Virus record (IMG/VR): IMGVR_UViG_3300024054_000530
Span: 1-31,797 of that record
Source: a virus
DNA length: 31,797 nt
Reading direction: 5' to 3' (one strand)
The notes beneath the pieces were generated by a model, which did no database searches, was not told the DNA's origin, and saw only the letters and a program-made list of their open reading frames with translations. Shown piece after piece: positions 1 to 31,797 of the stretch (positions within the stretch are counted from its first letter, which is position 1; each line of letters begins with the position of its first letter). The translations under genes were made by a program, and so were the position numbers.

Positions 1-198
1 TCAAGAAAGCGTCTCGGCAATGAATCCGCGCGCCGCTTCACGCATCTCGTCATCCATCGGCAGCGTGACGAGGGCTTCCTCCAAGGACGCCCGGAAAACG
101 GCGGCCGTGAAGGTCGGGTTTTGCCGTTCAAACAAGCCGAAAAGCGCCTTGAACATGAGTTGCGCCGCGACTTCGCGGCCGACCCGCTTTGCGTCCAT
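1..198 (-). CDS. Small hypothetical protein, divergent from the early operon
   Basis: A complete 65-residue frame; its TGA lies on the first three bases of the window. On the minus strand the ATG is preceded by AAAGGAGGCGGAG, a strong ribosome binding site, which makes it a real gene rather than a shadow. The product looks all-helical (charged N-terminus, hydrophobic stretch around AQLMFKALFGLF, acidic C-terminal half) with no motif I recognise. It is the only leftward gene here. Its start codon is 33 bp from that of the ParB-like gene, so the promoters of both must overlap or lie inside the opposite gene. In Mu-like phages the repressor side reads leftward, so a role in early control is possible, but nothing in the protein proves it. 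Confidence 0.6.
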   Translation of the reverse strand: MDAKRVGREVAAQLMFKALFGLFERQNPTFTAAVFRASLEEALVTLPMDDEMREAARGFIAETLS

Positions 199-231
199 CT
201 CCGCCTCCTTTCGATAGACCGAGAAGTCTAA

Positions 232-1077
232 ATGAGCGCACAGACCATCGCCATTTCACAGATCGACGCCTCTAACCGGATGCGCCCGGTCGATCCGCTC
301 GTCGTCGAAGCCTATGCGGCGATCGCCGAGCAGCGCGTCAGCGAGGGCCTGTCGCCGCTTATTCAGCCGATCATCGTGCGGCCGCAGGGGGTTGGCTATA
401 GGCTGACGGCCGGCGCGCATCGACTCGCCGTTCTGCTGGCGATCGGCCGCAAAGAAGCGGCGGTGGGCGACGACGTTATCATCCGCGCCGAAAGCGACGA
501 CGCGGCGCGTGACACGGAGATTTTCGAGAATCTCGCCGACGCCGGACTAACGGCCCTCGACCGCGCGATCTTCCTCTATGAGGCAAAACATCGTTTCGAC
601 GCCAAACGCGGCGAGACGCGCGGGCGCAAACGCAAAGACATTGAATTTAAAGAGCAAGAAAAAATGGCGGAATCCGCCATTATTTCTTCGGAGCGCTTCA
701 CCAAGGATGCGGCGAGACGGATAGGCCTCGCCGAAGTTGTCGTCAAAGAAGCCGTTCGCATCGCCAAAGCTCTCAATCCTCTGGCCATCAAGCAGCTTCG
801 CGGCACCGCTATCGAAGACAATCAGAACGAGCTCAAACAGCTCGCGGAACTCGACGGCGCGAACCAGTGCAAGGCCGTCGCGGCGATCAAGGGCGGCGAG
901 GTCAAGACCGTCGCCCAGGCGCGCGTCGCGATCGGCGTCGACAAGCCAAAAACCGACGATGCGCAAGCGCGCATCTACGCCGATCTGCTCGATCGTTGGT
1001 CGAAAGCCAGCAACAAGACTAAGCGCCAATTCATGGCCGACGCCGGTCTCGTCTACGCCGAGGGAGGCAAAGCGTGA
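232..1077 (+). CDS. ParB/Srx-domain DNA-binding protein
   Basis: 281 residues. The N-terminal half carries the ParB-type fold: a strand region near 6-20, a Q-P-I-I-V-R strand near 45-50, the turn LTAGAHRLAVLLAIG (58-72, in the place of the ParB nucleotide-binding box) and ENLADAGLTALDRA (99-112), matching the ENL...L...A signature that follows it in ParB/RepB/Spo0J proteins. Residues 155-205 look like the HTH that reads parS in true ParB proteins. No ParA is next to it. GAGAAG lies 5 nt before the ATG. Being first in the early operon, ahead of the transposase, it may be a regulator, a site-specific DNA organiser or a CTP-switch protein; the fold is much surer than the role. A long palindrome lies within this gene (see 656-688). 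Confidence 0.8.
   Translation: MSAQTIAISQIDASNRMRPVDPLVVEAYAAIAEQRVSEGLSPLIQPIIVRPQGVGYRLTAGAHRLAVLLAIGRKEAAVGDDVIIRAESDDAARDTEIFENLADAGLTALDRAIFLYEAKHRFDAKRGETRGRKRKDIEFKEQEKMAESAIISSERFTKDAARRIGLAEVVVKEAVRIAKALNPLAIKQLRGTAIEDNQNELKQLAELDGANQCKAVAAIKGGEVKTVAQARVAIGVDKPKTDDAQARIYADLLDRWSKASNKTKRQFMADAGLVYAEGGKA
656..688. promoter_or_regulatory. 33-bp near-perfect palindrome inside the ParB-like gene
   Basis: The left arm AAGAAAAAATGGCGGA (656-671) and the right arm TCCGCCATTATTTCTT (673-688) are reverse complements with one mismatch in 16 positions, around a single central A at 672. The outer half is A/T-rich in otherwise GC-rich DNA. It encodes residues about 142-153 of the ParB-like protein. 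A dyad this long is unlikely by chance and resembles an operator or a ParB-type centromere site, but no known consensus (for example parS) fits. As RNA it would also form a 16-bp hairpin with almost no loop, which disfavours a purely RNA role. Confidence 0.55.
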
Positions 1078-1328
1078 GGCAGCCGGAAATCTCATATTTC
1101 CTGCCTGAAACGCGTCCGCACCATTCGCAGCGCGCGACGCTTGCCGAGCTGGACGGCCTGTCGATCAAAAATGTTCGACGCATGCCGCATCCCGTCGAAT
1201 TGAGAGATTGGGCTGACTCGAATTTCTACACCATAGACCTAGAGAACGATTGCTTCCGCCTCACGGACCGAGGGTGCGAGGCCGTTAAGTCGGCGCGCGA
1301 AAACTATTGCGCGGAGAGCGGCCGGTGA
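1074..1328 (+). CDS. Hypothetical protein between ParB-like gene and transposase
   Basis: 84 residues, starting with a GTG that overlaps the TGA of the upstream gene (GTGA) and preceded by GAGGGAGGC at good spacing. The C-terminal part (NDCFRLTDRGCEAVKSARENY) looks like the wing and last helix of a small winged-helix domain (LTDRG is a common turn in such proteins), and the first half has a short helical stretch (ATLAELDGLSIKNVRRM). No family is certain. It is translationally linked to both neighbours, so it belongs to the early transcription unit. A DNA-binding accessory to transposition or early regulation is a reasonable guess only. Confidence 0.6.
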   Translation: MRQPEISYFLPETRPHHSQRATLAELDGLSIKNVRRMPHPVELRDWADSNFYTIDLENDCFRLTDRGCEAVKSARENYCAESGR

Positions 1329-3439
1329 AGGACTGGCTCTCGGCGCAAGATTTGGCGGACTTGGCGCTGCCAGGGCTCCCGACGTCAAAGTCGGGATGGC
1401 ACAGATACGCCGAGCGTGAGGGCTGGCTGGAGCAAAAGGACAAGGTGCGCGTTCGTGAAGAGCGCGCCGGCGGGCTCGAATTCCATATCGATCTTCTGCC
1501 GCCAGCGACTCTCGCCGCCTATGTCGCCAAACATGTCGGCGCCGTTGACCTCGAAGAGGCGGACGCTGAAATCGCGGCGCGTGAAGAGGAGAAGCGCCAG
1601 CTCTCCCTCCCGGCCGTCGAGTCGCGCGACGCGCGTCTTGCGCTGCTCGCCGCCGCCGATCGGCTGGCGCGCGACGGCAATCTCTCGCGCACGACAGCCG
1701 ATCGGCTATTTGTCGCGCGCTACAACCTCGACAAGATCGGCGTGGAAGCCTGGGTGCGACAGGCGTGCCCGAAGATTTCAACGCGTTCGCTTTGGCGCTG
1801 GCGCAATCAGCGACTGACACAAGGAATTTCGCGGCTCGGCGTCGACAAGGGCGCCGCGCGTAGGGGTAAGGGTGCTCTCGAGTCCGGCGAGCAGGGAAAG
1901 GTAAGAGCGTTCCTGCTCGCCGCCATCGCCGCGCAGCCGCATCTATCGAGCGATCATCTCAAGAAGCTCGCCGAAAGGGAATTTCCTTTCGTCAAAGACG
2001 TCTCCACCCGCTCCTTTCAGCGGTTGCGCGCCAAAATCGAGCGCGAAGACCGAACGCTGCTCGCCAAGGTCACAAATCCCGACAGATTCAAGAGCCGCTA
2101 TCGTCTCACCGGCTCGAATTCGCATCCGGTTTCGCGGCTCAACGAGCTTTGGCAGATCGACGCATCGCCGGTCGACGCGCTCTGCGCCGACGGCCGCTAC
2201 AGCGTCTATCTTTGCGTCGACATCTTCTCGCGCCGGCTCGCCGTTTACGTCTCGAAAACGCCGCGCGCCGAGGCGGTGGCGCTGCTGATGCGCCGGGCCA
2301 TCCTCGCCTGGGGCGTTCCCGAGCGCGTGCACACCGACAATGGCTCGGATTTTGTCGCCAAGAGCACGCAGCGCCTCTTCGCCGCGCTCGGCATCGAGGT
2401 CGAGCTGTCGCGCCCCTTTCAGCCGCAGGAAAAGGGCCATGTCGAGCGCGCGGTGCGCACCTTCCAGCACGATCTCGCGCCGTTGCTGCCGGGTTTCGTC
2501 GGCCACAATGTCGCCGACCGCAAAATCATCGAAGAACGCCGCGCTTTCGCGCAGCGCCTGGGGCTCGATGACGCCGGCGCGTTCAAGGCGGAGCTGACGG
2601 GCGCCGAGCTGCAGGGGATCTGCGACGACTGGGCGACGGGACGCTACGCCAATCGGCCGCATAGCGGCTTGAAAGGCGCGACGCCCTTCGAAATGGCGAC
2701 CTCCTTCGCCGGCGCCGTGCGCCGCATCGACGATCTACGCGCGCTCGATCTACTGCTCGCGCCGATCGCCGGCGGCGACGGCACGCGCATCGTCACCAAG
2801 AAGGGCGTGCGCATCGATCACTCCTACTATCTCGCGCCCAACGTCATGCCAGAGACTCGGGTCTTCGTGCGCATGGACCCCGAGGACTTAGGAAGAGCCT
2901 GGCTCTTTTCCGACGACGGCGCGGAATTTTTGGGCGAAGCGATCTGTCCGGAGCTCGCTGGAATCGATCCCAAGGCGGCGGTCATGGAAGCGCGCGCGCA
3001 GCAAAAGCGGCTGCTCGAAGAGAGCGCCGTCCAGCTTCGCGCCGATATGCGCAAGATCAAGCCGCGCGACATGGTCGAGACGATCGTGCGCAACGCCGCG
3101 AAGGACGCCGGCAAGCTCGTCGAATTCCCCAAACGCGAAGAGAGCTACACGACCCCGGGCTTACGGGCCGCCGGCGAAGCTGTGGGAACGTCCACGGACA
3201 TGGCGCCGCTTCCGATTTCCAATCAATCAATCGATGCGAAAACGGAAGTCACGCCCGTCAAGAAACTCCCCGAGACGCCGCATCAACGCTTCCGACGAGC
3301 GCGCGAGCTCAAAGCGCGCCTTGCCAACAATGAGCGGATCGACATGGACGAGATGCGCTGGCTCGCCGTCTACGAGCAGAGCCACGAGTATCGCGGGTTC
3401 GCCGAGTTCGAAAGCAAATTTGAAAAAGCGTCGCGTTGA
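1325..3439 (+). CDS. A: Mu A-type DDE transposase
   Basis: 704 residues from the GTG that overlaps the previous stop; GGAGAG lies just upstream. A GTG at 1307 would add six residues, but the shorter form begins like MuA (VKDWLSAQDLADLALPGLPTS, the Mu end-binding winged helix). Residues ~100-250 hold further HTH domains. The catalytic core has WQID (D279), HTDNGSDF (D338) and KGHVERAVRTF (E374), i.e. all three metal-binding acids. A beta-barrel domain follows near 470-560, and the basic C-terminus should carry the part that contacts MuB. The enzyme nicks the phage ends and transfers them to target DNA for integration and replicative transposition. The D-to-E gap is 35 residues, shorter than the 55 of Mu itself. 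Confidence 0.97.
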   Translation: MKDWLSAQDLADLALPGLPTSKSGWHRYAEREGWLEQKDKVRVREERAGGLEFHIDLLPPATLAAYVAKHVGAVDLEEADAEIAAREEEKRQLSLPAVESRDARLALLAAADRLARDGNLSRTTADRLFVARYNLDKIGVEAWVRQACPKISTRSLWRWRNQRLTQGISRLGVDKGAARRGKGALESGEQGKVRAFLLAAIAAQPHLSSDHLKKLAEREFPFVKDVSTRSFQRLRAKIEREDRTLLAKVTNPDRFKSRYRLTGSNSHPVSRLNELWQIDASPVDALCADGRYSVYLCVDIFSRRLAVYVSKTPRAEAVALLMRRAILAWGVPERVHTDNGSDFVAKSTQRLFAALGIEVELSRPFQPQEKGHVERAVRTFQHDLAPLLPGFVGHNVADRKIIEERRAFAQRLGLDDAGAFKAELTGAELQGICDDWATGRYANRPHSGLKGATPFEMATSFAGAVRRIDDLRALDLLLAPIAGGDGTRIVTKKGVRIDHSYYLAPNVMPETRVFVRMDPEDLGRAWLFSDDGAEFLGEAICPELAGIDPKAAVMEARAQQKRLLEESAVQLRADMRKIKPRDMVETIVRNAAKDAGKLVEFPKREESYTTPGLRAAGEAVGTSTDMAPLPISNQSIDAKTEVTPVKKLPETPHQRFRRARELKARLANNERIDMDEMRWLAVYEQSHEYRGFAEFESKFEKASR

Positions 3440-3460
3440 GTGAAGGCGTTCAAAAATGAA

Positions 3461-3485
3461 GGGCCGCCGGTCCGAACGGCGGCCC
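3461..3485 (+). promoter_or_regulatory. Hairpin between transposase and ATPase genes
   Basis: GGGCCGCCG (3461-3469) and CGGCGGCCC (3477-3485) form a perfect 9-bp GC stem with the 7-nt loop GTCCGAA. There is no T-run after it, so a classical intrinsic terminator is unlikely; attenuation, mRNA processing or protection between A and B fits better. Its loop is almost the same as that of the hairpin at 24206-24234. Confidence 0.5.
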
Positions 3486-3510
3486 CTCGGGCAACATGAT
3501 CGAGGGCATT

Positions 3511-4251
3511 ATGCCGGAAGAAAAATTACCATTCAAGCGGCTGCCGCTTCGCAACGTGCAGCTGCTCTATGCGCTGACCCACAGGCTGCAGAATCGCGGC
3601 GCGCAGAACCAATGTATCGGCCTGTTCTACGGGCCGACGGGCATTGGCAAAACAGAAGCCGCCACTGCCGTGCGCAACATGACCGACGCCATCATCCTCA
3701 CCGCGAAGGATACATGGTCGCGCCGCTATATGCTGGCGAGCCTGCTCAAGGAATTGGGGGTGCACGAGCCGCGCGGCACCGTCGCCAACCTCGAAGATCA
3801 ATGCACCGAATGGCTCTCTGAAACGCCTGATCGGCCGCTCATCATCGACGAGGCTGACAAACTCGCCAAACGCGATTGCCTTGAAACGTTGCGCTCGATC
3901 ACCGATGGCGCGCGCGGCCCCCTCGTCCTGGTCGGCGAGGAATCTCTCGTCTTCGAAGTGCAGAAGATTCAGCGCGTCGACGGGCGCGTCCTGATCCGCC
4001 AGCCCGGCGTCTCCTGCAATCTCGATGACGCACGCAAGCTCGTCGATTATTTCGCGCCGGGCGTCGAGATCGACGACAAATGCCTGGAAGAAATCCGGCA
4101 ACGCAACAGACGCCGCCCGCGCCTCATCGTTTCGGCCTGCGAGCAGATCGTCGAATATTGCCGCAGCCACAATCTCGAAAAGCTCGACGCCGCGACCTTC
4201 CTGTCGATGTATCACGAGACGAAGGCGCCGCGCTTCATGGAGGACGCGTGA
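3511..4251 (+). CDS. B: MuB-type AAA+ ATPase, target-DNA selector
   Basis: 246 residues from the ATG at 3511, which has GAGGG 4 nt upstream. An ATG at 3496 would add five residues but lacks a clear ribosome site. Walker A is GPTGIGKT (41-48) and Walker B LIIDEAD (D113, E114), with the sensor-like strand GPLVLVGEE after it. The C-terminal ~70 residues (DDKCLEEI to the end) form a small helical domain as in MuB and TniB/IstB-like ATPases. By family knowledge the protein forms ATP-dependent filaments on target DNA, stimulates the transposase and keeps it from inserting near its own copy. The position right after A is the Mu order. The last base of its TGA is the first base of the next ATG. Confidence 0.93.
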   Translation: MPEEKLPFKRLPLRNVQLLYALTHRLQNRGAQNQCIGLFYGPTGIGKTEAATAVRNMTDAIILTAKDTWSRRYMLASLLKELGVHEPRGTVANLEDQCTEWLSETPDRPLIIDEADKLAKRDCLETLRSITDGARGPLVLVGEESLVFEVQKIQRVDGRVLIRQPGVSCNLDDARKLVDYFAPGVEIDDKCLEEIRQRNRRRPRLIVSACEQIVEYCRSHNLEKLDAATFLSMYHETKAPRFMEDA

Positions 4252-4886
4252 TGCAGCGGCCCTTCAATATTCCGATCGAGCTTCCGCGCGGCCCCGAGCA
4301 TTATTGGAAGATCATGCGCGAGCTGTCGCAGCATGGCGGTTTCACGATTCCAGACGTCGCCGGCTGCACGAATGGCGTCGCCTTAAAGACGGTCAAGGCG
4401 TATGTCCACGCGCTGCTCAAAATCGGCGCGATCGAGAAGGTCGGCGCGCGGCCCGCGCGGAGCAAAAACACCGCCAATGTCTATCGCGTCGCGATCAGGA
4501 ATCGTGCAGCGCCGGTCGTGAGGCGTGAGAGCTATGCGGGACGGCGCGGTGTCGTCCAGGACCGCCTATGGAACACCATGCGGCGGATGCGCGATTTCTC
4601 GATCGCCGAGCTCTGCTTCACGGCTTCCGCCGGCGACATGGAGATCAAGCCGCACACCGCGGATCAATATGTCCGGCGTCTGGTGAAGGCCGGCGTGATC
4701 ATGGTCGTCGAGCCCTACCGCAAGGGCGCGCCCGGCGCGTCGGGAGCGCGACCCGGTCGCTATCGGCTTCGGCCAGCGGCGAACACCGGCCCCAAGCCGC
4801 CGAAGATCTTCAAGGCGGAGATCGTCTTCGATCCCAACCGGAACGCCATCATCGGCGCGCCAAGCGCCAGCGAGGCATCGCTATGA
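4251..4886 (+). CDS. Tandem winged-helix DNA-binding protein
   Basis: 211 residues starting at the TGATG junction with the ATPase gene. Two similar halves can be seen. Residues ~15-82 (HYWKIMRELSQHGGFTIPDVAG...TVKAYVHALLKIGAIEKVG...NVYRV) and ~102-170 (DRLWNTMRRMRDFSIAELCFTA...TADQYVRRLVKAGVIMVVE...GRYRL) share the order helix, HTH, recognition helix, wing. Each thus looks like an MarR/ArsR-like winged helix, an internal duplication of one fold. The basic tail from ~171 may be flexible. Such proteins are common behind MuB in alphaproteobacterial Mu-like phages, but their job is not known to me; regulation of the early operon or help in replication is inferred from position. Confidence 0.75.
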   Translation: MQRPFNIPIELPRGPEHYWKIMRELSQHGGFTIPDVAGCTNGVALKTVKAYVHALLKIGAIEKVGARPARSKNTANVYRVAIRNRAAPVVRRESYAGRRGVVQDRLWNTMRRMRDFSIAELCFTASAGDMEIKPHTADQYVRRLVKAGVIMVVEPYRKGAPGASGARPGRYRLRPAANTGPKPPKIFKAEIVFDPNRNAIIGAPSASEASL

Positions 4887-5335
4887 CGACAGCCGTTAAG
4901 GTTAATTCTTCACCATCAAAATTAACCAACGCGACACGGGTCGGAGCGAAGTCGACTGATTTCCTCGCCAATGCGCGCGATGCCTATGGCGACGCGCTGC
5001 CGGACTGGGTCGAGACGCTGGCGATGGAGGCGAACCGCACGACGGGCGCCGCCGCCGGCAAGCGCATCGGCTACTCAGGTTCGGTCGTCACCAGCGTCTG
5101 CAAAGCGGTTTACGCCGGCGACATCGGCGCCGTCGAAGCCAGGGTGCGCGGCGCACTCATGGGCGACGAAGTCGATTGCCCCGGCGCCGGCGCGCCGATC
5201 CGCCGCGACCGCTGTCTCCGTGAACAAAAGACGCCGTTCAACGCTTCGAGTCCGCATCGCGTGATGATGTTTCACGCCTGCCGCGGCGGCTGCGCGCACT
5301 CGCGCCTCAAAAACCACGGGGGCGTCGATGCGTGA
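4883..5335 (+). CDS. HTH regulator with C-terminal Cys cluster
   Basis: 150 residues, ATG overlapping the previous stop (ATGA). The middle (LPDWVETLAMEANRTTGAA to VRGALMG) is a Cro-like helix-turn-helix of the kind found in Mu-like phage regulators, with the turn around AAGKRIGYSGSVVTSV. It is followed by DCPGAGAPIRRDRCLREQKTPF and HACRGGCAHSR, which contain four cysteines that may bind a metal. The family is one I recall as phage transcriptional regulators annotated only by homology. The first 15 codons are markedly AT-rich and contain an 8-bp inverted repeat (4900-4927), which may be its own operator. Confidence 0.72.
   Translation: MTTAVKVNSSPSKLTNATRVGAKSTDFLANARDAYGDALPDWVETLAMEANRTTGAAAGKRIGYSGSVVTSVCKAVYAGDIGAVEARVRGALMGDEVDCPGAGAPIRRDRCLREQKTPFNASSPHRVMMFHACRGGCAHSRLKNHGGVDA
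4900..4927. promoter_or_regulatory. AT-rich dyad at the 5' end of the HTH regulator gene
   Basis: GGTTAATT (4900-4907) and AATTAACC (4920-4927) form a perfect 8-bp inverted repeat around a 12-bp AT-rich spacer. Half-site centres are 20 bp apart, about two helical turns, as for a dimeric HTH protein. The patch is strikingly low in GC against its surroundings. An operator for the regulator encoded here, or for another phage regulator, is likely but unproven. Confidence 0.4.
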
Positions 5336-5606
5336 GCGCGAAAAACGATGCAACGCCATTGGTCACAGGCTCGCCGCGGCGCCGGTCGAACAATGGGACC
5401 GCCTCATCGTCGTCTTCGATGAAGAGGGCTTTTCCGCCGACGAGGTTGCACAGGCGATCGAAGCCAATGTCTACGCGGCGCTACTCGGCTTCCTTCGCCA
5501 CCTCGAGCCCCGCGCTTTGCGAGCTGCCGCCGCCGCGCAAATGCTCAAGAATATCGGCGACCATCTGCGTGAGCAGGAAGACGTCAAGGGAGGCCACGAT
5601 GCGTGA
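5328..5606 (+). CDS. Small helical hypothetical protein
   Basis: 92 residues; the ATG overlaps the end of the regulator gene by 8 nt, with a G-run (ACGGGGGCG) upstream. The protein is charged and predicted mostly helical (WDRLIVVFDEEGFSADEVAQAIEANVYAALLGFLRHL), with two amphipathic helices and an alanine-rich third. No cysteine cluster, signal peptide or membrane segment is present. I do not recognise the family. Its place in an uninterrupted early operon between a regulator and the DnaA-like gene suggests an early accessory role. Confidence 0.6.
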   Translation: MREREKRCNAIGHRLAAAPVEQWDRLIVVFDEEGFSADEVAQAIEANVYAALLGFLRHLEPRALRAAAAAQMLKNIGDHLREQEDVKGGHDA

Positions 5607-5949
5607 GCCTCATCTTTCCGCCGATATCTCCGCAGTCGCCGAGTTGATGCGTCATTGCGCCCTGCAGGGCCGCGACATGACGCCCGAGGGGTGCAATTTC
5701 ATCGCCGGCGCGCTTGACCAGCTCGCCGTCGAAGCGCGCACGCTGGAGGCCGATGTCGCACATGAGGAAAACCTGCGCGTCGCGGCCGACGCGCGGATCG
5801 AAGCGCTGACGACTCCCGACCATCTGCACGCGGTTGAGATCAATATCGCCATCGTCGAGGGCCGGCTTGCCGGCAAGGTCATCGACCTGCGCACCGTTTT
5901 CGAACGCGAGCGAGCGATCTCATCGAAAGAACCGGGAGACGCAGCATGA
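5599..5949 (+). CDS. Hypothetical coiled-coil-like early protein
   Basis: 116 residues with AAGGGAGGCC 4-5 nt before the ATG; it overlaps the preceding gene by 8 nt and the following by 4 (ATGA). A helical N-terminal segment (DISAVAELMRHCALQGRDMTPEGCNFIAGALDQLAVEA) leads into a likely coiled coil (RTLEADVAHEENLRVAADARIEAL), then a more mixed C-terminus. The same frame is open further upstream, but that part lies inside the previous gene and has no ribosome site. Function unknown. Confidence 0.6.
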   Translation: MREPHLSADISAVAELMRHCALQGRDMTPEGCNFIAGALDQLAVEARTLEADVAHEENLRVAADARIEALTTPDHLHAVEINIAIVEGRLAGKVIDLRTVFERERAISSKEPGDAA

Positions 5950-6800
5950 GCGTCGTCGCGATCGCCGACATTCTGGATGTCGTCTGCGCGCGTTACGGCG
6001 TTCGCCAGCAGCTGATCAAGAGCGCGGTGCGCACCGGCGACGTGATCCGGCCGCGGCAGATCGCCATGTATCTGTCGCGGCGGCTGTCGCAGCGCAGCCT
6101 ATCGCAGATCGGTGCGGCGCTACTGCGCGATCATACGACCGTCCTCTCCGGCGCGACCAGAATCGCCGATGAGATGACGCGCGACCATGAGCTGCGCGCC
6201 GAGGTCGAAGAGCTGGAAATCGAATGCCTCGCCGTCGCCGAGCTGCGGGCGCGCGGGGCGCTCGCGCCGCGCAAGCCGATCAACGCGCTTGCGCTCGCCG
6301 AAAAAATCGTGCGCGCTCACGACCGCTTCGTCATTCAGGCGTCGGTCGAGGAAATACGCGCGCTGGCCGAGGCGCTTTTGACGCTGCGCGCCGCGCAAAC
6401 GGAGTCGAGCGAAGAAGAGCAGCCGGACGCGCCGATGTTTCGAGCGCCGCCGCCTACAGTTGCAGCGCCAACTATGCCCGTCATCCTCGACGCGCCGATC
6501 CCGCTGCCGCCGACGCTCGCCGAGGTCGTTCATGATTTCCTCGCCGCGGAATCGGTCTATCGGCGAAGCCCGTCGCTCAATGTGAAAGCCGCGCGCGATC
6601 GCGCGATCACGCCGCTGCGCGAGCATATCGATGATTCCGCCGTCGCTGCGCTCCTCAAGAGTTACGAGGCGATGGTCGGAGCCGAATTCACGCTCGGCGA
6701 GCGCGCCGCCGAGGAACGCTTTCAAGCCGCCGTGAAAATCCTTTCAAGGCGCTTTTCGGAACTCGTGCAGGCGCAGCAGCAGGAGGCCGCCGATGCATGA
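5946..6800 (+). CDS. DnaA domain IV-like DNA-binding protein without the AAA+ part
   Basis: 284 residues. Residues 5-75 match the C-terminal DNA-binding domain of the bacterial replication initiator DnaA: VRTGDVIRPRQIAMYL (28-43; R37 at the place of the DnaA-box-reading arginine), SLSQIGAALLRDHTTVL (51-67) with the hallmark DHTTV, and TRI after it. The ATPase domain I would expect before it is missing, so it cannot load helicase by itself. The rest (~90-284) is a helical, alanine/proline-rich extension of unknown fold. It could bind DnaA boxes in host or phage DNA, competing with or recruiting host DnaA, or act as a plain transcription regulator. Its start overlaps the previous stop (ATGA). 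Confidence 0.8.
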   Translation: MSVVAIADILDVVCARYGVRQQLIKSAVRTGDVIRPRQIAMYLSRRLSQRSLSQIGAALLRDHTTVLSGATRIADEMTRDHELRAEVEELEIECLAVAELRARGALAPRKPINALALAEKIVRAHDRFVIQASVEEIRALAEALLTLRAAQTESSEEEQPDAPMFRAPPPTVAAPTMPVILDAPIPLPPTLAEVVHDFLAAESVYRRSPSLNVKAARDRAITPLREHIDDSAVAALLKSYEAMVGAEFTLGERAAEERFQAAVKILSRRFSELVQAQQQEAADA

Positions 6801-6993
6801 CGAAGCTGAAAGCGGCGCCAACTACGTCATCGCCTGGCGCGACCTGGCGACTGGACGCATCGGGCGCGGCATGTCGCCCTTTCACTTCGCGGCGGCTGAA
6901 AGCCTCTGCGCCGAGCTCAACAAGGAAAACCCTGCATTCGAACACTGGCCGGAGCCGGTCAAGGAGCGCGCTCATGTCGAAATCGCCCAGTAA
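6793..6993 (+). CDS. Small hypothetical protein upstream of gam
   Basis: 66 residues, ATG preceded by AGGAGGCCGCC, an ideal ribosome site. It overlaps the DnaA-like gene by 8 nt and gam by 20 nt. The sequence (YVIAWRDLATGRIGRGMSPFHFAAAESLCAELNKENPAFEHWPEP) reads like a short beta-strand/helix domain: two strands, then one helix, then a strand-like tail. No family recognised. Tight overlap with gam suggests translational coupling. Confidence 0.65.
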   Translation: MHDEAESGANYVIAWRDLATGRIGRGMSPFHFAAAESLCAELNKENPAFEHWPEPVKERAHVEIAQ

Positions 6994-7513
6994 AGCGCGA
7001 AAGTCTAAAACGCGCGGCGCCAATGTGCCGGTGCCGCAGTCGCGCGAGGAAGCCGCGCGCTTCATTCACGACATCGGCGTGCGCCAGCGCGAGATCGCCC
7101 GCATCGAAGCCGATATGAACGACGCGATCGCCAAGGCGAAACAGGACGCCGAAGCGACCGCGACGCCATTAAGCGAACAGGTCGATCGCCTCACCAAGGG
7201 ACTCCACATCTGGGCTGACGCCAACCGCCAGACGCTTACCGGCGGCAAGCGCAAATTCGCCGATCTCGGCACCGGCAAGATCGAATGGCGGCTGACGCCC
7301 GCGAAAGTGACGATCCGCAACGTCGAGGATGTGATCGCCCACATCAAGACGCTCGGCGTTTTGGCCTTCCTGCGCACGAAGGACGAGATCGACAAGGAGG
7401 CGATGCTCCGCGAGCCGGACAAGGCGCGCCTCATCGCCGGCGTCTCGATCGGCGCCGAAGGCGAGCGCTTCTATGTCGAGCCCTTCGAGGCCGAAATTCA
7501 GGGAGCAGAGTGA
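6974..7513 (+). CDS. gam: Gam-like host-nuclease inhibitor
   Basis: 179 residues, close to the 174 of Mu Gam. After a basic N-terminus comes the long antiparallel coiled-coil helix (SREEAARFIHDIGVRQREIARIEADMNDAIAKAKQDAEATA...LSEQVDRLTKGLHIWADANR) and the small domain with GGKRKFADLGTGKIEWRLTPAKVTIRN, typical of the family. Gam dimers are related to Ku and bind linear double-stranded DNA ends, shielding infecting or excised phage DNA from exonucleases such as RecBCD/AddAB. The AAGGAGCGCGCTC stretch supports the ATG at 6974. The frame is open further upstream but without a ribosome site. Confidence 0.92.
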   Translation: MSKSPSKARKSKTRGANVPVPQSREEAARFIHDIGVRQREIARIEADMNDAIAKAKQDAEATATPLSEQVDRLTKGLHIWADANRQTLTGGKRKFADLGTGKIEWRLTPAKVTIRNVEDVIAHIKTLGVLAFLRTKDEIDKEAMLREPDKARLIAGVSIGAEGERFYVEPFEAEIQGAE

Positions 7514-7726
7514 ATGCGAAAGCCTTTTCAGCCAGGTCAGCAGGTCGAGATCGAGCTGCTCTGCCCCGTGCGCGGCGTCAATATCGGCTGGCTCTGCGGC
7601 GAGCTGGTCTCTTTCAATCATACGCACGCCTATGTGCGGCCGAATGACGAAGAGGGCGTTATCCCGCCCGTGCTCGTCGAGATCGGCCTCCTTCGCCATG
7701 CGCAACGCGAGGAGTTGCCGGCATGA
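7514..7726 (+). CDS. Small SH3-like hypothetical protein
   Basis: 70 residues; ATG directly after the gam stop, with GGAGCAGA 5 nt upstream. The pattern (FQPGQQVEIELLCPVRGVNIGWLCGELVSFNHTHAYVRPND) is alternating beta-strands, like a small beta-barrel of SH3 or KOW type. It has two cysteines, no export signal. Function unknown; it sits between gam and gemA. Confidence 0.6.
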   Translation: MRKPFQPGQQVEIELLCPVRGVNIGWLCGELVSFNHTHAYVRPNDEEGVIPPVLVEIGLLRHAQREELPA

Positions 7727-7923
7727 TGCTGTCTAATCTCCTACACAAAATGCCGCTCGCGGCGGCATTCCTGTTGTTGCTGATCATATTTCTGGCGATC
7801 GGCCTGCTGTCGTTCGCCCTCGGCCTTGTCGGCGACGCGGCGACTTGGGCCGCCGACGCTCTCTGCGATATCGCAGACCTCGCCGTCGCCCGCGGCCGCA
7901 AGCTGCGGGAGCGGCTGCAATGA
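7723..7923 (+). CDS. Small membrane protein
   Basis: 66 residues, ATGATG start overlapping the previous stop. A long hydrophobic helix (PLAAAFLLLLIIFLAIGLLSFALGLVGDAA, ~10-39) spans the membrane once, perhaps as a tight hairpin, and a basic C-terminus (RGRKLRERL) should stay in the cytoplasm. Family not recognised. Being in the early region it is not an obvious holin; a superinfection-exclusion or host-membrane role is a guess. Confidence 0.6.
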   Translation: MMLSNLLHKMPLAAAFLLLLIIFLAIGLLSFALGLVGDAATWAADALCDIADLAVARGRKLRERLQ

Positions 7924-8606
7924 CGACCGCCGCGCAGACCCGCGCCATCCATTCGCTACAGCGGCAGATCCCGCACTTCACGGATGAAGACTATCGCGCG
8001 CTGCTGACGCGCGAGTTCGGCGTCTCCTCGTCCTCATCTATCTCCTACGCCCAGGCGCAGAAGCTGATCGAGATTTTGCAAGCGCTCGCTGGAAGTCATC
8101 CGCAGATCAGGCGCGCGAGCGAAACCGTCTCCGGTCCCTATGCCGGCAAGCTAAGGGCGCTGTGGATTTCCGCTTATAACCTCGGCGTCGTCGACAGCCG
8201 CGACGATCGCGCTTTGATCGCCTTCGCCGAGCGCCAGACGAAGATCGCGCATCCGCGCTTCCTGCAATCGCACAAGGACGCCAAGAAGGTCATCGAGGCC
8301 TTAAAGGACATGATGACTCGCGAAGCCGGCGTCGAATGGCCGGTGTCCGACGATATTGTCGGCATGAAGCGCGAGATCGCTTTTTGCGTCGCCCACAAAT
8401 GTTTCGAAGAGGGCGCCTTCACGCCCTTCATCAAGGGCAACAGCTTCGACGAGGCATGGAAGAGCGACTTTCCGGCCTTCGGCTATCGCTGCGGCTGTCC
8501 GGCCGGCTTCGAATTTTACAAAGACGAGCATTGGGATCGCCTCGCCAATCGGCTCGGCGCGCGGCTGCGCGCCAAGCGCGGCAAAGCAAAAAGGAGCGCG
8601 GCATGA
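7920..8606 (+). CDS. gemA: GemA-like regulator (Mu gp16 family)
   Basis: 228 residues from the ATG overlapping the previous stop. The family core is clear: IHSLQRQIPHFTDEDYRALL near the N-terminus, GKLRALWISAYNLGVVDSRDDRALIAFAERQT, and RFLQSHKDAKKVIEALK (the helix that ends the domain). The rest is a C-terminal extension with RCGCPAGFEFY. Mu GemA influences host gene expression and DNA supercoiling and helps control early and late lytic genes. Its place at the end of the early core and its length fit. The same frame is open 75 nt upstream, inside the previous gene, without a ribosome site. Confidence 0.9.
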   Translation: MTTAAQTRAIHSLQRQIPHFTDEDYRALLTREFGVSSSSSISYAQAQKLIEILQALAGSHPQIRRASETVSGPYAGKLRALWISAYNLGVVDSRDDRALIAFAERQTKIAHPRFLQSHKDAKKVIEALKDMMTREAGVEWPVSDDIVGMKREIAFCVAHKCFEEGAFTPFIKGNSFDEAWKSDFPAFGYRCGCPAGFEFYKDEHWDRLANRLGARLRAKRGKAKRSAA

Positions 8607-8767
8607 AGATCATCGACTTGTTTGGCGAGATCGTCGTCGGCGCCAGGCCCAGCGAAGAAGCCTGCAACGTCATCGTCATCGAGCTTTCGAACGGCGTCCG
8701 CTTGGAGGTCATCAGCGACGACGTGAAGGACAAGAACGGCGACGAGCTGGAGGACGCGCCACGATGA
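8603..8767 (+). CDS. Short hypothetical protein
   Basis: 54 residues with AAGGAGCGCGGC just before the ATG, which overlaps the gemA stop. The sequence forms a beta-hairpin-like pattern (NVIVIELSNGVRLEVISDDV) and ends in a very acidic tail (DVKDKNGDELED). No family recognised. The good ribosome site and overlapping ends on both sides make it credible despite its size. Confidence 0.55.
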   Translation: MKIIDLFGEIVVGARPSEEACNVIVIELSNGVRLEVISDDVKDKNGDELEDAPR

Positions 8768-8997
8768 AACGCGCGCGCGGCAACGACCTTCACGATTTCG
8801 AACTCTATCTCCATTGGGAGTCGGACCTTGCGCTGCTCGTCTCCGACACGGGGATCAGGGAGCAGGCGGTCTGGCTGCCGAAGTCGAAGATCGAATTCGA
8901 GAAGATCGGCGCAACTGGAGGCGGCGCCGATAGAAGACTGGCGAGCGTGAAGGTCACGGCGCCCGAATGGCTATTGCTCGAGAAGGGGCTGCTGTGA
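8764..8997 (+). CDS. Small hypothetical protein
   Basis: 77 residues, ATG overlapping the upstream stop by 4 nt. The order (DFELYLHWESDLALLVSDTG...REQAVWLPKSKIEFEKI...ASVKVTAPEWLLLEKGLL) alternates strands and a final amphipathic helix, consistent with a small alpha/beta domain. Its VWLPKSKIEF pattern is seen in small phage proteins of unknown function. No catalytic motif or membrane segment is visible. Confidence 0.6.
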   Translation: MKRARGNDLHDFELYLHWESDLALLVSDTGIREQAVWLPKSKIEFEKIGATGGGADRRLASVKVTAPEWLLLEKGLL

Positions 8998-9266
8998 TCC
9001 GCGCGCCGACTCCCGCCGGTTTCGGCGACGATCTCGCTATCGGCGCCAACCCTTTTGGTCACCCGCGTCGTCGTGATCCTGACCCCGCGACCGTCAAGCG
9101 CCGGTCGATCGCGTATTGCGCCGCATGTCGCGGCATTCGCGCGCCCGATTGGGTGCCGAGGAAGTGGCATGTGGAATATCTCGACTGCGCGATGGCGTTC
9201 GGCGAGGCGCATGCGGCCGAGCATATTAGAAAGCTCTTGGCCGAGGGAGAGGCGCGTCATGACTGA
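8994..9266 (+). CDS. Hypothetical protein with a Cys pair
   Basis: 90 residues from the GTG that overlaps the previous stop, with GAGAAGGGG upstream. After a flexible, arginine-rich N-terminus the segment SIAYCAACRGIRAPDWVPRKWHVEYLDC has a CxxC pair and a third cysteine, which may bind zinc. A C-terminal helix (AEHIRKLLAEGEA) follows. The next two genes include a further zinc ribbon, so the block may encode small nucleic-acid-binding proteins. Function unknown. Confidence 0.55.
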   Translation: MIRAPTPAGFGDDLAIGANPFGHPRRRDPDPATVKRRSIAYCAACRGIRAPDWVPRKWHVEYLDCAMAFGEAHAAEHIRKLLAEGEARHD

Positions 9267-9477
9267 CGCCCTGCAGCTCGATTTCTTCAAGCGCGCCGCC
9301 GCCAAGCGGCCGGCGATGATGAGCTTCGCCGATCGCGGCTGGAACGTGCGCGGCGAACAGATTGCGCAGTTCAAATGCCCGCGCTGCGCCGCTCGCAGCG
9401 CCTGGATCAAAGTCTCTTCGCCCGAAGACGAGCTAAAGGGCGTTCCCTGTCCGAAATGCAACAAGGAGCGGCGCTGA
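9259..9477 (+). CDS. Zinc-ribbon hypothetical protein
   Basis: 72 residues. Two knuckles, CPRC (C40, C43) and CPKC (C64, C67), make a four-cysteine zinc ribbon spanning the C-terminal half; residues 1-35 are helical and basic. Start supported by GAGGGAGAGGCG upstream and an 8-nt overlap with the preceding gene. Zinc ribbons of this kind usually bind nucleic acid or partner proteins; nothing more precise can be seen. Confidence 0.65.
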   Translation: MTDALQLDFFKRAAAKRPAMMSFADRGWNVRGEQIAQFKCPRCAARSAWIKVSSPEDELKGVPCPKCNKERR

Positions 9478-9920
9478 TGGTCGCCTATTCCTTCCAGAAG
9501 CGCTTCGCCGAGCCGATCCTCGCCGGAGCGAAACTCCACACGATCCGCGCCGATCGCAGACGCCATGCGCGGCCGGGCGAAGAGCTGCAGCTTTATGTCG
9601 GCATGCGGACGAAACAGTGCCGCCTCGTCACGCGCAAGACATGCACAGCCGTGCTCCAAATCGGCCTTGATTTCACGAGCGATAGAATTCTTGTCGAGGG
9701 CCTCAATCATCCGATCGAGTCGCGGGTCGGCGCGAGTTGGAATGGGGAAGGCTTCGCTATCATGGGAACCTTGCTGACAGGTCGCGATCTCGATCGTTTT
9801 GCGATGATGGACGGCTTCTCCTGCTTCACCGAGATGCGCGCATTCTGGTTTGAGACGCACGGTGTTCCAGCCGAACATGAGATTTTCGTCGGCAAGCTTA
9901 TCGGATGGTGGTCGCGATGA
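9477..9920 (+). CDS. ASCH/PUA-like domain protein
   Basis: 147 residues, ATG at the TGATG junction with the zinc-ribbon gene and AAGGAGCGGC upstream. The start (YSFQKRFAEPILAGAKLHTIRADRRRHARPGEELQLYVGMRT) is the typical ASCH pattern: a strand, a helix ending in the ILAG...K..TIR motif, then the GE.l.ly strand that follows. ASCH domains resemble PUA domains and bind RNA or modified bases; some are nucleases or esterases. The last third (FSCFTEMRAFWFETHGVP...FVGKLIGWW) is the family's end. In phages the gene is often found near DNA modification genes, as here (methyltransferase at 11002). Confidence 0.8.
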   Translation: MVAYSFQKRFAEPILAGAKLHTIRADRRRHARPGEELQLYVGMRTKQCRLVTRKTCTAVLQIGLDFTSDRILVEGLNHPIESRVGASWNGEGFAIMGTLLTGRDLDRFAMMDGFSCFTEMRAFWFETHGVPAEHEIFVGKLIGWWSR

Positions 9921-10429
9921 ATCGTTTTGCTTCGGTGATTATGCTGGTCTCGATATGGTCGGCGCCCGCGCAAGCCGAGCGCTGCCAGCTCATCCGCCAA
10001 GCCTATGCGCCGGCGGAAAACCTCGAAGCGATCGACGTCGAGCTGCTCGGCCGCGCCAAGAAGCGCATCGACTTCACGGCCTATGTGTTGACCTCCATTC
10101 CGATCGTCGAGGCGCTCGACGCCGCCGCGGCGCGCGGCGTGCGCGTCCGTCTCTATCGCGACGGCGCCGACGTGCGCATGCCGCGCGCCTTAGCCGACGC
10201 CTATGATAGGCTCGCGGCGCGCATGAATGTCGAGATCAGATACAAGGGCTCGCCAGCGCCTTTCATGCATCTCAAAGCCTATTCGATCGATGGCAAGATC
10301 GTCCGCGAGGGCGCCGGCAATTTCACTCATTCCGGACTCTTGCGTCAGGACAATTCGCTGATCGCGCTGCGCTGTCGGTCGTCCGTGAAGCGCTTTCAAA
10401 AGCAGTTTGAAGAAATGTGGGGGCGCTGA
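9917..10429 (+). CDS. Secreted phospholipase-D-family nuclease (Nuc type)
   Basis: 170 residues from the ATG overlapping the previous stop. Residues 1-20 are a signal peptide ending in APAQA, so export to the periplasm is expected. The single HKD motif is H118-x-K120-x4-D125, followed by EGAGNFTHSG, as in Nuc-type members of the superfamily (about 150 residues), which dimerise to form one active site. These enzymes cleave DNA without metal. RIDFTAYVLTSIPIVEAL supplies the usual first strand and helix, and KRFQKQFEEMWG the usual C-terminal helix. A periplasmic nuclease could degrade incoming DNA of competing phages or scavenge released DNA; this is inference. An alternative ATG at 9905 would lengthen the signal peptide by 4. 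Confidence 0.88.
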   Translation: MNRFASVIMLVSIWSAPAQAERCQLIRQAYAPAENLEAIDVELLGRAKKRIDFTAYVLTSIPIVEALDAAAARGVRVRLYRDGADVRMPRALADAYDRLAARMNVEIRYKGSPAPFMHLKAYSIDGKIVREGAGNFTHSGLLRQDNSLIALRCRSSVKRFQKQFEEMWGR

Positions 10430-10641
10430 TGACTCTCCCTCCGCAACGCATCGGCGACAAAGGCCAACGCTACGAAGTGCGCTACTGGCGTGAGTCCGAC
10501 GAAGTGACCGTTTTCCGCAAGCTCGGCTCGGCGGACACGCTCGCCGTCGCGCGCGAGATGGCAAAGACTTGGCGAAAGAACGAGAACGTCTGGCGCGTGT
10601 GGATTCACGATCGCGTCGACGGGAAGGACATGGCGAACTGA
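10429..10641 (+). CDS. Small hypothetical protein
   Basis: 70 residues from the TGATG junction with the nuclease gene; a G-run (GTGGGGGCG) serves as ribosome site. The pattern (GQRYEVRYWRESDEVTVFRKLGSADTLAVAREMAKTWRKNENVWRVWIHDR) is two strands, one helix, one strand: a compact beta-beta-alpha-beta domain. Rich in Trp and Arg. No catalytic residues or known family can be named. Confidence 0.6.
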   Translation: MTLPPQRIGDKGQRYEVRYWRESDEVTVFRKLGSADTLAVAREMAKTWRKNENVWRVWIHDRVDGKDMAN

Positions 10642-10642
10642 C

Positions 10643-11005
10643 ATGCCCTCCCTCGACGATTGCTCGCGGCTCGAATTGAAGCGCCTGGCGCGCTTCTCGA
10701 CGCCTTTGCAGATCGCCGAGGCGAAGGCGCGCATCGCCGGCGAGGCCGCTTCTCGTGAGAACGAAGAGCGGCTCCTTATGTCGGCCGCCGCGATCGAAGC
10801 GGCGCGCGCGGTCAAACGCCATTTCGAGCGCTTCGGCGCCGACGACGCCTACCGCAAACTCTTCGACGACGCGCTGCTTGCCGCGCGCCGCTCCCAGCAT
10901 GCGAACAATCGCTGGACGCGGTTTCAGGTCAAAGCGGAGCGGCTGGAACGCGCCGCTCGCGTGATGAAGCGGAGTGAAGACGCGCGAGACGGGGGACGAA
11001 CGTGA
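10643..11005 (+). CDS. Helical hypothetical protein
   Basis: 120 residues, starting 1 nt after the preceding stop and overlapping the methyltransferase GTG by 4 nt. Almost wholly helical, with many Arg, Ala and Glu (RLELKRLARFSTPLQIAEAKARIAGEAASRENEERLLMSAAAIEAARAVKRHFERF), and probably forms a helical bundle or coiled coil. No enzyme motif. Its coupling to the methyltransferase gene may mean a shared function, but that is only position. Confidence 0.6.
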   Translation: MPSLDDCSRLELKRLARFSTPLQIAEAKARIAGEAASRENEERLLMSAAAIEAARAVKRHFERFGADDAYRKLFDDALLAARRSQHANNRWTRFQVKAERLERAARVMKRSEDARDGGRT

Positions 11006-11796
11006 CGCCGTCGGATAGAGATCTGCGCCGCCTCGAACTCTTTCCGACGCCGCCCTGGGCGACGCGCACGCTGTTCGAATTCGTGCTGCCGAGAATTTTC
11101 AGCACGCTCGGCCACATGCGCATCGGGAGCTGCTGGGAGCCGGCGGCAGGGCTCGGCCATATGGCCGAAACGATCGCTGAATATTGCGACGTCACGATCG
11201 TCAGCGACGTCGCCGACTATCCGCTCGAAGACGGTTCGCGCATGAGCGACCATGGCTTGCAGGTCATCGATTTCCTCGGCGAACCGCCGCCGATGCGAGC
11301 GGACTGGATCATCACCAATCCGCCGTTCAAGCAGACCGAAGGTTTCCTTCAACGCGCCTTGCAGACGGCTTCAAAGGGCGTCGCTCTGCTGCAAAAGCAG
11401 ACCTGGCTAACCGGCGGCGAACGCTTCGCGCAAGTCTATCTCGAGACGCCGCCTGATCTCGTCGCGCAATTCGTCGAGCGCGTGCCGATGTGCCTCGGCG
11501 GATACGATCCGCGCGGCTCGACGGCGACGGATTATGCATGGTTCGTTTGGCTGCCCCCGGAAGGGCTTGAAGAAGCTGGCCGCGATTGGGCGGAGCGCCG
11601 CGAGAACGCGCCGCGAGGCTGGCTCCAGCTGTTGCTCATCCCGCCAGGTCAGCGCGAGCAATATCTTGTCCAGCGCGACTTCGAGCTTGCCGCAAGGCGG
11701 CGCCTTCCCGGCTGGCATCCCGATCCAAAGGTCAGAAAGCTGCGCCGGCGCATCCATGCCGAGCGCGACGCGCGCATGCGGGGAGAGGAGTCGTGA
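11002..11796 (+). CDS. Adenine-type DNA methyltransferase
   Basis: 264 residues from GTG. SAM-binding motif I is EPAAGLGHMAE (46-56), preceded by FPTPPWATRTL, typical of phage N6-adenine enzymes; motif IV is NPPF (N106-F109). The acidic residue after strand 2 (SDVADY) should hold the ribose. No target-recognition domain separate from the core is evident; the basic C-terminus (LAARRRLPGWHPDPKVRKLRRRIHAERDARMRG) may bind DNA. No partner restriction enzyme is present, so it is an orphan that likely protects phage DNA from host restriction, the task of the unrelated Mom system in Mu, or alters gene control. Specificity cannot be read from sequence. Confidence 0.85.
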   Translation: MTPSDRDLRRLELFPTPPWATRTLFEFVLPRIFSTLGHMRIGSCWEPAAGLGHMAETIAEYCDVTIVSDVADYPLEDGSRMSDHGLQVIDFLGEPPPMRADWIITNPPFKQTEGFLQRALQTASKGVALLQKQTWLTGGERFAQVYLETPPDLVAQFVERVPMCLGGYDPRGSTATDYAWFVWLPPEGLEEAGRDWAERRENAPRGWLQLLLIPPGQREQYLVQRDFELAARRRLPGWHPDPKVRKLRRRIHAERDARMRGEES

Positions 11797-12209
11797 AGCC
11801 TGACTTCTCCCATCTGCCGCCGCTGCTCGCCGAGATCGCCGAAGTCGCCGGCCCGGTGGCGGCGCTGCAATTGGCGAAGGCCAAGGGCGGCGTCAAATGT
11901 TACATTCCAGCCCGCGCGCCCGACGATCACTGGCTCGTCCAATGCGTCGGGCGCGAAGCCGCCGACAAGCTCTGCGCGCATTTCGTCGCCGCGATCGACA
12001 GCGATTCCGGTCGTTCGCTGCACGGCGTCACAATCCTTCTTCCTCTCGGAGAATCCGGTTCGCGCGTCGAAGCGCGCCGCCGTGCGCGAGAGGCGCTTGA
12101 AGAAGGCAAGAGTCTTAGCGAAGCTGCCCGTCGCGGCGGTCTACATGAGCGAACGGTGTCGAACATCCGCGCGCGGATGAAAGACAAGCGGCAAGGCTCG
12201 CTCTTTTAA
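11793..12209 (+). CDS. mor: Mor/C-family transcription activator
   Basis: 138 residues (Mu Mor is 129, C 140) from the GTG overlapping the methyltransferase stop, with GGGAGAGGAG upstream. LLAEIAEVAGPVAALQLAKAKGGVKCYIP (about 10-38) has the Mor dimerisation-domain order, including the strand that ends in YIP. A long helix follows, and the C-terminal HTH (GKSLSEAARRGGLHERTVSNIRARM, ~105-129) ends the protein. Mu Mor switches on the middle promoter, and C the late ones. Here a single member sits directly before the lysis, head and tail genes, so it should be the activator of the whole late operon. The end is followed by 70 bp without a gene. Confidence 0.85.
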   Translation: MKPDFSHLPPLLAEIAEVAGPVAALQLAKAKGGVKCYIPARAPDDHWLVQCVGREAADKLCAHFVAAIDSDSGRSLHGVTILLPLGESGSRVEARRRAREALEEGKSLSEAARRGGLHERTVSNIRARMKDKRQGSLF

Positions 12210-12224
12210 GCAAGAAAAACGCGT

Positions 12225-12251
12225 CGCCAGAATTTCGCCAGAATGAATTCG
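12225..12251 (+). promoter_or_regulatory. Probable late-operon activator site
   Basis: Two exact copies of TCGCCAGAAT (12225-12234 and 12236-12245) lie 11 bp apart, one helical turn. Overlapping them is a dyad, GAATT (12231-12235) and AATTC (12247-12251), separated by 11 bp, the spacing of two successive major grooves. The site is AT-rich in a GC-rich gap, right after the activator gene and about 30-55 bp before the first late gene. No good -35/-10 pair is visible, as expected for a Mor-dependent promoter. The function is inferred. Confidence 0.45.
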
Positions 12252-12279
12252 GGACGCGCCCGCGCGTAGCGTTCCGGGC

Positions 12280-12738
12280 ATGAAAGCCTATTTCGCGCTC
12301 GTTGGAACCTCGCTCGCCTTCGCGCTCGCGCTCATCTTCGCCGCGCCGGTGAAGGCCGATCCGATCGGCGATCTTTTCGACGCGCTCTTCGCCGCGTCGC
12401 CGGCGGCGTCGCTCGATCGCCATTCAGTCGCATCGTTTCGCGGCGGTCAATCGATGCTCGCCTCCTATTACGGCGGCGGCGGGCGCGAACGGCTCAACGC
12501 GCAAACGGCGAGCGGCGAGCGCTTCAATCCGAACGGCTTCACCGCCGCGCATCGCACGCTGCCCTTTGGCGCGCTGCTCTCGGTGTGTTTTCGCGGCTGC
12601 GCGACGGTGCGCGTCAATGATCGCGGACCTTCCGCATCGACTGGCCGTTCGCTCGATCTCTCGCGCGGCGCGGCGCGCGCCATCGGCCTGATCAATGTCG
12701 GCGTCGCCCGCGTGCGCGTCGCTCTTGTCGGAGACTGA
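12280..12738 (+). CDS. Exported RlpA-like protein
   Basis: 152 residues. Signal peptide 1-26 (hydrophobic core FALVGTSLAFALALIFAAP, cleavage after VKA). The double-psi beta-barrel begins at ASYYGGGGRERLNAQTASGERFNPNGFTAAHRTLPFG and ends with VRVNDRGP and RSLDLSRGAARAIGLINVGVARVRV, the RlpA signature with the conserved Asp of NDRGP. RlpA proteins are septal lytic transglycosylases of naked glycan strands or related wall binders. Being the first late gene, next to the endolysin, it likely helps degrade peptidoglycan from the periplasmic side. Its ribosome site is weak (GGGC at 5 nt), so translation may be low. Confidence 0.88.
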   Translation: MKAYFALVGTSLAFALALIFAAPVKADPIGDLFDALFAASPAASLDRHSVASFRGGQSMLASYYGGGGRERLNAQTASGERFNPNGFTAAHRTLPFGALLSVCFRGCATVRVNDRGPSASTGRSLDLSRGAARAIGLINVGVARVRVALVGD

Positions 12739-13355
12739 TGATGGCCTTCAGCATCCAGAACGGCATCCTGTTGCGCGACGGCAAAACCGTGACGCAGAAG
12801 CCGACGCCCAATCTCGGCGGCGCGCTCATAAAGCCGACGCTGCTCGTCATGCATTACACCGCCTCGCAAAACGCGAAAGGCGCGATCTCGTGGCTGTGCA
12901 ACAAGAACGCCAAGGCGTCAGCGCATCTCGTCATCGACGAGAACGGCGTCGTCACCCAGCTCGCCCCTTTCAATCGCGTCGCCTGGCATGCGGGCGTTTC
13001 GAAGTGGAAGAGCAAGTCGAACTGCAACGGTTTCTCGATCGGCATCGAACTCTCTAATCCCGGCCCGCTCGTGAAGCTCGGCAACGGCAAATTCGCCGAC
13101 GCCTATGGCGGGGGCTTTCCCGCCGATCGCGTCGCCATGCTCGCCCACAAATTCGACAAGGGCGTCGTCAAGCCATGGGCGATCTACCCGCAGCCGCAGA
13201 TCGAAGCGGCCGTCGACGTCGCGCAGGCGATTTGCGCCGCCTATGGCATCAAGGAGATCGCCGGCCACGACGATATCGCGCCGACGCGAAAGCGCGATCC
13301 AGGACCAGCCTTCCATATGGACTCCTTCGTTGCGCGCGTCTTCGGGAGACAGTGA
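12738..13355 (+). CDS. N-acetylmuramoyl-L-alanine amidase endolysin
   Basis: 205 residues; ATGATG start overlapping the previous stop, GGAG upstream. An Amidase_2 (AmpD/T7 lysozyme-like) domain: zinc ligands H39 (LVMHYTAS), H177 (GHDDIAP) and D187 (KRDPG), plus WHAG (83-86) and GIELSN. It should cut the bond between muramic acid and the stem peptide. No signal peptide is seen, so a holin is needed to release it, which fits the small membrane proteins next to it. There is no separate wall-binding domain. Confidence 0.94.
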   Translation: MMAFSIQNGILLRDGKTVTQKPTPNLGGALIKPTLLVMHYTASQNAKGAISWLCNKNAKASAHLVIDENGVVTQLAPFNRVAWHAGVSKWKSKSNCNGFSIGIELSNPGPLVKLGNGKFADAYGGGFPADRVAMLAHKFDKGVVKPWAIYPQPQIEAAVDVAQAICAAYGIKEIAGHDDIAPTRKRDPGPAFHMDSFVARVFGRQ

Positions 13356-13356
13356 C

Positions 13357-13476
13357 ATGCGCGTCATCCTCCTCGCTCTCGCCCTCATCGCCGCCGTCGT
13401 CGGCGCCGCGTCGCTTACGGGCTGCGGCGCGGCGCGCACGCTGTATCACACCTGCCGGGCGGGACTTTGCCGATGA
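13357..13476 (+). CDS. Tiny lipoprotein, possible outer-membrane spanin
   Basis: 39 residues. Residues 1-22 form a lipoprotein signal with the lipobox LTGC, giving an N-terminal lipid-modified cysteine and a mature part of only ~17 residues, GAARTLYHTCRAGLCR. Size, lipobox and position in the lysis block fit an Rz1-like o-spanin, which tethers to the outer membrane and fuses it with the inner one. However, the mature segment is not proline-rich and no Rz frame overlaps it, so the assignment is tentative. Confidence 0.6.
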   Translation: MRVILLALALIAAVVGAASLTGCGAARTLYHTCRAGLCR

Positions 13477-13667
13477 CGACGCGCGAGGATTTCGACGTCG
13501 GCGACGTCGTGCGGCTCAATTCTTCATCGACGCGCATGACGGTCGACAAGATCGACCCCGACAATGATGAGGGCGCGACCTTCTGCGTCTGGATGAACGA
13601 CGCCAGGGATCTGCAGCAGGCCGCGTTCCATCCCCAGCAGCTCGTCAATTTGAGCGACCGCAAATGA
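13473..13667 (+). CDS. YodC-like (DUF2158) protein
   Basis: 64 residues from the ATG overlapping the previous stop. F.vGDVVrLnS....MTVdkI near the start and C.W at about 38-40, followed by a strand with F.p.qLv, is the pattern of the YodC/DUF2158 family of small beta-barrels. That family's function is unknown. It is odd in a lysis block, but small phage and plasmid genes of this type are common. No export signal. Confidence 0.65.
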   Translation: MTTREDFDVGDVVRLNSSSTRMTVDKIDPDNDEGATFCVWMNDARDLQQAAFHPQQLVNLSDRK

Positions 13668-13786
13668 GCGATCCCTTCGGCTTCCTGCGCGTGATTTTCG
13701 CATCGGCGACTGCGGGCGCGGCCGACAATCTGATCGCGCAGCTTTGGATGCAGGCCGCCTACTACATCCGCTGGGGGATCGAATGA
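13664..13786 (+). CDS. Very small hypothetical protein
   Basis: 40 residues, ATG overlapping the previous stop and its own stop overlapping the next ATG. The sequence (MSDPFGFLRVIFASATAGAA then LIAQLWMQAAYYIRWGIE) is one amphipathic, moderately hydrophobic helix. It may lie on the membrane surface. Overlaps on both sides support it as coding; no homology can be named. Confidence 0.45.
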   Translation: MSDPFGFLRVIFASATAGAADNLIAQLWMQAAYYIRWGIE

Positions 13787-13899
13787 AGAAATGGCTCTTG
13801 CGGATCGCCGTCGCGCTCGTCGCGCTGTTCCTCGCGCCTCTCGTGGCATGGAGCGCCTATGTCGCCTGGCTCGCGTTGACGGGCGCGAGTTTCAACTGA
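13783..13899 (+). CDS. Very small single-span membrane protein
   Basis: 38 residues: basic start MKKWLLR, then a membrane helix (IAVALVALFLAPLVAWSAYVAWLAL) and a short tail. It overlaps the previous gene by 4 nt. Size and topology would suit a pinholin, an antiholin or a holin partner. The charged N-terminus points to N-in topology. Evidence is limited to hydrophobicity and overlap. Confidence 0.5.
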   Translation: MKKWLLRIAVALVALFLAPLVAWSAYVAWLALTGASFN

Positions 13900-13933
13900 T
13901 CCGCGCCGGCGGCTCCGGCGAAATGAAAGGAAG

Positions 13934-14116
13934 ATGAAGATGAAGGCCCTCTTGGAAGCGATTGACGGCAAGAAGACATACATCGTCGCAGCGCTCATCG
14001 CCGCCGGCGCAGGCGCGCAGGCGCTTGGCTATGTCATTCCCGAATGGGTGTGGTCGCTGCTCGGCGCCGCCGGTCTCGGCGCGGTGCGCTCCGCCCTCGA
14101 CAAAACCTCCGCCTGA
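13934..14116 (+). CDS. Holin-like membrane protein
   Basis: 60 residues from ATG 13934, or 58 from ATG 13940, for which the AAAGGAAG site is better placed (8-9 nt). The sequence GKKTYIVAALIAAGAGAQALGYVIPEWVWSLLGAAGLGAVRSALDK has two short hydrophobic helices split by a turn with IPEW, like small phage holins annotated near alphaproteobacterial endolysins. It would form the pore that releases the amidase. It is the best holin candidate among the small membrane proteins here. Confidence 0.65.
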   Translation: MKMKALLEAIDGKKTYIVAALIAAGAGAQALGYVIPEWVWSLLGAAGLGAVRSALDKTSA

Positions 14117-14136
14117 ATCGCGTAGCCGCTAATCCG

Positions 14137-14175
14137 AGGAGGGCGAATTTTAATCGTCCTCCTTCTCATTCTTTT
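14137..14175 (+). terminator. Terminator-like hairpin after the holin gene
   Basis: AGGAGGGCGA (14137-14146) pairs with TCGTCCTCCT (14154-14163), 10 bp with one G-U, around the loop ATTTTAA. The T-rich stretch TCTCATTCTTTT follows. This is the best intrinsic terminator in the window. Its 5' arm is also a perfect ribosome-site sequence that the stem would hide, but no ATG/GTG/TTG follows within range. Since genes continue at once on the same strand, it would be partial. Confidence 0.5.
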
Positions 14176-14206
14176 CGCCGCCTGCGTGGCGGCGGTGGGG
14201 GCGTCC

Positions 14207-14575
14207 GTGAATCACGAACTTCTCATCGGCATGTTCGCCGCTTTCGCGGCGCTTCTCCTCATCCTGCTGTTCTATTCGTCGATCGCCATTCAGGCGACGC
14301 TCAGTGAGATTCTCGGCGAACTGATCGCGCTGCGCTGCGCCTACGAGGCCGACGCCTATGAAGAAGAAGACGACGCGCCCGGCATGATCGAACGTCTCCA
14401 CGATTGGCTCGTCGAGCAGGAGTTGAGCCGGCAGGTCGACGAAGTCATCGCCAGAGCGCATCTCGTCGAGCAGGAGTTGGGCCAGCAGGTCGACGAGGTC
14501 ATCGCCAGAGCGCATCTCTTCGAGGATGAGTATGAGCGAACCGACGGCGGCGCCAGCTGGGGGCGCGTCGAATGA
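14207..14575 (+). CDS. Membrane-anchored protein with 18-residue tandem repeat
   Basis: 122 residues from GTG 14207, preceded by TGGGGGCG at 5 nt; GTGs at 14186 and 14195 would add 7 or 4 residues. The frame stays open upstream through the terminator-like hairpin. One membrane helix (LLIGMFAAFAALLLILLFYSSIAI) is followed by a long acidic helix. That helix includes two copies of VEQEL(S/G)(R/Q)QVDEVIARAHL. The topology (N-terminal anchor, periplasmic or cytoplasmic coiled coil) resembles an i-spanin, though the C-terminus is not basic. No known family. Confidence 0.6.
   Translation: MNHELLIGMFAAFAALLLILLFYSSIAIQATLSEILGELIALRCAYEADAYEEEDDAPGMIERLHDWLVEQELSRQVDEVIARAHLVEQELGQQVDEVIARAHLFEDEYERTDGGASWGRVE
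14411..14518 (+). repeat. Two 54-bp direct repeats
   Basis: Units 14411-14464 and 14465-14518 lie head to tail and differ at only a few bases. Each encodes 18 residues of a charged helix (EQEL..QVDEVIARAHL), so the duplication keeps the frame and lengthens a coiled coil. Copy number may vary between related phages. Confidence 0.85.
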
Positions 14576-14808
14576 ACTGGCTCATCTTCGCGTTCATCGC
14601 CGTCGGCGGCGCCGGCGGACTGATCTACGCGCTGCGCCGCTTTGTCTACGACAAGATCGCCGAACAGGGCGCCGACGCCGAGCGCGTCCGCCAGAAAGAC
14701 AAAGAGCTTCAAACCGCGCGCGATCTCGCCAAGGACGCCGCGCAAGCCGCCGAGACCCGCCATGAAATCGACCGCTCTGATTTTAACGACGCTGTCGATC
14801 GCCTGTAG
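14572..14808 (+). CDS. Possible inner-membrane spanin (Rz-like)
   Basis: 78 residues. An N-terminal membrane helix (NWLIFAFIAVGGAGGLIYALRRF) is followed by a long charged coiled coil (AEQGADAERVRQKDKELQTARDLAKDAAQAAETRHEIDRSDFNDAVDRL), the layout of Rz-type i-spanins. Its C-terminal third overlaps an exported protein in another frame (14762), as Rz1 genes overlap Rz. The ATG overlaps the previous stop by 4 nt. Spanins fuse the two membranes at the end of lysis. The topology is clear; the role is inferred from it and from position. Confidence 0.6.
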   Translation: MNWLIFAFIAVGGAGGLIYALRRFVYDKIAEQGADAERVRQKDKELQTARDLAKDAAQAAETRHEIDRSDFNDAVDRL

Positions 14809-15037
14809 CGCGCTCGCGCCCGGCGCCAGCGCCATGGGCGGCCCGGTCTATATCGACTCCATCTGCGACACGATCAAGGAGGCGAAGGCGTCGCCGGCGT
14901 TGAAAAGCTGGCTCAAGAGCCAGTGCCCGAAAGGCGAAGCCTCCAGCGCGCCGATATGCGCCGATCTCGCGCCCTTCATCCGCGACGTCGCCGCCAACAA
15001 TGAGAATTGGCGGCGCAAATGCGGCATGGCTCCATGA
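14762..15037 (+). CDS. Exported small Cys-containing protein, possible Rz1 partner
   Basis: 91 residues, starting inside the preceding gene (47-nt overlap, +1 frame). The N-terminus MKSTALILTTLSIACSALAPGASA is a signal peptide; cleavage after ASA would leave ~67 residues. A lipid signal at SIAC is possible, but the -3 residue is Ser, so the lipobox is imperfect. The mature part has four cysteines (SICD, SQCP, PICAD, RKCG), probably forming disulfides in the periplasm. Position and overlap suit an o-spanin, but the cysteine-rich body is unusual for one. Confidence 0.6.
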   Translation: MKSTALILTTLSIACSALAPGASAMGGPVYIDSICDTIKEAKASPALKSWLKSQCPKGEASSAPICADLAPFIRDVAANNENWRRKCGMAP

Positions 15038-15180
15038 AGCATTTTGGCGCCATGAGGGAATTCATCGTCGCCGGCCAGCTGGACGTCAACGGCGTCCATG
15101 CGCTCATCCGACTTACGCTTCTTCTCATCGTCCTCGCGGCGATTGTCTGGAAGCTGAAAGGCGAGCGCGATGCGACATGA
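15034..15180 (+). CDS. Very small membrane protein
   Basis: 48 residues, ATG overlapping the previous stop (ATGA). The N-terminal part (HFGAMREFIVAGQLDVNGVHALIR) is amphipathic, followed by one membrane helix (LTLLLIVLAAIVWKL) and the basic end KGERDAT. It overlaps the next gene by 11 nt. It could belong to the lysis set or be a structural linker; the sequence does not tell. Confidence 0.5.
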   Translation: MKHFGAMREFIVAGQLDVNGVHALIRLTLLLIVLAAIVWKLKGERDAT

Positions 15181-15280
15181 GACTCGCGACGCGCTCGGCA
15201 TGGCGCTTGTCGCCGCGATCGGCCTCTCGCCGATCTGGATCACTTTTCTTGCGTTTCTCATCCGAGGGAGATTTTGGTGA
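15170..15280 (+). CDS. Very small membrane protein
   Basis: 36 residues (ATG at 15170, TGA overlapping the GTG of the next gene). A basic/acidic start (MRHETRDALG), one membrane helix (MALVAAIGLSPIWITFLAFLI) and the end RGRFW. Support comes from the tight overlap on both sides and from hydrophobicity only. Probably a lysis or membrane accessory. Confidence 0.45.
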   Translation: MRHETRDALGMALVAAIGLSPIWITFLAFLIRGRFW

Positions 15281-15819
15281 CAGTGGAGATGGGCACGGCA
15301 GCGCAATGGGTATCGGCGGCCATCGCTGCGCTCGCTTTCGTCATGTCGATCAGGGCGTTGATGGACAGAACCAACCGCGAGCGGCTCGACGGCATCAAGA
15401 CGGATGTGTCCGCCATGCGGACGAGCTTCGAGAAAGTGCTTAGCGACCAGAAAACGAGCTTCGAGAAAGCAATCGGCGATCAGAAAAAAGAATTCTCTGC
15501 CGCAATGACGGAGCTCCGCCAGGATGACTCGCGACAGTTCCAGCGCATCGATCAGCTGGAGGCGGACGTCACGGCGGTGCAGGTCGAAATCAAGCATCTC
15601 CCGACGCGCGACGAATTCCACCAGATCGACGTGAAGGTCTCGCGGATTGACGCCAAGATCGACGCGCGCTTCGACGCCATCACGCAGAAGATCGACACGG
15701 TCATCCAGCAGAACGAACGCGCCCAGGACCGGCTCGCCGAACGCGAGGACCGCGAGCGGGAGCGCACGCAGGACCGGCTTGCTGAGCATGAAGACCGCGA
15801 GCGGGAGATTCACCGATGA
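15277..15819 (+). CDS. DUF2730-like membrane-anchored coiled-coil protein
   Basis: 180 residues from the GTG at 15277 (GAGGGAG 6 nt upstream; overlaps the previous stop). One membrane helix (AAQWVSAAIAALAFVMSIRALM) is followed by a coiled coil to the end. LPTRDEFHQIDVKVSRIDAKID is the part most like DUF2730 proteins of Mu-like phages, found as here just before the VpaChn25_0724 and small-terminase genes. Two internal repeats exist: TSFEK(V/A)(L/I)(S/G)DQK twice (33-bp period from 15421), and 15-residue units RxQDRLAExEDRERE twice (15718-15807). Function unknown. Confidence 0.75.
   Translation: MTVEMGTAAQWVSAAIAALAFVMSIRALMDRTNRERLDGIKTDVSAMRTSFEKVLSDQKTSFEKAIGDQKKEFSAAMTELRQDDSRQFQRIDQLEADVTAVQVEIKHLPTRDEFHQIDVKVSRIDAKIDARFDAITQKIDTVIQQNERAQDRLAEREDRERERTQDRLAEHEDREREIHR
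15718..15807 (+). repeat. Two 45-bp direct repeats in the coiled-coil gene
   Basis: Units 15718-15762 and 15763-15807 encode two near-identical 15-residue blocks of alternating charge (QDRLAE.EDRERE). They extend the final helix of the DUF2730-like protein without breaking the frame. Confidence 0.8.
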
Positions 15820-16115
15820 GCATGGCCGACGTCATTCGCGAACACGCGCGCCTGATCATCCTGCGCGACCTCGCCGAGCAGCCGGACGGCCGTTGGAACT
15901 CCGAGGCGCTGCGCGAGGATTTGGAGCTGCGCTGGGCGATCAATAGGCCGCGCGCCTTCGTGCATGATGAGCTGCGCTATTTGGAGATGATGGGCGCCGT
16001 GACGCTTGCTGAATCTGGCAGCGTGCTGATCGCCTCCGTCACCCAAAAGGGACTCGACCATGTCGAGCGCCGCGTCCGCATCGAAGGCGTGAAGCGCCCG
16101 AGCCCCGAGGCCTGA
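15816..16115 (+). CDS. VpaChn25_0724-family phage protein (winged helix)
   Basis: 99 residues, ATG overlapping the previous stop. DVIREHARLIILRDLAEQPDGRWNSEALREDLEL, then RAFVHDELRYLEMMGAVTLAE (recognition helix), SVLIASVTQKGLDHVERR and the family's typical end, VRIEGVKRPSP. It is a small winged helix found in Mu-like phages between DUF2730 and the DUF3486 small terminase, the position of Mu gp26. A DNA-binding role near packaging is plausible but has not, to my knowledge, been shown. Confidence 0.85.
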   Translation: MSMADVIREHARLIILRDLAEQPDGRWNSEALREDLELRWAINRPRAFVHDELRYLEMMGAVTLAESGSVLIASVTQKGLDHVERRVRIEGVKRPSPEA

Positions 16116-16179
16116 CGCATGCGCGGCGCGGAAAAACGAGCGAGCGGTTGCGCTGGCGCAGAGCGAGCGAGACTCTGAA

Positions 16180-16764
16180 ATGGCCACGGGTCGCGGCCGG
16201 CTTTCTTCTCTCGATCTCGTTCCTGAAGAGGGACAGGAAGACATCCGCTGGGCCTATGCCGAGCTCAATAAGCGCGTGCGCACGGCGGCGGACATCCTCT
16301 TCGAGCTGAACGATCGCCTGACGGCAAGGGGTCTCGAAGAATTCACGATCAGCAAGAGCGCGTTTGGCCGCAAGAGCGTCGCGATCGCGCGCGCCGCCGA
16401 TCGCATCAAGACGAGCCGCGCGATCTTCGCGGGCATCGCCGACCATCTGACGCCGGAGAACATCGACCAGGGCAATGTCGCGCTCGGCGAATATATCAAG
16501 GCGCTTATCGGCGAGATCGTCAGCGAGGCGGAAAGCGGCGGCCTCTCCGCCGACGAAGCGATGAAACTGTCGCGCGGCTTCCAGGCGGTCGTGTCGGCGC
16601 AGAAGCTCTCGCATGATCGCAAGACAAAGGCCGAGAAAGACTTGGCGTCCCGCGTCGAGAAGACCGCCGACGCGGTCGGCGATGTGGCGCGCAAGGCCGG
16701 CCTCACCGCCGCCACCGTCGAAACGCTGAAGGCGCAAATCCTCGGCATTCGCAAGGAGGCGTGA
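16180..16764 (+). CDS. Small terminase subunit, DUF3486 (Mu gp27-like)
   Basis: 194 residues. GRGRLSSLDLVPEEGQEDIRWAYAELNKRVRTAADILFELNDRL is the family start, and LEEFTISKSAFGRKSVAIARAADRI the HTH-like segment that should read the packaging site. A long helical C-terminus follows, for oligomerisation. In Mu-like phages this protein marks phage DNA and brings the large subunit to it for headful packaging. There are 64 bp between the preceding gene and this one, without a strong ribosome site. Confidence 0.88.
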   Translation: MATGRGRLSSLDLVPEEGQEDIRWAYAELNKRVRTAADILFELNDRLTARGLEEFTISKSAFGRKSVAIARAADRIKTSRAIFAGIADHLTPENIDQGNVALGEYIKALIGEIVSEAESGGLSADEAMKLSRGFQAVVSAQKLSHDRKTKAEKDLASRVEKTADAVGDVARKAGLTAATVETLKAQILGIRKEA

Positions 16765-16768
16765 CGCG

Positions 16769-18388
16769 ATGAGCGCCGAGCCTCTCGAATTCAAAAACCC
16801 GCGCCTAATCACCGAAGCCGAGTGGAAGAAATTCCGGCTCGAACGCATGGCGCTGTCGCCGGCCGAGCTGGAGAGCGTCGGCGGCGTGGACGGCGTGCTG
16901 CTCGCCTACCAGAAGAAGCTGCTGTCGACGACGGCTCTCTATCGCGTCACCATCTGCGAGAAGAGCCGCCGCACGGGCGCCACCTGGGCGGTCGCGGCCG
17001 ACGCTGTGCTGACTTCCGCCGCCGAGCGATCGGCGCGCGGCATGGACAGCTTCTACATCGGCTACAATCTCGAAATGGCGCGCGAGTTCATCGACACCTG
17101 CGCGGAATGGGCCAAGACCTTCAACCAAGCGGCGGCCGAGGTCGAGGAGTTCCTCTTCGAGGAAGAGCCCGACAAGAGCATTAAGGCCTTCCGAATCCGG
17201 TTCGCCTCTGGCTTCCAGATCATCGCGTTGCCTTCGCGTCCGCGTTCGCTGCGCGGCATGCAGGGCTACGTGATCATCGACGAGGCGGCGTTCCACGACG
17301 ATCTCAAGGAGTTGATGAAGGCGGCGATCGCGCTCCTGATTTGGGGCGGCCGCGTGCTCGTGATCTCGACGCACAACGGTGAGGGCAATCCCTTCAACAC
17401 GCTGGTGAAGGCGGCGCGCGGCGGCAACGGCTATGGACTAGTGCGCTTCGACTTCGACGACGCCTTGCATGATGGCCTCTATCGTCGCGTCTGCCTGCGC
17501 ACGGGCGAAGAATGGAGCGTTGAGCGGGAAGCGGCCTGGCGCGCCGGCGTCATCTCCGACTATGGCGACGCCGCCGACGAAGAGCTGTTCTGCATTCCCT
17601 CCGAAGGCGATGGCGCTTTCCTGCCAGCGCCGCTGATCGAGGCGCGCGCCAAGCAAGGCATCCCCGTGCTGCGGATCAAGCGGCCTGATGAGTTCAAGCT
17701 ATGGCCGCAGCATCTGCGCGAGCGAGACATAAGAGAGTGGTGCGAGCGCGAGCTGCTCCCGCTGCTCAAGCTATGCGACCCAACGCTGTCGCATTTCCTT
17801 GGCGGCGACTATGGCCGCATCAGCGATCTCACCGTGCTCTGGCCGCTCGCCGTCACCAAAACCCTGAAACGCGTCACGCCCTTTGTCGTCGAGATGCGCA
17901 ATCTGCCCTTCGACGCGCAGCGCCAGATTCTGAAATTCATCTGCGATCGCCTGCCGCGCTTCGCGGCGAGCAAACATGACGCGACGGGCCTCGGCATGTC
18001 GACGGCGGAATTCGCCGTGCAGCAATATGGCGAGCTGCGCACCGAGGCGGTGATGCTCAACGTCCCCTGGTATCGCGAGAACGGGCAACCCTTAAAAACC
18101 GCCTTTGAAGACGATTGGATCGAGATCCCCGCCGACGCCGACATTGCATCCGATCTGCGCCTGCTGGTCGTCAAGAACGGGGTGCCGCAGGTCCCGGCCT
18201 TAAAGAGCGGCGTCAATAAGGACCGCCACGGCGACGCCGCCGTCGCCTTGATGCTCGCCTATGCGGCGACGCGCGCAGAGGTCGCTCTCTACGATTATGA
18301 AAGCGCCGCGACGCTGCGCGAGTCCCTGCGCGGCGAGGACCGCGCCGACGCCGAAGACGTGAATCTCCCGCATGAAGGACTGTGGTGA
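16769..18388 (+). CDS. Large terminase subunit (Mu gp28-like)
   Basis: 539 residues, ATG with AAGGAGGCG upstream. The N-terminal ATPase has the arginine-rich Walker A EKSRRTGATW (K65-T72) and Walker B YVIIDEA (D171, E172), with the coupling motif ISTHNG after it. The C-terminal RNase H-like nuclease shows the acidic residues GGDYGRISD (D347), DATGLG and KDRHGDAAVA. Cutting and pumping phage DNA into the prohead is the known role. The gene starts 4 nt after the small subunit. Confidence 0.95.
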   Translation: MSAEPLEFKNPRLITEAEWKKFRLERMALSPAELESVGGVDGVLLAYQKKLLSTTALYRVTICEKSRRTGATWAVAADAVLTSAAERSARGMDSFYIGYNLEMAREFIDTCAEWAKTFNQAAAEVEEFLFEEEPDKSIKAFRIRFASGFQIIALPSRPRSLRGMQGYVIIDEAAFHDDLKELMKAAIALLIWGGRVLVISTHNGEGNPFNTLVKAARGGNGYGLVRFDFDDALHDGLYRRVCLRTGEEWSVEREAAWRAGVISDYGDAADEELFCIPSEGDGAFLPAPLIEARAKQGIPVLRIKRPDEFKLWPQHLRERDIREWCERELLPLLKLCDPTLSHFLGGDYGRISDLTVLWPLAVTKTLKRVTPFVVEMRNLPFDAQRQILKFICDRLPRFAASKHDATGLGMSTAEFAVQQYGELRTEAVMLNVPWYRENGQPLKTAFEDDWIEIPADADIASDLRLLVVKNGVPQVPALKSGVNKDRHGDAAVALMLAYAATRAEVALYDYESAATLRESLRGEDRADAEDVNLPHEGLW

Positions 18389-20046
18389 TGGCTGACGGCG
18401 ACAATAGCGGCATGCATGGGCCGACGCCGATCCTCGATCGGATCAAGGCTTTCGCCAGCGCGCTCTTGCACAAGGCGCCCGACGCCGACTTGAAGCGCGA
18501 GGTGGCGCAGCCCGAGCTCGCCGGCGTGCGCGCGATGTGGGATCAATCCGTCGCCGCCGGCCTCACGCCGCAGCGCCTCGCTTCGATCCTGCAAAACGCC
18601 AAGCGCGGCGACATGGCGCCTTTCCTCGAACTCGCCGAGGAGATGGAGGAGCGCGATCCGCATTACTTCAGCGTGCTCGGCACGCGCAAGCGCGCGCTCT
18701 CGCGCCTTAAGCCCTCGGTCGAGGGCAAGGACAAGATCGCCGAAGCTGTGCGCGATCTCGTCAAGGAGCCCGCCTTTCGCGACATGCTGCGCGATCTCAC
18801 CGACGCCTTCGGCAAGGGCTTCGCCGCCGTAGAGATCGTCTGGCGCGCGGAGGCCGGCATGTGGAAGCCGGCCTATGTCTGGCGCGATCAAAAGTTCTTC
18901 ACCTTCGATTACATTTCCCGCAGTGAGCTGCGGCTCGCCAGGGACGGCACGCTCGACGGCGAGGCGCTAGAGCCCGCCAAATGGATCGTCCATTTCCCCA
19001 AGCTCAAGAGCGGCATTCCCATCCGCGGCGGCTTCGCGCGCATCGCCGCCTGGGCGTTCCTCTTCAAAAACGTCGCGCTGAAGGATTGGGTTTCCTATCT
19101 CGACGTCTATGGCATGCCGATCCGCGTCGGCAAATATCACCCCAGCGCGACGCCCGATGAGCGGCGCAAGCTGCTGCAGGCAGTCATGCAGATCGCCTCC
19201 GACGCCGCCGCGATCATTCCGGAATCGATGCTCATCGAGTTTCTGGAAGCCAAAGGCGGCGGAGGCGGCGGCTCCATTCCCTTCGAGCGGATCGGCCGCT
19301 ATCTCGACGAGCAGCTCTCCAAGGCGATCCTCGGCCAGACAATGACCTCCGACAACGGCTCATCGGAGGCTCAGGCGAAGATCCACAATCAGATCAGAAT
19401 CGACATTCTCGAAGACGACGCCGATCAACTCGGCGTGACGATCAATCGCGATCTCATCGCGCCCTTCGTCGCCTGGAACTTTGGCGCGAACGCCAAAGCG
19501 CCGATCGTCGTCTTCCCCGTGGCTGAGCCCGAAGACGTCCAGGTGATGGCCGAAGCTTTGAAAAAGCTCGTGCCGCTTGGCCTTAAAGTCGCGATGAGCG
19601 AGGTGCGCGAGAAGATTGGCTTTTCCGAGCCAGAGGAGGAGGACGAGCTGCTTGCCGCGCCGGCGCCGGCGCCGATCGGCCATAATGGCGGCCCGCTCGA
19701 TGAAGAGGAGGAGGAGCCGCCGCCGAAGCACAAATCGGCGCTGAACGCTTTTGGACTTCGCGGTTGTCCTTGCTGCGGAACGACGGAGCGCAGATCTTTC
19801 GCGCTCAATGCGCAAGACGAAGCTGGCGCGATCGGCGCGGAGGAGGATGCGGACTGGGAGCCGCAACTGGAGCCGATCGTGACGGCCGTCATCAAGGCGG
19901 CGGAGGAAACCAGCTCTTACGAAGAATTCGCAGCCCAGCTCGCCAAGCTTGCCGGAAACATCGACGCTGAGCTTCTCGTGCGTCGCATCGCGATCGCGCA
20001 GATGAAGGCGCGCGGCGCCGGGGACGGCGGCGATGTCCGGCGCTGA
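18388..20046 (+). CDS. Portal protein, DUF935 (Mu gp29-like)
   Basis: 552 residues from the ATG at the TGATG junction with the large terminase. PTPILDRIKAF, then RAMWDQSVAAGLTPQRLASILQNAKRGDMAPFLELAEEMEERDPHY and the family stretches SVLGTRKRAL, VWRAEAGMWKPAYV, IPIRGGFARIAAWAFLFKN and YGMPIRVGKYHPSA make the family certain. EQLSKAILGQTMTSDNGSSEAQAKIHNQ is the helix lining the channel. The acidic C-terminal region carries CPCC near 470, a possible metal knuckle. It forms the twelve-fold ring through which DNA enters. Confidence 0.95.
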   Translation: MADGDNSGMHGPTPILDRIKAFASALLHKAPDADLKREVAQPELAGVRAMWDQSVAAGLTPQRLASILQNAKRGDMAPFLELAEEMEERDPHYFSVLGTRKRALSRLKPSVEGKDKIAEAVRDLVKEPAFRDMLRDLTDAFGKGFAAVEIVWRAEAGMWKPAYVWRDQKFFTFDYISRSELRLARDGTLDGEALEPAKWIVHFPKLKSGIPIRGGFARIAAWAFLFKNVALKDWVSYLDVYGMPIRVGKYHPSATPDERRKLLQAVMQIASDAAAIIPESMLIEFLEAKGGGGGGSIPFERIGRYLDEQLSKAILGQTMTSDNGSSEAQAKIHNQIRIDILEDDADQLGVTINRDLIAPFVAWNFGANAKAPIVVFPVAEPEDVQVMAEALKKLVPLGLKVAMSEVREKIGFSEPEEEDELLAAPAPAPIGHNGGPLDEEEEEPPPKHKSALNAFGLRGCPCCGTTERRSFALNAQDEAGAIGAEEDADWEPQLEPIVTAVIKAAEETSSYEEFAAQLAKLAGNIDAELLVRRIAIAQMKARGAGDGGDVRR

Positions 20047-21199
20047 TCCTTTCGCGCCGAAGGAATTCGCAAAGCCGCCGGCGGAGGTTCTGCGCTACTT
20101 CAACGAGAAGGGTCTCAAGCCCTCCTTCCACTGGCGGGACGTAACGCTCGACGAGCACGCCTTTGCCTTCACCGTCGCGAAATCGGCCGGCTATGACATT
20201 CTCGGCGATGTGAAGAAGGCGCTCGCGGAGGCGATCGAGCGGCGTCAGGACTTTGACGTCTTCCGGAAGGATCTCGAGCCATTGCTTCGCGCCAAGGGAT
20301 GGTGGGGCAAGGCGCGCCAGGTCGATCCGCTCACGGGCGATGAAAAAACCGTTCAGCTCGGCAGCGTGCGGCGTCTACGCACGATCTATTGGGCCAATGT
20401 CAATACCGCCTATGCGGCAGGCGAATGGGAACGCATCTGGCGCACGCGCCGCGTGCTGCCTTATCTGGAATATCTGATCTCCGTCGCGCGCGACAAACGC
20501 CCAGAACACCTCGCCCAGGTCGGAACCGTGCTGCCGGTCGAGGACCCCTATTGGGACTATTGGTATCCGCCGAGCGACTGGGGATGCGAATGCCGCGTGC
20601 GCCAGCTCTCCGAGGTCGAGGCGAGAAAGCGTCCGGGTTTCGGCGAGCCGCCGGCGAACCTGGGCTGGCGCAACTGGACGAACGAACGCACGGGCGAGGT
20701 CATCCGCATTCCAAATGGCGTGCATCCCGACTGGGCCAATAATCCCGGCAAGGCGCGCGGCCGCAACGCTGCAAACTTCCTGGCGGGAAAGATCGAAGCC
20801 ATGGACGAAGACATGCGCCGCGCGGCGATCGCCGATCTTGCCGGCAGCGCGCTCTTTCGCGCGATCGCCAGCGGCCTTTTCAATTTCGATCCATCGTCGG
20901 CCGAGCCGGCAAATCTCTCGCGCGGTCAGATCGCCTTGCCCTTCGCTTCGCTGCCGGCGCGCATAGGCAGGTCGATCGGGGCGACGTCGAAATCCGTCCG
21001 TCTCGCGGTGAAGGACGCCAAGATCATCGGCGCCGATCCGAATGACTACGCCGTCATTCAGGCATTGCTCGACGCCGGCCGCGTCGAGGCTGACGGCGTC
21101 GTGACCGGCGTCGTCGGCGGAGAGATCGTGAGCGTCAAATTGCGCGTCGAGGATGGCGGCGCTGCGGTCTATGTCGAGGACATTCGGCGCGGCGAATAG
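20033..21199 (+). CDS. Mu F-like head morphogenesis protein (gp30-like)
   Basis: 388 residues; overlaps the portal gene by 14 nt. The F-type domain is seen in RTIYWANVNTAYAAGEWERIWRTRRVLPYLEYLISVARDKRPEHLAQVGTVLPVEDPYWDYWYPPSDWGCECRVRQLS, with the hallmark P-x-x-W-G-C-x-C. The rest (from ~270) is a second domain, DPNDYAVIQALLDAGRVEADGVVTGVVGGEIVSV, possibly acting as a toxin-like or structural add-on. F-like proteins are minor head components linked to portal and DNA-injection functions. It is followed by 284 bp without a gene. Confidence 0.9.
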   Translation: MSGADPFAPKEFAKPPAEVLRYFNEKGLKPSFHWRDVTLDEHAFAFTVAKSAGYDILGDVKKALAEAIERRQDFDVFRKDLEPLLRAKGWWGKARQVDPLTGDEKTVQLGSVRRLRTIYWANVNTAYAAGEWERIWRTRRVLPYLEYLISVARDKRPEHLAQVGTVLPVEDPYWDYWYPPSDWGCECRVRQLSEVEARKRPGFGEPPANLGWRNWTNERTGEVIRIPNGVHPDWANNPGKARGRNAANFLAGKIEAMDEDMRRAAIADLAGSALFRAIASGLFNFDPSSAEPANLSRGQIALPFASLPARIGRSIGATSKSVRLAVKDAKIIGADPNDYAVIQALLDAGRVEADGVVTGVVGGEIVSVKLRVEDGGAAVYVEDIRRGE

Positions 21200-21322
21200 G
21201 CGATCCCCAGAAACGGCCCTACGGCGCCCGAGTCCAAAAATCCGCTCCATCCCGGCCGACGCGGTTTGAAAAACGCGCCCATGGCGTTCAATGCCCCTTT
21301 AACGGCGATTTTAATGGGAGGG

Positions 21323-21418
21323 GGCAGTCGGCGGTCGGGCTTCGGCAGTCGAAATGGCGATTTTTCGCCCTAAAAGACGCGCGGACTGCCGACTGCCTAA
21401 TTCCGACTGCCAGATTCC
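21323..21418. repeat. Inverted heptamer arrays in the gap before the protease gene
   Basis: In the non-coding gap 21200-21483 four heptamers in phase, GGCAGTC GGCGGTC, then GGGCTTC GGCAGTC (21323-21350), face five in the other direction, GACTGCC GACTGCC, then TAATTCC GACTGCC and AGATTCC (21384-21418). In the 33-bp centre is a perfect small hairpin, GGCGA TTTT TCGCC (21356-21369). As a whole it is a large cruciform-like structure. The rest of the gap holds nothing I can call a gene or promoter. An 18-bp stretch (21334-21351) recurs inverted at 26692 and 26706. Confidence 0.8.
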
Positions 21419-21483
21419 GCGCGACGCGTGACCAGAAAATCTTCGTAGCCAAATCCCGTCGTCCGTCAGCGCAGTTTGCGCGC

Positions 21484-22509
21484 ATGATCCGTCCCGTTGC
21501 AAGCCAAATCGCGCTCAATGAAGCGCAGGCCGACGCCGCGCTCGTTCTCGGCGAGGCGCACGCCATCGCGCTTAACGCCGAGGGCGGCGCGCCGGATTGG
21601 GTGATGCTCATCCCCAAAGGGCCTCGCATCATCGGCAATGACGGGCGGCGCTTCACGCTTGGGGAGCCGAACGATGTAATCGCGGCATTCAATGCGGCGG
21701 GCCTCGCTCTGCCGATCGACGTCAACCACGCCGAATTCCTGAAAGCGCCGCAGGGCGAGGAGAGCCCGGCCGCCGGCTGGATCGAGGCGCTGGAAGTCCG
21801 CGGCGGCGCCATATGGGGGCGCGTCGACTGGACCGAGGATGGCCGCGCGGCGCTCAACGCGCGGCGTTACCGCTATGTCTCGCCGGCGCTGCGGACGGAC
21901 CAGGACGGCAATGTGCTGGGACTCGCCGGCGCCGGCCTCGTCAATCGCCCGAATTTTTCCATGCCCGCGCTCAACGGGCGAGAGGAGGACAATGTGGACA
22001 AGGAACTCTTGAAGAAGCTCGGCCTCTCCGAGACCGCGACGGCGCAGGAGGCGGTCGCCGCGATCGAGAAGCTGCAGACGCAGCTCAACGCCGCGAAGAC
22101 GACGCCGCCGGCGTTGGCCGATTATGTGCCGCGCGCCGATTATGATCTCGCGCTCAATGCGCGCCGCGAGGCGGAGAGCGAGCTCGCCGATCATCAGAAG
22201 AGCGCGCGAGAGGCCGAGGTCAACGCCCTTATCGACGGCGCGATCGCCAAAGGCCAGATCGCCCCGGCGACCAAGGGGACCTATGTCGCTCTCTGCGCGA
22301 CGGAAGCCGGCGTCGTCGAATTCAAGAAGTTTCTGGAGGCGCAGCCTTCCGTCTTCAAGACCTCCGATCTCGGCAGAAGGTCGGCCGACGATGGAGTGCA
22401 GACCGCGCTCAACGCCGACGAGCGCGCGCTGCTCGCCATGACCAATCTCACCGAAAAGGAATTCCTCGCCTCCAAGGCGATGGGTCCCGTGCCGGTGATG
22501 GCGGCCTGA
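21484..22509 (+). CDS. I: Prohead protease with scaffold domain (Mu I-like)
   Basis: 341 residues. The N-terminal ~165 residues are the protease domain: DWVMLIPKGPRIIGNDGRRF, PIDVNHAEFLKAPQGEESPAAGWIEALEVRGGAIWGRVDWTEDGRAAL and YRYVSPAL; H in VNHAEF and S in ESPAAGW are likely catalytic. After NREE the protein changes to a helical, charged scaffold-like half (171-341). The protease cuts the scaffold during capsid maturation. An internal start (21994) should make the scaffold alone. No good ribosome site is seen for the first ATG; the next upstream starts are blocked by stops. Confidence 0.92.
   Translation: MIRPVASQIALNEAQADAALVLGEAHAIALNAEGGAPDWVMLIPKGPRIIGNDGRRFTLGEPNDVIAAFNAAGLALPIDVNHAEFLKAPQGEESPAAGWIEALEVRGGAIWGRVDWTEDGRAALNARRYRYVSPALRTDQDGNVLGLAGAGLVNRPNFSMPALNGREEDNVDKELLKKLGLSETATAQEAVAAIEKLQTQLNAAKTTPPALADYVPRADYDLALNARREAESELADHQKSAREAEVNALIDGAIAKGQIAPATKGTYVALCATEAGVVEFKKFLEAQPSVFKTSDLGRRSADDGVQTALNADERALLAMTNLTEKEFLASKAMGPVPVMAA
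21994..22509 (+). CDS. Z: Internal-start scaffold protein (Mu Z-like)
   Basis: A GTG at codon 171 of the protease gene is preceded by AGAGGAGG (21981-21988) at 5-nt spacing, the best ribosome site in this part and in the middle of a gene. Translation from it would give 171 residues, mostly helical and charged (DKELLKKLGLSETATAQEAVAAIEKLQTQL and ARREAESELADHQKSAREAEVNALI), which is just the scaffold half. In Mu, Z is made from within I in the same way. Direct proof would need proteomics. Confidence 0.75.
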   Translation: MDKELLKKLGLSETATAQEAVAAIEKLQTQLNAAKTTPPALADYVPRADYDLALNARREAESELADHQKSAREAEVNALIDGAIAKGQIAPATKGTYVALCATEAGVVEFKKFLEAQPSVFKTSDLGRRSADDGVQTALNADERALLAMTNLTEKEFLASKAMGPVPVMAA

Positions 22510-22541
22510 CGCGGCTCGCCCGAACATAGGAGATCGCATAA

Positions 22542-22937
22542 ATGGCTCTCACCGGCCCCCGCGCCACCCCGGAAATCGAAGGCGTCTTCCGTGTCTTCGG
22601 CGTCTCCGCAGACGCCGTCATCCATCAGGGCGCGCTGATTGCGCTCTTGGCCGGCTATGCCGAGCCGGGGAGCGCCGCGACTGGCCTCGTCGCTGTCGGC
22701 CGCGCGGAAGAGAGCGTCGACGCCACCGGCCTCGCGAATGGCGTCGCCAAGGTGAAAGTCCGGCGCGGCATCTTCAAATGGAAGAACAAGGCCGACGATC
22801 TGCTGACGATCGCCGACGTTGGCGCGACCGCCTATGTCGTCGACGACGAAACGGTCTGCAAGACCGCGACCGGCAAATCGGCGGCCGGAAAGGTGATCCA
22901 AGTCGATTCCGACGGCGTCTGGGTCGAAACCCTCTGA
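22542..22937 (+). CDS. Capsid decoration/cement protein (DUF2190-like)
   Basis: 131 residues, AGGAGATCGCATAA before the ATG. The central segment GLVAVGRAEESVDATGLANGVAKVKVRRGIFKWKNK, the ADDLLTIADVGATAYVVDDETVCKT part and the final GKVIQVDSDGVWVETL read as a beta-rich cement protein of the type placed between scaffold and major head gene in many Mu-like phages. It would trimerise on the capsid surface. The family call rests on position and the V-DDxTV/GxVxxvdxdGVWV pattern. Confidence 0.75.
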   Translation: MALTGPRATPEIEGVFRVFGVSADAVIHQGALIALLAGYAEPGSAATGLVAVGRAEESVDATGLANGVAKVKVRRGIFKWKNKADDLLTIADVGATAYVVDDETVCKTATGKSAAGKVIQVDSDGVWVETL

Positions 22938-22967
22938 TCGTTCCTCTCGCGCCGGGAGGGCGCTCGC

Positions 22968-23861
22968 ATGATCATCAATCAGGCCAATATCGAATTTCTC
23001 AACACCGCCTATCGCGGCAATTTCCAGCGCGGCCTCGGCTCAGTCACGCCGATGTGGAGCCGCTTCGCGACCGAAGTGCCATCTTCGACCGCCAAGAACA
23101 TCTACGCCTGGCTCGGCCAGTTTCCGAAGCTCCGGGAATGGGTCGGCGATCGCGTGATCGAGTCGCTGCGCGAAGACGGTTATGAGATCGCCAATAAGAG
23201 CTTCGAGTCGACTGTGGGAGTTCCGCGCGTCGCGATCGAGGACGATCAGTGGAATATTTATGGGCCGCTGATGGAGAACATGGGCTCCTCCGCCGCCTAT
23301 TTCCCCGACGAGGAGCTTTTCACCCTGTTGAAGGAGGGCTTCGCGGCGCCCTGTTTCGACGGGCAGAACTTCTTCGACACCGATCATCCGGTCGGCAAGC
23401 CCGGTTTCGAGGCGTCCGTCTCCAATAGCGGCGGCGGCGCCGGCGCGGGCTGGTTCCTGCTCGATATTTCGAAGGGGCTGAAGCCGCTGATCTGGCAGTT
23501 GCGCAAGAAGGCGGAATTCGTCACCAAGGTCAATCCGCAAACGTCCGACAATGTCTTCATGCGCAATGAATACGCCTATGGCGTCGATCTGCGCTCGGGC
23601 AAGGGCTTCGGCTTCTGGCAGCTCGCCTATGGGTCGAAACAGACCCTCGACGCGACCAATCTCAAGGCGGCCTATACGGCGATGACCAAGTTCGAGTCGA
23701 ACGAGGGCCGGCTGCTCGGGATCAAGCCGCAGGTTCTGCTCTGCGGCCCTTCCACCTATTTCACCGCGCGCGAGCTGCTCGAAGCGACCACTCTGGCGAA
23801 CGGCGCGTCGAACACGCTCTACAAGCTCGTCGAAGTCGTCAATATCCCCTGGCTGGATTGA
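22968..23861 (+). CDS. T: Major head protein (Mu T-like)
   Basis: 297 residues, GGGAGGG upstream. The Mu gpT family is plain from INQANIEFLNTAYRGNFQRGL, PSSTAKNIYAWLGQFPKLREWVGDRVIESLREDGYEIANKSFESTVGVPRVAIEDDQWNIYGPLMENMG, FFDTDHPVG and the last third with PQVLLCGPSTYFTARELLEA. It makes the capsid shell with HK97-like fold. No N-terminal delta domain is seen because scaffold is a separate protein. Most highly expressed structural protein expected here. Confidence 0.95.
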   Translation: MIINQANIEFLNTAYRGNFQRGLGSVTPMWSRFATEVPSSTAKNIYAWLGQFPKLREWVGDRVIESLREDGYEIANKSFESTVGVPRVAIEDDQWNIYGPLMENMGSSAAYFPDEELFTLLKEGFAAPCFDGQNFFDTDHPVGKPGFEASVSNSGGGAGAGWFLLDISKGLKPLIWQLRKKAEFVTKVNPQTSDNVFMRNEYAYGVDLRSGKGFGFWQLAYGSKQTLDATNLKAAYTAMTKFESNEGRLLGIKPQVLLCGPSTYFTARELLEATTLANGASNTLYKLVEVVNIPWLD

Positions 23862-23866
23862 TCGTC

Positions 23867-24157
23867 ATGGCGAAGCCCACACAGCAACAGGCCCCTGCGC
23901 CCGCCGCCGCTGCTGCGAGCGGCGGGAATGAACAAACCGCCGCTGCTGCGAGCGGCGGGAATGAACAGGCGGCCGTCGAAAAGCCGGAGGCCGCGAAGAA
24001 AACGGAAGCGCTTATCGTCGTCGGCCCGAGACGGGGCCGCTGGCGCGCCGGAAGGAAATTCACGCCAGAGCCGACGATCGTTCCGCTTGTCGATTTGACC
24101 GAAGACGAGCACGCCGCGATCGAGACCGATCCGGAGCTGAAGGTTTCGCGCGGCTGA
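23867..24157 (+). CDS. gp35-like (HI1506-related) protein with Ala-rich repeat
   Basis: 96 residues from ATG 23867; in-frame TTG at 23858 has no role. Residues 9-40 are low-complexity with two copies of AAAASGGNEQ; the C-terminal half, KTEALIVVGPRRGRWRAGRKFTPEPTIVPLVDLTEDEHAAIETDPELKV, is the family core found after gpT in Mu-like phages. The W-R-A-G-R-x-F motif followed by P-T-x-V-P-L is the key. Role unknown; perhaps a head-tail connector or capsid accessory. Confidence 0.8.
   Translation: MAKPTQQQAPAPAAAAASGGNEQTAAAASGGNEQAAVEKPEAAKKTEALIVVGPRRGRWRAGRKFTPEPTIVPLVDLTEDEHAAIETDPELKVSRG
23904..23967 (+). repeat. Tandem repeat of a hairpin-forming 31-bp unit
   Basis: Units 23904-23934 and 23937-23967 are identical over 31 bp with a 33-bp period (11 codons). 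Each contains CCGCCGCT and AGCGGCGG around GCTGCG, an 8-bp stem, so two hairpins follow in a row. They encode the repeated AAAASGGNEQ block. Confidence 0.85.
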
Positions 24158-24205
24158 CGCCGCGCTCGTCATAACCACGAGCGAAAAGCGAAAGAAGACC
24201 GTTGG

Positions 24206-24234
24206 GGCGATGCGGGGTCCAAACCCGCATCGCC
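24206..24234 (+). promoter_or_regulatory. Intergenic hairpin before gp36-like gene
   Basis: GGCGATGCGGG (24206-24216) and CCCGCATCGCC (24224-24234) form a perfect 11-bp stem with the loop GTCCAAA, in the 116-bp gap between the gp35- and gp36-like genes. No T-run follows, so termination is unlikely to be intrinsic. The loop matches that of 3461-3485 at six of seven positions. The rest of the gap has GAGCGAAAAGCGAAAG and no gene. Confidence 0.55.
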
Positions 24235-24273
24235 TGTGATGACGGCTCGCGGCTCGAAGGCAAGGGACTAAGG

Positions 24274-24729
24274 ATGGCCTACGCCACCGAATCCGATCTC
24301 GATGTGAAATGGGCGACGGAATTCGTCACCCTGCTCGCGCTCGACGAAGTCACGGAGGAGCGCGACACGGCGCGCATCGCGGTCGCGCTCGACAACGCCT
24401 CGGCGCTGATGGACGGCTATCTGGGCAAGCGCTACCAGCTCCCGATCGACCCTTCCGAGGCTGGGATGCGCCTATTGCGCAATCTCTGCTGCGATCTTGC
24501 CGTCGGCGAGCTGGCGACCACTCCCGGCAAGCGCAATGACATCGTCAAAGACGCGGTCGAAGCCGCCATGGCCTTTCTGCGCGATCTCGCCAAAGGCAAC
24601 GCCGACATTCCGCAAAATCCGCCGCCGGGCTCCGGCGGCGACGGCCTGCCCGCGACCATCTCGCCCAATGAGGCGATCGTCGCGGCGAACGACAGAATGT
24701 TCACGCGCAATCGTTTGAGGGACCTCTGA
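24274..24729 (+). CDS. gp36-like protein, DUF1320
   Basis: 151 residues from ATG 24274, AAGGGACTAAGG upstream. The start MAYATESDLDVKWATEFVTLLALDE, then DTARIAVALDNASALMDGYLGKRYQLPIDPSEAGMRLLRNLCCDLAVGEL and the C-terminal F.RNRLRDL are the family markers (the YLGKRYQLPI motif is especially plain). Family members act as head-completion or neck proteins, comparable to gp6/gp15-type connectors. The same frame is open upstream through the hairpin, but no ribosome site is there. Confidence 0.9.
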   Translation: MAYATESDLDVKWATEFVTLLALDEVTEERDTARIAVALDNASALMDGYLGKRYQLPIDPSEAGMRLLRNLCCDLAVGELATTPGKRNDIVKDAVEAAMAFLRDLAKGNADIPQNPPPGSGGDGLPATISPNEAIVAANDRMFTRNRLRDL

Positions 24730-25226
24730 TGAGCGGTCCGGGAGTCTCCTTCCACATCGACGTGGACGGCCTCTCGGCCGCGATCGCGAAGCTGAACGGC
24801 GATCCGCTCCGCAAGCAGGAGCTGATGGACGGGCTCGGCAAGCTTGGCGTCGAGCAGACCAAGAAGCGCATCGAGGAGGAGAAGACGACGCCGGAGGGGC
24901 GGGCGTGGCGTCCGAACCGCGAAGGAACGTCCACGCTCTTTTCCGGCGGCGGCGCGCATCTCGCGCGCTCGATCGATTATGCGTCGAGCGAGAGCGAGGC
25001 GCGCTGGGGCTCGGGCTGGGTCGGCGCGCGCATCCTGCATTTCGGCGGCGCCATCGTTCCGGTAAACGCCAAGGCGCTCGCCTTCCAAGCCGGCGGCAAG
25101 CTCGTCTTCGCCAAGCGCGTGACGATTCCCGCGCGGCAATATGTCGGCCTCTCCCGCGAGAACGAGACGGAAATGATCGAGACGGCCGAGCGCTTCGAGC
25201 AACAGACATTCGGAGGCGCGTCATGA
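24729..25226 (+). CDS. Virion morphogenesis protein (Mu gpG / P2 gpS-like)
   Basis: 165 residues, ATG overlapping the previous stop by 1 nt. DVDGLSAAIAKLNGDPLRKQELMDGLGKLGVEQTKKRIEEEKTTPEGRAWRPN is the typical start (T-x-P-x-G-x-x-W), then LSRSIDYASSESEARWGSG-like strands and HFGG, RVTIPARQYVGLSREN, all as in the tail completion family. In P2 gpS and Mu gpG the protein finishes the tail for joining to the head. Confidence 0.9.
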   Translation: MSGPGVSFHIDVDGLSAAIAKLNGDPLRKQELMDGLGKLGVEQTKKRIEEEKTTPEGRAWRPNREGTSTLFSGGGAHLARSIDYASSESEARWGSGWVGARILHFGGAIVPVNAKALAFQAGGKLVFAKRVTIPARQYVGLSRENETEMIETAERFEQQTFGGAS

Positions 25227-25813
25227 GCGGTCCCGTCGAAAATCTCCTCACGCTGCGCGACGCGATCGTCGCGCGCCTGGTCGAGAAGCTCCCCGCCGTC
25301 CCGTCGATCGAGCCGCATGGCGGCAGTTTCGACGAAAAGGAGATCAAGCGCTTCGCGGTCACGACGCCTGCCATTCGCGTCGCGCTCATGGGCTTCGGCA
25401 AGGTCGAGCGGCATGCCTCCGGGAGCTTCGTCCTCCCCGCGCAATTCGCCGTCGTCATTGTCGCGCGCGACAAAATGGCGGCGGACGATAGCGGCAAACT
25501 CTCGCGCGACGCCTTGGCGCTGCTCGTCGCCAACGCCGTGACGCTCGCTGTCGCCGGCCATCGCTTCGGGCTCCAGGGCGTCCTGGCGCCGGAGAATTTG
25601 CGCGGCGAAAATCTCTACAGCGGCGCGATCGACACGACCGGCCTCGCGCTCTGGCAGGTCGCGTGGACAACGCCCGTGCTGCTCGGAGAGAGCGTCGACG
25701 AGACGCTCGCCCAGCTCTCCAAGCTCATCATCAATGGCGTCGTCTTCGCCGATCCGGACCCCACCGGCGCCGATCCCATGCGCGATCCGCCCAACTGGCC
25801 GGAGGCGCCATGA
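25223..25813 (+). CDS. gp37-like protein, DUF1834
   Basis: 196 residues; ATG overlaps the previous stop, GGAGGCGCGTC upstream. ENLLTLRDAIVARLVEKLPAVPSIEPHGG near the start, a central beta part (TPAIRVALMGFGKVERHASGSFVLPAQFAVVIVARDK) and GVLAPENLRGENLYSGAIDTTGLALWQVAWTTPVLLGE at the end are the family features. Such proteins act as tail terminators or neck components in Mu-like phages, by fold similarity to other tail-completion proteins. Overlaps the spike gene by 4 nt. Confidence 0.85.
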   Translation: MSGPVENLLTLRDAIVARLVEKLPAVPSIEPHGGSFDEKEIKRFAVTTPAIRVALMGFGKVERHASGSFVLPAQFAVVIVARDKMAADDSGKLSRDALALLVANAVTLAVAGHRFGLQGVLAPENLRGENLYSGAIDTTGLALWQVAWTTPVLLGESVDETLAQLSKLIINGVVFADPDPTGADPMRDPPNWPEAP

Positions 25814-26475
25814 ACGTAGAAGCGCGCCTTCTCGCCATGCAGGAGACGATCGACGGGCTCCTCTATCTCAGCGCCGAGCATGACCGGCGCATCGCCAATC
25901 TCATCCGGCCGGGAACGATCAAGAGCTATGACGCCGAGAAAGATACGGCTGTGCTCGATCTCGACTTCGAGACGCATGACATTCCGAGCGGCATGCACGC
26001 CGGCAAGGGCAAGGACTGGTCGCCGCCGAAGGCGGGCCAGCAGGTCACGGCCTTTTGCCCGTCGGGCGATATCGCCAATGCGTTCTTCCTGCCCGGCGGC
26101 TTTCACAATGACAATCCCGCGCCGTCGCAATCGGCCGACGAGGACATTCGCGCCGAGCGCGGCTCCGGCGACGAAGCGGTGCGGTTGCGCACCACGGATG
26201 ACGACGCTGAACTCGATAACAAGAAGCACAAGACCAAGGTGCGCGCCGGCAAGGATGTCGCGGAGCTCGATTGCGAGAAGCATGAGACCAAGGTGCGCGC
26301 GGCGAAGGAAGTGGCGGAGCTCGACAACAAAAAGGGCAAGAGCGCCGTGCGCGCGAAGAAGGCCGGCGTCGTCACGCTCGAAGTCGAGGCAGTCGAGAAA
26401 CTGAAGATCAAGGCCGGCGATCAATGGTTCGCAATCAATCAGACGGCGCTTGTCCCGACGAGCGCGCCCGAGTGA
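25810..26475 (+). CDS. V: Baseplate assembly protein V, tail spike
   Basis: 221 residues (P2 V is 211). EHDRRIANLIRPGTIKSYDAEKDTAVLDLDFETHDIPSGMHAGKGKDWSPPKAGQQVTAFCPSGDIANAFFLPGGFH is the OB-fold part of gpV. After ~130 come three exact-length 18-residue repeats (VAELD..K..TKVRA.K) that must wind into the trimeric beta-helix needle. The end, KIKAGDQWFAINQ, lacks an obvious iron-binding H-x-H tip. The spike pierces the outer membrane during contraction. A direct ATG overlap ties it to the gp37-like gene. Confidence 0.9.
   Translation: MNVEARLLAMQETIDGLLYLSAEHDRRIANLIRPGTIKSYDAEKDTAVLDLDFETHDIPSGMHAGKGKDWSPPKAGQQVTAFCPSGDIANAFFLPGGFHNDNPAPSQSADEDIRAERGSGDEAVRLRTTDDDAELDNKKHKTKVRAGKDVAELDCEKHETKVRAAKEVAELDNKKGKSAVRAKKAGVVTLEVEAVEKLKIKAGDQWFAINQTALVPTSAPE
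26200..26361 (+). repeat. Three 54-bp coding repeats of the spike needle
   Basis: Units 26200-26253, 26254-26307 and 26308-26361 encode 18 residues each with the common pattern (D/E)(D/V)AELD.(K/E)K..(T/S).VRA.K. The DNA copies have diverged more than the repeats at 14411, so this is an older duplication under selection for beta-helix turns. Confidence 0.85.
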
Positions 26476-26495
26476 GCTTTGAAGGAGCATTCAAA

Positions 26496-26756
26496 ATGCG
26501 TGGAAAACCTGTCGAGACGACGCCCGAGATGAAATGGTGGAAAGTCGTGAAGACGCGCGTCAACGGCCGCATTTATGGCGCGCGCCGCGCCGTGGACGAC
26601 GTCTTTAAGGCGCCCGAAAGCGCCATGACCTTCGACAAGCTCGCGGGCCTTGTCGAGGAAACCGTCGCTCCGGCAGTCGGCAATGTAAATCCGACTGCCG
26701 AAGCCCGACTGCCGAAGCCCGACAAAGCGGGCGCCGCGAAAGAAGCGAAAGGCTGA
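26496..26756 (+). CDS. Small tail-region protein with heptamer-encoded segment
   Basis: 86 residues, AAGGAGCATTCAAA before the ATG. ETTPEMKWWKVVKTRVNGRIYGARRAVDDVFKAPESAMTFDKLAGLVEE is the conserved-looking part; it resembles small proteins between V and W with no known role. From ~60 the protein becomes PTAEARLPKPDKAGA, coded by a phased heptamer array (26672-26723). The array lies near the 3' end, so the gene tolerates it. Its frame is kept since the unit is 7 nt and three units make 7 codons. Confidence 0.65.
   Translation: MRGKPVETTPEMKWWKVVKTRVNGRIYGARRAVDDVFKAPESAMTFDKLAGLVEETVAPAVGNVNPTAEARLPKPDKAGAAKEAKG
26672..26723. repeat. Heptamer array inside a tail-region gene
   Basis: In strict 7-nt phase: GGCAGTC, GGCAATG, TAAATCC, GACTGCC, GAAGCCC, GACTGCC, GAAGCCC and GAC. 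The unit GACTGCC is the reverse complement of GGCAGTC, so the array includes both orientations, as at 21323-21418. CGACTGCCGAAGCCCGAC occurs twice here (26692-26709 and 26706-26723) and, inverted, at 21334-21351. Confidence 0.8.
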
Positions 26757-26758
26757 CG

Positions 26759-27163
26759 ATGAGGACTGGCGTCGATCGCAAGACGGGGATGGTTCTGACC
26801 GGCTGGGCGCATTGCGAACAGTCGATCGGCGTCATCGTCACGACGGCGATCGGCTCGCGCGTGATGCGCCGCGACTTCGGCTCGGACGGGCCGGCGCTGC
26901 AGGATCGGCCGATGAGCGCGCCGTCGATCTTCGATCACATTATGGCGATCGCGGAGGCCTTGCGAAAGTGGGAGCCCGGCTTCCGGCTGCGCAAGGTGAA
27001 TGTGCTCGATGCGCGGCCGGAGGGAACGATTGTCTTCGAGCAGCGCGGCGATTTTTATCCCAACGGCCATCTCGGCGATTATTCGCTCGTCGAGCGCGAC
27101 CGCTCCGCGACCAGCGGACCCTTCGCGCTCACGACGCTGCTCGGCGCCGGAGGCAATGTCTGA
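26759..27163 (+). CDS. W: Baseplate wedge protein W (gp25-like)
   Basis: 134 residues. The GPW/gp25 family is shown by GWAHCEQSIGVIVTTAIGSRVMRRDFGSDGPALQDRPMS, with the highly conserved T-x-x-G-x-R-x-M-R-x-x-F-G-S, and by the terminal lysozyme-like half with ALRKWEPGFRLRKVNVLDARPEGTIVFEQRGDFYPNGHLGDYS. It joins the baseplate wedges to the central hub. Its end overlaps the start of J by one base. Confidence 0.93.
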   Translation: MRTGVDRKTGMVLTGWAHCEQSIGVIVTTAIGSRVMRRDFGSDGPALQDRPMSAPSIFDHIMAIAEALRKWEPGFRLRKVNVLDARPEGTIVFEQRGDFYPNGHLGDYSLVERDRSATSGPFALTTLLGAGGNV

Positions 27164-28092
27164 TGGCCGTCTCCCTCTCTTACGAAACGATCGACCTCTC
27201 GCGGCTCCCTGCGCCGAATGCGATCGAGCCGCTCAACTATGAGACGCTGCAATCAGCTTTCATGGGCCGCTTCGTCGCGATCTGGGCGGCGGCGCGCGCC
27301 CTTGATCCAAGCCTGCCGCAATATGACGTCCAGACGCTCGAAACCGACCCCACTGTCATCGTCAGCGAGGCCTGGTCGTATCTGCGACTCATCGACCGGG
27401 CCCGGGTCAACGACGCAGTGCGCGCCGTGCTTGCGCCGCTCGCCAAGGGCGCCGATCTCGACAATGTCGTGGCGCGCGTCAATATCGAGCGCCTGATCGT
27501 CATCCCTGCGACCGATACGACTCCCGCCGTTATGGAATCGGACGAGCGGCTGCTCTTACGCTATCTGCTCGCCTTCTCGCGCCCCGCTGCCGGAACGCGC
27601 GAGCGCTATCTTTTCGAGGCCTACACGGCCCTCCCGATCCTGCATCACGCCGCCGTCAATGGGACTGCGATCCACGGCCGGCGCGGCGATGTCGATATCG
27701 TCCTCGCCGGACCTGACGGGCGCGATCTCACCAATGGAGAGATGGACATTGTCCGCAATCGTCTCCTCGCTGACGACGTGAAACCGGAAGCCGTTGCGGT
27801 CGTGTGCCTCAAGGCGCAGCGCACGCTCTATAATTTTTCCGGCGCGCTTCTTATCGCCAAAGGACCGGATCAGACGGCGGTCACGAATGAAGCCGAGGCG
27901 CGCATCCGCGCGGCTGCGTATGACCGTATGAAGATCGGCGATTTCGTGCCGATCAATTCCCTTGCGGGCGCCGGTTATGGCCCTGGCGTGCTGCGCGCCA
28001 GCGCGACGGCGCCCTCGGCCGACATTGCCGCCAATCCCTACGCCATTCCGATTCTCGACGCCGTCAGTCTCGCCGCGGGGCAACAGGCATGA
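27163..28092 (+). CDS. J: Baseplate protein J
   Basis: 309 residues, close to P2 J (302). LPAPNAIEPLNYETLQSAFMGRFVAIW, then LETDPTVIVSEAWSYLRLIDRARVNDAVRAVLAPLAKGADLDNVVARVNIERL is the typical J helical start; ESDERLLLRYLLAFSRPAAGTRERYLFEAYTALPILHHAAVNG and VLAGPDGRDLTNGEMDIVRNRLLADDVKP follow. J makes the wedge frame of contractile-tail baseplates. ATG at the TGATG junction with W. Confidence 0.94.
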   Translation: MAVSLSYETIDLSRLPAPNAIEPLNYETLQSAFMGRFVAIWAAARALDPSLPQYDVQTLETDPTVIVSEAWSYLRLIDRARVNDAVRAVLAPLAKGADLDNVVARVNIERLIVIPATDTTPAVMESDERLLLRYLLAFSRPAAGTRERYLFEAYTALPILHHAAVNGTAIHGRRGDVDIVLAGPDGRDLTNGEMDIVRNRLLADDVKPEAVAVVCLKAQRTLYNFSGALLIAKGPDQTAVTNEAEARIRAAAYDRMKIGDFVPINSLAGAGYGPGVLRASATAPSADIAANPYAIPILDAVSLAAGQQA

Positions 28093-28724
28093 GTTCCGTC
28101 GGCGATCTCCTCCCCAATGCGCGCGGAATCTTCGAAGAGGCGGCCGCCGCCGGCATGTCGGACGTTTTGCCGGTGCCGATCAAAGAGGTCGTCGACCCGG
28201 CGCAGACGCCAGTCCCTTTCCTGCCCTGGCTCGCGGTCCATTATGGCGTGCGGTTGTGGTTTTCCGATTGGCTAGAGGCGCGCAAGCGGGTCGTCGTCGG
28301 CGAAGCGCCGGCGGTCAATTTCAAGATCGGGACGCGCTCTGCCGTTTCTCCGTTGCTCGGCTATGTCGATGGCGCGCTTATCGACGCCAAAGCCTATCCG
28401 CAGCGCTTTGTTTTTGGGCGCGCCGTTCTCGGCCGCACGCCGATACAGCATCCGCCATTCATGGCGCGCTATCTCGTCAAGGTGGACACAGCGCTCGTCG
28501 GGGCGCAATTCGTGTTTGGGCGCGCCGTTCTCGGCCGGCACGTGCTCCGCACGCCCTCACGCGAAAAATTCAGACGGGCGCTCGCCGCGTTGCGAGCGGC
28601 GAAGGCGCCGGAGAGCGAATATCGCGTCTCCTTTCAGCGTAAAAGGCTGATCACGCTCACTGACAATCTGCCTATCGACGGGACTCATCATCTCGGCCAG
28701 TTCATCGATCGCATGAGGCTTTGA
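28089..28724 (+). CDS. I (P2-type): Tail protein I, with duplicated FVFGRAVLGR segment
   Basis: 211 residues. LLPNARGIFEEAAAAGMSDVLPVPIKEVVDPAQTPVPFLPWLAVHYGVRLWFSDWLEARKRVVVGEA is the conserved N-terminal half of P2 gpI proteins. The C-terminal half is longer than in P2 (176 residues) and holds the segment FVFGRAVLGR twice, 34 residues apart, with an exact 23-bp DNA repeat at 28413-28435 and 28515-28537. Gene I proteins connect baseplate to fibres. The start overlaps J by 4 nt. Confidence 0.88.
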   Translation: MSSVGDLLPNARGIFEEAAAAGMSDVLPVPIKEVVDPAQTPVPFLPWLAVHYGVRLWFSDWLEARKRVVVGEAPAVNFKIGTRSAVSPLLGYVDGALIDAKAYPQRFVFGRAVLGRTPIQHPPFMARYLVKVDTALVGAQFVFGRAVLGRHVLRTPSREKFRRALAALRAAKAPESEYRVSFQRKRLITLTDNLPIDGTHHLGQFIDRMRL

Positions 28725-28727
28725 CAC

Positions 28728-30995
28728 ATGGATGTCTTGAAATTCAACGAGGCGGAAGTCGCCGAACCGATCGATTTTTCGAATATCGGCCTGTTCGCCC
28801 GCTACTCCGAAGACGCACTGAACGCAGGCGCAATCGACTATCCCGCGCATTGGGCCGACTTCACCGTATCGAACCTCAATGCGCTGGAGCTCACCATCTC
28901 GCCTGGAACGCTGTTCTCTGCTGGCGTCCTCTATCGCAACGCTGGGCCGACAACGATCAATATTCAGGATTATCTGCCGCTCATCGAGGGCGACAGAAAA
29001 TTTCTCGCCATTCTCGCCGATGGCGCAACGCAGGTCGTCAATGAAGAGCGGCTGTTCGAGACCGACGCTGTCACCGAAGCAACCGTCGTTCTGCAGGCGC
29101 CAAAGGTCGAAAAGCGCAAGATTGATTTCACCATTGAATTTAGTCCGGCATCGCCGACGCCATTAAAGCCGGAGGTTCCGGCGAACCGCTGCTGCATCGC
29201 CTGGGTGGAACTTTCAACCATCGGCATCGCCGCGATCGAGCCTAATCACGCTGCGCGCGTCAAGACGCTCTATGATCATGAGGGGCGGATCGTCGTCGTC
29301 GAAGCGGAGATCGGCGAAATCTCGGCGTCCGTGCGCACGATCAAGACGGACATCGCCAATATTCAGGCTCGGCTCGGCGATATCCCGAGCCCTGCGATTG
29401 TCCGCCAAATGAAGCGCTCGATCGCGCGGCTCTTAGTCGAGACCAAAATTCCTGCGGAGGCGCTCGCCTACGACTATGATCCTGGCCTTCTCGGCGACAA
29501 ATGGGATCATCTGCACGCTTCCTGGTTGGCGCGCGTCTGGGAGGGCGTCCGTTTCGCCTTCGCCGCAGAGCGCGATATGCAGCTCGCGCTCATCGACGAT
29601 CAGGCGTCGAACATCAAAAAGAGCGGCAATCTGTTGCTGCCGGAATGGACCGAGCAGGTGCGGCTTGAGGTCTCCGGCGATGGCGGATCGGTCAATATCG
29701 CCGGCACCGTCCATACGATCGTCACCGCTATCCAAAGGACGTTGTCGCGCACCGTTACAGAATATGGGCCGTCTCTCACTCATTGCGAAAACGATGCCGA
29801 ATGGGCGGCTTATGCGGCCACCTTGAATGTTGGGCAGATTTTCAGCTACGGAGGCGAGAATTTTGAGGTCGTGTTCGCGGGGTATGGCGAACACGGGCCA
29901 TACAGATATATCAATATTCGAAAGGTCACTAAGCGTCAGATCATCGAAACCTACTGGAAATATGTGATTTCGACGGTCGGCCTCAACGGCTCGGTCTATG
30001 GGCAGACCTGGCTCAATACCCAGCCATCGGTGCTCACCAGCATCGATCTTAATTTCCTGCTGAAGTCAGATGTTGGTCCGGTGCATTTGCTCCTTTGCGA
30101 ATGCTTCGAAAACGGCGCCCCGAATTTCAATTTCGTCATCGCTCGGGTCGAAAAACAGCCAGAAGACCTCATCGTCGGCTGGAATAAATTCACGCTGGCG
30201 CCGACCCTGCTTGATGGCGGCAAGCGTTACGCCTGGGTGACGGTCACGACCGGCAATCATGCGCTCGCAACGGTTTCAGGGAACGTCTTTGCGCAGGGTT
30301 CGCGCTTCGTTTGTTCAGATGGCGTTTGGGCGCAGCCGTCTATCGACAGCGATTTTGCGTTCCGCCTCAATTGCGCAAAATTCGCTAGGACGCGCACGAC
30401 TGTCGACTTCCAGCCGCTGACGCTCGACAACGGCATGACCGAGATCAGGCTGCTGCACGCCGGCTGGGAGGCCGCGGGCACGAAGCTCGTTTGGGAGATT
30501 AAGGTTCCGTCGATCCCAAATGCGGAATGGCGGTCGCTGACGCTCGACGATGCCGATGGCGCCGACGATCTCAATGGATTGCCCGCGCTTGTGCAGCTTC
30601 GCGCCGTCTTCATGGGCACGATAGACCTGCAGCCGGCGATCGTTCTAGACGCTTTCGCGCGCGGCATGACCTTCCGCAATCGTGGCGATTATGTTGCGAT
30701 CGGAGAGGTCATCAACTTCGGCGTCGCGACGACGACGGTTCAGACCGATTCCATCATCGACGCCTTTGATGCGGTGAAGCACACGGCGGTGCCGAAGCTC
30801 GTCATCGGTTCGACGGTCTACACGCCAGGCGTCACCACGATCACGGATGAAGAGTCCGACAATGGCGTCAGGCGGCGAATCCTTGCGGTCTTCACCGTGC
30901 CATCGACGACGTCGGCGCGCTATCGGCTCGACATGACATCGACGGAAGTGACCGATGTGCCCTTCCTGCAGAACCGCGCGGTCTACGCGCTTTAG
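28728..30995 (+). CDS. Large tail fibre/baseplate-associated protein
   Basis: 755 residues, right after tail protein I in the place of a P2 H-type fibre. The N-terminal ~180 residues are beta-rich (NALELTISPGTLFSAGVLYRNAGPTTINIQDYLPLIEGDRKFLAIL), then a helical linker (EAEIGEISASVRTIKTDIANIQARLGDIPSPAIVRQMKRSIARLLVETK) and KWDHLHASWLARVWEGVRFAFAAERDMQLALIDDQASNIKKSGNLLLPEWTEQVRLEV. The remaining ~400 residues look like beta-sandwich modules. It is not a collagen-like or simple repeat fibre, and I cannot name the family. A host-binding or fibre-attachment role is inferred. No strong ribosome site. Confidence 0.75.
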   Translation: MDVLKFNEAEVAEPIDFSNIGLFARYSEDALNAGAIDYPAHWADFTVSNLNALELTISPGTLFSAGVLYRNAGPTTINIQDYLPLIEGDRKFLAILADGATQVVNEERLFETDAVTEATVVLQAPKVEKRKIDFTIEFSPASPTPLKPEVPANRCCIAWVELSTIGIAAIEPNHAARVKTLYDHEGRIVVVEAEIGEISASVRTIKTDIANIQARLGDIPSPAIVRQMKRSIARLLVETKIPAEALAYDYDPGLLGDKWDHLHASWLARVWEGVRFAFAAERDMQLALIDDQASNIKKSGNLLLPEWTEQVRLEVSGDGGSVNIAGTVHTIVTAIQRTLSRTVTEYGPSLTHCENDAEWAAYAATLNVGQIFSYGGENFEVVFAGYGEHGPYRYINIRKVTKRQIIETYWKYVISTVGLNGSVYGQTWLNTQPSVLTSIDLNFLLKSDVGPVHLLLCECFENGAPNFNFVIARVEKQPEDLIVGWNKFTLAPTLLDGGKRYAWVTVTTGNHALATVSGNVFAQGSRFVCSDGVWAQPSIDSDFAFRLNCAKFARTRTTVDFQPLTLDNGMTEIRLLHAGWEAAGTKLVWEIKVPSIPNAEWRSLTLDDADGADDLNGLPALVQLRAVFMGTIDLQPAIVLDAFARGMTFRNRGDYVAIGEVINFGVATTTVQTDSIIDAFDAVKHTAVPKLVIGSTVYTPGVTTITDEESDNGVRRRILAVFTVPSTTSARYRLDMTSTEVTDVPFLQNRAVYAL

Positions 30996-31004
30996 GAGTG
31001 ATTT

Positions 31005-31229
31005 ATGGCGAGACAGCCGCAGAGAACAACCGTTGCGCCTGATGCGGCGCCTGATGCCACGTTGGCGTATGAGCCGGATCAAATTTACGACGTAAAACTC
31101 GCTCGCGCCGTGAAGGTCGGCGGCGCGACCATCCGTCCGCTCGGCGTCCATCAGATGACTGGCGCTGTGCTCAACGACATCATCGCCAGAGAGGGAGCCG
31201 ATGCCGTCTCCGCCGCCGAACCCCGATAA
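31005..31229 (+). CDS. Small hypothetical tail-region protein
   Basis: 74 residues, TAGGAGTGATTT before the ATG. LAYEPDQIYDVKLARAVKVGGATIRPLGVHQMTGAVLNDIIAREGADAV is a compact beta/alpha pattern (DVKLARAVKVGG...IRPLG), similar in look to the small proteins next to fibre genes. It overlaps the next gene by 29 nt. Function unknown; it could be a fibre accessory. Confidence 0.6.
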   Translation: MARQPQRTTVAPDAAPDATLAYEPDQIYDVKLARAVKVGGATIRPLGVHQMTGAVLNDIIAREGADAVSAAEPR

Positions 31230-31797
31230 CGGCTATGAACTGCCGTCTGACATGACGTCTTCAAAGGCGAACTGGCAGCCGATTTTCACGAGCATTCATG
31301 ACCGCCTGGCGGCACGCGAAGCGCTCGAAGCGACATTCCAAAACCTGATCAATCTTGGCGTCAGTCAGGCGATCGCTGCGGTTCAGAATGAGATCGCGCC
31401 GACGGCCGCCCAGGCGCAGGCCTATGCGCAGCAGATCGAGACGCTCTTAAATAATCTGCTGCTCGCCGGCGTGCCGGCTGATCTCGTGGCCGAGACATTA
31501 GCGAAGCGGTTCACGAACGACACTGAACTGGCGGCCAAAGCGCCGCTCAATTCGCCCGGCTTCACCGGAACGCCGACGGCGCCGACAGCAGCGTCGGGCA
31601 CAGATACGCAGCAACTTGCTAACGCAGCCTTCGTCGCGGCGGCGACTGATGCGCTCGCTGAAACGATGCTTACTGCGCTCGGAAATCGTGTGCGGATCGA
31701 TGCCGCGCAAACGATCACGACGGCGGAAAAGGCGCAGGTCGCCAGAAATATTCGCCCGAGCGTCGCGACCAAAACCGCAGCATTCACTGTCGGCGCC
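31201..31797 (+). CDS. Tail fibre protein, cut by the window edge
   Basis: 199 codons are open to the last base; ATG with GAGGGAG 5 nt upstream, overlapping the previous gene. After a Pro-rich start (MPSPPPNPDNGYELPSDM) and a helical part (AVQNEIAPTAAQAQAYAQQIETLLNNL), the segment AAKAPLNSPGFTGTPTAPTAASGTDTQQLANAAFVAAA is the hallmark of contractile-phage tail fibres (the LxSPxFTGTPTAPTA repeat). The receptor-binding tip would be to the right, outside the window. Confidence 0.88.
   Translation, partial: MPSPPPNPDNGYELPSDMTSSKANWQPIFTSIHDRLAAREALEATFQNLINLGVSQAIAAVQNEIAPTAAQAQAYAQQIETLLNNLLLAGVPADLVAETLAKRFTNDTELAAKAPLNSPGFTGTPTAPTAASGTDTQQLANAAFVAAATDALAETMLTALGNRVRIDAAQTITTAEKAQVARNIRPSVATKTAAFTVGA

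Follow-up and report, generated by a model that had tools for sequence, protein, structure and literature searches.

Several ParB sites are already known to lie inside or next to the gene of their own protein (PMC4442127, PMC9040568), and the recognition helix is known to contribute to the specificity of ParB and Noc (PMC7383237). In Bacillus subtilis, parS-359 is located inside the parB gene (PMC4442127), while the palindromic parS sites bound by RepB of repABC replicons are found within the operon itself or nearby, in some cases at the 5′ end of repB (PMC9040568). The base specificity of ParB and Noc is set in part by the recognition helix, with R173 reading G1 of parS (PMC7383237). The ParB-fold protein KorB of plasmid RK2 is described by its authors as a CTP sliding clamp with a silencing effect on promoters at distances of up to 1.5 kb (PMC11790492). 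For Caulobacter ParB, the E102A variant is clamp-locked, and the R103A or R104A variants lose most CTP binding (PMC8367383). For ParB-like genes located beside a transposase A gene, a role in integration has only been suggested, in one report (PMC5488378), and no tested function was found for them in the literature examined.

The locus considered here belongs to the latter type and lies in a 31.8-kb viral record (IMGVR_UViG_3300024054_000530), which was analysed over its full 31,797 nucleotides and is referred to below as the window. The features relevant to this study are the following.

232-1077, + strand: ParB-like gene, 281 aa (ParB_N-type domain, palindrome-encoding linker, HTH)
656-688, no strand: palindromic site; in the register with a 3-nt centre, left arm 656-670, centre 671-673, right arm 674-688
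666/667/669, symmetric partners 678/677/675, no strand: half-site positions 5/4/2 (from recognition-helix covariation and out-of-sample prediction)
697-771, + strand: HTH, residues 156-180 (from AlphaFold secondary structure, alignment to the Spo0J/Noc HTH, and covariation)
733-771, + strand: recognition helix, residues 168-180 (from AlphaFold secondary structure and alignment to the Spo0J/Noc HTH)
736-738/745-747/748-750, + strand: predicted specificity residues V169/K172/E173 (from covariation)
1325-3439, + strand: gene for Mu-type transposase A (rve, Mu-transpos_C, HTH_Tnp_Mu_1), consistently found downstream of the ParB-like gene across the family

The ORF at 232-1077 matches PHROG 3264 with E=1e-42, and its match to Pfam ParB_N is weak (21 bits, for a gathering score of 26.3). 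A profile search against solved structures returned Spo0J, ParB, Noc and KorB, and a fold search assigned the protein to the ParB/Noc/KorB-type fold with an E-value of about 1e-8. The protein is a member of the ParB superfamily, with ParB_N and HTH arranged as in Spo0J, Noc and KorB. The AlphaFold model (mean pLDDT of 87.7) has a confident N-terminal domain, a linker of low confidence at residues ~130-150, and HTH helices at 156-164 and 168-180. In the window, an 84-aa ORF (1074-1328) separates the ParB-like gene from transposase A, which is followed by a gene for a MuB/TniB-like ATPase; in the related loci L001, L002 and L004 the transposase comes directly after the ParB-like gene. A downstream transposase on the same strand was found for 107 of the 111 phage-type genes (defined below) having at least 1.5 kb of downstream sequence. 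In the complete relatives POA1180, Aussie and RcapMu, a repressor gene on the opposite strand comes first, followed by a ner-like gene or regulator, small genes, the ParB-like gene, one or two small genes, A and B. The left end of the window looks cut, since the expected c/ner region is absent; the record starts at the stop codon of a minus-strand 65-aa ORF (1-198). Two other repeats were observed in the window: an inverted repeat, GAAGGGCCGCCGGTC/GAACGGCGGCCCCTC, at 3458-3488 between transposase A (end 3439) and B (start 3496), and the 14-nt CCGACTGCCGAAGC, present twice at 26667-26718, each copy complementary to GCTCCGGCAGTCGG just upstream.

The palindrome reads AAGAAAAAATGGCGGA-A-TCCGCCATTATTTCTT and spans 33 bp, with two 16-nt arms, one central base and a single mismatch (662/682). 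It is encoded by codons 142-153 of the 281-codon ORF, that is, in the low-confidence linker between the N-terminal domain and the HTH. The initial annotation, which described a near-perfect 33-bp palindrome inside a ParB-like gene and no match to parS, was accurate on both counts, as the sequence differs from the canonical parS TGTTNCACGTGAAACA and bears no resemblance to it. This is the top near-perfect short-spaced dyad of the window, the runner-up having arms of 12-13 nt, and among 40 second-order Markov sequences as long as the window only one had arms of 16 nt. When synonymous codons were resampled with the protein kept fixed, 3 of 3000 window linkers scored as high as the real one.

Relatives were collected from viral contigs, annotated phages and prokaryote genomes, giving 168 distinct genes, of which 146 are phage-type and 22 serve as controls. 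In the latter the linker anchor residue is absent and the GERR motif is unbroken, for which reasons they were presumed, as a group, to be chromosomal-type ParB. A linker palindrome above the symmetric score threshold is present in 135 of the 146 phage-type genes, at the same place between ParB_N and HTH, and is weak or undetected in the other 11; none of the 22 control genes has one. For 122 of the 168 genes the strongest palindrome of the whole gene is the one in the linker, and no control is among them. The arms are 85-100% complementary over the ten positions next to the centre, a figure partly raised by picking the best dyad per linker, and less so farther out. Of the sites, 109 have a 3-nt centre and 21 a centre of 4 nt. 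The letters of the arms are often unrelated between groups of phage-type genes, and the centre base of the 3-nt sites falls in codon phase 2, 1 or 0 (75, 28 and 6 sites, respectively), so that the palindrome is not explained by protein coding. Indeed, synonymous resampling lowers the mean palindrome score of phage-type linkers from 10.0 to 5.5, whereas that of the control genes is 4.8 both before and after. Between close relatives, base changes are symmetric at homologous positions, and do not appear as fresh inserts. Tandem ParB-like genes or fragments, two or more per contig, were observed in L308 (G1060) and L309 (G1131). A pattern scan for the core GTCGCAAANTTTGCGAC returned 16 viral loci, and ParB-like linkers account for four of these. 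At five others (L036 4460, L037 6876, L038 2905, L041 3784 and L045 1664) there is no ParB-like gene in the stretch examined; at such loci the core is sometimes inside other ORFs, and these occurrences weigh against the cognate-site reading given below.

The presence of differing palindromes in genes coding for related DNA-binding domains raises the question of which residues go with which bases. Global correlations between palindrome similarity and domain similarity were weak and uninformative, and position-resolved covariation was therefore needed. Mutual information was computed between all alignable columns of the ParB-like proteins and the bases of the half-site, numbered outward from the centre. 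The top two pairs link residue 172 to position 5 and residue 173 to position 2. Residues 133 and 134, both paired with position 10, come next; they are uninformative because they lie at the edge of the segment encoding the palindrome. The informative pair after these links residue 169 to position 4. Residues 169, 172 and 173 are spaced i, i+3, i+4 and thus occupy one face of the recognition helix. The resulting residue-base tables are nearly deterministic. At residue 172, Gln and Glu go with C5 (50/52 and 11/11), Arg and Lys with G5 (40/41 and 6/6), and Tyr, Phe or Ala mostly with T5; at residue 173, Arg goes with C2 (77/81) and Leu with A2 (25/25); at residue 169, Arg goes with G4 (105/105), and Ser, Ala, Asp or Gln mostly with C4.

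As the relatives are not independent, the genes were also compared as 64 disjoint closest pairs, with identity measured outside the linker and the HTH. Residue and base change jointly in these sister pairs, with p = 9e-9 for 172/5, 4e-6 for 169/4 and 1e-5 for 173/2, against a minimum of 1.3e-4 in 618 background tests on residues elsewhere. Pairs of genes sharing the same residues at 169, 172 and 173 differ at positions 4, 5 and 2 in 0.1, 3.5 and 6% of cases, compared with 20, 54 and 49% overall, while positions 3 and 6 stay free among them. No helix pair differing at exactly one residue over 165-176 was found. Prediction was then scored on genomes unused in the covariation, which provided 38 further loci, 31 with a linker palindrome, and only on loci less than 80% identical to the training genes. 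Base 5 was predicted correctly for 26 of 28 loci and base 2 for 22 of 27, where guessing the majority base gives 17 and 11. For base 4 the prediction is correct for 27 of 28; the majority guess gives 26, so this test adds little and the validation rests on bases 5 and 2. The half-site of the window reads G G C G G T A A at positions 1-8. Its G5 fits the code together with K172, a combination supported by many relatives, and the V169-G4 and E173-G2 combinations rest on few sequences of its own subgroup. Compared with L001, whose protein is 77% identical, two positions of the palindrome are altered on both arms, one of them being G5 (Lys172), which is C5 in L001 (Gln172).

Since the helix residues predict the half-site bases, and do so in sister pairs and out of sample, the palindrome at 656-688 is, with high confidence, predicted to be a parS-like cognate site for the ParB-like protein that its own gene encodes. 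It is through covariation and out-of-sample prediction that specific reading by the cognate HTH is indicated. A dimer would place one HTH on each half-site, where residues 169, 172 and 173 would read bases 4, 5 and 2. The site would thus sit within the DNA coding for the flexible linker between a nucleotide-binding-type domain and the HTH, so that reader and target would be inherited and exchanged together, and gene and target very probably evolve as one unit. The proposals that the palindrome is under selection and that it constrains the protein are supported. Free variation at synonymous sites among relatives had been suggested as a refutation, and it fails: the letters do vary, yet the two arms change jointly and track the recognition helix.

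Other origins of the symmetry can be weighed against these data. The linkers all, or nearly all, fold into stems of 8-19 bp with loops of mostly 3 nt, the arms covary, and the window dyad scores as a terminator on both strands, as would be expected if symmetry were selected in the mRNA as a hairpin acting in translation pausing, as a terminator or as an RNA-protein site. A selected sense-strand RNA hairpin should however tolerate G-U mismatches, and the stem mismatches comprise 30 G-T and 25 A-C under a scoring that treats both alike. This lack of wobble bias argues for a site in duplex DNA; in addition, the U-tract is not conserved and the hairpin would leave unexplained why HTH residues predict the bases. 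The RNA reading is strongly contradicted by these sequence comparisons and appears very improbable, the palindrome being best regarded as a DNA dyad. An Rfam scan of the window gave no match, and an intrinsic terminator was rejected, as T-tracts are missing in many relatives. The occurrence of the common core GTCGCAAANTTTGCGAC in unrelated viral loci would suit a functionless selfish element inserted in the linker, as are the Rickettsia palindromic elements, but the symmetric changes at homologous positions in close relatives, with no new inserts, and their agreement with the recognition helix make this highly implausible. It had also been proposed that the site is the counterpart of the Mu internal enhancer, an element situated between c and ner to which both repressor and transposase bind. 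A position close to the left end of a Mu-like genome does agree with this. In relatives, however, the c-ner region lies upstream of the ParB-like gene that contains the site, and the site covaries with the HTH of the ParB-like protein (against which the covariation was computed), so that a counterpart of the enhancer, bound by the repressor and the transposase N-terminus, is hardly credible and the analogy was not supported.

The proposal of an autoregulatory or centromere-like site thus holds in kind, the amino acid-base covariation pointing to the ParB-like protein as the reader; the effect of binding is what we infer more weakly. In nine phage records, including the window, there is one site per genome, located in the ParB-like gene; no extra copy stands clearly above shuffled background in these nine genomes, and multiple parS-like copies were dropped as a candidate on that ground. 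No ParA (PF13614) match was found in the 31.8-kb record, which is possibly incomplete, or in the annotations of eight related phages. A classical ParABS partition role is therefore unlikely for the system of the window. Genome G175 (loci L292, L293 and L294) carries five ParB-like prophage genes, and the three sites located among them are all different, which is suggestive of co-resident prophages bearing at least three different sites within one genome.

With the cognate-site reading retained, there is perhaps an even chance that a clamp of the ParB/KorB type is loaded upon binding onto the early region of the phage, where it would silence or organise the DNA surrounding the early operon and the transposase gene. 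The clamp part of this model is uncertain because the nucleotide pocket is altered: GERR has become mostly G[A/G]HR in the phage family (412-423 in the window, residues 61-64), a change at the E position which recalls clamp-locked E102A of Caulobacter ParB (PMC8367383). Within the CTP-binding motifs (GERR and ENxxR), phage-type proteins conserve R64, E99 and N100, and phage residue R103 is kept in 137 of 146, with D in the window. A serious rival, to which we would give rather less than even weight, is that the protein's own HTH binds the site purely as a local operator. The bound protein would then block the passage of RNA polymerase through the early operon and so feed back negatively on the expression of the ParB-like gene and the transposase, and neither a clamp nor spreading would be involved. 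The single site per phage genome, its place in a co-directional early operon ahead of transposase A, and the altered CTP motif agree with such a roadblock, whereas a classical operator would not usually lie in mid-gene, at a distance from a promoter, and the ParB/KorB fold suggests a clamp. There is also a less than even chance that the protein recognises only the single site in its own gene, reader and address diversifying and recombining as a unit. Each co-resident prophage would then have a private nucleation site, from which a ParB-type clamp would mark or silence the left end of that prophage.

Many Mu-like phages have a ParB-like gene beside transposase A, and each such gene gains, from its sequence and a three-residue recognition code, a predicted DNA target, making binding, specificity swaps and effects on lysogeny or transposition directly testable. 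They also form a natural series of changes in protein-DNA specificity in which reader and site come together, extending previous work on ParB and Noc. In the open-licence literature we found no description of a phage family whose linkers encode private targets that change with the protein. Caulobacter ParB with parS and B. subtilis Noc with NBS share with the phage system the ParB_N and HTH fold and a palindromic site (PMC7383237), and a specificity set in part by the helix, as is predicted for the phage proteins. The specificity residues are however at other helix positions (169, 172 and 173), Caulobacter R173 and N178 aligning with phage residues 168 and 173, respectively. The phage sites also differ from parS in being about 23 bp or longer, with a centre of 3-4 nt, and in varying from phage to phage, and the system departs from ParABS in the lack of a detected ParA in the window and in the change from GERR to G[A/G]HR. 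RepB, a ParB-family protein of Alphaproteobacteria, resembles the phage protein in having palindromic sites in or near its own operon, but the repABC sites follow one consensus, GTTNNNNGCNNNNAAC, and serve partition with RepA, whereas each phage site has its own sequence and lies in the interdomain linker. KorB, likewise a ParB-fold protein of a mobile element, is by analogy the best mechanistic model, and the one we adopt as a working model, although it acts with KorA at promoters and the phage system has a single intragenic site.
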